Of a DNA stretch of 55,798 nt, positions 1-55,798 are shown one piece after another. The stretch is from the NCBI GenBank assembly GCA_016932575.1, contig JAFGCO010000023.1:1-55798 (forward strand), in the 5' to 3' direction. Position 1 is the first letter of the stretch; every line of letters starts with the position of its first letter. Under the pieces are notes generated by a model. The model ran no database searches. It worked only from the letters and a program-made list of their open reading frames with translations, and was not told where the DNA came from. The translations under genes were made by a program, and so were the position numbers. This DNA is from a bacterium (GTDB lineage Bacteria > Zhuqueibacterota > QNDG01 > JAFGCO01).

Positions 1-1437
1 GGGACCTATTATTGTCAGATCATCAATACGCTCGTGACCGACCTGGCACTTTTCAGCAGATTGATTCATGTGACTGTTGGTGATGTGTCTGTGACGGAAC
101 AGGATTCACTGGCTTTGATTGCTCTCTACAACAGCACAGACGGCGCCAATTGGACAAATCGTGATAACTGGCTGACCGGTCCGGTGAACACCTGGTATGG
201 CATTACGGTTGAGTCCGGACGTGTGGCTGCAATCAATTTGCCCAATAACAATCTTGTTGGTTCAATTCCTTCTGAAATTGGGTGGTTGACTGCTGTGGAA
301 GAAATGTATCTCCAGAGTAATGCGCTTGAGGGAAATGTGCCTTCAGAAATCGGCGATCTTGTCAATTTAAAAGAAATATCTTTTGATCACAATGATTTAT
401 CAGGAGCGATTCCTGCCTCTATTGGAAATCTTAACAAACTGGAAAAACTGGGATTCGGATATAATCGGTTTTCTGAAACGATTCCCGATACAATCGGAAA
501 TTTGACAAATTTACAACATCTGAATCTTCATATGAACCGTCTGACTGGCTCCATTCCAACTGCCTTGGCTAATCTGACGCAATTGACTGAACTGTTCCTG
601 TATCATAACAAGCTGTCCGGTTTCATTCCATCCGGGCTGGGCAACTTGACGCATCTCACCCGTTTGTATCTTCAAAGCAATGATCTGGAAGGTGCTGTTC
701 CCAATTCATTCACAAATCTCAACGAATTGGAATGGCTTAGAATCTCCTATAACCATTTGGACGAGCTTCCGGATTTGTCATCCATATCCACATTGACACA
801 GCTTTCAGCAGCCGGGAACCAATTCACATTTGAGGACATCGAGCCGAATGTGGGTATTGCCGATTTTACATATACACCTCAGGACAGTGTCGGGGAGAAA
901 AAGGATACGACGGTCACGGAGGATGAAAATTTGACACTCTTTATCACTGTTGGCGGATCAGCAAATCAGTATCAGTGGTTTAAAGATGGTGTGGAGATAA
1001 CTGATTCAGACAGTTCGGTCTATGAGATTGAATCAATAGCACTATCTGATTCTGGATCATACAGCTGTCAGATCACCAATACCATAGCAGCCGAACTGAC
1101 GTTGTATGCCAGGCCAATTCATGTCCATGTGACACCCATTGTTGGTGTTGCCAGACCTAAAGATGCAATCCCGGAAAAGTTTTCCCTGCATCAAAACTAT
1201 CCCAATCCGTTTAATCCGGTGACCACCATACGGTTTGATGTTAAAAAACCATGTCGGGTGACATTAAATGTGTATAATCTTTTGGGACAAAAATTAATAG
1301 ATTTAACGGATAAAACTTATTTCCCTGGACAATATGAAGTGATGTTCAATGCAGCAGGGTTTCCTTCTGGTCTATATTTCTACAAAATCCATATGGGAGA
1401 TTTTCAGGCGGTCCATAAAATGCTGCTTCTGGAATAG
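1..1437 (+). CDS. Surface protein with LRR, Ig-like and type IX sorting domain, 5' partial
   Basis: The reading frame is open from base 1, so the gene starts upstream; the GTG at 34 is only an internal codon. The first residues (GTYYCQI) are the end of an Ig-like domain. Next come about eight leucine-rich repeats of the plant-like type (L-x-x-N-x-L-x-G-x-I-P) at residues 60-280, and a second Ig-like domain with WFKDG and a tyrosine-corner Cys at about 300-370. The last 75 residues hold QNYPNPFNP followed by VYNLLGQ, the usual type A sorting domain of type IX secretion in FCB bacteria. The protein is therefore probably exported and held at the surface for binding or adhesion. Its ligand cannot be told from sequence. 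Domain calls are firm; the function is inferred. Confidence 0.85.
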   Translation, partial: GTYYCQIINTLVTDLALFSRLIHVTVGDVSVTEQDSLALIALYNSTDGANWTNRDNWLTGPVNTWYGITVESGRVAAINLPNNNLVGSIPSEIGWLTAVEEMYLQSNALEGNVPSEIGDLVNLKEISFDHNDLSGAIPASIGNLNKLEKLGFGYNRFSETIPDTIGNLTNLQHLNLHMNRLTGSIPTALANLTQLTELFLYHNKLSGFIPSGLGNLTHLTRLYLQSNDLEGAVPNSFTNLNELEWLRISYNHLDELPDLSSISTLTQLSAAGNQFTFEDIEPNVGIADFTYTPQDSVGEKKDTTVTEDENLTLFITVGGSANQYQWFKDGVEITDSDSSVYEIESIALSDSGSYSCQITNTIAAELTLYARPIHVHVTPIVGVARPKDAIPEKFSLHQNYPNPFNPVTTIRFDVKKPCRVTLNVYNLLGQKLIDLTDKTYFPGQYEVMFNAAGFPSGLYFYKIHMGDFQAVHKMLLLE

Positions 1438-1516
1438 CCGGGAGAAGAACAATTGAATTCACCATCAATTTCTCTTTAATCTTAATGAATGATTAAGAGA
1501 GAATCGGGGGATAATC

Positions 1517-1888
1517 ATGAGCACATGCTGGTTCTGTGAAGAGCGGGAGACATCAAAGGAGGCAAGTATCAAGGTCAAGATGCGCTATATTTTATCTCAT
1601 CACGAAACACATAAACGCAGTGAAACACGATACAAGGAGCAGACGGTTTTAATACCCAGATGCCCGGAATGCAAGCGGGAAGGAAATCGTGAAAAAATAT
1701 ATGCTGCCCTGTCTGCCTTCCCTTCAATGGCTTTGGGTATATTATCGGCAGCGTTATCAGCTAAAGTGCTTCCTGTGGCGAAAACGTTTCTGGGCATCGT
1801 CATCGGATTCATTGTTTTTATCTGCTGCTTTAGGGAAGCGAGAAAATCATCGGTGGGGCAATTCTTTATGAAAATCCCAATAATATAG
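1517..1888 (+). CDS. Zinc-ribbon protein with transmembrane segment, possibly the 5' half of a frameshifted gene
   Basis: The 123-residue product begins with CWFC near the N-terminus and has a second pair, CPEC, at about residue 50, so four cysteines could bind zinc. A hydrophobic stretch from about residue 68 to 105 could make one or two membrane helices. An upstream AG-rich stretch (GGGGATAATC) precedes the ATG. I know proteins of this general plan (CWFC, basic linker, second CxxC, then membrane helices) only as uncharacterised ones. The downstream frame at 1891-2184 looks coding but lacks a good start, so the two may be one gene split by a frameshift near 1830-1890. Function unknown. Confidence 0.55.
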   Translation: MSTCWFCEERETSKEASIKVKMRYILSHHETHKRSETRYKEQTVLIPRCPECKREGNREKIYAALSAFPSMALGILSAALSAKVLPVAKTFLGIVIGFIVFICCFREARKSSVGQFFMKIPII

Positions 1889-1890
1889 CT

Positions 1891-2184
1891 TTGCCTGATG
1901 ACCGCAATCTGGCTTCCATGCTTATCGGGCAATATAAAAACACAGGATATATTCCAAAAATTCTTGCACTGAACCAGGACACACCTGTTGCTGCCCGTCA
2001 GCTTATCCAGGGAAAAGAAATTTCTCCGGGAGCCGGTTTGGACACGCAGGGTTCAAATCAGTTATTATCAGAAATGCTTGAGAAAATCGTGGATGCGAAG
2101 AAAGCAAAAAAAGCGTCGGCAATCGCATTTCGGGGAGACAGTATGGCTTTGGGCCAGGCTTTCTTTGCAATTATCGCCATATAG
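1891..2184 (+). CDS. Hypothetical protein or frameshifted 3' half of the preceding gene
   Basis: This frame is open from just after a TAG at 1831 to a stop at 2184, and its first usual start is the TTG at 1891. The codons before it (ILYENPNNIA in this frame) already look protein-like, so translation may really begin further upstream or enter by frameshift from the 1517 gene, which ends two bases before the TTG. The product has PDDRNLASMLIGQY near the start, a lysine-rich segment (KKAKKAS), and a hydrophobic end (GQAFFAIIAI). I do not recognise the family. An intact gene, a frameshifted fusion, or a sequencing error in the first gene are all possible. Confidence 0.35.
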   Translation: MPDDRNLASMLIGQYKNTGYIPKILALNQDTPVAARQLIQGKEISPGAGLDTQGSNQLLSEMLEKIVDAKKAKKASAIAFRGDSMALGQAFFAIIAI

Positions 2185-2288
2185 GAAAGTGATTGATTCT
2201 TCGACGTATAAATACGGGAAATGGTCAACTGGTCGACAGAATAAAATTCATCGAATGATTCATCCGTCGAGCAAACAGGAACACGGCA

Positions 2289-3386
2289 CTATATGCCCGG
2301 TTTGTCTCGCTTATCATTCATCCGCCGGATCATCTTGGACATGACTTTAGATTGACGTTTGGATTCACGGCGGACAAATTCGTCCTGACGCTCATCCAGA
2401 TAGGCAAGCTCCCTTTTCAGTTTCAGATAACTTTCATACCGTTCCGGATCAAGTTCGCCGTTTTCGACTGCCTGTTTAACCGCACAATCCGGTTCACGAT
2501 CATGCTGACAGTCTGAAAACCGGCAGGATCCGGACAAGGCGTCAATATCGGTAAAAGAGTCGGTCAGCATCTCGTCACTTCCCCATAACTGCAATTCACG
2601 CAATCCTGGTGTGTCGATGATCATGGCGCCACCCGGAAGTAGAAACAATTCACGATGTGTTGTTGTATGCCGTCCGCGCTGATCGTTTTCCCGTACTTCA
2701 CGGATTTCCATGACCTCTTCTCCCATCAATAAATTGACAAGCGTGGATTTTCCCACACCAGAAGATCCGATAAAAGCCACTGTTTGACCGGATTTAAAAT
2801 ATGTTGATAATTGTTTTATCCCTTCCCTCCGCTTGACGCTGAGCGCAATCACATCAACTCCGAAAGCAATTGATTCCACCTGTTCAACTGCCGAATCAAC
2901 ATCGTCACAAATATCCGTTTTATTCAATATAATAACCGGCATGGCTCCGCTTTCATATGTCAGAGACAAATACCTTTCAATTCGGCGAAGATTAAAGTCC
3001 CTGTCCAATCCGTTCATAATAAAAGCGGTATCAATATTTGCAGCAATCACCTGCGGCCGTGTATTAGCGAGCACCGCCTTTCGGATAAACTGACTTTTCC
3101 GGGGTAAAATTTCCCGGATCATGACCTGATCGGCATCCTTGTCTCCGCGAACGCCCACCCAGTCTCCCACGGCGGGTAAATCGAGAGGGGTTTCTGCCTT
3201 TTTATAGAATTTTCCAGCCAGCACTGCCTGATACTCATGAGATCCGTCATGAACCCAAAATATTTTTTTCAGCTGCCGAATAATTCTTGCAGGCGTCAAA
3301 TCGTTATCTTTGAGACCAGATCTGCCGGCTTCGAAAAAATCACTCCAGCCAAGTTTTTTTAATTGCAAACTTTCTCCGTTTTCCAA
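2289..3386 (-). CDS. rsgA: Ribosome small subunit-dependent GTPase A (RsgA/YjeQ)
   Basis: RsgA is a circularly permuted GTPase that checks late maturation of the 30S subunit. The order of motifs is the permuted one: G4 NKTD at residues 155-158, then the P-loop GSSGVGKS at 207-214, then DTPG at 258-261. An N-terminal OB-type domain (about 60-115, PAVGDWVGV) comes first. The C-terminal zinc motif is visible as Cys288, Cys293, His295 and Cys301. The length, 365 residues, is normal for the family, and the C-terminal tail is rich in Lys and Arg, fitting rRNA binding. It is transcribed alone and converges with the upstream zinc-ribbon gene. Confident. Confidence 0.96.
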   Translation of the reverse strand: MENGESLQLKKLGWSDFFEAGRSGLKDNDLTPARIIRQLKKIFWVHDGSHEYQAVLAGKFYKKAETPLDLPAVGDWVGVRGDKDADQVMIREILPRKSQFIRKAVLANTRPQVIAANIDTAFIMNGLDRDFNLRRIERYLSLTYESGAMPVIILNKTDICDDVDSAVEQVESIAFGVDVIALSVKRREGIKQLSTYFKSGQTVAFIGSSGVGKSTLVNLLMGEEVMEIREVRENDQRGRHTTTHRELFLLPGGAMIIDTPGLRELQLWGSDEMLTDSFTDIDALSGSCRFSDCQHDREPDCAVKQAVENGELDPERYESYLKLKRELAYLDERQDEFVRRESKRQSKVMSKMIRRMNDKRDKPGI

Positions 3387-3606
3387 TATGATGAGATATT
3401 GGTTAAAAAGTATAAGAATTGAAAGAAAATGTCAATTGAAATGTTTTTCTGCTTAAAATAAATTTTCAGTCAGCCTTTTAATTCAACTCTGTGTCATTTT
3501 AATGATGCCGGCTTAAATTTAAATTTTGATTTTTATTTATTCTCTGAATTTTGTATGTTAAAAAAAATATAATTATTATCATTGAACCGAAATCAACGGA
3601 GCCGAT

Positions 3607-4152
3607 ATGACTGTTCTTAAGGCCGTTCTTAATCGTGACAGCATCCGTCGTTACTCGGATAAACCCGTCGACCGGGAAACATTGTTGACGTGCCTTGAAG
3701 CGGCGCGTCTGGCGCCTTCCGCTGAAAATTCACAACCCTGGCGTTTCATTGTTCTGACCGATTCCGATATCAAGACCCGTTTCGGAAAAAACGTATTCAC
3801 AGGTATTTACAAAACATCGCAATTTGTATTGAAAGCACCGGCAATACTGGTATTGTGCGCAGATTTGGATTTTACAGCCAACAGGATGGGTAAATTATTC
3901 ACCGGGATTCCCTTTTACTTGCTGGATGTCGGCATGGCCGGAGAGCATTTTGCCCTGCAGGCTGCAGAAATGGGTCTGGGTACCTGCTGGATTGGATGGT
4001 TTAATATGAAAAAGGCACATAAAGCATTGAAGCTGCCAAAGAAAATCCGTATATGCGCAATGATGGCGGTAGGATATCCCACCCAAGACTGGCGATTAAA
4101 ACCGCACAAAAGGAAAAAACTGGAGGATATCGTTCACTGGAACGGGTGGTAA
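3607..4152 (+). CDS. Nitroreductase-family FMN oxidoreductase
   Basis: The 181-residue product has the nitroreductase fold signatures: an N-terminal RDSIRRYSDKPV segment, which normally contacts FMN phosphate through its arginines, and APSAENSQPWRF, the usual second flavin-contact segment. The G-x-G-T-C-W-I-G-W segment near residue 130 is also typical. Such enzymes reduce nitro groups, quinones or other small acceptors with NAD(P)H; the substrate cannot be read from the sequence. The start follows CGGAG about 6 bases upstream. It lies between divergent rsgA and a convergent aldehyde dehydrogenase and seems to be a single gene with its own promoter in the AT-rich 3387-3606 gap. Confidence 0.88.
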   Translation: MTVLKAVLNRDSIRRYSDKPVDRETLLTCLEAARLAPSAENSQPWRFIVLTDSDIKTRFGKNVFTGIYKTSQFVLKAPAILVLCADLDFTANRMGKLFTGIPFYLLDVGMAGEHFALQAAEMGLGTCWIGWFNMKKAHKALKLPKKIRICAMMAVGYPTQDWRLKPHKRKKLEDIVHWNGW

Positions 4153-4253
4153 TCAGAAAAACCTTTGTTCCCCATCTTAAAGAGATAATAAAAGTCTCAA
4201 ATGACAGAAAAAATATATTATTTCACAAAAAGTATAATGAACCGTAAATCTGG

Positions 4254-5846
4254 TTAAAGCTTCTCATGTTGCTCTGAATTAAAAATTAAGTATTTAGAAA
4301 AATGTTTCAACACCCCCGGAACGGATTTAAGGCGCTTAAGTATATTCCGATGAAATAAAAGAATCATGCCTTTTTTGATCCCTTCGATCATCGCGGCGCC
4401 ATACGGAAACCACCAGAATTTCTGTATTTTGTATTGCGGATCATAATTGATATACTGAATATTTACCATCTCATCCAAACCTTTTTCTCCATGTACCCAG
4501 CCGACACCGCTGTTCTTTATCCCGGTCCACCCCGCCTCAGTCATTCCGAATGACACAATGACATCATTAACCATCACAGAGCCGGACTCGATCTGACGTG
4601 CAATCCGCATTCCCCTTCGACGAGACCGTGTCCAGACAGAAGCGGCCAATCCGAACGCGGATTGATTGGCAAAACAGATTGCTTCTTCATCATTTTGTAC
4701 GGGTGCCACCAATACAACAGGACCAAACCACTCTTCCCGATAAAAGGATTGTAAAGGTTTCTCTGTATAAAGGACGGTCGGTTCATAGAAATATCCGCCC
4801 AAATGATTTAATTTCTTTCCGCCGCATCTGATCTCAGCCCCTTCTCTTACTGCCTTGCTTACCAATGTTCCAATTTTATGATACTGAGACTCCGAGGCCA
4901 GTGAAGCAATATCCGTTTCCAGATCCAACCCGTTCCCGAGACGCAATCGCCGGACTTTACGGATCACTGCCTCAATAAATGCATCCACAATCTTATAATT
5001 CACATAAACCCGCTCAACGCTGTTGCAGTTCTGTCCGCAGTTATTAAATCCCCCCCATACCACTCCGCTGCTGGCAATGTGAATATCCGCATCTTCACAC
5101 ACAATGGCCGGATCACTTCCCCCCATCTCCAAAACCACTTTCTTCATTGATTGTGCTGCTGTTTCCATCACTTTCCGGCCGATACCCGTGCTTCCCGTAA
5201 AAAATACTTTATCCACAGACGATTTCACCAGAGCTGCGCCTGTACGGCCTTCCCCCTGAATGATTTTAAATACCGAATCCGGGACACCGGCATCAAGAAA
5301 AAGCTCGTGAATCTTTTTCCCGACAAAAGGTGTTATTTCTGAAGGCTTAAACACAATACTGTTTCCGGAAAGCAAAGCGGGAACAATGCCGCCCAAAGGA
5401 ATAAGCAGCGGCCAGTTCCATGGAGAGATAATTCCAAGTACACCCAATGGCTGAAAATGAAGAATGCTGCCACGCCGGAAAAAGAAAATATGATGCAGGG
5501 GAACAGGACGCTCTTTTAAAAATTTATCGGCCCGCTCAGCATAGTAACCGATCAGGTCAACGCCGGCTTCAACTTCTACAGCAAGAGATTCTGCGTAAGG
5601 ACGTCCCATTTCACGGGTAATCAGTTGAGCCATCGATTCGGCCTGTTCCAGCAGGTTCTGCTGTGCACGCTTTAATATTTTTGCCCGCTCAGACAACCTG
5701 TAAGATCTCCAAATATAAAATCCTTCACGGGCTTGCCGGACAGTTTCTTCCACACATTCAGGAAGAGTTATCTCAACTTGCCCCAATGATTCAAGTGTTG
5801 CAGGATTGAAGGATTCAAGTATATTCTTTTTTGGTAACTCTGCCAT
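4254..5846 (-). CDS. Aldehyde dehydrogenase family protein
   Basis: This is an NAD(P)-dependent aldehyde dehydrogenase of 530 residues. The catalytic pair is seen: Glu240 in VLEMGG and Cys274 in CGQNC, 34 residues apart as in the classical enzymes. The cofactor segment SPWNWP is at about 141-146 and FTGST at about 216-220. The last 60 or so residues extend past the usual end with a basic, hydrophobic segment (GMILLFHRNILKRLK), as in membrane-associated fatty-aldehyde dehydrogenases; that suggests a long-chain aldehyde substrate but is only an inference. The ATG at 5846 gives a normal N-terminus. It is transcribed alone, facing the nitroreductase gene. Confidence 0.92.
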   Translation of the reverse strand: MAELPKKNILESFNPATLESLGQVEITLPECVEETVRQAREGFYIWRSYRLSERAKILKRAQQNLLEQAESMAQLITREMGRPYAESLAVEVEAGVDLIGYYAERADKFLKERPVPLHHIFFFRRGSILHFQPLGVLGIISPWNWPLLIPLGGIVPALLSGNSIVFKPSEITPFVGKKIHELFLDAGVPDSVFKIIQGEGRTGAALVKSSVDKVFFTGSTGIGRKVMETAAQSMKKVVLEMGGSDPAIVCEDADIHIASSGVVWGGFNNCGQNCNSVERVYVNYKIVDAFIEAVIRKVRRLRLGNGLDLETDIASLASESQYHKIGTLVSKAVREGAEIRCGGKKLNHLGGYFYEPTVLYTEKPLQSFYREEWFGPVVLVAPVQNDEEAICFANQSAFGLAASVWTRSRRRGMRIARQIESGSVMVNDVIVSFGMTEAGWTGIKNSGVGWVHGEKGLDEMVNIQYINYDPQYKIQKFWWFPYGAAMIEGIKKGMILLFHRNILKRLKSVPGVLKHFSKYLIFNSEQHEKL

Positions 5847-5875
5847 GACCGTACTCCAAAATCAAGCCGGATGCC

Positions 5876-6208
5876 TTAGGACCGTAAATTCAACAGCCAG
5901 CCTTTTACTTTTATCAATGGGTATCTTACAAAAATATCGATAATTAATGACGGAATCACGAGTGGCGCCAGTAAGCCGAATCTTATCATCATGACCAACA
6001 CGATCTATTTATGGGTCGGTGGACAACCTTTTATTTTAACCAGGCGTTTTCCTCTGATATCGCTGGAAGCCAATGCACAATTCCCGACAATCAGAATGCT
6101 TTTGTCTTTAATCGGTTGATCCACTTTCCCGATGAGCACAGTTAATTTCGGGAATTTTTTATTTTGAATATATCGGATCTGTGAATCAATGTCAATTAAA
6201 AATAATTT
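5876..6208 (-). pseudogene. Decayed DUF362-like C-terminus with in-frame TAG
   Basis: On the minus strand one frame is open from 6208 to 5876 apart from a single TAG at 6007-6005. The first part (68 codons including that stop) contains TVLIGKVDQPI, ILIVGNCAL and IKGCPPTHK, which resembles the Cys-containing end of DUF362 iron-sulfur proteins. After the TAG the same frame continues for 42 codons with a hydrophobic segment (LLAPLVIPSLIIDIF) and ends at a TAA. No start codon or upstream domain remains; a TGA lies at 6211-6209. I read it as the remnant of a lost gene. The family call rests on memory of the motif. A small membrane protein starting after the TAG is possible but less likely. Confidence 0.5.
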
Positions 6209-6271
6209 TCATAATCCCAAAAATTATTTATATTAAAAGTCATTATTCATATCAGGGGAGTCTGGTTCATT

Positions 6272-8695
6272 ATGCACCAAATTTTCAGGATACTCAATTT
6301 TTTCATCATTATGTCTGAATTTCTGTGCAGTTTTTCTAATAACAAAATGAATCAGTTTGGCAGTATTCACGGAACAGTTCAGGATGCAGTTACACATGCT
6401 CCTCTTATCTCCGTTAATATTACTGTTGATTCTGCATATACCGGTACTGCTTCGAATCATCGCGGAGAATTTTTTCTTGATAAAATTCCTCCTGGCATGC
6501 ATATGCTTCAGTTTTCGATGATCGGCTATGAAAAATTTTTAATAAAAAATATCCGTGTTGAATCCGGACGGTCAACATTCAGGTCCATTAATATGACTCC
6601 CCTGGTTCTGAAAAGTGAAAATATTAAAATTGTCGCCAACCGCTATGACAGGATCAGCGATTATAATGAGATTGCTTTAAAGATTCCCGTTCCTATCCAG
6701 GAAATCCCGGTCAGTGTGGATATTATTTCAAGGGAGATGATTCAGGATCAAAGCAGTCGAACCTTGAGCGATGCATTAAAATATACAAGCAGCATTAATG
6801 TTCAGGGAAATCTGGGTTCACAGGATTATTTTCTGATCCGGGGATTTGAATCGAATTCTTCGGGTTTGATCCTGCTGGATGGTGTAGATGAACCGGACGT
6901 CAGTTTATATCAATTTTATGGCTTCGGATTTTTTGACCTGTATAACATTGAACGGATCGAAGCACTGAAAGGGCCATCGGCATTTCTCTATGGAAGCAAT
7001 ACACTTTCAGGGACCGTCAATTTGTCTATGAAACGACCGCTTTTTGATAATTTTTCCGAGATTGCATTCCATATCGGATCTTATCAGGACAAGCGAACAT
7101 CCCTTGATTTAGGCGTTGCTGATCAAAACTCCAAATGGGCCTTTCGATTTAATGGATTACTGCATGAATATGAGCATTATCGAAATCCGGAAAAAAACCG
7201 CAAAATAGCAGTCAATCCTGCTTTTACGTGGAAATTCGGCAATCAAACCCGGTTGACATTTTACTATGAATATATTGACAGTGAAATACAACCCGATACG
7301 GGGATCCCGCTTTATTCGGATGGAAATTCCTGGATGATACCAAAAATTTCAGATCAAACGAACTATCAGTCATCTTTTGATCTGTTCAGTCAATCCTTTC
7401 AAAAATTCAGAATTCAGTTTCAATCGCATATTAAAAACAGCATTCAGATAAAAAATCAATTCTTCAGCAGTTATTTAAACGGGCGTACCAACCTGACAAT
7501 GTCTCATATGCCGTTCCTTGACAATGATATGCAATGGAAATTAACCCGTCATCTTTATGCAGCTGATGAATCTCAATTTTTTACAGGCAATCAAACCGAT
7601 ATACATTTCAAGCTGCATACCGGACAGATCAAACATCAGCTGGTCGCGGGATTTGAAATACGTAAATCTCATATTCAATCGAACAAAGGCATAAAAATGC
7701 TGAATCATATACTGTATCTGTCTCCCGACAATGACACAGATCTCACAGAGGATGACATTAATCGGTGCATGACCATCGGAACTGAAACCGATTTGTACAA
7801 TCTGGCACCTTATGTGGCGGCTTACACCACTGTTTCCCATCATTTTAAAATTATGTCCGGCGGAAGAATGGATTTCATTGATTTTTCGACAAACCGTCAA
7901 AATACTCCTTTTGATTACATCAGCCGATATGTCACCAGCCAACCTGCACCCTATTCAAATGGTTTCAAACGGTTCAGTCCGACTTTCGGATGTGTTTATC
8001 TCAATTCCGAAGAACTCTCTTTTTACACAAACATCGGGCAATCTTATGCATTTACTGCCTCTTCCTATGATCAGCCAGAAAAAAGCTCGCAGTTTGAAAT
8101 GGGATTTAAATATCAGGGAAAATCAAAACGATTTCGAATGTCTGCTGCCATCTATCGGTTAAATAAAGACCATATCACCATTCCGATTCAAATTCCTTCA
8201 GAAGGAACAGTTAAATCGTCAAGCGGAAGCCAACGCTCTGAAGGTCTGGAAATTGAAATTCAAACTCAGCCTTTCGATAATTTATACTGCTTTATTAATT
8301 ATGCCTATACCGACGCATATCTAACCAACTATCAGGCCTATATCCAAACCAAACAGCGCGTGACAGAATTGTTGAACTTTTCTGATAATTATGCTCCCTT
8401 TGTTCCCTGTCACCTGTTCAATCTCTGGATGACAAAATTCATTAATGACCGCTGGGGATTTGGTTTTGGGATTTGTCACACGGGCGACCAATACATCTCT
8501 ATCGAAAATGACTTTAAATTAACAGGGTTCTGGACGTTCAATGCCATGCTGAGCTTTCAGATAAATCATTTAAAATTTCAGTACAATTTAAAAAATTTAT
8601 CAGACACAAAATTCTACATGAGAGGGCTGGGGCCCAATAGCGTCATTCCGGGCAATCCCAGAGAAATGAATGCTTCTATCATTGTATCATTATAA
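6272..8695 (+). CDS. TonB-dependent siderophore-type receptor
   Basis: An 807-residue outer-membrane active transporter. A hydrophobic N-terminal leader is followed by a carboxypeptidase-regulatory-like domain at about 32-112 (GSIHGTVQDAVTHAPL, TASNHRGEF, GYEKF). The plug follows, with IPVSVDIISREMI, LSDALKYTSSINV and FLIRGFES, the order seen in FhuA/FpvA-like ferric-siderophore receptors, and IERIEALKGPSAFLYG closes it. The rest is a beta-barrel ending in SIIVSL after a PGNPREM segment, also typical of this group. The start has GGGGAG about 12 bases upstream, so a slightly later Met (6311) is possible. No TonB or ABC importer genes are nearby. Iron uptake is inferred from family resemblance. 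Confidence 0.9.
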   Translation: MHQIFRILNFFIIMSEFLCSFSNNKMNQFGSIHGTVQDAVTHAPLISVNITVDSAYTGTASNHRGEFFLDKIPPGMHMLQFSMIGYEKFLIKNIRVESGRSTFRSINMTPLVLKSENIKIVANRYDRISDYNEIALKIPVPIQEIPVSVDIISREMIQDQSSRTLSDALKYTSSINVQGNLGSQDYFLIRGFESNSSGLILLDGVDEPDVSLYQFYGFGFFDLYNIERIEALKGPSAFLYGSNTLSGTVNLSMKRPLFDNFSEIAFHIGSYQDKRTSLDLGVADQNSKWAFRFNGLLHEYEHYRNPEKNRKIAVNPAFTWKFGNQTRLTFYYEYIDSEIQPDTGIPLYSDGNSWMIPKISDQTNYQSSFDLFSQSFQKFRIQFQSHIKNSIQIKNQFFSSYLNGRTNLTMSHMPFLDNDMQWKLTRHLYAADESQFFTGNQTDIHFKLHTGQIKHQLVAGFEIRKSHIQSNKGIKMLNHILYLSPDNDTDLTEDDINRCMTIGTETDLYNLAPYVAAYTTVSHHFKIMSGGRMDFIDFSTNRQNTPFDYISRYVTSQPAPYSNGFKRFSPTFGCVYLNSEELSFYTNIGQSYAFTASSYDQPEKSSQFEMGFKYQGKSKRFRMSAAIYRLNKDHITIPIQIPSEGTVKSSSGSQRSEGLEIEIQTQPFDNLYCFINYAYTDAYLTNYQAYIQTKQRVTELLNFSDNYAPFVPCHLFNLWMTKFINDRWGFGFGICHTGDQYISIENDFKLTGFWTFNAMLSFQINHLKFQYNLKNLSDTKFYMRGLGPNSVIPGNPREMNASIIVSL

Positions 8696-8969
8696 AACAG
8701 GCAAATCATTATCCAGACTCCGGTATTTCAAAGCAGAAAATATTTCCCAGACGACCGCATCATGATCGAAAGGCTGATGATGAAACCTTCCAACCTGATT
8801 TGACAGTCAACTGCTGCTTTTAGACAGACGGCTTGTAATCATTGGCCCAAAAGGCACGCTGTTTTAAACATCATCCCCCAAGCTTATCGCTTTTTCTTTT
8901 TGGCAGGCCTGCGCGCCATTTTATTTGGCGGGAACGAGATACCCGGCATTCGAAAAATGATTAATCTTC

Positions 8970-9030
8970 TACAATTGTAAAAAAATACTTGACAATCTTC
9001 TACAATTGTAGTATTTTTTTTACACATGTA
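8970..9030 (+). promoter_or_regulatory. Three TACA-N2-TGTA operator dyads of the BlaI-type repressor
   Basis: Three 10-bp palindromes with TACA and TGTA arms and two central bases lie at 8970-8979, 9001-9010 and 9021-9030. The first two are part of a 17-bp direct repeat (8963-8979 and 8994-9010) with a 31-bp period, about three helical turns. BlaI/MecI repressors are known to bind TACA/TGTA dyads, so autoregulation by the adjacent repressor is a strong inference. The second site fills the promoter spacer. Confidence 0.82.
8989..9017 (+). promoter_or_regulatory. Sigma-70-type promoter for the BlaI/M56 operon
   Basis: A perfect -35 TTGACA (8989-8994) is followed after exactly 17 bases by a TATTTT -10 (9012-9017). 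The spacer is occupied by operator dyad 9001-9010, so repressor binding would block RNA polymerase. The remaining gap 8696-8962 upstream holds no gene I can support. Confidence 0.78.
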
Positions 9031-9046
9031 TAAAAAGGAGTCTGTT

Positions 9047-9439
9047 ATGAAATTATCCGATGCCGAGTGGCATCTCATGAACGCCTTATGGGAAGATTAT
9101 CCTGCCACAGCCCGTGATATCATGAAACGCCTGGATAGCCGGATTCAATGGGCCTATACCACCGTTAAAACCATGCTGACCCGCCTGGTAGGCAAAAATG
9201 CAATGTCTGAAGAAAAGAAAGGCAACACCAGCTTTTACACGCCGCTGGTTTCCCAGAAAAAAGCACAGCGCAGCGCACTGAAAAGTCTGGTTGACAAAGT
9301 ACTCGGAGGCACGGTTGAGCCCATCATGCACTATCTGGTTGAAGAAAAAAAATTGACATCCGAAGAACGTCACAAGCTGATCAGGCTTCTGGAAGACATG
9401 GATCATACAGCTGAGGAGAACAAAAATGAACCTGATTAA
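9047..9439 (+). CDS. BlaI/MecI-family transcriptional repressor
   Basis: The 130-residue product matches the penicillinase repressor family: a winged-helix N-terminal half with LSDAEWHLMNALW, TARDIMKRL and WAYTTVKTMLTRLV, and a C-terminal dimerisation part rich in charge. The family binds TACA/TGTA dyads as a dimer and is inactivated by proteolysis triggered by a BlaR1-type membrane protease. The start at 9047 is chosen because AAGGAG (9035-9040) sits just upstream; an earlier in-frame ATG at 9026 lies inside the third operator and has no ribosome site. Its end overlaps the M56 protease gene by 14 bases, so both are one operon. Confidence 0.93.
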   Translation: MKLSDAEWHLMNALWEDYPATARDIMKRLDSRIQWAYTTVKTMLTRLVGKNAMSEEKKGNTSFYTPLVSQKKAQRSALKSLVDKVLGGTVEPIMHYLVEEKKLTSEERHKLIRLLEDMDHTAEENKNEPD

Positions 9440-12400
9440 TGATTTCGCACATGGCTGGTGGCAGTGGATGGGATCCATGTTCTGGCAGGTCGGTTTACTC
9501 ATTGCCATCATCAGTGGGATTGATTTTCTCATCAGAAAATGGGCATGGCCCCAGATACGTTATGGACTGTGGTTGGTTGTATTACTGAAACTATTACTGC
9601 CCCCCTCCTGCTCATCACCGGTCAGCCTCATCTCCCGGGCACAGCCTCAAATCCATGAGAATATTAACAAAACACTGCTCCTGGATCAAATCGGCCGTGA
9701 ACAATGGCCGGTTGCCGATTCTGACCATTCAGCGGACACTCCTGTTACGGATAATCCTGTGGCCGGGAATCCGGTATTGACTGAAAATCCACAGGAATTG
9801 AAATCCCCCTCACGGGTTTCGAAAACAGAAACAGCCCTTTCATGGCAGAGCATTTCCCTGATCGTCTGGCTGACCGGTATTGTCATTTTTTCAATAATTC
9901 TGCTTCTTAAAATGTCCCTTCTAAGGCACTGGCACGATCAGCAGCAAGAAAAATCCATTCCATCCTGGTTTCATGAGATGCTGGTTGAAACCGCATCCGC
10001 CTTTCAAATTAATCATCTGCCAGCTATTGTTTTTCACAATCAGGTGAAAACACCGGCCGTTTATGGTCTGTTCAAACCTGTTATGCTGCTGCCGACAGAT
10101 TATTTTAAACAGTTAACCAAAAATGACGCCCGACATGTACTGCTGCATGAACTGGCCCATTTAAAACGGGGAGACCTTTGGATGCATGGACTCTGCCTGT
10201 TTTTACAAATTATGTATTGGTTCAATCCCCTGTTAATCTGGGTTCGCAGACAAATGAAAATGATCAGAGAAATTTGCTGCGACCTGACTGTCGCCAATGT
10301 ATTAAAAGAGGATACCATGGCATACCGGCAAACATTACTCAACACAGCCAGGGAAATGCTGACAGAAAACATGTCTCCGGGACTCGGACTGCTGGGTGTA
10401 TTTGAAGATCCGTTCCGGCTCATTCCCCGGTTGAAATGGCTTGAAAAAAACACCTGGAAAAGAAGAAATCTGATCTTAATAACCTCTCTGCTGATCAGTT
10501 TGACTATATCAGCCGCAATTGTTCCCATGGCTGCGATGAAACCTGTGAAAATGCTGTCCCGGGGCTCGGTAAGCACAGAATTTTCCATTGGGGAACCGGT
10601 AACAATAAATCCAGATTCTGTTGAACTTCATATTAAATTGAAAAAGGTGGATGACCTCTACGCTGCGGTTCTGCCCATGTGCGGATTGTCCACATCCCAG
10701 GATCAAACCGCTGCCATCATCCTTCAAAAGCTGCTGACCGAACAAAAAATCAAACCTAAGGGCAGCTTGTTCGCACGATTTTTCAGCGATCCTGAACAGG
10801 TGCCGCCGGAAAAACATATCTGGGAGATCGGTGTTCCGGTCAAGCCGGGCACCCGGGTGAAAGAACCCTTGAAAACCATCCGTATCAATAAAATGCAGGT
10901 TGCCACTGCTTCACTGACCGGGATGAAGGGCACCGAGGCCATATGGAACCGGTTTATTCAGCAAATCCAGGATGAAGGGCTGGTCCCCTGTTTTCCCCAT
11001 GCGTATGAAATTTATAAGGCACCGCCTGAAAACAAACCCTTCTGGTGGCATACGGAAATGCAGCTGCAGGCTTTCCGGCCGGATAAAGGGTATCCGGGTC
11101 TTAATATCTCCTATAAGAAATCGGATCCTAAAACCGCAGTGATCCTGCCTGTGTACGGCGATTATTACAAACATGCGAAAGTCCTTGAACAGCTCAATAA
11201 TTATCTGAAAACAAATAATATAAAAACCGCCGGACCGGCATTCGGCCTGTACTATACACCCGAAACCGAAACCCACCGGGACCATCTTTACTGGGAGATC
11301 GGCATTCCGGTCAAAGAGGCTGTGAAAGTCGAGGCCCCGTACGAACTTCGGCAGATTGAATCCCATCTGGTCGCATCGGCCTGTTTTCAAGGTCCCTTTA
11401 ATATGGAACACCCCTGGAGCCCATTTCTGATGCAGCTGATCCTTGACGGGTATCTGCCCGTCAATCCCGGTGTTGAAATCTGGAAAGACCATGGCAGAAA
11501 TTCCACGACTGAGCTGCAAATCGGTGTGATCAGACTGGGTGATACAGGCAACTTGATCCAAAACTTGACTGAAGATATTGTCAAATCAGTAACCGGTACA
11601 GCCAGATCGAAAAATGTGGCGGATGACAAAAAACAAATGGGCATATATGCCCTTGAAAAAATACATCCCCAATGGATGATCATTCAGCGGATGAAAGGTT
11701 CCTATGAGCAGGCGCCCGTCATTTTCAGCAAACTTGATGATTACTGCAAAGCTGTTGGAATACAAAAAGCCGGTGATCCTGTCATCCGGCAGTATAACAA
11801 TGCGGATATTACCCCCGTATACGAATTACTCTGGGATGCGGGCTATGTGATCAAAGAAAAAGTCAATGTGGCAGCCCCCTTCGAGGTCATCCAGGTCCCG
11901 GAAAAAGAAATTATCCGTCATAAAGTCAAACAGGGGCACGACACGCATCATATGGCGCAGCAGCTCTCGGCCTGGTTTCTGCACTATAATTACCGGCCCG
12001 GTGTCCCTACCCATATTGTCTGGACCCACGGACTGTTCAGCGTCGATAATCCGCAGCCTCCTCTGGAAGTGTGGCAGGAGGTTCTTCCAATGGATCCACC
12101 CTATGAACCTGTCAATCTGGAATACTGTCATGAGTCTTCTTCCAAAAAGGCGTTGCTTCTGCCGATGAAAGGCTCCCGATCCAAAGAACTGGAAGCCATC
12201 AGACAGGTTCAGGCCTATGTAAGGAAAAATAAAATCGTCACCACAGGATCTCCTTTTATCCGGTATCTGGAAAATGATGAAATCGTACCGGAGGAGAAAA
12301 TGCGATGGCAGGCCGGTGTCATTCTGGATAATGATACAAAAATTCAAATTTCAGATCCCTATATGATCGAATGGTTTTCAGGAGGCGCTTTCTGTTCAGA

Positions 12401-12575
12401 AAGGATTGAGAGTGATCAACTGGAACTCGAGACAAATCAATGGCTGGCTTTTGTATTGAATTTTACCATGAATGGATACACAGCAAAAGGCTACCCGATA
12501 AAAATCGTGCATCAGTCTAAACAGAAACCATATGATCTGGAGTTATGCTGGACTGTTGACTGTCAAACCAGGTAA
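9426..12575 (+). CDS. BlaR1-type M56 metalloprotease fused to four GyrI-like ligand-binding domains
   Basis: A 1049-residue membrane protein. Residues 1-370 are an M56 module: membrane helices near 20-37, 45-60, 142-162 and 347-368, the zinc-protease motif HELAH at 241-245, and a conserved REICCDL at 281-287. Where BlaR1/MecR1 has a penicillin-binding sensor, this protein has four tandem domains of about 150 residues each (about 400-550, 558-705, 738-890, 896-1047). They share repeated landmarks: a WEIGVPV/WEIGIPV/WDAGYVI/WQAGVIL strand and a LP-x-x-G segment, as in GyrI-like (AraC effector-binding) small-molecule domains. The likely role is to sense a ligand outside the membrane and to cleave or release the BlaI-type repressor encoded just upstream. 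GAGGAG precedes the start. The ligand is unknown. Confidence 0.87.
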   Translation: MNLINDFAHGWWQWMGSMFWQVGLLIAIISGIDFLIRKWAWPQIRYGLWLVVLLKLLLPPSCSSPVSLISRAQPQIHENINKTLLLDQIGREQWPVADSDHSADTPVTDNPVAGNPVLTENPQELKSPSRVSKTETALSWQSISLIVWLTGIVIFSIILLLKMSLLRHWHDQQQEKSIPSWFHEMLVETASAFQINHLPAIVFHNQVKTPAVYGLFKPVMLLPTDYFKQLTKNDARHVLLHELAHLKRGDLWMHGLCLFLQIMYWFNPLLIWVRRQMKMIREICCDLTVANVLKEDTMAYRQTLLNTAREMLTENMSPGLGLLGVFEDPFRLIPRLKWLEKNTWKRRNLILITSLLISLTISAAIVPMAAMKPVKMLSRGSVSTEFSIGEPVTINPDSVELHIKLKKVDDLYAAVLPMCGLSTSQDQTAAIILQKLLTEQKIKPKGSLFARFFSDPEQVPPEKHIWEIGVPVKPGTRVKEPLKTIRINKMQVATASLTGMKGTEAIWNRFIQQIQDEGLVPCFPHAYEIYKAPPENKPFWWHTEMQLQAFRPDKGYPGLNISYKKSDPKTAVILPVYGDYYKHAKVLEQLNNYLKTNNIKTAGPAFGLYYTPETETHRDHLYWEIGIPVKEAVKVEAPYELRQIESHLVASACFQGPFNMEHPWSPFLMQLILDGYLPVNPGVEIWKDHGRNSTTELQIGVIRLGDTGNLIQNLTEDIVKSVTGTARSKNVADDKKQMGIYALEKIHPQWMIIQRMKGSYEQAPVIFSKLDDYCKAVGIQKAGDPVIRQYNNADITPVYELLWDAGYVIKEKVNVAAPFEVIQVPEKEIIRHKVKQGHDTHHMAQQLSAWFLHYNYRPGVPTHIVWTHGLFSVDNPQPPLEVWQEVLPMDPPYEPVNLEYCHESSSKKALLLPMKGSRSKELEAIRQVQAYVRKNKIVTTGSPFIRYLENDEIVPEEKMRWQAGVILDNDTKIQISDPYMIEWFSGGAFCSERIESDQLELETNQWLAFVLNFTMNGYTAKGYPIKIVHQSKQKPYDLELCWTVDCQTR

Positions 12576-12710
12576 TTATATATTGATATTCCGGGAAATC
12601 CGGTATATATTCATCCGGACTCTTTTAAAATAACGCTTGCATCAACCATCGAAAACATGTATGTTGAACCGTTTCGGCAACATAATCTGAATATCATCGT
12701 AATTTAAACC

Positions 12711-13295
12711 ATGACTGAAAAAGCGCGTTGTTTATGGGCCACAGATGTTCCGGATATCTACATCCGGTATCATGATGTGGAATGGGGAGTTCCTGTTTAT
12801 AACGATCGGATTCTCTTCGAATTCCTGATTCTCGAAGGATTTCAGGCCGGTCTTTCCTGGCTGACCGTATTGAAAAAACGGGAGTACTTTCGTATGGCCT
12901 TTGATGATTTCGACGTTTATAAAATCAGTCAATATGATGAGAATAAGATATCAGAGCTGATTCAAAATGCCGGTATTATTCGAAACAAACAGAAAATAAA
13001 TGCCGCCATTACCAACGCACGAGCATTTCTTGATCTTCAAGCCGCATTCGATTCTTTCAGCAATTATATGTGGCGTTTTGTGGACAGTTCTCCCATTGTG
13101 AATCATTGGAAATCCGACCAGGAAGTCCCGGCCACTTCCAGCATATCAGATCAACTCAGCAAAGATTTATACAGCCGTGGTTTTAAATTTGTTGGTTCTA
13201 CGATTATGTATGCGCATATGCAGGCCGTGGGTATGGTCAACGACCATTTGATTCATTGTTTTCGGCACCAGGAAATCATCGAAGGGTACAAATAA
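12711..13295 (+). CDS. tag: DNA-3-methyladenine glycosylase I
   Basis: Tag removes 3-methyladenine from alkylated DNA in base excision repair. The 194-residue length fits. The N-terminal RCLWA and YHDVEWGVP motifs are present, and the structural zinc site of the family is complete: Cys7 and His21 near the start, and the His-x3-Cys of NDHLIHC near the end. The LEGFQAGLSW segment, which helps form the base pocket, is clear. The gene starts 135 bases after the M56 gene and 13 bases before the phosphatase gene, so it may be read with the latter. Confident. Confidence 0.96.
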   Translation: MTEKARCLWATDVPDIYIRYHDVEWGVPVYNDRILFEFLILEGFQAGLSWLTVLKKREYFRMAFDDFDVYKISQYDENKISELIQNAGIIRNKQKINAAITNARAFLDLQAAFDSFSNYMWRFVDSSPIVNHWKSDQEVPATSSISDQLSKDLYSRGFKFVGSTIMYAHMQAVGMVNDHLIHCFRHQEIIEGYK

Positions 13296-13308
13296 GAATC
13301 CTATATGC

Positions 13309-14397
13309 ATGAAACTATTGAATAAAATCAAACACTCTTATCGCCTCTTGACAAGCGATCTAAGTCTGCCGGATATCATCCAGGGCATGAAAAGCGATGC
13401 ATCAAGCACCTATCGTTTTTACAGTAAAAATTCCAATTCTCAAGAACAGCCCATGATGAAAAAACAAAGATTTTTCAGGCTCTTGAAAAATCTCTTTCTT
13501 GCCTTTATTAAAAAACTGACTCCGGCCCGTCGGATTGCATATGTGATCGCTCTGATTCTTTTTTTCGCAGGTATTAGTCACAATCAAGGCGAAAGCAGAA
13601 TGGTGCTCGGTTTTCTCCTGATGAATATTCTTCTTGCCGCGGAACTGGCGGATAAATTGACCGCAAAAGACGAACTGGATATCGCCCGAAATATTCAGAT
13701 CAATATGATGCCGGAACGCCCGCCGGAAGACGACCGCTTCGAAATCGCCTTCCAGTACGATTCTGCGAATACAGTAGGCGGCGACTTTTACGACTTCCTT
13801 GTTTCCCCGAACATGGATGGATTCATCGCTATGGTCGGGGATATTTCCGGAAAGGGCATGGAAGCGGCATTGCACATGGTTCAGGTGCATGCGCTCATCC
13901 ACAGCATTCCCTATCCTTCCAATCTTCAAATCATGCTGGCCAATTTAAATAAGCAATTGCAGGTGCTTTTTCCTCCAAAACAATTTTTGACTGCCAATTT
14001 TCTGAAAATTAAAAGTACGAATATATTTGAATTCTACCGGGCAGGCCATCTGCCGCTTTATCATTGCTCTGTAATAAACGGCCGCTGCAATCCGGTTTCA
14101 CCGTCAGGAATCGGATTGGGATTAACCGGCAAAGGGCAGTTACTTGAACATCTTGAAAAAGCAGATATTAAAAGCGCATCCGGAGATGTCCTCTGCCTGT
14201 GCACGGATGGTGCTATAGAGACTGAAAACACCGAAGGCATTGAATTTGGAGAAAACCGGCTGATTAACACATTAAATGGCATGAAACAGAAAAATGCAGA
14301 CCAGATTCTTCAAGGTCTGATCAATGAAATAGGCAAATTCAGGGGACATGCAGAAAAGAAAGATGATATCACTCTGCTTGTCATTAAAGTTAAATAA
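13309..14397 (+). CDS. SpoIIE/PP2C-type serine phosphatase with membrane segment
   Basis: A 362-residue protein. A cytoplasmic N-terminal part is followed by hydrophobic segments at about 75-110 and a short linker (LDIARNIQINMMP) like the helices that link sensors to RsbU/SpoIIE phosphatase domains. The catalytic domain is at about 145-360: VGGDFYDF, GDISGKGMEAAL and CTDGAIETEN carry the metal-binding aspartates expected of the PP2C family. Such enzymes dephosphorylate anti-sigma-factor antagonists or similar partners. No anti-sigma or antagonist gene is visible in the window, so its target is unknown. It starts 13 bases after tag, consistent with co-transcription. Confidence 0.9.
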   Translation: MKLLNKIKHSYRLLTSDLSLPDIIQGMKSDASSTYRFYSKNSNSQEQPMMKKQRFFRLLKNLFLAFIKKLTPARRIAYVIALILFFAGISHNQGESRMVLGFLLMNILLAAELADKLTAKDELDIARNIQINMMPERPPEDDRFEIAFQYDSANTVGGDFYDFLVSPNMDGFIAMVGDISGKGMEAALHMVQVHALIHSIPYPSNLQIMLANLNKQLQVLFPPKQFLTANFLKIKSTNIFEFYRAGHLPLYHCSVINGRCNPVSPSGIGLGLTGKGQLLEHLEKADIKSASGDVLCLCTDGAIETENTEGIEFGENRLINTLNGMKQKNADQILQGLINEIGKFRGHAEKKDDITLLVIKVK

Positions 14398-14481
14398 ATT
14401 TTAGAATAAATATTCATCTCACGTGTATATTCAAAGGAACCCGATAATCGATTGCGTGTTGATATAAACGAGGAGAACAAA

Positions 14482-14946
14482 ATGGAATCCCTGAAAAATT
14501 TTTTCACACCGGAAGTGTTGTGGTTTATGGCCGGCATTCTGTTATTGATTATGGAATTTGCTACGCCAGGACTGGTCATTTTCTTTTTCGGCGTTGGAGC
14601 GATTGTGGTGGGAGTTGTTTGTTTGCTTTTTGATCCTTCATTCACAATACAATTGGTAATATTTCTAAGTGCTTCCCTGATTCTGCTCTTTTCCCTTCGC
14701 AAATGGTTAAAAAAAGTATTTCTTGGCCGTAAAAGCGAATTGGAATCGGAGATCATCGATACACTCGACAGTTTTGTGGGAGAAAAGGCTGTCGTCCTTG
14801 AAAAAATTACGCCTCGGGCAGCCGGCTCTGTTGAGCTTCATGGAACCCATTGGAAAGCGGAATCAGATCAGGAAATAAAAAAAGGAACAACCGTGAAAGT
14901 GATTGGAAAGAAAAATCTGGTATTAAAAGTAAAACCAATTCAATAA
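14482..14946 (+). CDS. NfeD-like membrane protein
   Basis: The short (no serine protease domain) form of NfeD, 154 residues. Membrane helices occupy about residues 10-75, followed by a C-terminal OB-fold with VGEKAVVLEKITP, GSVELHGTHWKAES and KKGTTVKVIG, the classical order for NfeD C-terminal domains. Start 14482 is preferred over an upstream in-frame codon because GAGGAG lies about 7 bases before it. It is followed after 16 bases by an SPFH protein gene; the NfeD/SPFH pair is widespread and thought to act in membrane-domain organisation or quality control. Confidence 0.9.
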   Translation: MESLKNFFTPEVLWFMAGILLLIMEFATPGLVIFFFGVGAIVVGVVCLLFDPSFTIQLVIFLSASLILLFSLRKWLKKVFLGRKSELESEIIDTLDSFVGEKAVVLEKITPRAAGSVELHGTHWKAESDQEIKKGTTVKVIGKKNLVLKVKPIQ

Positions 14947-14962
14947 AATCAGGAGGTGCATT

Positions 14963-15898
14963 ATGACAGCAATCGGATGGATTTTCGGATTATTGATTCT
15001 TTTTGTGATTATTACAATTTCAAAAACAGCAAAAATCGTCCCCCAGAAGACCGCATTTATTGTTGAAAGATTGGGAAAATACAAGATCACACTCGAACCG
15101 GGATTTCATATACTCATCCCCTGGTTTGACAAAGTTGCCTATAAGCATACACTGAAAGAACAGGCGGTGGATGTCCCGCCCCAGGTCTGTATCACGCGGG
15201 ACAATATCTCTGTTGAAGTGGATGGCATTCTTTACATGCAGGTGATGGATCCGGTTAAAGCATCCTACGGAATCAACGATTACCGTTTCGCCTCCACGCA
15301 GCTCGCCCAGACAACCATGCGAAGCATTATCGGTAAAATGGACCTGGATAAGACATTTGAAGAGCGTGAAACCATCAATGCGACAATTGTTCAGGCTGTG
15401 GACAAAGCTTCTGATCCCTGGGGTGTCAAAGTGACCCGATACGAAGTGAAAAACATTACACCTCCTCAGAGTATCAAAGATGCCATGGAAAAACAGATGC
15501 GTGCCGAACGTGAAAAACGGGCCACTATTGCGGAATCTGAAGGGGACCGCCAGGCCAAAATTAACCGAGCAGAAGGTGAAAAACAAAGCATGATTGCTCA
15601 GTCTGAAGGTGAAAAACAAAAACGGATTAACGAAGCCGAGGGCCGGGCCGCTGAAATTGAAAAAGTGGCCATGGCGACCGCCAAAGGAATCCGCGAAATC
15701 GGAAAATCGATTGAACTGCCCGGCGGTGAAAATGCGGTCAATCTTCGAATTGCCGAACAATATCTGCAGGAATTCGGAAAACTTGCCCAGACCAACAATT
15801 CTTTGATTATCCCATCCAATCTCTCGGATATTGCAAGTGTTATCAAATCGGCCAGCTCTGTGCTTAAAGAAATGAAAATGGAAAAAGAAGTTCAATAA
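14963..15898 (+). CDS. SPFH/Band 7 (stomatin/QmcA-like) protein
   Basis: A 311-residue membrane-anchored prohibitin-family protein. One N-terminal helix (about 4-20) is followed by the Band 7 domain (VPQKTAFIVERLGKY, EPGFHILIPWFD, VDGILYMQV) and a long coiled coil with three near-repeats of the type AEGEKQ (about 185-225). The end has SNLSDIASVI, typical of stomatin-like proteins with an NfeD partner. AGGAGG lies 6-8 bases before the ATG. It forms an operon with the upstream NfeD gene and is followed by a strong terminator at 15920. Exact cellular role is not settled for this family. Confidence 0.93.
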   Translation: MTAIGWIFGLLILFVIITISKTAKIVPQKTAFIVERLGKYKITLEPGFHILIPWFDKVAYKHTLKEQAVDVPPQVCITRDNISVEVDGILYMQVMDPVKASYGINDYRFASTQLAQTTMRSIIGKMDLDKTFEERETINATIVQAVDKASDPWGVKVTRYEVKNITPPQSIKDAMEKQMRAEREKRATIAESEGDRQAKINRAEGEKQSMIAQSEGEKQKRINEAEGRAAEIEKVAMATAKGIREIGKSIELPGGENAVNLRIAEQYLQEFGKLAQTNNSLIIPSNLSDIASVIKSASSVLKEMKMEKEVQ

Positions 15899-15919
15899 TT
15901 TAACTTTTCATTCTTTCCA

Positions 15920-15955
15920 AAGCCCTTTCAATTGTGTATATTGAAAGGGCTTTTA
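15920..15955 (+). terminator. Rho-independent terminator after the SPFH gene
   Basis: A 13-bp perfect stem starting AAGCCCTTT and returning as AAAGGGCTT, with a short AT-rich loop, is followed by TTTT and an AT-rich run. It ends the NfeD/SPFH operon and separates it from the SDR gene. Confidence 0.9.
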
Positions 15956-15977
15956 TTATGTTTTTAAACAAATCGGC

Positions 15978-16748
15978 ATGAATATGAAAACAATCTTTGA
16001 TATTCGACAAAAAATCGCGCTTGTCACGGGCTCCAGCCAGGGCATCGGACTGACCCTGGCAAAAGGACTTGCCGAAAATGGCGCCATCACCATCCTCAAT
16101 GGAAGACAGGCCGATAAGCTCACTCAGGCTGCCGATCGTATTCAAATTCAGGGATATCAAATCCATACATCCGCATTTGATGTTTCCGATGATAATCAGG
16201 TGAGCGCTGCTGTTCAAACAATTGAAGATAAAATCGGCCCAATCGACATTCTCGTAAATAATGCCGGTATCAATATTCGGAATCCGTTAGAAGCCTATGA
16301 TAATACAGATTGGGATCAGCTTATGAATACCAATTTAAAAGGCGCTTATCTCGTTTCAAAACACGTCGCACAATATATGATCATGAGAAAACGCGGAAAA
16401 ATTATCAATATTTGCTCAATGCAGAGCGAGCTGGGCCGTAAAACCATCACGCCTTATGCAGCTTCAAAAGGCGGACTGAAAATGCTGACCAAAGGGATGG
16501 CCGTTGAATGGGGGCAGTATCATATTCAAGTGAACGGCATCGGACCCGGATATTTCAGGACCGATATGACAAAACCCTTATGGACAAATCCTGATTTTGA
16601 TACATGGCTTCGAAACCGTACACCTGCGCACCGCTGGGGAGAGCCGGAAGAACTGACCGGTCCGCTCATTTTTTTAGCTTCGAGCGCATCCGATTATGTC
16701 AATGGCCACATTCTGTATGTCGACGGCGGTCTGTTGGCCAGCATATAG
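15978..16748 (+). CDS. Short-chain dehydrogenase/reductase, gluconate 5-dehydrogenase-like
   Basis: A classical SDR of 256 residues. The cofactor loop TGSSQGIG is at about 15-22, NNAGI near 92, and the catalytic Ser, Tyr-x3-Lys near 144 and 157-161 (CSMQS, YAASK). The C-terminal YVNGHILYVDGG is typical of sugar or polyol SDRs, and the overall text resembles gluconate 5-dehydrogenase/3-oxoacyl reductase-like sequences. The substrate is not proven. The start is either the ATG at 15978 or 15984; neither has a strong ribosome site. Neighbours give no pathway hint. Confidence 0.88.
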   Translation: MNMKTIFDIRQKIALVTGSSQGIGLTLAKGLAENGAITILNGRQADKLTQAADRIQIQGYQIHTSAFDVSDDNQVSAAVQTIEDKIGPIDILVNNAGINIRNPLEAYDNTDWDQLMNTNLKGAYLVSKHVAQYMIMRKRGKIINICSMQSELGRKTITPYAASKGGLKMLTKGMAVEWGQYHIQVNGIGPGYFRTDMTKPLWTNPDFDTWLRNRTPAHRWGEPEELTGPLIFLASSASDYVNGHILYVDGGLLASI

Positions 16749-16842
16749 AATCAGATGAGACGAATCGCTGTATCTTTTCAAATATGATTTTCGTTTCTTA
16801 AATTTAAATAAAACGATATTCAACATATCAGACAGGATATAA

Positions 16843-17469
16843 ATGGCCTTTATCACATTTCTGATGCAAACCGTCGGCATTTCTTTGTCCGGTGTCATGG
16901 CGCCGGGACCTATTACTGCAGTCACCATTGGAAAAGGAAGCGCATCACCTCATGCCGGCGCTAAAATTGCCATTGGGCACGGTATCGTGGAATTTCCGCT
17001 GATGATCGCCCTTTATTTCGGCTTCGGCAAATTAATTGAACTATGGCCCATAAAAGCAGCGATTGGTCTGATCGGGGGGATCTTTTTACTCTGGATGGGA
17101 ACCGGCATGCTGAAAAGCATTAAAGCTGCGGTGGTAACAACCCATGAAAACCGTTCGGCAACCAATGCCGGTATCATGCTTACACTTGGTAATCCCTATT
17201 TTTTGGTCTGGTGGGTTTCAGTCGGTGCATTTCTGGTATTCCGCGCCATGGCGTTCGGCATCTGGGGATTCATTTTTTTCGCACTGGTTCACTGGCTGTG
17301 TGATTTTTTCTGGCTGTATTTTCTCTCTGCTGCCACACATAAGGGGAGTCATTTTTTCGGAAAAAAATTTCAGCAAATTCTGTTCGGTATCTGCGGAATT
17401 TTTCTGATATTTTTCAGCGGCAAGTTTTTCTATGATGCCGTTGTCATACTGGTGCAAAATTCCAGATAA
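16843..17469 (+). CDS. LysE-type translocator family protein
   Basis: A 208-residue inner-membrane protein with about six hydrophobic segments. The N-terminal GVMAPGPITAVTIGKG and the following HGIVEFPL match the LysE/RhtB exporter family signature (PGP, then a helix with a glycine-rich start), and LTLGNPYFLVWW corresponds to the NP motif of the second half. Family members export amino acids or small metabolites. The substrate is unknown; the distance from the lysine genes gives no support for lysine. Confidence 0.85.
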   Translation: MAFITFLMQTVGISLSGVMAPGPITAVTIGKGSASPHAGAKIAIGHGIVEFPLMIALYFGFGKLIELWPIKAAIGLIGGIFLLWMGTGMLKSIKAAVVTTHENRSATNAGIMLTLGNPYFLVWWVSVGAFLVFRAMAFGIWGFIFFALVHWLCDFFWLYFLSAATHKGSHFFGKKFQQILFGICGIFLIFFSGKFFYDAVVILVQNSR

Positions 17470-17755
17470 ACCCGATTTTGTATGACTTCTTGTGGCAAAT
17501 GGACACAATGAGATGCAGCAACAGTTGTGTTAAATTGCAACAGTCCATGAGACATATCACTTCTTTCTATAACATAATGTCAATATTATCATAGGATTAA
17601 AATATTTCTATCTTATGGCACATCAATTGCTTTGAATCACGCCAATACTGTTTTATTCATCAAAAAAACTGAATATAAATATATAGAAACATTTTATATT
17701 TGAAAACCGTACACAATTTATTATTCCGTACAATTTCAAGTTCAAGGAGAAATAT

Positions 17756-19978
17756 ATGCGTTTGTTAAAAAGGGCAGTTCTGTCAATTCTGTTATTTATT
17801 GGTATTGAAAATCATCTGAATGCCGGCACCATTCATGGATTTGTCCGCGAAAAGGAAAACCGTGAACCCGTCATCATGGGTAATGTATGGATCAGGGATA
17901 CACATATCGGGACCACCACAAACATGAAAGGGTACTATGTATTGCCGGATCTTTCTCCCGGAACATATACGATCTTTTTCCGTTATATTGGATTTTCAAC
18001 TGTCAAAAAAACTGTAACACTGGCTAACAATCATGAGGTCACCCTGGATGTTTTGCTGGAACCCGAAGCCATTCTTCTGGAAGGCACAACCGTCACTGCA
18101 GAACGTGAAAAACGGGAACTCGAAATCATGCCGGGTCAGATCGTTATGCAGGCTCCCGAACTGAGGAGTATTCCACAGGTGGCAGAATCCGATCTGTTTC
18201 GTGCACTTCAAATGCTGCCGGGTGTGGCGACTTTATCCGATTTTTCTGCAGGATTGTATGTACGGGGGGGCAGTGCAGATCAGAATCTGATCTTGCTGGA
18301 TGAAATCGATGTATACAACCCCAATCATATGTTTGGATTTTTCAGCACGTTTAATACCGACGCAGTAAAATCCGTGGAATTACTGAAAGGAGGCTATCCG
18401 GCCAGATATGGCGGACGCCTTTCTTCGGTTCTTAATGTATTTAATGAGGAAGGCAACCGGGAATATTTTGAGGGAGTGGCCCATTTAAGCCTCTTAAGTG
18501 CCAGCAGTACATTGCAGGGGCCCTGGAAATACGGCTCATGGATGATATCGGGTCGCCGCACTTATCTGGACCTTGCGGCGAAAATCGCAGATGTGGATCT
18601 CCCCTATTATTTTTATGATGGCCATGCAAAAATCAATCTTGATATTAATAAAAAAAATCAGGCCAGCCTCAGTTTTTACGCGGGAAACGATTTGCTTGAT
18701 CTGGGTGAAGAGGGCATGAATGTCAATCTTGACTGGGGCAATAAAACATTTTCTGCTCAATGGATGCATTTGTTCAACAGTAAATTATTTTCTCATTTTA
18801 TCATGGCAGGAAGCAGATACGCCAGCAACACAAGAGTGAAATTCGACAAGGTTGAATTTGGAATTCTTAATCAAATTACCGATCTGGCCACAAAAGGAAT
18901 ATTGACCTATTCTCCCAATACCCGGCATTCTGTTGATTTCGGTTTTGAATTCAAATCTCTTAAATTCGATCTCGATTATAAAGTTGTGGATACGAAATAT
19001 ATTAACAATTTCAGCGGCGTCTATTTTTCCGGATTTATGCAGGACAATATAAAAATCACACCGCTGACAATTATTCAGACCGGCCTGCGTCTTGATCATT
19101 ACACGGATGGCAATTATACACGGCTCGATCCGCGCTTTTCAATCCAGCAGATACTCAATGAAAACATGAATATCAAGCTGAGTTACGGCATGTACCATCA
19201 ATTTCTGAATCTTGTCGAACAGGAAGGGATGAGTTTTGCCAGCATGTGGTTTCCGGTAGATAAAACCTTTGAACCCGGAAAATCACAGCATTATATTGCA
19301 GGATTGCATTATGACAACAAAACAACGTTTTCCATTGATATCGAAGCATACTATAAATACTATGACAATATCGCAGAATATGATCTCTACAGGAATGAAG
19401 ATGAATTGATTGAAGACCAGACCGCATCTTCCCAGTTTTTAAGCGGTATTGGAAAGGCCTACGGAACAGATGTTTACATTCGCAACCGTTTGGGAAAACT
19501 TGAAGGCTGGCTTGGATATTCCTTATGCTGGACAAAAAAACAGGTCAATGGATATAATTTCAGCAAATGGTACTTTCCGACTTATGACAGACGCCATACG
19601 ATTACATTGATTCAGGATTATCATCTGAACAAACACTGGCGCATCAATGCCGCATTCAAATACGGATCCGGACAGCCATACACAGAAGCCACTGCCTGGT
19701 ACGAAGCGATGGATCAGGCCGGAAGGATTCATTACGAAACCCTTGAAGGTGAAAAAAATGTCTACAGGCTGCCGGACTATCATCGCCTGGATATTGGTCT
19801 TTTTTATACACAAAAGGTGGTAGGAAAAAAAACCGAATTCTTTGTTCAGGTGGTCAATGTATATAATCGGAAAAACATTTTATTTCGGACATACAGCATG
19901 ATTGAGAATCCGCCAACCGTTCAGGATATTTCCATGCTTCCCATCATCCCGACACTGGGTGTCTCAGTATATTTTTAA
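17756..19978 (+). CDS. TonB-dependent receptor with carboxypeptidase-regulatory-like domain
   Basis: A 740-residue outer-membrane receptor. A signal peptide (about 1-23) precedes a carboxypeptidase-regulatory-like domain (GTIHGFVREKEN, TTTNMKGYYVLPDL, YIGFSTV) at about 24-112. The plug has the Bacteroidetes-type sequences SDLFRALQMLPGV, GLYVRGGSADQNLILLDEI and VELLKGGYPARYGGRLSSV. The barrel ends in LGVSVYF, with terminal Phe as expected for assembly by BamA. AAGGAG lies about 8 bases before the ATG. It is followed after 19 bases by a DUF4249 lipoprotein gene, a pairing frequently seen in FCB genomes. The substrate is unknown. Confidence 0.92.
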   Translation: MRLLKRAVLSILLFIGIENHLNAGTIHGFVREKENREPVIMGNVWIRDTHIGTTTNMKGYYVLPDLSPGTYTIFFRYIGFSTVKKTVTLANNHEVTLDVLLEPEAILLEGTTVTAEREKRELEIMPGQIVMQAPELRSIPQVAESDLFRALQMLPGVATLSDFSAGLYVRGGSADQNLILLDEIDVYNPNHMFGFFSTFNTDAVKSVELLKGGYPARYGGRLSSVLNVFNEEGNREYFEGVAHLSLLSASSTLQGPWKYGSWMISGRRTYLDLAAKIADVDLPYYFYDGHAKINLDINKKNQASLSFYAGNDLLDLGEEGMNVNLDWGNKTFSAQWMHLFNSKLFSHFIMAGSRYASNTRVKFDKVEFGILNQITDLATKGILTYSPNTRHSVDFGFEFKSLKFDLDYKVVDTKYINNFSGVYFSGFMQDNIKITPLTIIQTGLRLDHYTDGNYTRLDPRFSIQQILNENMNIKLSYGMYHQFLNLVEQEGMSFASMWFPVDKTFEPGKSQHYIAGLHYDNKTTFSIDIEAYYKYYDNIAEYDLYRNEDELIEDQTASSQFLSGIGKAYGTDVYIRNRLGKLEGWLGYSLCWTKKQVNGYNFSKWYFPTYDRRHTITLIQDYHLNKHWRINAAFKYGSGQPYTEATAWYEAMDQAGRIHYETLEGEKNVYRLPDYHRLDIGLFYTQKVVGKKTEFFVQVVNVYNRKNILFRTYSMIENPPTVQDISMLPIIPTLGVSVYF

Positions 19979-19997
19979 ATGAAAAGGAGAAAACCTG

Positions 19998-20876
19998 ATG
20001 AAATTTAAATATATCATTACAGTCATGCTGATTATCCTGATGACCTGGGCAGGATGCTCCAAGAATCCATCCGGTCCCGATTATCAAAAAGAAGTGATGA
20101 TTTACGGCTATCTCTGGGGAAATGAACCCCTCAATCTGGAACATGCGATTTCCATTCAATATTCACAGCCACTCAATGAAGCTTATGACACTCAAAAGGC
20201 ATCAATCCAGGGTGCTCTGGTGACCCTTACCGATACGTTAAATGAGGAATCCTGGCAATTATACGATACAGATGAAGCACCTGGGCGTTACTTCAATGAA
20301 GATATCATCATTCGTCCGGAAACCACCTATTTGCTGAGTGTCAAGGTGGATGATAAAACAATAACCGCATCAACCACAGTTCCAACAGGATTAACCCTTG
20401 TGACTGAATTGAATCCCGACACGCTCAACCGGGAATATCAGGACAATCTGGGATACATAAAACCCATCTATGTCAACTGTAACTGCCCTGACGATCTTAT
20501 GATCGTTGTGGATATGTTTTGCGAGGAACCCTGGGAAACAGCCAAATATATCAATCCGTTTTTCGGTTATGAAAAACCGGAAAGCCGTGAGGAATATGAC
20601 GGTGGCGTCAATGGAGAACCCAGACGAATCCGGGCTTTTGTTACATATCAGGACCTCAAAGCAGCAGACTTTGAAAATAAACATACGATTTACTGGTACG
20701 CATCCATGATTGTTTTTTATGGCAGGCAAACCATGCAGGTCATGGCTGTGGACGAAAACTATATCAATTACACATTTGATGAGCACCCGGTATACTGCGG
20801 AGGCATTCATGGAGGACTCGGTGTGTTTGCATCCATGTGCGGAGACACATTTCCACTGTATATTATGGAAGAATAG
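19998..20876 (+). CDS. DUF4249-type outer-membrane lipoprotein
   Basis: A 292-residue lipoprotein: a hydrophobic leader ends in the lipobox WAGC at about residues 17-20, followed by SKNPSGPD. The mature part starts with an edge-strand-rich domain (EVMIYGYLWGNEPLN, IQGALVTLTDT, ETTYLLSVKV) like DUF4249 proteins, which accompany TonB receptors. It probably sits on the outer membrane as a partner of the receptor encoded 19 bases upstream, perhaps like a lid protein. AAAGGAGA precedes the start. Family call is fair; function is inferred from the pairing. Confidence 0.78.
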   Translation: MKFKYIITVMLIILMTWAGCSKNPSGPDYQKEVMIYGYLWGNEPLNLEHAISIQYSQPLNEAYDTQKASIQGALVTLTDTLNEESWQLYDTDEAPGRYFNEDIIIRPETTYLLSVKVDDKTITASTTVPTGLTLVTELNPDTLNREYQDNLGYIKPIYVNCNCPDDLMIVVDMFCEEPWETAKYINPFFGYEKPESREEYDGGVNGEPRRIRAFVTYQDLKAADFENKHTIYWYASMIVFYGRQTMQVMAVDENYINYTFDEHPVYCGGIHGGLGVFASMCGDTFPLYIMEE

Positions 20877-21236
20877 CTTCTTTCTCATTTTAATAAACAA
20901 ATCTTTTACAAAAGGCTATTAAAGCATGCACCTTAAAAACAGAATGCGCGTCAATAACAATTAATCAGGCCACAATCCTAGGTTGTGGGGTACGGTAATA
21001 AAAAGCAGCACCGGGACATGGTACGTCCGGGTGCTGCGATTGACTTTCCGCGGCATTCATTTTACATTGAATAAAGTATCCTATAGCTCGACCCTATTAT
21101 TTTTCTGTGTCTGTTCTGCATCCATCATCTTCTGCCTTGAAAATGACTTCGGATACTGTTCCGATTTTTATTGACATTGATTCATCTCTGGCGTACCTTT
21201 CCAGTGTTCATAACAAGTTGGCATAGAGCAACTTCT
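20877..21236. other. Gene-free stretch with two hairpins
   Basis: No supported gene. A short dyad CCACAA/TTGTGG lies at 20970-20988. A strong hairpin with 13-bp arms (one mismatch) at 21005-21017 and 21025-21037 is preceded on the plus strand by ATAAAAA, so it would read as a terminator for minus-strand transcription, although no minus-strand gene lies next to it. It may simply act in both directions after the DUF4249 gene. Confidence 0.6.
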
Positions 21237-22274
21237 ATGAAAATTCCCGCAAAAATGGGTCGTCGGAAATTCTGCCGGACGTCATCCGCTTTCGCTATTC
21301 AGTTTTTGAATCCTTATTTATTTGGATATAAAAAATCTGTCAATCATCCAAACAAACCATTCAAACCGTCCTACCTGCAGCTGCACCGTTCTGGCGAGCT
21401 GTCTGAACGGGGTAAAAAACTCTGGAACCGGATGGAAAAATGCAATCTCTGTCCGCGTTCATGCGGAACCAATCGGTTAAGCGGGAAAGCCGGATTTTGC
21501 GGAGCGAATGCTGATTTAATCATTGCCTCTTATGCCCCCCATTTCGGGGAAGAACGCCCCCTGGTCGGCCATGGAGGTTCAGGGACAATATTTTTTTCAC
21601 ACTGTTCACTGCGATGTATTTTTTGCATTAACTGGGATATCAGCCAGGGAGGCCGGGGACGGATAGTATCGATCGATGATCTGGCTGATATGATGCTGTA
21701 TCTGCAAAAAATCGGATGCCACAATATCAATGTCGTCACTCCCACCCATTATGCGCCGCATATTTTGCTGGCTCTGGATAAAGCCGCTGCTAACGGACTG
21801 CATCTTCCTCTGGTTTACAATACCTGCGGATGGGAACAAATGAATGTTTTGGAAGCCTTGAATGGAATTGTGGATATCTATTTACCGGATTACAAATATG
21901 CGGATTCCGAAATGGCAGTAAAATATTCCTCTGATGCAGCGACTTATCCTGAGAAAACACAAGCCGCGCTTAAGGAAATGCATCGTCAGGCCGGTGTTGC
22001 CAAACCCAATGCACAGGGAATCATGGAACGCGGTCTGATGATCCGTCATCTTGTGATGCCCCATCATACAGAAAATTCAAAAGATGTGCTGACCTGGATA
22101 GCTGCTCATCTGCCAAGAAATACATACATCAACATTATGTCTCAATACCGGCCTGTTTTCAAAGCCGAAAAGTATCCGGAGATAAATCGCACACTCACCC
22201 GGAATGAATATGAGCAAGTCATCAGGCACGCGACTGATCTGGCATTGTCAAACATCGATATTCAGGGGCTTTAA
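21237..22274 (+). CDS. PflX-like radical SAM protein
   Basis: A 345-residue protein of the uncharacterised COG1313/PflX type. CNLCPRSCGTNR (a Cys-rich segment typical of this group) comes before the radical SAM cluster motif C-x3-C-x2-C in HCSLRCIFC, which binds the 4Fe-4S cluster and S-adenosylmethionine. Later landmarks are VVTPTHYAP, NTCGWE and VDIYLPDYKYAD. The start is uncertain: an in-frame TTG at 21171 extends further, but ATG 21237 looks more natural; no clear ribosome site is seen for either. From 21237 the protein starts with GRRKFCRTSSAFAI, which looks like a Tat leader, odd for an enzyme expected to use cytoplasmic SAM. The target is unknown. Confidence 0.85.
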   Translation: MKIPAKMGRRKFCRTSSAFAIQFLNPYLFGYKKSVNHPNKPFKPSYLQLHRSGELSERGKKLWNRMEKCNLCPRSCGTNRLSGKAGFCGANADLIIASYAPHFGEERPLVGHGGSGTIFFSHCSLRCIFCINWDISQGGRGRIVSIDDLADMMLYLQKIGCHNINVVTPTHYAPHILLALDKAAANGLHLPLVYNTCGWEQMNVLEALNGIVDIYLPDYKYADSEMAVKYSSDAATYPEKTQAALKEMHRQAGVAKPNAQGIMERGLMIRHLVMPHHTENSKDVLTWIAAHLPRNTYINIMSQYRPVFKAEKYPEINRTLTRNEYEQVIRHATDLALSNIDIQGL

Positions 22275-22297
22275 AACTCAAACCTTCGGAGGGAAAA

Positions 22298-23191
22298 ATG
22301 ATGGGCACTAAAAAAATTATTGATCCGGTTTTCCTGCTGATGATCGTTTTTCCGTACATATTACCGGCACATTTGGATTCTGAATTTATTGATAAAGCGG
22401 ACACATTGAAGAAATATATCATTACCACCACCCAGGAAATGACGATTATCGGCACTGTGATGAATACAGAGACAGACCCTGTGATTATAACAACTGAGCA
22501 TGGTACACTTACCATTCCCAAAGATAAAATATCAAAAATAAAAGAAATCCATCCGCAATCCATGAAAAAAGGAAAATATTGGTTCCCCAATCCCAATACA
22601 ACACGTCTTTTCTTTGCACCCACTGCCCGTACGCTTGAAAAGGGTGAAGCCTATTTTGCAGACTATTATCTGTTCTTCCCCAGCGTTTCATATGGCTTCA
22701 GCAATAATTTCACATTAAACGCAGGATTATCAATTATTCCGGGATTCAGTTTGAACAAACAATTTTTTTATCTGGCTCCGAAAATCGGAATATCCGCAAA
22801 ACGCAACTGGCATTTTGCTGCCGGAGGATTATTCGTTCATCCCGGCGATTCTGACGAAGAAGATCCTGTCACGACTGTTGGAATCTTGTATGGTGTGACG
22901 ACTTATGGAAATAATGATTCCGGTTTTACCTTTGGCCTGGGTTATGGCTTTTCAAATGAAGAATTCGTGGATTCGCCTGCAGCCATATTTGGGGGTGAAA
23001 AACGGATTTCCCGTAAAATATCCTTTGTTACTGAAAATTGGATTATTCCTTACGTGGACCCTGTCATCGTTTCATACGGGCTGCGTTTTATGAGTGAAAA
23101 AATGGCCGTCGATCTGGCATTTATCACAGCCCTTGATTCAGAGGCATTCTTTCCAGGTATACCCATGCTCGATTTTGTCTATAATTTTTAA
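22298..23191 (+). CDS. Predicted outer-membrane beta-barrel protein
   Basis: A 297-residue protein with a hydrophobic N-terminal leader (about 6-24). The next 70 residues hold a small strand-rich domain (TIIGTVMNTETDPVIITTEHG, here described by its start TIIGTVMN). From about 105 on, alternating hydrophobic strands (YYLFFPSVSYGFSNNFTLN, GFTFGLGYGF) and a final Phe (LDFVYNF) suggest a small barrel. GGAGGG lies just before the ATG. It follows the radical SAM gene by 23 bases and may be co-transcribed with it. No family with known function recognised. Confidence 0.65.
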   Translation: MMGTKKIIDPVFLLMIVFPYILPAHLDSEFIDKADTLKKYIITTTQEMTIIGTVMNTETDPVIITTEHGTLTIPKDKISKIKEIHPQSMKKGKYWFPNPNTTRLFFAPTARTLEKGEAYFADYYLFFPSVSYGFSNNFTLNAGLSIIPGFSLNKQFFYLAPKIGISAKRNWHFAAGGLFVHPGDSDEEDPVTTVGILYGVTTYGNNDSGFTFGLGYGFSNEEFVDSPAAIFGGEKRISRKISFVTENWIIPYVDPVIVSYGLRFMSEKMAVDLAFITALDSEAFFPGIPMLDFVYNF

Positions 23192-23317
23192 ATGAATGAC
23201 GATGAAAATTCCGTAACAATTAAAAAATCATCTCTGTTGAACGATTCGGTTTATACAAAGCAAATCAGTTTTTGATACTTAAATATCCTTCTCATTTTTC
23301 CGTTGAATTAAATTCCA

Positions 23318-23358
23318 TATTGTTGTATCTTGTTATTCACAAAATAACAACACAATAT
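23318..23358. promoter_or_regulatory. Dyad upstream of the aspartate kinase gene
   Basis: Perfect 8-bp arms TTGTTATT (23330-23337) and AATAACAA (23343-23350) are separated by CACAA, and an outer, imperfect pairing of ATATTG with CAATAT extends it. The site lies 20-50 bases before the start codon, with the ribosome site CAGGAG after it. It may be an operator or an RNA hairpin in the leader; nothing identifies its ligand. Confidence 0.4.
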
Positions 23359-23376
23359 TCTGAACAGGAGTAAACG

Positions 23377-24780
23377 ATGCTTTTCATTGAAAAAATTGGC
23401 GGCTCCTCCATGTCAAAATTTCAATATGTATTGAACAATATTATATTGCCGGAAGGACCCGAAAAAGTCCAGTACAATCGGATCTTTGTGGTGTCTGCAT
23501 ATAACAATGTGACCAACTGGCTTTTGGAAGATAAAAAGAAGGGAATATCGGGTATTTATAGAAAATTTGCCGAGCAGGAAGATTTTGAAGAGGCGCTGGA
23601 CGAACTCCTGCAAAAATTAATTGAAATCAACCGGACATTTGAAAATATCGGACTTGATCTCGAAGCTGCAGATGCATTTATATCTGACCGGATCATTCAG
23701 ACAAAAAGTATCCTGAACAGTATGGATGAAGTCATCACATCCGGATATGTTGAAAAAAAAGGGATCCTCCTGGCAGCCCGTGAAGCGCTGGCCTCCATCG
23801 GTGAATCGCATAGTGCATTTAATTCCGTAAATATTCTTAAAAATCAGGGTGTAAACGCGACACTGGTCGATCTGAGCGGTTTTCATGATTTATTATTTTT
23901 GACCATCGATGAACGGATTCATAAGATGCTGAATCCAATTAACTTCTCAAAAACCCTGACGGTCGCTACCGGATATACCAAAGGCACCGAAGGGATCATG
24001 CGCGAATTTGATCGCGGATATTCAGAAGTCACATTCGCCAAAATTGCCGTTGAAGTTAAGGCTGATGAGGCGATTATTCATAAAGAATTTCATCTTTCAT
24101 CTGCTGATCCAAGAATTGTCGGTGTTGATAAAGCCATTCCTGTTGGCCAAACCAATTATGATGTGGCAGATCAGCTGGCTGATATTGGGATGGAAGCCAT
24201 TCATCCAAAAGCAGCAAAACCGCTGGAAAAATTAGGCATAAATTTGCGTATTAAAAATACATTCGAACCGGAGCATCCCGGAACGCTGATTTCAAAAGAT
24301 TATAAGGGCATGGAATCTAAAGTCGAAATCATTGCGGGAACAGATCAGGTCGTGGTTATCGAAATCCATGACTCTTCAATGGTAGGCGAAGTGGGTTTTG
24401 ACAAAATGATGATGGCAATCTTTGAAAAATATCAAATCAGTTATATCCTCAAAGCAACAAATGCCAACTGTATTTCCATGCTGATATGGGAAAAATCGGC
24501 CAGGCCTGAAATGATTAAGGAATTGGAAGCATTTTATCAGCTGGTCACAGTTAAAAAAGTTGCGGTTATCTCTATTATCGGTTCGAATATCGCAAAACCC
24601 GGCGTATTGGCCAATGCTGCCCAAATTCTGGCCTCCAATCAAATTAACATTGAATGTGTCTCTCAGTCGCTGCGGCAGGTCAACATGCAGTTTGTAATTA
24701 ACAGGGATTGTTTTGAAAAGGCAATCACTGTATTGAATGAAACTTTATGTCTGGAACAGCCATCAGAAAAGGTGATGTAA
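23377..24780 (+). CDS. Aspartate kinase, ectoine-cluster (Ask_Ect) type
   Basis: A 467-residue aspartate kinase homologue. The N-terminus LFIEKIGGSSMSKF replaces the usual KFGGTS phosphate loop and is the hallmark of the Ask_Ect group, as is NRIFVVSAYNNVTNWLLE. The kinase part (to about 300) contains VATGYTKGTEGIM and AIHPKAAKPLE; two ACT domains follow at about 310-450 (VVVIEIHDSSMVGEVGF, VISIIGSNIAKPGVLA). Ask_Ect enzymes make aspartyl phosphate for ectoine synthesis. No ectABC genes lie in the window, and a separate regular lysC is present at 36343, so this copy may feed another aspartate-derived product. CAGGAG precedes the start. Confidence 0.85.
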   Translation: MLFIEKIGGSSMSKFQYVLNNIILPEGPEKVQYNRIFVVSAYNNVTNWLLEDKKKGISGIYRKFAEQEDFEEALDELLQKLIEINRTFENIGLDLEAADAFISDRIIQTKSILNSMDEVITSGYVEKKGILLAAREALASIGESHSAFNSVNILKNQGVNATLVDLSGFHDLLFLTIDERIHKMLNPINFSKTLTVATGYTKGTEGIMREFDRGYSEVTFAKIAVEVKADEAIIHKEFHLSSADPRIVGVDKAIPVGQTNYDVADQLADIGMEAIHPKAAKPLEKLGINLRIKNTFEPEHPGTLISKDYKGMESKVEIIAGTDQVVVIEIHDSSMVGEVGFDKMMMAIFEKYQISYILKATNANCISMLIWEKSARPEMIKELEAFYQLVTVKKVAVISIIGSNIAKPGVLANAAQILASNQINIECVSQSLRQVNMQFVINRDCFEKAITVLNETLCLEQPSEKVM

Positions 24781-25170
24781 ATACCGTATCGTATAAACTG
24801 AATATATTGGAATGCCTCTCTTCTGGATCAAAAAATCCTTTCAATGACAGGGCTGCTGAGATTATCCGTATTATCCTTGCAATATGGCTTTAGCCGTAAA
24901 ACAAACAAATTCAAACTCATCCTGATTTCACGGAACCTTTGAACGACTTCACTATCATTTTTTCAAATGTTTGGAACCCATCAGGCTTTTAATGGATATA
25001 CTACTTATGAATAACCTGGTTATTCAGACGATTGTCAGTATAATTCAGACTGCTGGAATTTACGGTGTCATCCGGCATGGTAAATTGATATGAACCGACT
25101 GTATGCAGGCGGCTGAAGCGAAACAAACCATTGACGACTGGGTCAATAACACATTAGCCTGGAGGAAAAT
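24781..25170. other. Gene-free stretch
   Basis: Nothing supported in these 390 bases. The only plus-strand frame of note is 24992-25093 (33 residues, hydrophobic, without a clear ribosome site), which I do not call. Confidence 0.5.
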
Positions 25171-25704
25171 ATGAAAGCCATCGGACTCATGATTATTCTG
25201 CTATCCATTGGTTTCAATGCCTGTGATAAAAAATCCACAGCGCCTGAAACACTTACTATTGAGGATCTGCTGGTCAAAGACAATGAAATCAGCGGATGGA
25301 GTAAAACCGGCGAATTCTGGCTGGCCGGCAGCAGTACAGATTTATACACTTACATAGACGGAGCAGCTGATCTTTATAACATTCATGGATTTGTCGAGGC
25401 TGTGAGCCAAACATATGAAGGACCAATCGAGGGAATCACTTCATGGATTACGATCAATATTTTCGATCAGGGCTCTCAGGACAATGCTGAAGCACTTTTT
25501 CTTCAATATATTGATGAAAACATGAGCAATCCCGAACTTTGGCAGGAAGTTGGTGAGGGTGCCCGTATCCAGCGTTACGATCTGGCCACACAAATTGTTT
25601 TCAAGAAATCAAAATATTTTATATATCTGGAAGTCGGCTCAAGCCTGGAAAAGGCACTGGATATTTTAAAATCATTTGCCCGAAATATTGAATTAAAAAT
25701 TTAA
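25171..25704 (+). CDS. DUF6599-like lipoprotein
   Basis: A 177-residue lipoprotein with leader and lipobox FNAC (Cys at about residue 18). The mature part has WSKTGEFWLAGSSTDLYTYIDGAADLYN, described here by its ends WSKTG and ADLYN, then an SQTYEG strand and NIFDQGSQDNAEALF, which resemble the DUF6599 family in text. GGAGG lies close before the ATG. It starts a five-gene same-strand run that ends at 33455; the next gene begins 13 bases after its stop. Probably anchored in the envelope, role unknown. The family call comes from memory of motif order. Confidence 0.7.
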   Translation: MKAIGLMIILLSIGFNACDKKSTAPETLTIEDLLVKDNEISGWSKTGEFWLAGSSTDLYTYIDGAADLYNIHGFVEAVSQTYEGPIEGITSWITINIFDQGSQDNAEALFLQYIDENMSNPELWQEVGEGARIQRYDLATQIVFKKSKYFIYLEVGSSLEKALDILKSFARNIELKI

Positions 25705-25717
25705 CAGGGGCTTGCAT

Positions 25718-26641
25718 ATGCAAAGACGGGACTTCTTGCACCGGGTGGCCCAACTTACAAAGGGAGCCGCTGCAGGCGCAGTATTCTCATCCGCCGGGAC
25801 ATTGGTTGCAAAGGAAAAACAGCCGCCGGATCTCGTTGTCGTCGATCGTTCCATCGAAAATCCTGTTGCACAAATATTTGATTCACTTGGAGGGGTCGAT
25901 AAATTTATCGGGCCCGGGTATACAGTTTTACTAAAACCCAATCTGGCTTTTGCCAATCCGCCGAAATGGGGAAGCACAACGGATCCCGAAATAATAAAAA
26001 CAGTCGCGGAATTTTGTTTAAATGCAGGTGCCAGACGCGTGATTGTTCTGGATCATACAAATCATACAAGTGAAAAAGTGTTCCTGAAAACAGGACTTGG
26101 AGAACTGTTGCAGGGATTGACAGACGTTAAACTGGTTTCATTGGATAAAGAAACCATGTATACAGAAGTTACTGTTCCCAATGGAAAGGCCCTTTCCACA
26201 ATTAAAATTGCCAAGCTGATCGACCGTGCAGATTTACTGATCAATTTACCATGCGCCAAATCACATTCCGGAACCGATGTCAGTTTTGGGTTAAAAAATC
26301 TCATGGGTCTCATCTGGGAACGGTCTTATTTTCACAACAGCACGGATCTGCATGCGGCTATCGCGGAACTGGCCACTGTAATCCAGCCCCGGCTGACCAT
26401 TTTGGACGCAACCCGGGCTCTGGTGACCAACGGCCCGACCGGGCCGGGCAAAGTTGAAAACCTGAATAAACTGGTCGCTGGAACCAATCCGTTACTTGTG
26501 GATGCTTATACAGCCACTCTGGCTGCCTGGAACAACCGATCCATAGCTCCAAACAGCATCCGCCATCTTTCACATGCCTCAAAAATCGGCCTGGGCGACC
26601 TGGACATAACAAAATGCAACATTCAAAAAATCGGTTCCTGA
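25718..26641 (+). CDS. Tat-exported DUF362 protein
   Basis: A 307-residue DUF362 protein. The ATG at 25718 opens MQRRDFLHR, a twin-arginine leader, then a hydrophobic alanine-rich segment to about residue 30. Typical DUF362 landmarks follow: VLLKPNLAFANPP, GARRVIVLDHTN, NLPCAKSHSGT and FGLKNLMGLIWER. Unlike many relatives it has no added ferredoxin domain and few cysteines. The Tat signal suggests it is folded, perhaps with a cofactor, before export. A second DUF362 protein lies two genes downstream. Enzymatic role unknown for the family. A TTG at 25712 is in frame but the ATG gives the better start. Confidence 0.88.
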   Translation: MQRRDFLHRVAQLTKGAAAGAVFSSAGTLVAKEKQPPDLVVVDRSIENPVAQIFDSLGGVDKFIGPGYTVLLKPNLAFANPPKWGSTTDPEIIKTVAEFCLNAGARRVIVLDHTNHTSEKVFLKTGLGELLQGLTDVKLVSLDKETMYTEVTVPNGKALSTIKIAKLIDRADLLINLPCAKSHSGTDVSFGLKNLMGLIWERSYFHNSTDLHAAIAELATVIQPRLTILDATRALVTNGPTGPGKVENLNKLVAGTNPLLVDAYTATLAAWNNRSIAPNSIRHLSHASKIGLGDLDITKCNIQKIGS

Positions 26642-26665
26642 GATTGTGATCGAATCGGATATTTC

Positions 26666-29600
26666 ATGAATAAATGCTTTTATCTGCTTATATTTTTTCC
26701 CCTGTTTTTATTCACACAAACCGACAAACCCTGGCTGGATTACGAATTTCCATCCGTTATCGCAGATAATGACCTCTGGATCGGAACGCCCAACGGACTT
26801 TACCAATATCATGATGCTGAAGATTCCTGGTCCCTTTATGGTACACACAATGGACTGCCGGATGATCGTATAAGCATTCTTCGCTGGGATAATGAATATC
26901 TCTGGGTTTCCACACCAAAGGGCCTGGCCCAGGGTGATATCCGTTTAAATAAATGGATCATACATACAAAAGAAAGCGGATTGCCAAGTGATGACATCTT
27001 CAGCATTGAATTTCAGGAAGATTATGTCTGGATCGTCACAGACCAGGGTGCCGCCCGCTATGATAAACTGATTGAAGAATGGGAAATATTTGATACATCC
27101 AGCGGATTGCCGGACACATTGATTTTTGATCTGGCAGTGAACGATGAACTCGTCTATTTTGGCTCTGCTCAGGGATTGGCCGAATATGATGTCAATTTTG
27201 AAAAATGGCGGTATTTCGGCAGAAACGAAGGGCTGCCATCTGATACCATACGCTACATTTATCAGACGACGGAAAATCTGTATTTATTCACACCGGCCGG
27301 ACCGTGCCGCTTCAATAAGCAGCTGCATTCGATCGTCTCGTTTGCATCTGATCCTCGATTGAATTATGCCAATATCCGGTATTTTTTCGTGCTTAATGAT
27401 CAATTCTGGGTAGCGACAGGTTCAGATGTTTTGATTTATGATCCGAACAGCAATGCATGGCGCGAGTATCACGAATCTGTGTTTCTTCCCGATCAACGTG
27501 TCAATGGCATGTCCATTTCTCAGGAATTCAGCTGGTTTGTCACACCAAAGGGAATCGCCCGCCTTGATGAGAAAAATAAAACCTGGCAGCGGTACGACCG
27601 CACTCATGGTTTATCTTCGGAGCTGTACGACCGTGTGTTCACATTCCGCGGAAAGGTTTTTCTGATTAACAATCAGACCATCGACTATTATAAATCCAGT
27701 GAAAACCGATGGTACAATCACCCACGCATCGCTGTATCCTCACAAAAGAAAGAACACTATCCAAATCTTTCTCTGGATCGTGAACAGGGCAGCTATATAG
27801 AATTGAATGATTGGATGCGCCTCAGCCTGAACGGCACACGAATCACCAGTGTGCTGAAATCACAGAATAAATACGATTTGAAAAATCAAACATGGAGCGC
27901 GGATCAGCAAAAGGGGAACCGAATTGATTTCAAAAGCCAGTTTTCTCTTGGAAAAGACAGAACCCTGAACAGCTTTTATAACAATGTGGATGAAACACAG
28001 GTAATGTACGGCATACGTTATCGTGGTGCTCAGCATGATCCAATTCAGGAGGTCACATGGGGCGATGTCCGATTCGAGCGCGGCAGGCATCAATTTTTAA
28101 CATCGGGGGGAATTTTCGGTGGATCCGCACGTATCGAAGCCGGTCCGAAAACCGAACAGTATAAACGCAGTCTGGTTTCACTGAACGCCTGCGGCGGTGA
28201 GCGAACCACAGGAACCGAAATAGAATTTCTGACCGGCAATATCAAATCCGGTCAATTTTCAAAGCGTGATATCGATTATCTCAAAGGCTGCTATTTTGCA
28301 CTGGACACCACAGAGGGATCCGATATGTTCACTGCCGGTGAGGAAACACTGTATCTGGATGACAAAACAGACGCAAATAACGATGAAAACACACAACCAA
28401 TGGTTCTTTCCGGTATTTCGGGGCATTATGACCGGCTGCATCCCATCATGGATTACACGCTGGATTCAAAGGGCATCATCTGTCTTGTAAAACCGATCTC
28501 CAAAAATGCCACCCTGATCGCCGAAATTGGTCAAATCCGGATCATCCTTCAAGGCCAGGAACATACAACCGAACTGAAAAATCATTATTCTCTGGGTGTT
28601 CGGGATATTCTGCCCTACAATTTCAACTTCACCATCACAGATACACTGGGCCGTACGCATGCAATGCATGAATTTGGTCTGGATACAAATAAAGACGGGA
28701 TCATCGATCCCGAATGGATTGATTATCATCTTGGTATTTTAACATTTCCTCTGAAGGAACCCTTCCCGCAGACAGCCTATATGACCGATCCCGTCTCCTC
28801 TTTTATTATGGAATACACGTTTCAAACTGAACTCGGATTTTTTACTTTAAAACACGACAGCCTTATCCGTGGTTCTGAAATACTGCTGATAGACGGAGAA
28901 ATTCTGACTCCGGGGCAGGATTATGTACTGGATTACACAGCAGGAACGTTAATCATCATCAAAGAGGGTATTCTGGCCGAAGACAGTGAAATTCAAATTG
29001 AATATGAATATTATCAGAATACAGGCGAGCAATTCCATATGGCCGGATTCGGGATCGGACCTTCCGATAATATTCTCCTCGTGGCCAGCGGCTATCGTTT
29101 TGACCAATCAGCCGGTCTCCGGGAAAACCAGGTGGATGGTTTGAATGTGCTGGGTGAATTCAAGGGACGCATCAAATCCTGGAATTTCAAACTTACACCC
29201 GAATTCGCAAAAACATCCCTGGGACACATCAGCGGTAACAGCCTTTTTCTCCGATCGGATATCAGTGCCTCCAGGCTCAGACTCTTTGGCCTTGTCGAAC
29301 GGATCGATCCGGAGTTTCAATCCCTTCTTCCCAAACAATTTCAACTGGGAGATCTGCGACACCACTTAAAATCAGGCCTGACGCTTTACCCATTTCAGGG
29401 TCTGGACATGACGGGCCTATGGCAGCGTCAGACTGCCCAGCCTTCTGAAACCGGGTATCAGAATCAGGAAACCAATGTCAGTGCAAAAATGCTTTTCAGC
29501 CGAAAGCCGATGCCGGCGCTATCCGTCTCAATAAGAGACCAGCAGCTGGATACTGAATCTCGTCAAACCCGCAAACAGACAATGAAAGGTGAGATCGAAT

Positions 29601-30787
29601 ATGTGGTTCCGGATCATTTTCTGAAACGCATCAGAATAAAGTCTCTCCATGTTTTCGGAGTCTGGCGGCACAGCCGTGAAAAATATTCAGGCAGTGCCCA
29701 AAACAGCTGCCGCACCTTTCTTTATGATAATCACTATTTCCGGCTGGATTTTTCACCAGCCGATCAGATTCAAATAAATGGCTATTTCAGGGATCGTATT
29801 GCCAGGCTGGCTGATTTTAATTTCAATCCCATCCAGACACTCAATCAAAAACAAAAAACCTTCATCGATGCGATTGTCGACCGGTTAGACGGTGTGAACA
29901 TGAATATCAGGTATCAGGGGGAAATCCAGGAATTTTCGCCCCTTGCGTACCATACGCAACAGATCATCCTTTACCGCCGTTTGGAATCGAGTATCCGCAT
30001 ATATCCCGGACAATGGATTTCCGATTTATCGCCGTTCACATTGCAAATCAGTGTACAGCCGTTCTGGCAGGGTACAATGCGAAATGTAAATCAGCCCTTA
30101 AGCTTGACAAAAAAATTCTGGGCAACATCCGGACTTAACGGATTATCATCTTGCACAGACAACAACCATTATCAGATCAGGGGAGAATGGCGTCCGTCTC
30201 CCGAATTTCTTTTTTACAGCCGATACGATTATCAGACAATCGTGACCATCAGCCAAAAAAGCCGTTTTGACACCCGAATAAACCGGTTTAATCAAAAAAT
30301 CGAAATCCGGCCTGCCATGAATACTCAAATCACTGTCCAATATTTCAGAACGCTCGAAGATAAAATCAACTATTCGAACACAATTCGAGATAATCCCATG
30401 CTCTGGATTGATAAACGGTGGAATGAACGATTGCAGACAAAGTTCAACATGACCTATTGGCGTGAAATTCGATGTTTGGGCAACAAAGAAGAACATACAC
30501 AAACACTTTCACCCCTTCTTGGCCTGACATATCGATTTTATAACAGAGACAACCGTACTCATAAAGGAGAAATCCGCAATGACTTTTCTGCAAGTTTTTA
30601 TCGAAAAAAAACCACCTATGCGGATCAGGCGCAAAACACATTTTCCAACCAGTTATCCTTGGATCTTTATCCCGCATCGGTGTTTATCTTGCGTGGACGG
30701 TGGTCCGTGACTTACGTGAATTTATTAAATTCGGATATGGACAGAATTGATCATTTGATTGAATTGCGCTTGACCGCACAATTTTAA
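26666..30787 (+). CDS. Beta-propeller/outer-membrane protein with SprA-like linker
   Basis: A 1373-residue exported protein (hydrophobic leader about 1-18). Residues about 35-345 are repeats like those of two-component regulator propellers: LWIGTPNGLYQY, LWVSTPKGLAQG, VWIVTDQGAARY, each with a GLP-D turn between. The middle part is strand-rich. DTNKDGIIDPEWIDY with GILTFP (about 673-695) and GSEILLIDGEILTPGQDY followed by LDYTAGTLII (about 736-765) resemble segments of SprA-type outer-membrane translocon proteins. The last 550 residues read as long alternating strands ending in LTAQF, as in a barrel. A propeller joined to a barrel suggests a large surface receptor or pore. It sits 24 bases after the DUF362 gene. 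Function is inference. Confidence 0.72.
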   Translation: MNKCFYLLIFFPLFLFTQTDKPWLDYEFPSVIADNDLWIGTPNGLYQYHDAEDSWSLYGTHNGLPDDRISILRWDNEYLWVSTPKGLAQGDIRLNKWIIHTKESGLPSDDIFSIEFQEDYVWIVTDQGAARYDKLIEEWEIFDTSSGLPDTLIFDLAVNDELVYFGSAQGLAEYDVNFEKWRYFGRNEGLPSDTIRYIYQTTENLYLFTPAGPCRFNKQLHSIVSFASDPRLNYANIRYFFVLNDQFWVATGSDVLIYDPNSNAWREYHESVFLPDQRVNGMSISQEFSWFVTPKGIARLDEKNKTWQRYDRTHGLSSELYDRVFTFRGKVFLINNQTIDYYKSSENRWYNHPRIAVSSQKKEHYPNLSLDREQGSYIELNDWMRLSLNGTRITSVLKSQNKYDLKNQTWSADQQKGNRIDFKSQFSLGKDRTLNSFYNNVDETQVMYGIRYRGAQHDPIQEVTWGDVRFERGRHQFLTSGGIFGGSARIEAGPKTEQYKRSLVSLNACGGERTTGTEIEFLTGNIKSGQFSKRDIDYLKGCYFALDTTEGSDMFTAGEETLYLDDKTDANNDENTQPMVLSGISGHYDRLHPIMDYTLDSKGIICLVKPISKNATLIAEIGQIRIILQGQEHTTELKNHYSLGVRDILPYNFNFTITDTLGRTHAMHEFGLDTNKDGIIDPEWIDYHLGILTFPLKEPFPQTAYMTDPVSSFIMEYTFQTELGFFTLKHDSLIRGSEILLIDGEILTPGQDYVLDYTAGTLIIIKEGILAEDSEIQIEYEYYQNTGEQFHMAGFGIGPSDNILLVASGYRFDQSAGLRENQVDGLNVLGEFKGRIKSWNFKLTPEFAKTSLGHISGNSLFLRSDISASRLRLFGLVERIDPEFQSLLPKQFQLGDLRHHLKSGLTLYPFQGLDMTGLWQRQTAQPSETGYQNQETNVSAKMLFSRKPMPALSVSIRDQQLDTESRQTRKQTMKGEIEYVVPDHFLKRIRIKSLHVFGVWRHSREKYSGSAQNSCRTFLYDNHYFRLDFSPADQIQINGYFRDRIARLADFNFNPIQTLNQKQKTFIDAIVDRLDGVNMNIRYQGEIQEFSPLAYHTQQIILYRRLESSIRIYPGQWISDLSPFTLQISVQPFWQGTMRNVNQPLSLTKKFWATSGLNGLSSCTDNNHYQIRGEWRPSPEFLFYSRYDYQTIVTISQKSRFDTRINRFNQKIEIRPAMNTQITVQYFRTLEDKINYSNTIRDNPMLWIDKRWNERLQTKFNMTYWREIRCLGNKEEHTQTLSPLLGLTYRFYNRDNRTHKGEIRNDFSASFYRKKTTYADQAQNTFSNQLSLDLYPASVFILRGRWSVTYVNLLNSDMDRIDHLIELRLTAQF

Positions 30788-30844
30788 ACTTGTACATTAA
30801 TAATTAAATTTCCAAATGGTTATCAGATGACAAGGAGCCCAATC

Positions 30845-32152
30845 ATGAAATCCATCAACCGCCGTCGTTTTCTTCAAAACACTTCGGTCGGTTTATTTGC
30901 ATATCCCTGGATCGCCCGGCTGTTCGGAAAAGAACCGCACCATACCGATGAAAAATCTCATGTTGTTGTGATTCAGGACAGTTTTGTTCTGGACAATAAC
31001 AGAAATATCCTGACGGACAGAATACAGAAAATGACCGATACCGGTATTCAATCGTTAACCGGGATTGATGATACGGGCGAGGCATGGAAAAGTCTGTTTC
31101 CCGGAATTAACAATGAAAAAGTTGTTTGCATTAAAGTCAACTGCCTTTTTTCATTGACCAGTCATCCGGAAGTGGCTTACGCCATCAGCAATGGTCTGCA
31201 GCAAATGTCTTTTGATGGCATTCATTTTCAGGCGAATAATATCATCATATGGGACCGTACAGACTATGATTTGACATCGAAAGGCGGATACACGATCAAT
31301 ACAGGACATGAAGGTGTCCGGATCTTTGGAACCAGGCCGTCTTCGGATTATGCTTCTGAAACCTATGACGTAAACGGCAGGAACCAGAAAATCAGTAAAA
31401 TATTAACAGACTTGAGCGATTATATGATCAATTTATGTGTCCTGAAGAATCATAGTATCGCACAGGTAACATTCAGTATGAAAAATCATTACGGAACATG
31501 CCATAATCCTGACGGTCTTCACGGCAATCTTTGTAATCCGTATATTCCGGAACTGAATGCGCTTGCTCCGATTCGTGAAAAACAGATGCTATGCATTTGT
31601 GATGCACTTTTTGGAATCATCTCCGGAGGACCTGGCGGCGCTCCGCAGGTTGCACCAAAAAAATTAATTTTCAGCAGGGATACAGTGGCTCTGGATACCA
31701 TCTGTCTGGATATTCTGAATGGATATCGAAACATTCCTATAAATATGCCTGCGCATATTGCCACAGCAGCAAGCTCCGCTTATCACCTGGGCACAAATGA
31801 TCGTGCCCGGATTAATCGTGTTGATATTGATATAACAACACAAAACTCGATTCGGACAATAACAGAATCCACCCTTGATTTCCAGCTTTATCAGAATTAT
31901 CCGAATCCGTTTAATGCGCAAACAATCCTGACCTATCGCATCCATAAATCCGGAAGTATTAAAATTGATATAACGGACATTCATGGCAAATCCGTGCGAA
32001 CCCTTTTTCGTGGACAGAAGAACGCCGGTTTCTACCAGATTCACTGGGATGGGAAAAGTCAGGCCAATCATACAATGCCAAGTGGTATTTATCTGGCCCG
32101 GATCACTAACAATCAGGCCAGGCATACTATCCGTATGCAGCTGATAAAATAA
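30845..32152 (+). CDS. DUF362 protein with Tat leader and type IX sorting domain
   Basis: A 435-residue protein. The start at 30845 is chosen because AAGGAG (30832-30837) lies 7 bases before it; the earlier in-frame ATG at 30827 lacks one. NRRRFLQNTS is a Tat motif at about 5-14. The DUF362 body has VVCIKVNCLFSLTSHPE, LCVLKNHSIAQVTFSMKNHYG (given here only by its ends LCVLKN and NHYG) and a glycine/proline loop ISGGPGGAPQVAP. From about 355 the end carries FQLYQNYPNPFNAQTILTY and a closing strand region, the type A sorting domain. So the route would be Tat into the periplasm, then type IX secretion. That combination is unusual to me. Function unknown. Confidence 0.85.
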   Translation: MKSINRRRFLQNTSVGLFAYPWIARLFGKEPHHTDEKSHVVVIQDSFVLDNNRNILTDRIQKMTDTGIQSLTGIDDTGEAWKSLFPGINNEKVVCIKVNCLFSLTSHPEVAYAISNGLQQMSFDGIHFQANNIIIWDRTDYDLTSKGGYTINTGHEGVRIFGTRPSSDYASETYDVNGRNQKISKILTDLSDYMINLCVLKNHSIAQVTFSMKNHYGTCHNPDGLHGNLCNPYIPELNALAPIREKQMLCICDALFGIISGGPGGAPQVAPKKLIFSRDTVALDTICLDILNGYRNIPINMPAHIATAASSAYHLGTNDRARINRVDIDITTQNSIRTITESTLDFQLYQNYPNPFNAQTILTYRIHKSGSIKIDITDIHGKSVRTLFRGQKNAGFYQIHWDGKSQANHTMPSGIYLARITNNQARHTIRMQLIK

Positions 32153-32234
32153 ACGCAAATTGCTCAATGAAAAACATACTCAATCCGGGATAAGACAGGA
32201 ATACCAAAAAAAATAATTTTGCATAGGAGATTAA

Positions 32235-33455
32235 ATGAAAAAAAACGATGCATTAAATCGCCGCGGTTTTCTGACAAGGACCGCTGAAGGTCTGGGTGCC
32301 CTGGGCTTCCTTTTGGCCGGATCAGGTCAAAGCCAGGTACAATCCCAAAAATATAAACCGGGCAAAATCATCACACGAACACTCGGGAAAACAGGCATCC
32401 GGCTCCCCGTTGTCAGTATGGGTGTCATGAATGCCAGTCTGCCGGAAGTGGTTCGCCGGTCATATGATCTTGGCGTCCGGCATTTTGATACGGCCTGGAA
32501 TTATCAGCGTGGCTTAAATGAACGCATGGTCGGCAATGTCATAAAAGAGCTGGGTGTCAGAAACAGGGTTACTATTGCCACCAAAACACTCATCCGAGAA
32601 ATGCGTGACACTCAGGATCCGGATAGACTCAAAGATATTTTTCTAAAACGTTTCGAGGAAAGTCTTGATCGGCTTCAGATGGAATATGTGGATATTCTCT
32701 ACATACATGACGTCAAGGATGAAGCGCAACTCACCAATCAGGGAATTCTCGACGCCATGAAAGAAATCAAGGAACAGAAACGGGCGCGTTTCATTGGATT
32801 TTCCACACATTCCAATATACCTGCCATGATATCGCTTGGCGCAGATATGAATTTCTGGAACGTAATTTTAGCCGCCTACAACATTGGCTATGCTGATGAT
32901 AAAGAGATGTCAAAAGCCCTTGACAAGGCATATAAGAAAGGGATAGGGCTTATTGCCATGAAGACCCAGGCTGGTGGTCACTGGTGGCGCGGCAGCCAGC
33001 CAAACAATGACAAATTCATAAACGGACTGAATCACACAGCCATGCTGAAATGGGTACTGAACCAAAAATGGTTTACAACAGCTATTCCCGGATATACCAC
33101 ACTGGAACAGATGCAGGAAGATTTTTCTGTGGCGTATGATTTATCATATACTGAAAATGAGGAGCAGTTTTTATCAGATAAGGAAATCAAACTGGGACTG
33201 GGATTCTGCAGGCAATGCGGTACGTGCCGGAATACCTGCCCTCATAATGTCAATGTACCAGAATTAATGCGGGCATCCATGTATGCATTTCAATATCACA
33301 ACATTGATCAGGCATTTGCCACGCTTTCAGAGCATCGCAATGCGCTGCAATCCTGCAAGGATTGCCAGATCTGTTCGGTGCAGTGTCCCAACGGTGTGGC
33401 TGTGGAATCCCGTTTATCAGCACTCAAGCAGCTCAATACTGTACAATTTGCTTAG
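32235..33455 (+). CDS. Tat-exported aldo/keto reductase with two 4Fe-4S motifs
   Basis: A 406-residue protein. NRRGFLTRTAEG (about 8-19) is a Tat leader. The aldo/keto reductase barrel follows, and the catalytic tetrad is complete: Asp85, Tyr90, Lys117 and His148. The final 80 residues add two C-x2-C-x2-C-x3-C-P motifs (CRQCGTCRNTCP and CKDCQICSVQCP), each able to hold a 4Fe-4S cluster. Ferredoxin-tailed aldo/keto reductases are known, but their electron partners are mostly unknown. It ends the run begun at 25171 and is followed by a strong terminator. The export leader suggests a periplasmic redox role alongside the DUF362 proteins. Confidence 0.9.
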   Translation: MKKNDALNRRGFLTRTAEGLGALGFLLAGSGQSQVQSQKYKPGKIITRTLGKTGIRLPVVSMGVMNASLPEVVRRSYDLGVRHFDTAWNYQRGLNERMVGNVIKELGVRNRVTIATKTLIREMRDTQDPDRLKDIFLKRFEESLDRLQMEYVDILYIHDVKDEAQLTNQGILDAMKEIKEQKRARFIGFSTHSNIPAMISLGADMNFWNVILAAYNIGYADDKEMSKALDKAYKKGIGLIAMKTQAGGHWWRGSQPNNDKFINGLNHTAMLKWVLNQKWFTTAIPGYTTLEQMQEDFSVAYDLSYTENEEQFLSDKEIKLGLGFCRQCGTCRNTCPHNVNVPELMRASMYAFQYHNIDQAFATLSEHRNALQSCKDCQICSVQCPNGVAVESRLSALKQLNTVQFA

Positions 33456-33484
33456 TATATTGTATTGTAAGGATTCGGAATCAG

Positions 33485-33521
33485 AAAAGCCGCTCTGACA
33501 AAATATCAAAGCGGCTTTTTT
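33485..33521 (+). terminator. Rho-independent terminator after the aldo/keto reductase
   Basis: Ten-base arms AAAAGCCGCT and AGCGGCTTTT with a 15-base loop are followed by a T run. The leading A run means it could also stop minus-strand transcription from the methyltransferase gene that ends at 33574. Confidence 0.88.
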
Positions 33522-33573
33522 ATTCTTTTTGATTGCATTCAAACGATGGACGTTACAATTGTCATCGGTTGAT

Positions 33574-34410
33574 TCATTGTCTTCGGCAATCGAGAGTGAT
33601 AAACGGCACACTTAACACAAGTTCGCCCCGATCCTCAGCCAGCATATTCAGTCTGGACTCAACTTCCTCAAATATTGTTTCCACCATATCATCAGGAATC
33701 AGCTTCTTCCAGTTTTCAATAAACCAGAATCTGATTAAATAATGATTCAGCATGGCGGTTCCATCGATAAATTTCAGCCGGAACGAATGTGAATGAATGG
33801 TTTTGATTAAAAACCCTGCCTGTTTGATGATAGTTGTCATATATTTCAATGGTTTTCGTTTCTCATGAATATGGGACCTCATTTTTAAAACAGACTCTGA
33901 CAATTGCTGCTCTACCAGAACCTTCCTTAAAACCGAATAGAACTCGATCATGGTGTTTTCACTGTTATAGGTCATCACCAACTGCGCATTCGGACAGCTG
34001 ATACGGCCGCATTCCTGCAGTGTTTGATTTAAATCCCGGGTATTTGTGATGCCATTGTTGGAAACGATTAAGTTAAAGCATGCATCATGAAATGGCATAT
34101 GTTCTGCATTACCCCGGATCACTTCAACATTATGAATATCATAAACCCGGCATTTAAGACAGACCCTATCCAGGGCACGATTCCAAGGATCAATACCGTA
34201 TACTAAAGATGCAGAACCGAGTCGTTGTGCTATTTCGATCAGGGGAAATCCGGCACAACATCCAACATCCAGAACACGAAGCTTTGGTTTTAATTGAATT
34301 GTATTCAGCAATTGTATTCCAAACGGGGCGGACCAGAAAGGCAGTTCATCCATTACTGAAACCCCATCAATATTATCCCGGTCAACTTTTTGATTCAAAT
34401 ACTGTTTCAT
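33574..34410 (-). CDS. Class I SAM-dependent methyltransferase
   Basis: A 278-residue methyltransferase. Motif I is LRVLDVGCCAGFPLIEIA (about 44-61); YGIDPWNRAL follows as the acidic second strand, and VIRGNAEHMPFHDACFNLIVS carries motifs II and III in the usual order (Methyltransf_11/25 type). The substrate is not evident; the extra C-terminal half (RFWFIENWKKLIPDD) has no motif I know. It lies alone between two terminators, convergent with the aldo/keto reductase gene. Confidence 0.85.
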   Translation of the reverse strand: MKQYLNQKVDRDNIDGVSVMDELPFWSAPFGIQLLNTIQLKPKLRVLDVGCCAGFPLIEIAQRLGSASLVYGIDPWNRALDRVCLKCRVYDIHNVEVIRGNAEHMPFHDACFNLIVSNNGITNTRDLNQTLQECGRISCPNAQLVMTYNSENTMIEFYSVLRKVLVEQQLSESVLKMRSHIHEKRKPLKYMTTIIKQAGFLIKTIHSHSFRLKFIDGTAMLNHYLIRFWFIENWKKLIPDDMVETIFEEVESRLNMLAEDRGELVLSVPFITLDCRRQ

Positions 34411-34585
34411 TCTGCAGTGCGTCCCGTATATCCCTTTTTTCTTTTTCCTGATTGATCGTGGATGATTGACTCTTCAAATCAAACCGGATATCAACATTAA
34501 CCGAATTCTTAAAATCGATTTCCGGATTTTGTGAAAAATCTTAAGAATCATTGGAAGACGAATGATGGCAAATTTGAAAAACATA

Positions 34586-34647
34586 CAAAAAAGCCTCCGC
34601 AAATTCCCTCCTGATTTATTCTGAGGATTGATCTATTCCGGAGGCAG
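34586..34647 (-). terminator. Minus-strand terminator after dapA
   Basis: Read on the minus strand, GCCTCCG and CGGAGGC form the base of a long interrupted stem-loop (34592-34646), followed directly by a T run (34586-34592 on the plus strand reads as A run). It lies about 70 bases beyond the dapA stop, in the 300-base gap before the methyltransferase gene; the rest of that gap shows no supported gene. Confidence 0.75.
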
Positions 34648-34713
34648 TGATCCATGAAAAAATACTTTCATCGACATTCAACATGCTTTTACGTTACTGA
34701 AGGTGCTTAAATT

Positions 34714-35604
34714 TCAAATCAAATCCAAATCCTTCAGTACTTTTCTCAGTTTTTCCTTATTGTCCGCCTGCATCGGCAACATCGGCAGCCGGTACGATTC
34801 TTCAATAAGACCCATTAAAGCCAATGCCGCTTTCACAGGAATCGGATTGGTTTCTAAAAAATTGGCTTTCAGGAGCGGATAGATCATTTTCTGTAATTTA
34901 CGGGCAGCTTCAAACTCTCCTTCCAGACACAGATGTGTTAATTTGCGCATTTTATCGGGAATCTCATTGGCTGCAACAGAGATGACACCTCTTGCACCCA
35001 GGGCAATCAGTGGAAGCGTATTGGCGTCGTCCCCGGAAATCATGATAAAATCCTCGGGATATATCATCGCCTGCTGGCTCATCTGACTGATATTCCCCGT
35101 AGCCTCTTTTATCCCAATGATATTGTCAATTTCTGCAAGCCGGAGCACCGTTTCCGGAAATATATTAATCCCTGTCCGTGACGGAATATTATAAAGAACA
35201 ATAGGAATACTGATTGACCCGGCGATGGCTTTAAAATGCTGATACAAACCTTCCTGAGTGGGTTTGTTGTAATAAGGAGCAACCGATAAAATTGCGTCTG
35301 CGCCCACTTGCTGCATTGCTTTGGCGGTTCGAATGACATGCTCTGTATGATATCCTCCGGCACCCGCAACCACCGGTATTTTTTTATCGACCTTTTGAAT
35401 CACTGTCTCCACCACAAGAAGCGATTCCTCCAGGCTCAATGTAACACTTTCTCCCGTGGTACCGCAGGGTACAATAAAATCCACTCCGCCTTTTAACAGA
35501 AAATCGATCAGCCGTTTTAACGCCACGACATCGATTTCACCGTTGCCTGTAAATGGCGTGACAATTGCCGTTCCGCAGCCCCTTAATTTTTTGATTATAT
35601 TCAT
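34714..35604 (-). CDS. dapA: 4-hydroxy-tetrahydrodipicolinate synthase
   Basis: DapA condenses pyruvate with aspartate semialdehyde in lysine and diaminopimelate synthesis. The 296-residue protein has PCGTTGES (substrate-binding loop), APYYNKPTQEGLYQHF with the catalytic tyrosine, and the Schiff-base lysine in GIKEATGN (about residue 165). GGAGGG lies before the ATG. It follows dapB by 36 bases on the minus strand, the last gene of the lysC-dapB-dapA operon. Confident. Confidence 0.97.
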   Translation of the reverse strand: MNIIKKLRGCGTAIVTPFTGNGEIDVVALKRLIDFLLKGGVDFIVPCGTTGESVTLSLEESLLVVETVIQKVDKKIPVVAGAGGYHTEHVIRTAKAMQQVGADAILSVAPYYNKPTQEGLYQHFKAIAGSISIPIVLYNIPSRTGINIFPETVLRLAEIDNIIGIKEATGNISQMSQQAMIYPEDFIMISGDDANTLPLIALGARGVISVAANEIPDKMRKLTHLCLEGEFEAARKLQKMIYPLLKANFLETNPIPVKAALALMGLIEESYRLPMLPMQADNKEKLRKVLKDLDLI

Positions 35605-35640
35605 TAAATCCCTCCTTTAGCTTCCTGAAGTATTCAAAAT

Positions 35641-36336
35641 TTACTGAAGCAAGTCTTTCATGGCATCCCGAAAATCAAAGCAGCCTTTACGTTTTTCAAT
35701 CCATTTGCTTGCGATAAGCGCGCCTTCTGCAAATCCTTCCCGATTTCTGGCCACATGTTCCAACCGAATGGTATCAACCCGTGAATCAAATCCAACTACA
35801 TGCGTGCCGGGAATATAACCGGCTCTCACGCTTGACACAGGGATATTTTTCCTGTAATTCATTTGAATCATATTTTTTATCACCAGAGCGGTTCCCGAGG
35901 GTGCATCTTTTTTAAACTGGTGATGTGCCTCTTCAATAAAGGGATCATAATGATCAAATCGGGATATCATGTTTCCGGCACGCTCCAGGATTTCGTAAAA
36001 CAGATTCACGCCCAGAGAAAAATTGGCGGCATAAATCAGCCCGGTGTTTGTATCTTTAACCCAGTTTTCAACACGATTCAGATGACTGTGCCAGCCGGTC
36101 GTCCCAATCACCATATGTTTTCCCATCGACAAGCCGAGCTCAATATTCTTCATGACTGTATCCGGCGTTGAAAATTCAACAAGAACCGGAACATCCCGTA
36201 ATTGTTCACGCACTTTAGAATTATTGCTAAAGGGACAATCAATATCAAAACGGGCAGCGACTCTGACATCATGATCTGGAGTCAGCCGTTCGATCATCTT
36301 TCCCATTTTACCATATCCGACCAGAGCAATATTCAT
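35641..36336 (-). CDS. dapB: 4-hydroxy-tetrahydrodipicolinate reductase
   Basis: DapB reduces the DapA product with NAD(P)H. The 231-residue protein starts with the cofactor loop LVGYGKMGKMI, has ATGTTGW-like VIGTTGW at about 90, and the catalytic segment EAHHQFKKDAPSGTAL (about 151-166) with the His and Lys of the family. It is slightly shorter than the typical 240-270 residues because the N-terminal half is compact, as in Bacteroidetes and Thermotoga-like forms. Only 6 bases separate it from lysC upstream, so they are translated together. Confidence 0.95.
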   Translation of the reverse strand: MNIALVGYGKMGKMIERLTPDHDVRVAARFDIDCPFSNNSKVREQLRDVPVLVEFSTPDTVMKNIELGLSMGKHMVIGTTGWHSHLNRVENWVKDTNTGLIYAANFSLGVNLFYEILERAGNMISRFDHYDPFIEEAHHQFKKDAPSGTALVIKNMIQMNYRKNIPVSSVRAGYIPGTHVVGFDSRVDTIRLEHVARNREGFAEGALIASKWIEKRKGCFDFRDAMKDLLQ

Positions 36337-36342
36337 ATCAGA

Positions 36343-37740
36343 TCAATGCCTCCCCTGATAAGACTCAAAAAATTCTGAATTAATCTCCTGAAAAAATTCC
36401 TTATGCAGCCTGTCAACGGCCGTTTCCACCTGATCCGCATTGATGACAGCGGTTGCATTCATATTCGATGCCCCATGCGAAATTAAATCAACCCGAATAT
36501 TGTCCAGGCACTTTGCAATCCGGCCTGTAATCGCCGGACATTCGACAAGCCGCTGACCAATAAGTGAAACCGTTGCTTTATCGGAATATATTTCAGTCCC
36601 TGAAATCCGATTAAAATCATCCATCAAATGCTGTAAATTGGCTGCTGTGCTCAGCACCATTTTTACAGAGCGTTCAGCAATATTGACAAGATAGGGTGTT
36701 AATCGTTCTCTGTCAAGTATATCAAAAATCATTTTAAAATAATCATAAAACGGTAAATTCTGATCATTCCGCAATGCAAGCAGATATACCGGGCGCTTAT
36801 AGGTAATCGATGTTACCGGATATGGTGCTTCAGCCCCGTTTAGCGATAATTCAGTACCTCGATTTTCAGGATCCATGGAATTCAACACATGCACCGGAAT
36901 CCCTTTCTGCCGTGCTGGTGCAATCGAGCTTGGATGCAGCACCTTGGCACCGAAGAATGAAATTTCTGCAGCTTCATCAAATGATATTTTTTTTACGGTC
37001 AGCGGATTTGGAAAAATTTCAGGATCTGCTGTCATGACACCCGGAACATCCTTCCAAATTTGCACATCTTTCACATCCAGTGCGGCGCCTACCAGGGCGG
37101 CAGTAAAATCCGAGCCTTCGAATCCCAGCGTCGTCGTTGCCCCTTCACGCGTGGCTCCGATAAATCCCTGAATGACAGGCACTTTCCCGGAATTCACAAG
37201 CGGATGAATTTTATCGGCCAGTTTTGCGTATGTCATCTCTGTAATGGGTTGTGCATGAGTAAACCGATCATCCGTAATAATCAGTTCACGGGCATCGCAC
37301 CATACTGCATCCACTCCTGAAGCCCGAAGTGCGGCTGTGATGATTGTTGTCGATATCAATTCGCCGTAAGATAAAAACTTGTCCTGGCTTCGGGCGGTAA
37401 GGTCCCTGAGCACAGAAACGCCATCCTTTAATTTGGTCAATTCCTTATCAAACCGTTTGATTTGGTCTGAAAATGCATTTTTAGAAAAATCCGTTAGTAT
37501 TTCCTGAATAATCTGATCATGGTACGAGCGCAATGCTTCCAGCTCATTGCCCGCCTGTTCAGCATTACCTTCAGCAGCCAGGCGTGCAACAGCAAGCAGA
37601 CGACGCGTTACTTTGCCCATGGCCGAGTTGACAATCACCGGCTGATATTGAATTCGGTGATGTACAATCCTGCAGACCCTACGTATACATTCGGCATCCA
37701 GAATGGAGGTGCCGCCAAATTTCATCACAATCATATTCAT
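36343..37740 (-). CDS. lysC: Aspartate kinase
   Basis: The first enzyme of the aspartate pathway, 465 residues. The phosphate loop MKFGGTS is at 6-12, SYGELIST and the acceptor segment TLGFEGSDFTAAL (a variant of the usual GRGGSD) are present, followed by DVPGVMTADPEIFPN and AKVLHPSSIAPARQKGIPV. Two ACT domains make the C-terminal 160 residues, so feedback by lysine or threonine is likely. The start is either Met1 or Met3 of the frame. It heads the minus-strand operon lysC-dapB-dapA and diverges from dapF. Distinct from the Ask_Ect-type copy at 23377. Confidence 0.95.
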   Translation of the reverse strand: MNMIVMKFGGTSILDAECIRRVCRIVHHRIQYQPVIVNSAMGKVTRRLLAVARLAAEGNAEQAGNELEALRSYHDQIIQEILTDFSKNAFSDQIKRFDKELTKLKDGVSVLRDLTARSQDKFLSYGELISTTIITAALRASGVDAVWCDARELIITDDRFTHAQPITEMTYAKLADKIHPLVNSGKVPVIQGFIGATREGATTTLGFEGSDFTAALVGAALDVKDVQIWKDVPGVMTADPEIFPNPLTVKKISFDEAAEISFFGAKVLHPSSIAPARQKGIPVHVLNSMDPENRGTELSLNGAEAPYPVTSITYKRPVYLLALRNDQNLPFYDYFKMIFDILDRERLTPYLVNIAERSVKMVLSTAANLQHLMDDFNRISGTEIYSDKATVSLIGQRLVECPAITGRIAKCLDNIRVDLISHGASNMNATAVINADQVETAVDRLHKEFFQEINSEFFESYQGRH

Positions 37741-38218
37741 CCAATCCGATTATCAGGAAACATGGAGAAATATACTTATCCTGTATTCGAATGTCAAGAA
37801 GACATTCTGTCCTATCAAATCTTTTAAGGCCCGTCTGGAGAAAAAATGTCAGATTTGTCGAAAATAAATGAAAAAAAACATCCGGGCCGCGCTGTCGGCT
37901 TCAGACCAATATCCGGGTTCATTTTACCGGAGCGTATCCTGCAATATTCATTCATCAAACAGATTATCAACATGCCTGCATCATCTGTATCTTGGAATTC
38001 TCATTCATTTTTAGTATATTGATATCCGAATAAAGGGTTTAAAAACAAAAAGGTGTCTATCGAAGACAATCCTTTATTTTTGTTATAACATCCGGCTCGG
38101 TTTTTATGTACGGCAGCAATAAAAGCAACAGAAACACCCGGGCATTATGGAAAAATTATTCATCAATTTTATTTAAATATTCATTTATATGTTGATAATT
38201 TCATGGAGTAAATGAAGG
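37741..38218. promoter_or_regulatory. Divergent control region between lysC and dapF operons
   Basis: No gene in 478 bases. The region must hold both promoters. On the dapF side, arms AAAGG-TGTCT (38049-38058) and AGACA-AT-CCTTT (38064-38075) form a bulged hairpin followed by ATTTTTG, like a terminator. The last arm can instead pair with AATAAAGG at 38029-38036 (8 bp, with CCTTTATT 38071-38078), so two exclusive folds are possible, as in an attenuator. I saw no lysine riboswitch signature. Confidence 0.45.
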
Positions 38219-39079
38219 ATGCAATTTTTCAAATATCATGGTCTCGGAAATGATTACCTGGTTATGAACCCTGAACAAATCGGACGTGATTTGTCAGAGA
38301 AAGAAATCATTGCCATCTGTCATCGCAATTACGGGATTGGTTCCGACGGAATTTTATGGGGCCCCCTGAAAACGAAAAATGGATGTTACGGGCTGCGCAT
38401 TTTCAATCCCGATGCCAGTGAAGCGGAAAAGAGCGGTAACGGGCTTCGTATCTTTTCACGATATTTATGGGATCAGAATCTGGTGAAATCCGACCAGCCA
38501 TTTCATATTGATACAACTGGCGGCCGGGTGGAAGCGAAAGTCATGGACCAGGGAAAAAGGATTCATGTACAAATGGGAACGGTCAGTTTCAACAGCAGGA
38601 AAATACCGGTTAATGGACCTGACCGTGAAGTACTGAATGAAACCATAACAATTCATGGAAAACAATATATTTACTGTGCAGCCACGATCGGCAACCCGCA
38701 CTGCGTTCTGCCGCTGAATGAAATATCTGAAGATCTGGCAAGATCTGCCGGACCTGTCATAGAGACAGATTCTCGATTTCCAAACCGCACCAATGTTCAG
38801 TTTATGAAAGTGATTGACCGCAATAATATTCAGATTGAAATCTGGGAACGCGGAGCCGGATATACATTGGCCTCAGGCAGCAGCAGTTCGGCAGCTGCGG
38901 CTGTTGCGTATAAACTGAACCTGTGCGATCAGGACATCCGGGTACATATGCCGGGCGGCCTTCTGGAGATCAGGGTGGATCAGAATTTTAATATTTCTAT
39001 GACCGGCCCTGTAACCAAAGTGGGTACAGGGACAATTGAACAAGAAGCGTTTGAAGACTTTCCGCAACGTTTACTCTGA
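38219..39079 (+). CDS. dapF: Diaminopimelate epimerase homologue lacking both catalytic cysteines
   Basis: DapF turns LL- into meso-diaminopimelate with two cysteines acting as a proton relay. The 286-residue protein keeps the family plan: FFKYHGLGNDY at the start, GSDGILW, a first loop EKSGNG, TIGNPHCV, and a second loop RGAGYTLASG. In both loops the catalytic cysteine is serine: Ser72 where CGNG is usual, and Ser219 where ACG is usual, and the GAGET glutamate is Tyr215. The bases (AGC and TCA) are unambiguous. It is first in dapF-dapL-lysA, where the step is expected. It may be a divergent subgroup with another mechanism, or a non-epimerase. Other cysteines (34, 56, 153, 162) are not in these loops. 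Confidence 0.85.
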   Translation: MQFFKYHGLGNDYLVMNPEQIGRDLSEKEIIAICHRNYGIGSDGILWGPLKTKNGCYGLRIFNPDASEAEKSGNGLRIFSRYLWDQNLVKSDQPFHIDTTGGRVEAKVMDQGKRIHVQMGTVSFNSRKIPVNGPDREVLNETITIHGKQYIYCAATIGNPHCVLPLNEISEDLARSAGPVIETDSRFPNRTNVQFMKVIDRNNIQIEIWERGAGYTLASGSSSSAAAAVAYKLNLCDQDIRVHMPGGLLEIRVDQNFNISMTGPVTKVGTGTIEQEAFEDFPQRLL

Positions 39080-39108
39080 TTGAATCATGGCAAGGGAGCA
39101 ACCGATTT

Positions 39109-40338
39109 ATGGCAAGACTGAACGCAAATTATTATAAACTGGCGGCGGGCTATCTGTTTCCGGAGATTACCCGGCGCACAAAGGCTTTTCTGGAAACAAA
39201 TCCGGAAATAAAACTGATGAAACTGGGAATCGGAAATACCACAGAACCGTTAACCGCAACAGTCATTGAAGGACTGCACAAAGGGGTCAACAATCTTGCC
39301 GGTATAGAAACATATACCGGCTATGGGGAGTATCATGGTGAATTGCCCATTCGGACCGCGCTTCGATCATTTTATAAAAAACGAAATGTGGATATTGATG
39401 TTGAAGAATTTTTCGTCAGCGACGGAGCCAAACCGGATTCAGGCAACATTCAGTCCATCTTTTGTACAGACAGCAGGGTGGCTGTGCAGGATCCCGCTTA
39501 TCCCGTATATGTCGATACCAATGTTATTGCCGGGCGTTCCGGACAATTCAATCAGGACAAAAAGCTCTACGAAGATATTTTATATATGCCATGCACAGAA
39601 AAAAACGGCTTTATCCCGGATCCCCCCTCTGAAAAAATGGATCTGATTTATCTTTGCAGTCCTAACAATCCAACCGGGGCGGTGGCAACTAAAGAACAGT
39701 TAAAGTTATTTGTGGATTATGCGATTTCAAATCAGGCAGTCATTATATTTGATGCGGCATATTCCGCATTCATCCGTGATCCGGATCTCCCCCGGTCCAT
39801 CTATGAAGTGGAAGGGGCCAAAAAATGTGCGATCGAAATTAACAGCTTCTCAAAATCCGCAGGATTCACCGGTGTGCGTCTCGGATGGACGATAGTGCCC
39901 TTTGAATTGGCTATTGAGAATGTGAAACCGGGCGATGTCCATAAATTCTGGATGCGGCGACAAAGTACATTTTTCAACGGTCCTTCCAACATTATTCAGG
40001 AAGGCGGCGTGGCGGCCTTATCGGATAAGGGATGGAAGGAATGCCAGGAACTGGTGAATTACTATATGAAGAACGCACGCATCATCCTCGAAGGATTAAG
40101 CCGGATGGGACTGACCGTTTACGGAGGAACCAATGGCCCGTATGTATGGCTGAAAACCCCGAATAACATGACGTCATGGGAATTTTTCGATAAGCTTCTA
40201 TATGAAACCCATGTGGTCGGCACACCGGGCTCAGGTTTCGGTCCCAGCGGAGAAGGTTTTTTCAGGCTGAGTGCCTTTGGGCATTCAGAAGACATTCAAC
40301 AGGCTGTGAAAAGTATTCAGGACAATCTGAGGTTATAA
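39109..40338 (+). CDS. dapL: LL-diaminopimelate aminotransferase
   Basis: DapL makes LL-diaminopimelate from tetrahydrodipicolinate directly, bypassing the acylated route. The 409-residue PLP enzyme has the family start NANYYKLAAGYLFPEI, then KLGIGNTTEPL, DGAKPDSGNIQ, YLCSPNNPTGA and the Schiff-base lysine in NSFSKSAGFTGVRLGW (about residue 249). It follows dapF by 29 bases and is separated from lysA by one base. It produces the LL isomer, which is why an epimerase is needed before LysA. Confident. Confidence 0.97.
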   Translation: MARLNANYYKLAAGYLFPEITRRTKAFLETNPEIKLMKLGIGNTTEPLTATVIEGLHKGVNNLAGIETYTGYGEYHGELPIRTALRSFYKKRNVDIDVEEFFVSDGAKPDSGNIQSIFCTDSRVAVQDPAYPVYVDTNVIAGRSGQFNQDKKLYEDILYMPCTEKNGFIPDPPSEKMDLIYLCSPNNPTGAVATKEQLKLFVDYAISNQAVIIFDAAYSAFIRDPDLPRSIYEVEGAKKCAIEINSFSKSAGFTGVRLGWTIVPFELAIENVKPGDVHKFWMRRQSTFFNGPSNIIQEGGVAALSDKGWKECQELVNYYMKNARIILEGLSRMGLTVYGGTNGPYVWLKTPNNMTSWEFFDKLLYETHVVGTPGSGFGPSGEGFFRLSAFGHSEDIQQAVKSIQDNLRL

Positions 40339-40339
40339 T

Positions 40340-41671
40340 ATGACTCATTTAAATACAGATCATTTGACACCTTTCGGCAGGGTCACCTCCGAAACCATTG
40401 TTCGAGCTGCCGAACAATTCGGCACACCGGTCTATCTTTATGATGAAGCTGTGGTTGTCCGTAAATGCCAAGATGCATTGAATATGCCCAACGCCTATGG
40501 CCTGACGGTTCGCTACGCCATGAAAGCCAATTCGAACCGGGCGCTTCTTCAGCTCATCAATAATCAGGGATTGTCACTGGACTGCAGTACATTGAATGAG
40601 GTGCGACGGGCCCATACAGCGGGTATTGCCTGCGATCGGATGATGCTGACATCCCAGGAAGTTCCCGCAGGAAAAGACCGTCAGGATCTTGAAACAATGA
40701 TTCGTGAAGGGCTTGTCTACAATATCTGCTCATTGAGGCAGCTGAAATTGATTGCGGATTTTTCCGTAAAGCATGATCAGCCCATGTCGATCCGAATCAA
40801 TCCGGGCGTGGGTGCCGGAGAATCCGTCACAAGAAATACAGGAGATAAATACTCAAGCTTCGGAATTCATATGGCCAATATCGAGAAAGCGCTTGATGTA
40901 ATTCATGAGAAAGGATTCCGCATTAATCAGGTTCATGTGCATATTGGTTCCGGCGGAGATCCGGATATGTGGCGTGAAAATATCGACAGAGAACTGATGA
41001 TTACTGAAAAGTATTTTCCCGATGCTGAAATTGTCAATCTGGGAGGCGGATTCAAGGAGGCAAGAATGCCGGATGAGACCGCCGCAGATATTCAGGAGTT
41101 GGGATATTACGCCAAGGAACGGTTTAAGGATTTTTACCGCCGGACAGGACGAAAACTGCATATGTCAATCGAACCTGGCACTTATATTGTCGCCAATGCG
41201 GGCTATCTTGTAACTTCTGTCGTAGACGAAAAATGGTCGGGACCGACCGGTTTTGAATTCATCATTCTTGATGCAGGCATGGAAGCCAATACGCGCCCCT
41301 TGCTTTATGGTTCCAGGCATCCATTCTATGTGATTTCCAATACCGGAAAGCTTCTTTCTTCTGAATTTGATTTGAGTACAATGAAGTACGAACTGGATTA
41401 CCGAGTCGTTGTCGGACGTTGTTGTGAAAGCGGAGACTCTCAGAGTCTCGATTATCAGGGTCACATCATTCCAAGAACCATGGCCAATCCTGAGATCGGG
41501 GATTATGTTGTTATCGGCGGAACCGGTGCTTACTGTTCAGCCATGTCTCTTTATAATTACAATTCGCATGTACAGGCAGCGGAATTACTGCTTCGTGAAG
41601 ACGGCAAGTTGAAAATGATTCGGAAAAGGCAAACCCTGAATCAAATCATACACAATGAGCAGAATTTATAG
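40340..41671 (+). CDS. lysA: Diaminopimelate decarboxylase
   Basis: LysA is a PLP-dependent fold III decarboxylase that makes lysine from meso-diaminopimelate. The PLP lysine is in RYAMKANSN (about residue 57); HVHIGSGGD, NLGGGFKEA, EPGTYIVA and the partner-subunit CCESGD loop follow in order, and GTGAYCSAMSLYNYN ends the active-site set. Its 443 residues are normal. The start codon lies 1 base after the dapL stop, so the genes are coupled. I cannot exclude another amino acid decarboxylase of the same fold, but the context favours LysA. Confidence 0.92.
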   Translation: MTHLNTDHLTPFGRVTSETIVRAAEQFGTPVYLYDEAVVVRKCQDALNMPNAYGLTVRYAMKANSNRALLQLINNQGLSLDCSTLNEVRRAHTAGIACDRMMLTSQEVPAGKDRQDLETMIREGLVYNICSLRQLKLIADFSVKHDQPMSIRINPGVGAGESVTRNTGDKYSSFGIHMANIEKALDVIHEKGFRINQVHVHIGSGGDPDMWRENIDRELMITEKYFPDAEIVNLGGGFKEARMPDETAADIQELGYYAKERFKDFYRRTGRKLHMSIEPGTYIVANAGYLVTSVVDEKWSGPTGFEFIILDAGMEANTRPLLYGSRHPFYVISNTGKLLSSEFDLSTMKYELDYRVVVGRCCESGDSQSLDYQGHIIPRTMANPEIGDYVVIGGTGAYCSAMSLYNYNSHVQAAELLLREDGKLKMIRKRQTLNQIIHNEQNL

Positions 41672-41886
41672 AGAAAAACGGGGCCGTATCAAAAAGCATG
41701 TCACCTCATTCTGAATTCATCGATGGCGTCTACCCCGGGCCACTTTAAAAACTTACGGTAAACGCTGATGAATGAGAATGAAATCAAAAAAAACAGAAAG
41801 ATTCAGTTGAATCCCGTCCTTGGCAATGCAAAGTGATCAACCCGGATTAATAAATCCGACCTTTGACAAAGCCCCGTTTTCAATGC

Positions 41887-42810
41887 CTATATTACATCAG
41901 GATCTCCAAAGCTTTTGATTTTAATATTAATGTCCTTTTTCATTCCCTTCATATTTTCCTTCATTTGGTCCATGGATTCCCGAAGTTCCTTCATATCTGT
42001 CTCGGGTACGGTGATCATCGAACCGTCCCCACAAGGCGGAATTTGTTGAATGGAGCGACAGGGAAACGGAGATTCATTCAGTGTCACATGCACAGACAGC
42101 TCTTTCCCGTTCCGAATCAGAGTGCACGCTATTTCATCTCCAGATTCAAGTTCCTTTAAAATTTCGCGTGCGTCTTCTGGATTCCCGACGGATGAATCAT
42201 CTAAAGCAACGATCACATCCCCTGCTTTTATTTCAGCTTTTTTTGCCGGAGAGTCTTTCATGACCTCCAGAATCAGCGCGCCCTTGCCTTCGGGCACTTG
42301 AAAATACGGGGCCAGATCCGAATTTAATTCTTGCAGTTTCACTCCCAGATATCCGTGATCTTTAACATGCAACATAAAACCGTGCATGCCCTCATGCCGT
42401 GACCATGGCGTTTTCGCTTTTGATCCGATGACCACTTCAACGTCCTGAGTTTTTCCATCACGGTTAAGCACAATCACAACTTTAGAGGAAGGTTCTGTCT
42501 TTTCGACACACCGAACAAGATCCCTGGGACGTCGCATCTTTTTATTGTGATAACGCATGATCACATCATCTTCCTGAAGACCGGCCTTTTCTGCCGGACT
42601 GTCCTCAATGACTTCTGTGATGAGAATTCCATAAGCGATTCCCAATTCTTCTTTCTCCAGCTGATCCAGCTGATCTACTGCCACACCCAAATATCCGAAT
42701 TCTTTCTTCGGCTTTTTCTCATCAGCTGTCAGTGATGTTCCAATGGTCAATGCCAATAGTAGCAAAAACCAGGGGCCCTTATGGATAAATTGATGTTTTA
42801 AAAAATTCAT
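41887..42810 (-). CDS. Exported protein with two PDZ domains
   Basis: A 307-residue protein with a signal peptide (hydrophobic 13-27, then TADEKK). Two PDZ domains follow: GYLGVAVDQL through DSPAEKAGLQEDDVIM (about 38-125) and GYLGVKLQEL through DSPAKKAEIKAGDVIVALDD (about 152-250). No protease domain is attached, so it is not a DegP/HtrA enzyme; such proteins probably act as adaptors that bind C-termini of envelope proteins. The last 35 residues are Met/Lys-rich and form a helix. AGGAGG lies just before the ATG. It stands alone, divergent from the phosphatase cluster. Confidence 0.88.
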   Translation of the reverse strand: MNFLKHQFIHKGPWFLLLLALTIGTSLTADEKKPKKEFGYLGVAVDQLDQLEKEELGIAYGILITEVIEDSPAEKAGLQEDDVIMRYHNKKMRRPRDLVRCVEKTEPSSKVVIVLNRDGKTQDVEVVIGSKAKTPWSRHEGMHGFMLHVKDHGYLGVKLQELNSDLAPYFQVPEGKGALILEVMKDSPAKKAEIKAGDVIVALDDSSVGNPEDAREILKELESGDEIACTLIRNGKELSVHVTLNESPFPCRSIQQIPPCGDGSMITVPETDMKELRESMDQMKENMKGMKKDINIKIKSFGDPDVI

Positions 42811-43189
42811 GATTGTCCTCCTTATTCAGTTCATCCATTTCTGCTTATAAAGACAGACAGCATGCAAAAAAAGTTTTACCGGAATATATAAATCTGATCA
42901 ATAACCATTTGATTTACAGCCCATGCGACGGATGGGCAGGCATATTCACAGAAATTTTATTGCAGTATAATATCTTGATATTGATATAGATAATTTTTAT
43001 ATTAAGGGTTAAATATCTGGAATTTAAAGCAGATCGTCTTTTTAGGGAACCAATTAAATTCAGCAATCGTTAAATCACGATTTAACAGAACGATCTGAAT
43101 AAGAATGGTTATTCAAAAAACAGGGTTCTTGAATACTAAAAAAAATTATGGGGTTATCATAAAAATTTATAACTGGCAGAAGCAAATCC
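42811..43189. promoter_or_regulatory. Divergent promoter region with palindrome
   Basis: No gene. GTTAAATC (43069-43076) and GATTTAAC (43079-43086) are perfect 8-bp arms around a 2-base spacer, 104 bases before the phosphatase cluster, a size and shape fitting a dimeric repressor. AT-rich runs surround it. No regulator is encoded next to it. Confidence 0.4.
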
Positions 43190-45313
43190 ATGAATAAATA
43201 TTTAAAATCAAATGCTGCGATAATCAAAGGGATCATTATTGGTTTTCTCCTTCCGCTTCCTGTGTTCGGATATATCGGACCCGGAGCCGGTTTTGCTCTC
43301 GTCTCATCTCTCTTTACCCTGCTGATTTCTTTTATACTCGCGTTCTTTTCTTTGCTGACTTTTCCCGTCCGCATGCTTTTCCGATTTATTAAGAACCGGA
43401 ATTACTTTAAAAAGCTGAATATCAGACGTGTTGTCATTGTCGGTCTTGATGGTCTTGATTATGAATTGACCCAAAAATATATGAACGGGGAATTTTTAAC
43501 CAATTTTAAAAAACTGCAGCAAATCGGAGGATTTCAAAAACTCAAAACCACCTATCCGTCGATTTCTCCGGTTGCCTGGTCAAGTTTTGCAACAGGGGTG
43601 AATCCGGGAAAACACAACATATTTGATTTTCTCGTTTCGAATCCCCGTACCTATTTGCCGGAACTCTCTTCTTCCCAGGTCAAACCCTCAAAAAAGAACA
43701 AAAAATTCGGTAAATACCAAATTCCCCTTGGAAAAGCGAAGATTTCGTTCCTGCGAAAAAGCAAATCATTCTGGTCGATTCTCGGGGAGCATGGAATATT
43801 CAGTCACATCATTCGTATTCCAATCACATTTCCCCCGGAAAAATTTTACGGATCCATGCTCTCAGCCATGTGTACCCCGGACCTGCGGGGCACACAGGGA
43901 TCTTTCACATTTTATTCAGCAGCGCCCCGCGATCATTTTAACGCAATCGGCGGCAACCATATTCAATTTTCTCAGAACAATGGAACGCTTTCATCATATC
44001 TGGTCGGTCCGGAAAACGCATTTCGAACAAACGGTGAATCGGTCCGTCTTCCGTTTTCATTAAAATTAAAAAATAATTTGTCCGCTGACCTTCGCATTAA
44101 AAACAAACGGGTCGAACTGAAACTGAAGGAATTTTCTCCCTATATACCGGTTTCATTTCCCTTTGGCTTTGGTGTTTCTGCAAAGGGAATATGTCAGTTT
44201 TATCTAAAACAGATAACACCTGAAGTCCAGCTTTATGTTTCTCCCATTCAGATCGATCCTGAAAAACCGGCATTGCCCATTTCGCATCCGAAATTCTTTG
44301 CGACATATCTGGCGAAAATGCTCAACAGATATAATACGCTCGGTTTGTCCGAAGACACATGGGCACTGAATGAACAGGTTCTTGATGACAAAGCGTTTTT
44401 AAAACAGGCTTATCAAATTCATGAGGAACGTGAGAAACAGTTTTTTCATGTGCTTGACAAAACCAAACGGGGTGTATGTGCCTGTGTATTTGACGGAACA
44501 GACCGCATCCAGCACATGTTCTTCCGGTACCTGGTGAAAGATCATCCGGCCCATTGTGAACAGGACGAATCTCTTCAGCATGCGATTCGGAATATCTATC
44601 AGAGATCGGATGAACTGGTTGGACGTGTTTTAGAAAAGATTGATGACGATACGGTTCTTTTTGTTATCTCTGACCATGGATTTAAATCATTCAAACGCGG
44701 CATTAATTTAAATTCCTGGCTGCACCAGAATGGTTATTTAACGTTGAAAGAAGACAGATTTGATCAGGACTATTTTCAAAATGTGGATTGGGAAAACACA
44801 AAAGCGTACGCCGTGGGTTTGGCAGGTATCTATTTAAATCTGAAGGGACGTGAACATCTCGGAACGGTTTCTCCCGGAGAAGCGGAAAAGGCATTGAAAG
44901 ATGAAATCATCTGTAAACTCTCGGGTTTGAAAGATCCCGACCGCAATGTGATCTCAATTCGTCGTGTGATCGATAAATATGATGTGATGAAAGGGCCTTA
45001 CATAAAGAATGCACCCGATCTGATTATCGGCTATCATGACGGATACCGAATTTCATGGGACGGAGCGGTCGGTAAAACTACCCAAACGGTTTTCGAGGAT
45101 AACACCAAAGCCTGGAGCGGCGATCATGGGATCGATCCCGAGCTCGTACCGGGTGTTATTTTTTCAAATCAAAAATTTCAATCCGAGGAAATCGGTTTAA
45201 TGGATCTCGCACCCACTGTTCTGAATTTATTTAAGGTCCCAATCCCGAAATACATGGATGGAAAGCCAATATCCATGAATGAGATAAAAACACCATCTCA
45301 TACAAAAAATTAG
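43190..45313 (+). CDS. Membrane-anchored alkaline-phosphatase-superfamily phosphodiesterase
   Basis: A 707-residue protein. Two N-terminal hydrophobic segments (about 12-62, GYIGPGAGFALVSSLFTLL) anchor it. The catalytic domain then shows GLDGLD (metal Asp87), SPVAWSSFATG with Ser126 in the place of the nucleophile of nucleotide pyrophosphatases, DGTDRIQHMFFRY (Asp and His metal ligands), SDHGFKSF, and WSGDHGIDPELVPGV. This fits the type I phosphodiesterase group; substrates could be phosphate mono- or diesters of lipids or glycans. It begins a run of five genes with two more superfamily members. The extra middle part (about 270-400) has no motif I recognise. Confidence 0.85.
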   Translation: MNKYLKSNAAIIKGIIIGFLLPLPVFGYIGPGAGFALVSSLFTLLISFILAFFSLLTFPVRMLFRFIKNRNYFKKLNIRRVVIVGLDGLDYELTQKYMNGEFLTNFKKLQQIGGFQKLKTTYPSISPVAWSSFATGVNPGKHNIFDFLVSNPRTYLPELSSSQVKPSKKNKKFGKYQIPLGKAKISFLRKSKSFWSILGEHGIFSHIIRIPITFPPEKFYGSMLSAMCTPDLRGTQGSFTFYSAAPRDHFNAIGGNHIQFSQNNGTLSSYLVGPENAFRTNGESVRLPFSLKLKNNLSADLRIKNKRVELKLKEFSPYIPVSFPFGFGVSAKGICQFYLKQITPEVQLYVSPIQIDPEKPALPISHPKFFATYLAKMLNRYNTLGLSEDTWALNEQVLDDKAFLKQAYQIHEEREKQFFHVLDKTKRGVCACVFDGTDRIQHMFFRYLVKDHPAHCEQDESLQHAIRNIYQRSDELVGRVLEKIDDDTVLFVISDHGFKSFKRGINLNSWLHQNGYLTLKEDRFDQDYFQNVDWENTKAYAVGLAGIYLNLKGREHLGTVSPGEAEKALKDEIICKLSGLKDPDRNVISIRRVIDKYDVMKGPYIKNAPDLIIGYHDGYRISWDGAVGKTTQTVFEDNTKAWSGDHGIDPELVPGVIFSNQKFQSEEIGLMDLAPTVLNLFKVPIPKYMDGKPISMNEIKTPSHTKN

Positions 45314-45322
45314 GGTGATATC

Positions 45323-47314
45323 ATGAGTACAAAGCATATCAATCGCAGAGACTTCCTCAAAACAGCCGGGGCTGCCGGTATCGCAGTCTCCTTGGCGTCT
45401 CCGGTATTTTCTGTACCCAATCTGGTTAATTCCAAAACCAGTAAAAAGGTGTTCGTCCTTGGTATCGATGGTATGGATCCGAATCTGCTTCGGACATTCA
45501 TCAGGCGCGGAGAAATGCCGACATTTGAACGTTTCATATCATCACACCACTTCGGAGCCCTGCAGACAACGGTGCCCCCTCAAAGTCCAGTTGCCTGGTC
45601 GAGTTTTATTTCCGGATGCAATCCGGGCATGCATGGTGTTTATGATTTTATCCATCGTGATCCCAAAACCTTTATTCCCTATCTGTCTACATCCAGGACA
45701 TTTGAATCGGTTAAAAGTCTGCGTCTTGGCAAATGGCGCATTCCAATCAAAGGCGGACACATTGATTTATTGAGAAAAGGCCCCGCTCTCTGGGAAACGC
45801 TCGAAGATCACCATATTCCGGCAACTTTCTACAAGCTGCCTGCCAATTTTCCTGTCGAAAATTCAAAATCGCATATGATAAGCGGCATGGGAACGCCGGA
45901 TTTACTTGGAACCTATGGAACATACACCCTGTTTGCAGAAGAACCCGCGGCATTCCCTGAAGACGCAGCTGGGGGTCGGTTGATGAAGGTTCATTTTCAG
46001 GATCATACAGCCATAAGCCGGATTGAGGGCCCGGAAAATACCATGCATTCGGACCGAAAACCGGCATCTGTTGATTTTCACATTTCAAGAGATCCCTGGC
46101 AAAACACGGTATTATTGGAAGTGCAGAAGCACAAACTCCATTTAAAACAGGGCGAATGGAGTGAATGGATTCCGCTTGAATTCGAGCTTTTACCGCTAAT
46201 CGCCAGCGCCCACGGCATGGTCAGGTTTTACATGCAGCAGGTGCATCCGTATTTCAGGCTGTATATGTCTCCGATCAACATCGATCCTGAGAATCCGGAT
46301 GTTCCGATATCATCCGAAGATCATTATTCAGAACAGGTATCCAAAGCAATCGGGCGCTATTATACTCAGGGATTTCCTGAGGACACGAAAGCCCTGTCGC
46401 ACGGAACATTCAACGATGAAGAATTCCTGTCGCAATCCAGAATTGTATTCGAAGAACGAATGCATGCTTTTGATCATGAATTGAACCATTTTAAAGAAGG
46501 CCTGTTTTTCTTCTATTTTTCCAGTATCGATCAAAACACACATATGATGTATCATAATATGGATCCCAATCACCCGAAATATAATCCGAAAAGCAGTCCT
46601 GATGTTAAAAATGCGGTTTATTCGTTTTACCAGAAAATGGACCAGGTCTTAAAACAAACTCTGGATAAAATGGACAGCCGCAGCACTCTGGTGATCCTTT
46701 CAGATCATGGTTTTGCCCCCTTCGGCCGTGAATTTCATTTAAGCACCTGGCTGGCACAAAACGGCTGGACCGCAATCACAGAGCCGAAAAAGATACATGA
46801 AAGCACCTTTTATGATTACGTGGACTGGAATCGAACCAAGGCCTATGCCATGGGGCTGAACGGAATTTATTTAAATTTAATGGGCCGGGAATTCCAGGGA
46901 GCTGTCAGTTTATATGAATATGAATCTCAGAAAGAAAAATTAATCCGGGAACTCGAAGCTGTTCGCGATCCGTTAACAGGACAAAAAATCATTACGAAAG
47001 CCTACGATGCAAAAAAAACCTATCGGGGTGATCAGCTGGATATCGCTCCGGATATCATTGTGGGTTATAATTGGGGATACCGCATCTCGGATGAAGCAGC
47101 TTTGGGAAAATTTCCTGAGGGCTTTTTTGATTACCGGAAGGACAAATGGGCCGCGGACCATTGTATGGCTCCGACGGTTGTACCCGGCGTTTTGCTGGCC
47201 AATAAACCGGTGAAACATCCCTCTCCGGGAATTTGGGATCTGGCACCCTCGATTATTCAGCAATTCGGTCTGATCCCGCCGGAGCAAATGGACGGAAAAT
47301 CAATCTTTACGTAA
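45323..47314 (+). CDS. Tat-exported alkaline-phosphatase-superfamily enzyme
   Basis: A 663-residue paralogue of the preceding protein. NRRDFLKTAGAAG (7-19) is a clear Tat leader with Ala-rich hydrophobic core, so it reaches the periplasm folded. The catalytic set is GIDGMD (Asp49), SPVAWSSFISG with Ser88 as the likely nucleophile, SSIDQNTHMMYH, LSDHGFAPFG and WAADHCMAPTVVPGV. The shared middle motif YRLYMSPINIDPEN-like text (here FRLYMSPINIDPENP) matches the first paralogue. It starts 9 bases after it. Substrate unknown; the pair differ in how they are placed (membrane anchor versus Tat leader). Confidence 0.87.
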   Translation: MSTKHINRRDFLKTAGAAGIAVSLASPVFSVPNLVNSKTSKKVFVLGIDGMDPNLLRTFIRRGEMPTFERFISSHHFGALQTTVPPQSPVAWSSFISGCNPGMHGVYDFIHRDPKTFIPYLSTSRTFESVKSLRLGKWRIPIKGGHIDLLRKGPALWETLEDHHIPATFYKLPANFPVENSKSHMISGMGTPDLLGTYGTYTLFAEEPAAFPEDAAGGRLMKVHFQDHTAISRIEGPENTMHSDRKPASVDFHISRDPWQNTVLLEVQKHKLHLKQGEWSEWIPLEFELLPLIASAHGMVRFYMQQVHPYFRLYMSPINIDPENPDVPISSEDHYSEQVSKAIGRYYTQGFPEDTKALSHGTFNDEEFLSQSRIVFEERMHAFDHELNHFKEGLFFFYFSSIDQNTHMMYHNMDPNHPKYNPKSSPDVKNAVYSFYQKMDQVLKQTLDKMDSRSTLVILSDHGFAPFGREFHLSTWLAQNGWTAITEPKKIHESTFYDYVDWNRTKAYAMGLNGIYLNLMGREFQGAVSLYEYESQKEKLIRELEAVRDPLTGQKIITKAYDAKKTYRGDQLDIAPDIIVGYNWGYRISDEAALGKFPEGFFDYRKDKWAADHCMAPTVVPGVLLANKPVKHPSPGIWDLAPSIIQQFGLIPPEQMDGKSIFT

Positions 47315-47415
47315 TACTGCCGGGCTTTTAAAAAAATCCGGTCAGCCAGAATAAAAATAATGTATTGAAAATTCGGTCTTTTTATGTTTCACATCATTCA
47401 TTAAAGGATTGCATT

Positions 47416-47610
47416 ATGGCAATAAAAAAAATCAAGCTGGAAAAAGATCTGATCGACAGAGCCAGTAAACTTGCCGAATTGGCGGGATACTCTTCAGTGG
47501 ATGAATTTATCACACATATGATTGAAAAAGAACTCGCTCAACTGGATTCGGGTGACGATTCAATTGAAGAAGTTGAAAAACGGTTGCAGGGTCTGGGTTA
47601 TATTTCATAA
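47416..47610 (+). CDS. Small helix-type protein with LGY tail
   Basis: A 64-residue protein; the start at 47416 is chosen over an upstream Met because MAIKKIKLEKDLIDRAS begins a ribbon-helix-helix-like pattern (basic strand, then ASKLAELAGYSSVDEFITHMIEKEL). The end is acidic, then EVEKRLQGLGYIS. A tail of the form R-L-x-x-L-G-Y is often seen at the C-terminus of phosphatase/sulfatase-superfamily proteins, so it may be a common recognition tail for the cluster. DNA binding is not shown; the fold call is a guess from pattern. It lies between the phosphatase genes and the membrane-protein gene. Confidence 0.7.
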   Translation: MAIKKIKLEKDLIDRASKLAELAGYSSVDEFITHMIEKELAQLDSGDDSIEEVEKRLQGLGYIS

Positions 47611-47625
47611 GGAAAAAGGAATCGA

Positions 47626-48441
47626 ATGCGTCTTTTTATTGATGGATTGAATGTTCTTTTCAAATGGTTGTTCTTCCCTTTTTTGCTTCTTGGAAAAACG
47701 TTCGGATTATTACTTTTTTCCATACTCATCGGAATTGGATTGCTGGCCCTGTTTAAAAAAGTATCCAACCAGGGTGCCATTCAGCGCGTTAAAAACAGAA
47801 TCAGCGGTCATATTCTAGAACTGCGTCTGTATCAGGATGATCTGGGACTGACATTAAAAGCAATCGGACGAACCTTTTACAATAATCTGCTTTATCTGCG
47901 AACTGTGTTGCTCCCCATGCTCATTTTCATCCTTCCTGTTTTACTTATCCTGATTCAATTATCGAAAATCTACGAATACTCGCCTTTCCGGCCCGATCAG
48001 TCGATAATGCTCTCCACAGAGGTTATGCCTTCCGTTTCCATGCAAAAAGTGACACTGGAAACACCGGAGTCTGTTTTCCAGGAGATTCCTCCGGTACGGA
48101 TCATCGGCCAAAATCAAATCTACTGGAGACTGAGAGCCAAACAGCAGGGGATCTGGCGCCTCAAATTTCATTACGAAGATCAAACAGAAATCATAAAACT
48201 ATATGTCGGTACCAAAACGGACAGAATTGCACCGGTTCAAATGAAAAGTCACCTGGCTGCACTTTTTCATCCTGTGGACAAAACACTGCCCGCAGATTCA
48301 TTTTTAACCAATGTGCATATTCAATATCCTTCTTCCACATTCTCAATATTTGGAATAAAGATTCACTGGCTCCTATTCTTTTTCATTATTTCAGTAGCAG
48401 CGGGTTTCGCATTTAAAAACCCGCTTGGCGTTGAATTATAA
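47626..48441 (+). CDS. Membrane protein of the phosphatase cluster
   Basis: A 271-residue protein with hydrophobic helices at about 14-45, 85-110 and 245-265. Between the first two is a charged segment (RVKNRISGHILELRLYQDDLG) here described by its start RVKNRISGH; the topology of helix, charged linker, helix resembles Oxa1/DUF106-type membrane proteins only in outline. The part between the second and third helix (about 125-240) is strand-rich and would lie outside the membrane. It is placed directly between the small protein and the third phosphatase gene, 10 bases before the latter. Perhaps a scaffold or membrane partner of the phosphatases. Family not identified. Confidence 0.7.
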   Translation: MRLFIDGLNVLFKWLFFPFLLLGKTFGLLLFSILIGIGLLALFKKVSNQGAIQRVKNRISGHILELRLYQDDLGLTLKAIGRTFYNNLLYLRTVLLPMLIFILPVLLILIQLSKIYEYSPFRPDQSIMLSTEVMPSVSMQKVTLETPESVFQEIPPVRIIGQNQIYWRLRAKQQGIWRLKFHYEDQTEIIKLYVGTKTDRIAPVQMKSHLAALFHPVDKTLPADSFLTNVHIQYPSSTFSIFGIKIHWLLFFFIISVAAGFAFKNPLGVEL

Positions 48442-48451
48442 GGACAACCCA

Positions 48452-49864
48452 ATGACCCTTTTTTCTCGATTTAAAAAACGCAAAAAAGTCTTTATTATCG
48501 GTTTGGACTGTATGGCACCCGACCTTGTGTTCGATAAATATGCATCGTATCTGCCCAATCTCTCTTATTTAAAAGAAAACGGACTATGGGGAGATCTGGA
48601 ATCTTCGATCCCTGCGATCACAGTACCTGCCTGGTCCTGCATGACCACCTCAAAAGATCCGGGAGAGCTGGGATTTTATGGCTTCAGAAATCGCAAAGAT
48701 TATTCCTACGAAAATATGGCCATTGCCATGGGCAATGCTGTTCAGGAAAAACGTATCTGGCATTATCTTGGCGAAGCAGGGCTTGACAGTATCGTTTTAG
48801 GTGTTCCTCAGACCTATCCGGTACGACCCATTAAAGGAAATCTGGTTTCCGGCTTTTTAACCCCCAATCAAAACTGTGATTTTGCCTATCCCCCGCTTTT
48901 AAAAAAGGAAGTCCTGAAACTGATCCCCGGGTATTCTTTTGACGTCAAAGATTTCAGAACCAATGAAAAGGATCGTTTGATTGAACAAATATACAAAATG
49001 ACCGATCAGCACTTTCAATTGATCGATTATATGCTCGATAATAAGCCCTGGGATTTCTTTATGTCGGTTGAAATCGGTGTAGACAGAATGCATCATGCCT
49101 TTTGGCACTGCCAGGATCCCGAACATCCGAAATATGAAAAATTTAATCCTTATGAAAATTCCATTTTGGAGTATTATCAATATATTGACCAAAAAATCGG
49201 TCATTGGTTATCGGGGCTTGATCAAAACACAATCATTCTTGTGGTATCCGACCATGGAGCTCAGCGCATGGATGGCGGTCTTTGTGTGAATGAATGGTTA
49301 TGGAAAAATGGCTATCTGGCCTTTAAGAAGGATCCGAAACCCGGTCAGATAAAAAAGATCGAAGAATTTGAAATTGACTGGAGCCGGACCCGGGCCTGGG
49401 GAAGCGGAGGGTATTACGGACGGATATTCATGAATGTGAAAGGAAGGGAACCCGGCGGGATTATTCTGCAAACTGAATATGAAAAAGAGCGGATTCAGTT
49501 AAAAGAGACTTTGGAAGCGATTCCCGATCCGTATGGAAAGCCCATGAATACGAAAATATTTTTTCCTGATCAAATTTACCGGGAAACGAAAAATATTCCC
49601 CCTGATATGATTGTATATTTTGGAAATCTGTATTGGCGGTCTGTCGGCTCTCTGGGGTATGACAGCTGGTATACGGATGAAAATGACACAGGACCGGACT
49701 CCTGCAACCACGCCCAAAACGGTATCTTTATATTATTTGATCCTTCTGATATACGCAAAAGTCAGCCCAGGCGCCGCGCACATCTGATGGATATCACGCC
49801 TACAGTTTTGAAAAAAATGAATGTCCGTACTCCAAAAGATTTAGGAGGAATCATTATAAAATAA
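48452..49864 (+). CDS. Cytoplasmic-type alkaline-phosphatase-superfamily enzyme
   Basis: A 470-residue member of the same superfamily as 43190 and 45323 but without leader or membrane anchor. GLDCMAPD (Asp19), ITVPAWSCMTTS with Thr57 as the likely nucleophile, EIGVDRMHHAFWHC, VSDHGAQRMDGG and the final His segment DSCNHAQNGIF carry the metal and catalytic residues. The ATG at 48452 follows AAGGAC; a TTG at 48425 lies within the preceding gene and is rejected. It closes the five-gene run. Threonine instead of serine as nucleophile is normal for phosphodiesterases of this group. Confidence 0.88.
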   Translation: MTLFSRFKKRKKVFIIGLDCMAPDLVFDKYASYLPNLSYLKENGLWGDLESSIPAITVPAWSCMTTSKDPGELGFYGFRNRKDYSYENMAIAMGNAVQEKRIWHYLGEAGLDSIVLGVPQTYPVRPIKGNLVSGFLTPNQNCDFAYPPLLKKEVLKLIPGYSFDVKDFRTNEKDRLIEQIYKMTDQHFQLIDYMLDNKPWDFFMSVEIGVDRMHHAFWHCQDPEHPKYEKFNPYENSILEYYQYIDQKIGHWLSGLDQNTIILVVSDHGAQRMDGGLCVNEWLWKNGYLAFKKDPKPGQIKKIEEFEIDWSRTRAWGSGGYYGRIFMNVKGREPGGIILQTEYEKERIQLKETLEAIPDPYGKPMNTKIFFPDQIYRETKNIPPDMIVYFGNLYWRSVGSLGYDSWYTDENDTGPDSCNHAQNGIFILFDPSDIRKSQPRRRAHLMDITPTVLKKMNVRTPKDLGGIIIK

Positions 49865-49921
49865 GATTTCTGTATTATGATAAATTTCCACTGTCAATCA
49901 TAATGGTCCATCCAAATAATC

Positions 49922-51241
49922 TTAAAAACTTAAACTGGTTTTAACCGCATACAGCGACCAGTCCTCTTCTTTGTATCTATTTCGATTCTCATATTCGTAA
50001 ACTTGTGTTGCTCCGTCAAAAATATGCTGTTCAAATTTTACAAGCCATCTATCTGTGATGTCAAATCTTAAAAAACCACTTGCATCTTTCTGATATAATT
50101 TGTACAAACTTTCATCCGTTTCACGGCCGTTGTCCGTATCATTAAACACAGAATAGTACAATCCCGCCTCCAGCCAGGGAAACAGTCGATAAGTGATCAT
50201 ACCATAATACCCTTCAAAATCGAGGACCATATTTTTTATTTCTGAAATAGCAAACGGACTGAGTCCATGAATATCAACATGATATTCCCGGGCATGGTAC
50301 TCACCTGCCAAAAGTAGATTATTCCACATATACTCAGCTGACAATGTGTAATAGTGCGGCACATCCACATCCATCCAAATATTTCTTGACATAATCTGCG
50401 TCGCAGTGAATTGAACGGTTTGACCCGCTGCATCCATCAGTTCCATCTTATGATCTGCTGTGGCCTTATAATCACCTTCCATTTCCAGTCTGGCCCGCAT
50501 AAAAGATCCACCCAACCTTAGACCGGAAACCGGCGTTTCCCAAATCAATGCCCCGCCAAATAAGTTTTCACCATGAACAGCCGTATTGCAGAACTCCGAT
50601 TCGACTGGAGTACCGCTGCCGGCTTCCATACTGGCCAATTCATCCACGCTTTTCCCCAGAAATTCAAACGCCATCCGCCAGAAACCCGATCGCGGATTCG
50701 GAATATTATAAGTGCCCAAATACGCCTGATAGTCTGCACTGCCCAGAAATCCCAATCGCATATTTCCATACATACTTGCACCCTGAAATGCAAATGTAAA
50801 ATCACGAATTGTTTCATCATAAACTGACTGAGGCAAAAGAATACATGTTCTTAAAGCATCCACATCACGGCCCTCATTATACAATCCCAGGGGCGTCTTA
50901 ATTTTGCCTGCACGTACTCCCAGATAATCCCTGAAATGATAGTCGGCATATGCCCAATCAAGCGAAAATCGGTTATTTCCCTGATCGCCGATATCACGGC
51001 TCAGCAGCTGAATGCCGCCCCTTAATTCATCCGTCAGCTGAACAGAAAAATTAATGCCGGCTTCATTAAATTCAAAACTGCCCTCCTCACATTTAATACT
51101 GAGATAATTATTCGCCGAGGATTTTATGTATCCCTGGCTGATGAAACCATGAATATCGATTTCCTGAGAGACTCCCCATTCATACAGCAGAATAATGAGG
51201 ATGACAAAAACTTGATTATGGTATTTTCTGTACAGATACAT
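49922..51241 (-). CDS. Outer-membrane porin-like protein
   Basis: A 439-residue exported protein (leader about 7-25, ending in SQEIDIHGF). The mature part begins like many 16-18-strand porins (IDIHGFISQGYIKSS), continues with LSRDIGDQGNNRFSLDWAYADYHFRDYLGVRAGKIKTPLGLYNEGRD in short pieces (DWAYADYHF, GVRAGKIKTPLGLYN) and ends in AVKTSLSF with terminal Phe. AGGGGAGC lies before the ATG at 51241; an earlier in-frame Met lacks a site. It is read after a small binding protein gene 45 bases upstream; the pair resembles phosphate- or oxyanion-linked porin loci. Substrate unknown. Confidence 0.82.
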   Translation of the reverse strand: MYLYRKYHNQVFVILIILLYEWGVSQEIDIHGFISQGYIKSSANNYLSIKCEEGSFEFNEAGINFSVQLTDELRGGIQLLSRDIGDQGNNRFSLDWAYADYHFRDYLGVRAGKIKTPLGLYNEGRDVDALRTCILLPQSVYDETIRDFTFAFQGASMYGNMRLGFLGSADYQAYLGTYNIPNPRSGFWRMAFEFLGKSVDELASMEAGSGTPVESEFCNTAVHGENLFGGALIWETPVSGLRLGGSFMRARLEMEGDYKATADHKMELMDAAGQTVQFTATQIMSRNIWMDVDVPHYYTLSAEYMWNNLLLAGEYHAREYHVDIHGLSPFAISEIKNMVLDFEGYYGMITYRLFPWLEAGLYYSVFNDTDNGRETDESLYKLYQKDASGFLRFDITDRWLVKFEQHIFDGATQVYEYENRNRYKEEDWSLYAVKTSLSF

Positions 51242-51286
51242 GTTTGCTCCCCTTATTATTATACCAATCACAGGTATAAGTTATTT

Positions 51287-51715
51287 TTATTTCTTAACCT
51301 TGATTACCCTAAACTGATTATCCGAGTTTTCAACAGATTGCGAAGAAACATAACCAATGGACCCCGGCGTTCGCTCAATATAACGAATGACCTCCTGCTC
51401 ATTTTTAAATTGAACAGGCGGTGCCCCTTTTCCTGTATAAATTCGTTGCCTCCAATAATTATCAAATGCATGGCTGCTTTTGCGGACAATGTTGGATAAA
51501 AACAACTCATAAATCTCACCGCTTTTTATCGTGACTGGCGATATCTTCTTTCCGTCGTCCCATTTTGTTTTTTTACCCAGGAATATGTTCCTTAACGTGC
51601 TGGCATCTATCGATTCAATTTCCATATCTGCATTTGTGATAATGATCATCGGTTCCTGCGCATCAAGCATGCCAGCCATTATACATAACAGTAATAGACA
51701 AGAAATCCGTCTCAT
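51287..51715 (-). CDS. Small PstS-like periplasmic binding protein
   Basis: A 142-residue exported protein. The leader MRRISCLLLLCIMAG is followed by about 120 residues with STLRNIFLGKKTKWDDGKKISPV, NYWRQRIYTGKGAPP and RTPGSIGYVSS. These match the half-size phosphate ABC transporter substrate-binding-like domains often seen next to porins. The start at 51715 has GGGAGG just before it, whereas the ATG at 51727 has none. No pst transporter genes lie near, so it may be a sensor or delivery protein rather than part of an importer. First gene of a two-gene minus operon with the porin. Confidence 0.82.
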   Translation of the reverse strand: MRRISCLLLLCIMAGMLDAQEPMIIITNADMEIESIDASTLRNIFLGKKTKWDDGKKISPVTIKSGEIYELFLSNIVRKSSHAFDNYWRQRIYTGKGAPPVQFKNEQEVIRYIERTPGSIGYVSSQSVENSDNQFRVIKVKK

Positions 51716-51968
51716 TATCCCTCCCATATTATTTAAATTTGCAATTTTTACTTTCGATTTGAAATATGCGTATTATAAAATAAGACTTAATCGATATAAC
51801 CGTATAAATTAATCATTCATGCTTTATGATTGATTTTGTACTGTTAAAGTGGTTTCTGCAATATTTATACCATCAAAATAGAAATATTATTGGCTGGAAT
51901 TCAATTTACATTTGCTTTTTTTTATATTTTCATTTAATATTAAAATACGGTTGAAAGAGGAGCCAGCT

Positions 51969-53474
51969 ATGAAATCCGCAATTTCCAAAATGCAACTGAT
52001 TATACTGACAGCACTGCGCATGACCGTCGGATGGCATTTTCTTTATGAGGGCTTTGATAAACTTTTTAACCCAGACTGGTCATCCGCCAATTATCTTAAT
52101 ACATCGCGCTGGATATTTGCACCGGTCTTCAGGGCTTTTGCTCAAAACAGCATGACGCTGACTGTTATCGATATTTTGAATATCGCCGGCCTGATTTTAA
52201 TCGGTCTTGCATTAATGCTCGGTCTGTGGACCCGTATTGCCTGTTTCAGCGGTGCCGGACTGTTATTTATCTATTACCTGTCTCACCCGCCGTTTATCGG
52301 TCTGGATTTCGGACTTTCGACAGAAGGCAACTACCTCATTATCAATAAAGATATTATTGAGATGATGACCCTGCTGGCATTGGCCATGCTTCCCAAGAGT
52401 CATTATTTGGGACTCGACCGGTTTTTTAATAAATCGATACTAAAAGTCATCGCCCCCAAAAAAGAGCAAATTAAAACCCTGTTTTCTGAATCGATCATCC
52501 CGGTAAATAAAAAAAGGCGCGAGTTTATCAAGGGCCTGATCAGTATTCCGTTTCTGGGAGCTTTTACTGCGGCACTTTTTAAGAAGAATGCATGGGAAAG
52601 TCTGGAAGAAAAAAACCTGTTGGATGCGGTTTCAAGCGCCTCGGTGAAATCTTTCGATTTTTCCAGTTTAGACGATTTACGCGGGCAAATTCCGAAAGCC
52701 AGAATCCTGCGCAAATATTTCAGCAGACTGATCCTGGGCGGCAATTTAATCGGGGGCTGGGCTCATGCCCGTGATTTACTCTATGTGTCGAAATTGGTCA
52801 AGGCCTATCATCATCGCGATAAGGTCTTCGAAACCCTGCTACTTGCAGAAAAATGCGGTATTAATACGATTCTGACAAATCCCCTTCTCTGCGGGATCAT
52901 CCAGGAATATTGGCGCAGAAACATCGGAAAAATCCAGTTTATTTCAGACTGCGGCGGAGATGATTTATTGGAACGTGTCCAAATCTCTGTTGATGCCGGG
53001 GCCGCAGCATGTTATATTCAAGGTGAAAAATCAGATGCCCTGGTTCGGGACGGTCATATTGATTTGATTGGAGAAGCCCTGAACCTGATAAGAAAAAATG
53101 ACCTGCCTGCTGGTATTGGCGCTCATTATCTTAAAACCATTCAGGCTTGTGTGGATTACGGACTCACGCCTGATTTCTGGATGAAGACCCTGCATCATCA
53201 TCAATACTGGTCTGCGCATCCCCGGGAAGAACATGACAATATCTACTGCAGAAAACCGGAAGAAACCATTGCATTCATGAATGAATTAAAACAACCCTGG
53301 ATTGCTTTTAAAGTCCTGGCCGCAGGCGCCATTGAACCTGAAGACGGTTTCCGGTATGCTTTCGATCACGGTGCCGATTTTATCTGCGTGGGCATGTATG
53401 ATTTTCAAATTGTCGATGATGTCAATCTCACTTTAAAAATTCTGAATCATCCCGCTGAACGCGTACTCCTGTAA
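51969..53474 (+). CDS. DoxX membrane domain fused to Tat leader and TIM-barrel domain
   Basis: A 501-residue fusion. Residues 1-165 are a DoxX-like domain with four hydrophobic segments (TALRMTVGWHFLYEGFDKLF, then GLILIGLALMLGLWTR, GAGLLFIYYLSHPPF). At about 185-210 KKRREFIKGLISIPFLG looks like a Tat leader but in mid-protein. The last 290 residues (LGGNLIGGWAHARDLL, FISDCGGDDLLERV, DAGAAACYIQGE, HHHQYWSAHPREE) read as a TIM barrel like those annotated as twin-arginine proteins in FCB genomes. The start at 51969 follows AGAGGAG; the upstream in-frame codon is in the promoter region. Domain joints are inferred; biochemistry unknown. Confidence 0.78.
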   Translation: MKSAISKMQLIILTALRMTVGWHFLYEGFDKLFNPDWSSANYLNTSRWIFAPVFRAFAQNSMTLTVIDILNIAGLILIGLALMLGLWTRIACFSGAGLLFIYYLSHPPFIGLDFGLSTEGNYLIINKDIIEMMTLLALAMLPKSHYLGLDRFFNKSILKVIAPKKEQIKTLFSESIIPVNKKRREFIKGLISIPFLGAFTAALFKKNAWESLEEKNLLDAVSSASVKSFDFSSLDDLRGQIPKARILRKYFSRLILGGNLIGGWAHARDLLYVSKLVKAYHHRDKVFETLLLAEKCGINTILTNPLLCGIIQEYWRRNIGKIQFISDCGGDDLLERVQISVDAGAAACYIQGEKSDALVRDGHIDLIGEALNLIRKNDLPAGIGAHYLKTIQACVDYGLTPDFWMKTLHHHQYWSAHPREEHDNIYCRKPEETIAFMNELKQPWIAFKVLAAGAIEPEDGFRYAFDHGADFICVGMYDFQIVDDVNLTLKILNHPAERVLL

Positions 53475-53560
53475 AATAAATCCTGAAAGAAACATGTGCA
53501 CTTTCACTCAATGAGCAGTGTCAGACAGACTGTGTAAAACGACTAAATACAAACAATATA

Positions 53561-53667
53561 TGTCATCTCGAACCGCTTTATCAGGTGATAGATCTTGAAA
53601 CCTTCGGTATATTTATTATCATTGGCCTTTTAAGATTTCTCTACGCCTGAGGCGGATCGAAATGACA
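53561..53667. repeat. Short dispersed-type repeat with terminal inverted ends
   Basis: TGTCATCTCGA at one end and TCGAAATGACA at the other are inverted copies with 10 of 11 matches; inside lies AAGATTTCTC. Elements with TGTCATTTCGA...AGATTTCTC text are common short dispersed repeats in many bacterial genomes. Mobility is not shown; only one copy is visible here. Confidence 0.6.
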
Positions 53668-53722
53668 AAAAAGACTGTTTTTTAAAACATAAAAGCCTGT
53701 CCCGGAAGCAAAGCTATCCGGG

Positions 53723-53770
53723 GAAAGGAGGAATTTTTCTTCCTGAATTCTTCTCGATAAAAAAAAGGTG
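53723..53770 (+). repeat. Direct repeat copy 1
   Basis: The 48-base block begins GAAAGGAGGAATTTTTC and ends GATA(n)GGTG; it recurs at 54057-54103 with one fewer A. Between the copies, similar ATGCAAAAA-GC text also occurs twice (about 53804 and 54014), so a longer unit may have been duplicated. Confidence 0.85.
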
Positions 53771-54039
53771 AGCCAGAGCCCACCCGACCTGATCTCTTTT
53801 CGTATGCAAAAAAGCAACCGTTTTCTTTACCACTTTCATTGTCAATCATTACAGATAGAATGATTTTTAATGGTGGCGAGGTGTGGTCCCAAACCGTGAG
53901 ATAGGCTTCACCATCTCACGGTTCAGGCTTTTTGCGCGAAAAGCAGGCTTCAGGTGATCTTTTTGAGAACAAATGTATCTGTCATTCACAGCACACACCA
54001 TAAGACTCCATGAGCATGCAAAAAGCAAAAGTTTCTTTG

Positions 54040-54065
54040 CCTCCTTTCTTTTAAAAGAAAGGAGG
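54040..54065. repeat. Perfect 26-bp palindrome
   Basis: CCTCCTTTCTTTT is followed immediately by its exact reverse complement, with no loop. It overlaps the start of the second direct-repeat copy. It may be part of the duplicated element or a cruciform-prone site; no gene lies close enough for an obvious role. Confidence 0.8.
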
Positions 54066-54103
54066 AATTTTTCTTCCTGAATTCTTCTCGATAAAAAAAG
54101 GTG
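54057..54103 (+). repeat. Direct repeat copy 2
   Basis: Copy of the block at 53723-53770, identical apart from one A fewer in the A run near the end. Confidence 0.85.
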
Positions 54104-54627
54104 TGTTCAATCATGGATTTTGACAATCAGCTTAAATTTTTATTTTTTTTCATTTTTGTGTTTCTATTCTTTTTTTTCAGTTTTCTGACAAATTTCAACA
54201 TTTTCGTTTATAAAGTATTTTTCATACAACGACTTAACATATTTATAATCATATTTAAAGAATTATTTATAACATGTTAAATACTTTATATTTATGTAAT
54301 ATATATAAATTTTTAGTAATATTTGTTGCTTTTTTAAAATCATGATTGTATATTGGTTCAAATATGTGACAACCATGTCATATATTTTACATAATTTGTA
54401 TATTGTAAAACTGATTATGAATATGAAAAACGCTCTAATACCGAATATCTCAGAACAGAAAAATCCAGGCGGGAACATCCGCCGTCTGAATATCCGGGAT
54501 TCCCTTGATCCATGATTCTCTTATCAAAGGAGGATTTTAACCCAACACACCATTCAACACCAGAACCTGTTTCTTTTTCTTCTGAATGACACGCCCGGGG
54601 GAATATTTTTTATTTTTTTAAATTCAA

Positions 54628-54645
54628 TGTGACATTTTCGTCACA
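54628..54645. promoter_or_regulatory. TGTGAC/GTCACA dyad before the last gene
   Basis: Perfect 6-bp arms around a 6-base spacer, 38 bases before the ATG at 54684. It recalls CRP/FNR-family sites, but its half-sites are two bases further apart than the E. coli CRP consensus. A regulator is not identified. Confidence 0.35.
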
Positions 54646-54683
54646 AAAATGACAATCATATGACTTTTATTTCGGGAGGAAAA

Positions 54684-55798
54684 ATGAAAGTGCAAATGAT
54701 TTTTTTAAGTGCAATTTTAATTTTTATTGTCAATAGTCTTTATGCTGCCGGCAGCAATGACAATCCTGAGCTTCAGGGAGCCGGCCCCATTGAAATCAAA
54801 TGCCATTGTTATATCGGAGACTATGTCTGGTATGACGCCGATGAAGACGGAAATCAGGATCCGGGAGAGAGTGGAATTGGAAATGTACGTCTTGTTTTAG
54901 AAAAAGATGGTTCCTACCTAAAAGAAACAACGACCAATTCAAGCGGATGGTACCAGTTCCGGGGTGATGGATATGGAACTTATAAAGTTATCATTGATGA
55001 ATCAACAATTCCCAAATTCTATTGGAAAACCTACCCTTCCGGTACTTCATACACCGTCACATATTCTTCAGCCAACGGTTCTGTTTATACATACGATAAA
55101 GCCGATTATGGTTATTGTGAATGGGATAAAAGTAGTCTGGAAGTTACAGGTGAATGCAAGTGGAATTCAACAACCGGTGTTCTCAGTGCTGTTTTTACTG
55201 TAACAAATACCGGAACCGCAGCGATGCAAAAATCCACTACCTATGACGTCTATGTCAACGGAGTTAAAACTTTAAGCGGTACCATCGATCCACTGAATGG
55301 GGGTGAATCCCGTAATTACGAATTTACTGGCAATGAAAATGATTTTATCAAATTTGTTGCCCAACAGCGTCCAGGGCATCCAGGATCAAGCAATCCCCAA
55401 GTTGAGATTAAACTGGATTGTTTCCCACCGGCGAGTATTGATATTGAAAAACATACCAACGGAATAGATGCGGACTCACCAACAGGACCGGTTGTTCCTG
55501 TAGGATCCACGGTTACCTGGACTTATATTGTGACCAATACGGGAGGTTTTGATTTAACCAATGTAGATGTCAATGATAATAAAATTGGATTGATCGGCAC
55601 AATTCCCAGTTTATCTATAGGTGCTTCCCAGACATTAACAGCGACAGGTACTGCCCAATTGGGCCAGTATGCCAATATCGCAACGGCCATAGGACACTAT
55701 TTCGGCGGTACGGTCAATGACTCCGATCCTTCCCATTATATCGGATACGTGCCCAACGACCCGGGCATTCATATTGAAAAATCGACCAACGGCGCGGA
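54684..55798 (+). CDS. SdrD B-like repeat adhesin, 3' partial
   Basis: The frame starts at ATG 54684, eight bases after GGGAGG, and is still open at the last base, so the gene runs off the window. A signal peptide (about 1-22, ending LYAAG) is followed by an SdrD B-like domain with the text IGDYVWYDADEDGNQDPGE (about 46-64), where Asp/Asn residues would bind calcium, and then Ig-like repeats with the DUF11-type text TWTYIVTNTGGFDLTN (about 282-297). Such proteins are large surface or S-layer-associated adhesins. A repeat of IEKHTNG (about 258) as IEKSTNG (about 367) shows that a unit of about 110 residues has begun to repeat at the window's end. Confidence 0.85.
   Translation, partial: MKVQMIFLSAILIFIVNSLYAAGSNDNPELQGAGPIEIKCHCYIGDYVWYDADEDGNQDPGESGIGNVRLVLEKDGSYLKETTTNSSGWYQFRGDGYGTYKVIIDESTIPKFYWKTYPSGTSYTVTYSSANGSVYTYDKADYGYCEWDKSSLEVTGECKWNSTTGVLSAVFTVTNTGTAAMQKSTTYDVYVNGVKTLSGTIDPLNGGESRNYEFTGNENDFIKFVAQQRPGHPGSSNPQVEIKLDCFPPASIDIEKHTNGIDADSPTGPVVPVGSTVTWTYIVTNTGGFDLTNVDVNDNKIGLIGTIPSLSIGASQTLTATGTAQLGQYANIATAIGHYFGGTVNDSDPSHYIGYVPNDPGIHIEKSTNGA

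Follow-up and report, generated by a model that had tools for sequence, protein, structure and literature searches.

The closest described systems are BlaR1/BlaI and MecR1/MecI of Staphylococcus and Bacillus licheniformis, in which a repressor is paired with a transmembrane sensor-protease and TACA-N2-TGTA operators lie at the promoter of the pair itself. The landmarks of the BlaR1 protease are the HExxH motif, D210, E242xxxD, Y261, the self-cleavage P1' residue Phe284 and R294 of the swapped helix (PMC9834060). The penicillin-binding sensor that follows it resembles beta-lactamases. The activation of BlaR1 is still debated.

GyrI-like domains are known from other contexts. SbmC, BmrR, EcmrR, CTR107, CtaZ and STM3175 are free proteins or fusions to DNA-binding domains and mostly cytoplasmic, as are, to our knowledge, most of the GyrI domains described so far. 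Some proteins of autoregulated resistance systems, of the TipA/AlbA type, are both sensor and binder, and TipA activates transcription directly.

We analyzed a stretch of 55,798 nucleotides (the window) from the 4.41 Mb draft genome of an uncultured bacterium of the KSB1 group. One of its operons shares with BlaR1/BlaI and MecR1/MecI the repressor-protease pair and the operators at its own promoter, but carries four GyrI-like domains where BlaR1 and MecR1 have a penicillin-binding sensor, and no beta-lactamase or PBP2a gene lies under its operator. Judging from the sequences, the four-helix M56 gluzincin, its catalytic landmarks, the self-cleavage Phe and the repressor cleavage position are also common to both. 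The original prediction knew of no described system of this architecture; likewise, our literature searches, largely of open-access papers, yielded no M56-GyrI protein.

The Operon and Its Promoter

The operon (Table 1) consists, as predicted, of a BlaI-type gene overlapping an M56 gene by 14 bases (9426-9439). The repressor matched Penicillinase_R (Pfam, E=8.2e-33) and its best PDB relatives were MecI/BlaI, while the second protein matched Peptidase_M56 (2.6e-43), GyrI-like (8.4e-13) and Cass2 (1.6e-7). The repressor most likely starts at 9047 (MKLSDAEW) rather than at 9026, as given in the first ORF list, because the latter ATG falls inside the third operator dyad, which spans 9021-9030, and a GGAG precedes 9047. 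Tyr96 of the repressor, replaced by Phe in several relatives, stands where BlaI has Phe102, the P1' residue of its cleavage site, and this position was either Phe or Tyr in all seven readable repressors of the group. The same genome encodes two more BlaI-M56 pairs, both on another contig.

TABLE 1. Positions in the window of the operon, its promoter and the domains of the encoded receptor.
Feature	Position	Strand	Remark
Operator dyad 1, TACAATTGTA, upstream of -35	8970..8979	.	Pattern scan
Promoter, TTGACA-N17-TATTTT	8989..9017	+	Fits composite motif TTGACANNNTTCTACANNTGTAGTATNTT, single copy in genome
Operator dyad 2, TACAATTGTA, within -35/-10 spacer	9001..9010	.	Same placement in 8 promoters
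Operator dyad 3, TACACATGTA, close to expected transcription start	9021..9030	.	
BlaI/MecI-type repressor, 130 aa	9047..9439	+	Penicillinase_R match
M56 metalloprotease of 1049 aa bearing four GyrI-like domains	9426..12575	+	Pfam
M56 membrane/protease domain, residues 24-310	9495..10355	+	HELAH 241-245, D250, E282/D286, Y300
Putative self-cleavage loop, F326 and R335	10395..10448	+	Invariant in 11 aligned sequences
Predicted last transmembrane helix, residues 349-367	10470..10526	+	All beyond predicted periplasmic
GyrI-like D1, residues 400-556	10623..11093	+	Pocket motif E528-I-Y530
GyrI-like D2, residues 559-705	11100..11540	+	Pocket motif E684-I-W686
GyrI-like D3, residues 739-890	11640..12095	+	Without pocket Glu
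GyrI-like D4, residues 898-1046	12117..12563	+	Without pocket Glu

The three TACA-N2-TGTA dyads that had been noted at the promoter, one of them between -35 and -10, were recovered by our scan and are the only ones in the window (0.32 expected). The second fills the 17-base spacer between TTGACA (8989-8994) and TATTTT (9012-9017). In all eight readable promoters, from the window and its relatives, a dyad filled the 17 bases between a -35 resembling TTGACA and a -10 resembling TATATT.

A TonB-dependent receptor gene (6272-8695) precedes the operon and a methyladenine glycosylase gene follows it. We rejected both as parts of the system because neither is a conserved neighbor in the relatives read, and no third gene was conserved alongside the pair among these loci.

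The Protease Domain and Membrane Topology

The HELAH motif noted earlier was located at residues 241-245 of the M56 protein. The HExxH, D210, E242xxxD and Y261 of BlaR1 correspond here to H241-H245, D250, E282/D286 and Y300, and Phe284 and R294 to F326 and R335, the last two being assigned by their position in the loop and not by residue alignment. These residues were invariant or nearly so in 11 aligned sequences. In a sensorless relative (G075), the self-cleavage Phe is lost, with GLIED instead of GVFEE. Residues 11-309 superposed on the BlaR1 structure with a Z-score of 12.2 in a full-length predicted model whose M56 and last-helix regions are poor (pLDDT about 50 or less), and the sequence match to BlaR1 was only 34 bits, over residues 139-308. 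A penicillin-binding (class D beta-lactamase-like) C-terminal sensor was absent, BlaR1 models matching only residues 26-310, far under the cut-off. Hydropathy and charge predicted four transmembrane segments which, following the positive-inside rule, would leave both the N-terminus and the array of GyrI domains on the outer side.

Four GyrI-Like Domains, Two of Them Apparently Canonical

The whole protein scored 49.3 bits against GyrI-like (PF06445, Pfam cut-off 26, E=8.4e-13), whereas each single domain fell under this cut-off, D3 and D4 being the furthest from it, yet all are profile-homologous. Two-sequence BLAST linked D1 with D2 (8e-16), D1 with D4 (5e-9), D2 with D3 (2e-10) and D3 with D4 (1e-7), and profile comparison linked D3 with D2 and with D4 at probabilities of 99.6% and 99.5%. 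In the full-length predicted model, where D1 and D2 reached a pLDDT of about 80-92, D2 superposed on Escherichia coli SbmC/GyrI 1jyh (Z 18.4, 1.9 A over 144) and D1 on BrlR 5xbw_A (Z 14.6, 3.1 A over 144). In a model of D3-D4 with a mean pLDDT of 84.7, built from only six sequences, D4 superposed on 1jyh (Z 19.1, 2.1 A over 149) and D3 exhibited the GyrI order of strands and helices. Sequence-profile searches of the PDB with D3 and with D4 returned no match. The proposed four GyrI-like domains, which we place within residues ~400-1046, each with a fold of two beta-alpha-beta-beta modules, are thus upheld for D1, D2 and D4 by predicted structure, and for D3, which has no structural match of its own, by profile and element order.

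The claim that the array offers four pockets was too strong. The pocket of lin2189 contains E185 followed two residues on by Y187 (PMC5684135), which correspond, by motif and alignment, to E528/Y530 in D1 and E684/W686 in D2. The E-x-aromatic motif, and with it the canonical pocket glutamate, is on this basis missing from D3 and D4, and the array appears better described as two canonical and two diverged domains. It shares with SbmC, BmrR, EcmrR, CTR107, CtaZ and STM3175 the fold, in D3 by profile, and would share with them the pocket Glu in D1 and D2; it differs from them by its tandem arrangement on a transmembrane protease.

Profiles of the sensor domains matched nine GyrI proteins of the phylum with signal peptides (called by eye), mostly with E values of 1e-7 to 1e-19, against 0.02 or worse for the cytoplasmic AraC-GyrI protein of the same genome. 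Since the sensor domains are closest to these secreted proteins, a periplasmic location of the array is supported and seems probable to us. Free GyrI proteins equipped with a signal peptide are frequent in the phylum, and comparable secreted-looking proteins also exist outside it. The secreted GyrI gene of the window genome adjoins LolA_like and MMPL genes.

Distribution of the Fusion and Exchange of the Sensor

The closest named carriers of the window M56-GyrI protein are metagenome bins of "candidate division KSB1". A survey of 388 genomes, about 300 of them outside the phylum, recovered the further M56-GyrI fusions that the original prediction had proposed to look for, with carriers in 8 of the 82 genomes of the phylum, the KSB1 group. 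No long open frame with the sensor profile was found in the ~300 other genomes, and a scan of genome contigs, biased toward this M56 clade, revealed no fusion outside the phylum.

The M56 domains formed a single clade (support 99/98), whose members carry GyrI x4, GyrI x2, GyrI x2 with DUF4412, GyrI x2 with DUF4440, or DUF4412 alone. In the receptor of G064, Pfam detected neither GyrI-like nor DUF4440 at the chosen limit; its GyrI pair was assigned from the sensor profile (E 9e-146, the profile having been built with G064 included) and from the alignment, and its DUF4440 from its resemblance both to the fusion of G058 and to the secreted DUF4440 protein encoded next to it. The DUF4440 sensor is homologous to the product of an adjacent signal-peptide gene (E 2e-17), a resemblance recalling that of the BlaR1 sensor to beta-lactamases. 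Two tandem receptor genes were present in G039 and G043. In G003 and G008, a SPOR domain separating the two GyrI pairs was considered and dismissed, the matches staying below the cut-off.

Predicted Targets of the Repressor

A scan for exact pairs of dyads, which in the window genome detected this promoter only, was replaced by a composite promoter-operator motif of 29 bases, 22 of them fixed, with at most 3 mismatches, because mismatched dyads made it miss the own promoters of some relatives. Each of the 10 genomes that encode a member of this M56 clade contained the composite motif, located at the BlaI-M56 operon wherever the contigs permit a check. Nine of them had one copy, and G070 had a second, weak match. 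The reversed motif, used as a control, had zero matches. In G064 and G008, the motif and most of the receptor gene are on different contigs; in G008, the contig with the motif also bears the first part of the gene, and in G064 the link is assumed.

Single exact dyads were not in excess in the window genome, since we counted 43 against 69 for the reversed-pattern control. Of the 40 outside the window, nearly all were, as far as inspected, within genes, and the only promoter-like site among those inspected, at a HipA-type operon, was taken as a chance occurrence. The composite motif being at this operon in every carrier and essentially nowhere else, the circuit looks self-contained. Autoregulation is the simplest reading, and targets with more degenerate operators could remain.

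Discussion

We consider it probable that the operon encodes a switch of the BlaR1/BlaI type in which the penicillin sensor was exchanged for four extracytoplasmic GyrI-like domains arranged as two pairs. In the uninduced state, BlaI dimers would occupy the three dyads and silence their own operon. A compound present in the periplasm, amphipathic or hydrophobic by analogy with the GyrI family, would be bound by the array, most likely by D1 and D2, and this binding would switch on the cytoplasm-facing zinc protease. The latter would then cleave BlaI at the conserved Phe/Tyr, which would relieve the repression of the operon. We infer all three steps, from the capture of the ligand through the activation of the protease to the cutting of the repressor, from the BlaR1 precedent. 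The detectable output would be the operon itself, presumably autoregulated, in the form of extra receptor, joined in some relatives by another receptor or by a secreted homologue of a sensor domain encoded next to it.

More tentatively, this switch could be a closed loop: a periplasmic receptor protease that binds drugs or lipids would regulate nothing but its own production, sensor and effector being one protein, and its sensor would be a swappable cassette (GyrI, DUF4412 or DUF4440) on a constant BlaR1-type chassis. Going one step past the best explanation, derepression triggered by the ligand might serve to produce more GyrI domains that neutralize the compound in the periplasm. This self-inducing sponge would fit the genome without another composite operator, the loci read without a conserved third gene, the four GyrI domains delivered by each transcript and the tandem second receptor of G039 and G043. 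Structural similarity to STM3175 and CtaZ also speaks for it; STM3175 acts against albicidin via gene amplification and proteins of the TipA/AlbA type act via autoregulation. Minimal resistance systems that regulate themselves have been described (PMC7762955, PMC10414762). With TipA/AlbA-type resistance, the operon would share a possible closed loop and a sensor that is also the binder, but the link would here be the proteolysis of a separate repressor. We nevertheless regard a sponge as doubtful, since a membrane protease would be a costly one, the pockets of D3 and D4 have diverged, and operators several bases degenerate would escape the motif scan.

It is unlikely, in our view, that the receptor senses the state of the envelope (lipids, lipoproteins or peptidoglycan) and not a foreign compound. 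The presence of DUF4412 on the same stalk in relatives, the weak SPOR-like segment of some of them and the LolA_like and MMPL neighbors of the secreted GyrI gene point in this direction. However, the GyrI members whose ligand is known mostly bind aromatic or cationic drugs, and the SPOR match is both below the cut-off and missing from the window protein.

A sensor of haem or tetrapyrroles, with SOUL/HEBP-like domains tied to the TonB receptor gene immediately upstream, appears very improbable: SOUL/HEBP structures align with Z-scores of 11-15, but SbmC, EcmrR and CtaZ score above them, and that gene is not a conserved neighbor. Least credible of all is the idea that the domains are enzymes related to cyclopropanoid hydrolases and degrade a periplasmic compound: they have the fold of lin2189-type hydrolases and D1 and D2 keep the E-x-aromatic motif, but neither the aromatic cage nor the second catalytic Glu was traced and D3 and D4 lack the first Glu.

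Returning to the BlaR1/BlaI-type switch, all its parts are known, and what is new is their combination and the apparent closed loop. A conserved protease chassis with exchanged sensors provides a natural set showing the generic parts of BlaR1-type receptors, and the exchange itself suggests that the chassis could accept other sensors. Extracytoplasmic GyrI domains would represent a class of binding proteins that has attracted little notice in uncultured bacteria.

In the draft genome that contains the window, two further BlaI-M56 pairs lie on contig C7, at 112466-113679 and 184737-186045; the M56 tree places both far from the clade with the GyrI receptors. The window itself carries at 43190-49864 three clustered genes that look alike by eye only.

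Genes of the window cluster, typed by eye
Type	Position in window
Phosphodiesterase/nucleotide-pyrophosphatase	43190-45313
Phosphodiesterase/nucleotide-pyrophosphatase	45323-47314
Phosphodiesterase/nucleotide-pyrophosphatase	48425-49864

Contig C24 of the same genome encodes a secreted-looking GyrI-like protein (89293-89742, corresponding to 2279-2836, minus strand, of locus L126), adjoined by LolA_like (PF17131) and MMPL transporter genes; similar GyrI proteins with signal peptides were present in many genomes of the phylum. In a genome from a different phylum (G338), the profile of the GyrI sensor matched at four separate places within about 4 kb (contig C182, 8-4240).

In another locus, L044, a DUF4440 gene with a signal peptide judged by eye (2979-3449) was located directly 3' of an M56-GyrI-DUF4440 receptor gene. 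The DUF4440 sensor domain of the receptor was homologous to this adjacent secreted protein (E 2e-17), a relationship that echoes that of BlaR1 and beta-lactamase.

Follow-up and report, generated by a model that had tools for sequence, protein, structure and literature searches.

A widespread clade of DapF proteins with serine in place of both catalytic cysteines, most likely active diaminopimelate epimerases

The window analysed in this work, a bacterial DNA stretch of 55,798 nucleotides taken as a whole, contains a gene for a full-length DapF protein of 286 amino acids, which is directly followed by dapL and lysA and faces a divergent operon of the same pathway composed of aspartate kinase, dapB and dapA (Table 1). 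Profile searches confirmed the dapF-dapL-lysA order described in the initial annotation, with the qualification that LysA matches its Pfam families but falls below the NCBIfam cut-off. In relatives the genes are arranged as dapB-dapA-dapF-dapL-lysA, with dapF lying between dapA and dapL in several of them. The protein scores 227 bits with the TIGR00652 profile of DapF (cut-off 114.65) and 181.8 bits with PF01678 (cut-off 34.7), and DAP_epimerase is the sole Pfam family that it matches at E <= 0.001. All its matches in the plasmid collection that we searched have less than 60% identity, the best one having 36%. The DapB protein of the divergent operon is short (231 amino acids compared to 270 positions of the model) and matches its profile in two separate segments; it is probably a compact variant.

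Table 1. Genes of the lysine/DAP pathway and residues of the Ser/Ser DapF in the window
Feature	Position	Strand	Evidence
dapF, Ser/Ser variant, 286 aa	38219..39079	+	TIGR00652, PF01678, AlphaFold2 model, PDB matches
dapL, LL-diaminopimelate aminotransferase	39109..40338	+	TIGR03542, 559 bits (cut-off 364.7)
lysA, diaminopimelate decarboxylase, EPGT variant	40340..41671	+	PF02784 and PF00278; TIGR01048, 258 bits (below the cut-off of 297.9)
aspartate kinase (divergent operon, same pathway)	36343..37740	-	profile matches
dapB	35641..36336	-	TIGR00036, 140 bits (cut-off 122)
dapA	34714..35604	-	TIGR00674, 349 bits (cut-off 206)
Ser72, codon AGC, replaces the first catalytic Cys (Cys75 of Anabaena DapF)	38432..38434	+	alignment to 9mro
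Ser219, codon TCA, replaces the second catalytic Cys (Cys224 of Anabaena DapF)	38873..38875	+	alignment to 9mro
Lys71, constant throughout the Ser/Ser clade; Cys/Cys sequences have M, F, L or N	38429..38431	+	alignment
Tyr13, constant throughout the Ser/Ser clade; 32/32 Cys/Cys sequences have Phe	38255..38257	+	alignment
Tyr215; His215 in the early-branching G118/G141/G152 group	38861..38863	+	alignment

The initial annotation reported that serine stands in place of both catalytic cysteines, and this is borne out by the translation and by the alignment to the Anabaena enzyme (9mro), where Ser72 (in EKSGNG) and Ser219 (in TLASGSSS) correspond to the two residues alkylated by aziDAP (PMC12039745). 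The protein lacks both catalytic cysteines of DapF, one of which is the Cys in the PROSITE signature PDOC01029 (quoted in PMC8225329). The change of GAGET to GAGYT, also pointed out initially, is real as a substitution but does not amount to a broken signature, since normal Cys/Cys DapF proteins vary at this position (215), with E, I, P or V among those compared (I in Anabaena). An alignment of 65 Ser/Ser with 32 Cys/Cys sequences revealed, among others, the following fixed differences (Cys/Cys residues in parentheses): Y13 (F), S42 (A), K71 (M/F), E207 (R), Y215 (E), S221 (T) and S222 (G). The initial annotation made no mention of the clade-specific changes F13Y, A42S, M71K, R207E, T221S and G222S. 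The early-branching group retains Y13, K71, S42 and S222, with His215 and Leu207 at the two remaining positions. Lys71 adjoins Ser72, while Tyr13 is two residues away from Asn11, a contact of the reacting amine. The DAP ligands published for Anabaena DapF (N13, N66, N164, N197, E215, R216 and T226; PMC12039745) correspond to N11, N63, N159, N192, E210, R211 and S221, i.e. they are identical except for Thr226, whose hydroxyl is preserved in Ser221, and they are invariant or nearly so within the clade. Structure prediction yielded the two-domain pseudosymmetric DapF fold: the AlphaFold2 model has a pLDDT of 94.7, and its best matches in the PDB are DapF structures, with P. aeruginosa DapF at the top (Z score 36.4, 271 residues, 1.7 A).

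The initial annotation envisaged a subgroup of DapF sharing both serines, and such a subgroup does exist and is large. Ser72 and Ser219 are found in 74 of 74 full-length members of one clade, which spans several phyla. All relatives with 51-73% identity are of the Ser/Ser type; they come from a KSB1/Calditrichota-labelled phylum, Verrucomicrobia (Opitutales and others), Desulfobacterales, Syntrophaceae, Sporomusa, Pelosinus, Desulfotruncus, the cyanobacteria Mastigocoleus and Spirirestis, SAR324, Anaerolineae and others, and the early-branching group (44% identity) likewise has both serines. When the trait columns were left out of the tree calculation, the Ser/Ser sequences all fell on one side of a single branch (support 100/99), nested beside the GNPH-type Cys/Cys DapF of cyanobacteria and Firmicutes, and thus a single loss of both cysteines is the simplest history. 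Among 75 distinct sequences, serine codons of both the AGY and the TCN families occur at each of the two sites, which shows, at the level of codons, that selection acts on the serine itself; together with the 74/74 conservation, this excludes chance or sequencing error as the source of the serines. Frame breaks were seen in three metagenome-derived contigs, affecting dapA in L034 and the Ser/Ser dapF in L088 and L090, and are probably assembly or sequencing errors.

The distribution of the two forms is that of a one-for-one replacement. A second epimerase of the DapF family, one of the possibilities raised initially, was not found: in the window's genome, which is 94.5% complete, PF01678 matches this gene only, although an unrelated epimerase could be encoded elsewhere. 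DapF is present in 71 of 82 genomes from the window's phylum, of which 16 have the Ser/Ser type (as assigned by fetched sequence or by score), and just one (G077) has both forms. Within the class of Cerasicoccus, DapF was found in 182 of 189 genomes, 46 of the Ser/Ser type and 136 canonical, with none having both; here the typing was by score (Ser/Ser type above 200 bits), each complete Ser/Ser-type sequence that we fetched was indeed Ser/Ser, and eight out of eight sequences fetched from the canonical-by-score genomes were Cys/Cys. On the other hand, at least nine genomes from other groups, including Sporomusa, Pelosinus, Desulfotruncus, Mastigocoleus and others, hold both forms, and in these the Ser/Ser protein may have another role; no common neighbours of its gene were seen among the isolates inspected. 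In Sporomusa malonica (L064) the Ser/Ser DapF (4001-4831) is directly followed by an ORF (4853-5791) that resembles a PhzF-family protein and would be a second protein with the DapF fold, and a canonical DapF is encoded elsewhere in the same genome.

Meso-DAP dehydrogenase (Ddh), which would bypass DapF, gave no match over the cut-off in any of 44 genomes, the window's genome included, nor in 40 of 43 Ser/Ser-type genomes from the class of Cerasicoccus (G186 being among the three exceptions). In the window's genome, MurE shows the DNPR motif known from DAP-adding enzymes, which points to DAP but by itself cannot tell the LL from the meso form. We also considered a particular type of MurE as a partner of the Ser/Ser DapF and dropped the idea, as the latter occurs both with and without a recognizable MurE. 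Eight related genomes (G029, G047, G049, G055, G058, G082, G083 and G085, of which G049 comprises five contigs only) possess the DAP genes and have no MurE over the family cut-off; in six of them the best matches of the MurE search carry the MurF-type TGSxGKTT motif, and the third residue of the stem peptide or its ligase may be unusual there.

LysA of the window has EPGT in place of EPGR and groups with the LysA of 16 other Ser/Ser-only genomes in a clade that spans the window's phylum and Opitutales. The coupling between EPGT LysA and the Ser/Ser DapF looked strong at first but broke down in the wider sample: about 30 Ser/Ser genomes have an ordinary LysA (the EPGR motif was read in seven), as do G006, G083 and G106, and one genome (G214) combines EPGT LysA with a DapF scored as canonical. 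By this distribution the two traits are separable. The suggestion that LysA accepts the LL form therefore cannot be the general answer, but it may hold for the window itself with its unusual LysA.

Taken together, the Ser/Ser DapF is a real, widespread and uncharacterised variant of DapF, and we put at roughly two in three the probability that it is a working LL- to meso-DAP epimerase that dispenses with cysteines. In its favour are its position as the sole DapF-family gene of the genome, the complete DAP operons, the mutual replacement with canonical DapF, the retention of all DAP ligands, the constancy of both serines, the scarcity of Ddh, the DNPR-type MurE and the ordinary EPGR LysA in many Ser/Ser genomes, as well as the serine bases described for proteins of the same fold, Ser93 and Ser90 (PMC4113996). 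The replacement in two phyla and the invariant Lys71, Tyr13 and Tyr/His215 favour the options of another mechanism or another catalytic residue, both of which had been listed in the initial annotation.

From these comparisons we infer the epimerase reaction, the proton route and the identity of the base as follows. The substrate would be LL-DAP made by the neighbouring DapL, and the product meso-DAP. As in ordinary DapF, Asn63, Asn159, Asn192, Glu210 and Arg211 would hold the far L-amino-acid end of DAP, and two helix N-termini would bind the reacting carboxylate. The thiolate/thiol pair of ordinary DapF is located where two helices begin, and the sulfurs have no basic residue within 4 A (PMC12039745). 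In the Ser/Ser protein the proton would cross the alpha-carbon via non-thiol groups, most likely the hydroxyls of Ser72 and Ser219 on opposite faces, whose basic or acidic character could be set by the helix dipoles together with Lys71, Tyr13 and Tyr/His215; alternatively, one of the latter three residues may itself be the base. An MIO-type cofactor formed from Ala-Ser-Gly 218-220 was rejected, as the change of ACG to ASG follows automatically from the replacement of Cys by Ser, and the Gly NH is presumably needed to bind the carboxylate.

The main alternative is that the Ser/Ser protein, though it binds DAP or something similar, carries out a different reaction (one-base exchange, elimination or another step of the pathway); meso-DAP would then come from an unrelated epimerase or racemase invisible to PF01678. 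We regard it as unlikely. In its favour, both thiols are lost and a single engineered Cys-to-Ser change nearly kills related racemases, leaving less than 0.1% of activity in PddB (PMC8225329) and strongly reducing that of HisR (PMC11602996). These results count against an active epimerase, as do the genomes that retain a canonical DapF alongside; moreover, in the proline racemase superfamily the enzyme with a Ser/Thr pair is a dehydratase (PMC4113996). However, given the mutual exclusion in two phyla, the putative epimerase would have to appear together with every Ser/Ser form, and the preservation of all DAP ligands and the location of the gene between dapA and dapL in several relatives also speak against this reading.

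It is less probable still that LL-DAP is used directly, being decarboxylated by LysA and incorporated into the wall, with the Ser/Ser protein a relic or confined to a side role. Such a scenario could draw on the EPGT LysA clade, common to 17 Ser/Ser-only genomes, and on Lacunisphaera, a genus of Opitutaceae in which DL-DAP was not detected by TLC and DAP was found by GC/MS without assignment of stereochemistry (PMC5303756), but the same paper ascribes the negative TLC result to low amounts. The Ser/Ser genomes with ordinary LysA, and the converse case of G214, argue against it, and a relic would hardly keep 74 of 74 serines with switched codons. A pseudoenzyme without activity that serves in regulation or binding, in the manner suggested by the E. 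coli DapF-RppH complex (6d13, according to the title of the entry), would explain the loss of both thiols, but we consider it very improbable in view of the strong constraint on the whole active site, the newly invariant protonatable residues and the usual lack of any other DapF in the host. Finally, an artefact of assembly or translation is refuted by the same residues in 74 independent sequences, one-contig isolate genomes included.

DapF is the textbook two-cysteine racemase and a drug target. An ancient natural clade in which both cysteines have been swapped, and which provides the sole DapF of Opitutales and other groups, raises the question of how the proton of the alpha-carbon is removed without a thiolate. 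We lean, somewhat cautiously, towards the view that paired serines with Lys, Tyr and His partners perform the two-base proton transfer in a thiol-free, cofactor-independent epimerase, which would serve an essential step of lysine and cell-wall synthesis in several phyla. If this is true, cysteine is not obligatory for such chemistry, and one would expect aziDAP and other thiol-directed inhibitors to have no effect on the Ser/Ser enzymes. The result also bears on the annotation of such families by their cysteine pair and on the stereochemistry of the cell wall in verrucomicrobial subdivision 4, the DAP content of which has long been disputed.

Among proteins of known structure, the PhzF family shares with the Ser/Ser DapF a DapF-like fold devoid of catalytic cysteines (Z about 24.5), but has only 14-15% identity to it. 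PhzF proteins use acidic catalytic residues and carry out a different reaction. The members of the proline racemase superfamily with a catalytic serine combine a DapF-like fold with a natural serine at the first catalytic position. According to PMC4113996, Ser93 of 4-hydroxyproline epimerase (Ser/Cys) and Ser90 of trans-3-hydroxyproline dehydratase (Ser/Thr) are shown or proposed to be the catalytic bases; the epimerase keeps one Cys, the Ser/Thr enzyme is the dehydratase mentioned above, and no Ser/Ser epimerase is described in the passages of that paper that we consulted. These enzymes act on different substrates, and at 11-14% identity, with DAP_epimerase as its only Pfam match, our protein does not group with them by sequence. 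In the open-access literature, to which the search was confined, no description of a natural Ser/Ser DapF turned up. The closest solved enzymes remain the canonical DapF proteins (TIGR00652; e.g. Anabaena 9mro and H. influenzae 1gqz), with 32-33% identity and with the same fold, length, published substrate ligands and operon context; they differ in having the two catalytic cysteines, as well as Phe13, Met71 and Thr221-Gly222, where the Ser/Ser form has Tyr, Lys and Ser-Ser. In the C73S (2q9h) and C217S (2q9j) variants of H. influenzae DapF, which are among the nearest solved folds, the same residues were exchanged singly without loss of the fold; unlike the natural clade, however, these are engineered single mutants that lack the linked changes to Lys71, Tyr13 and Tyr215.
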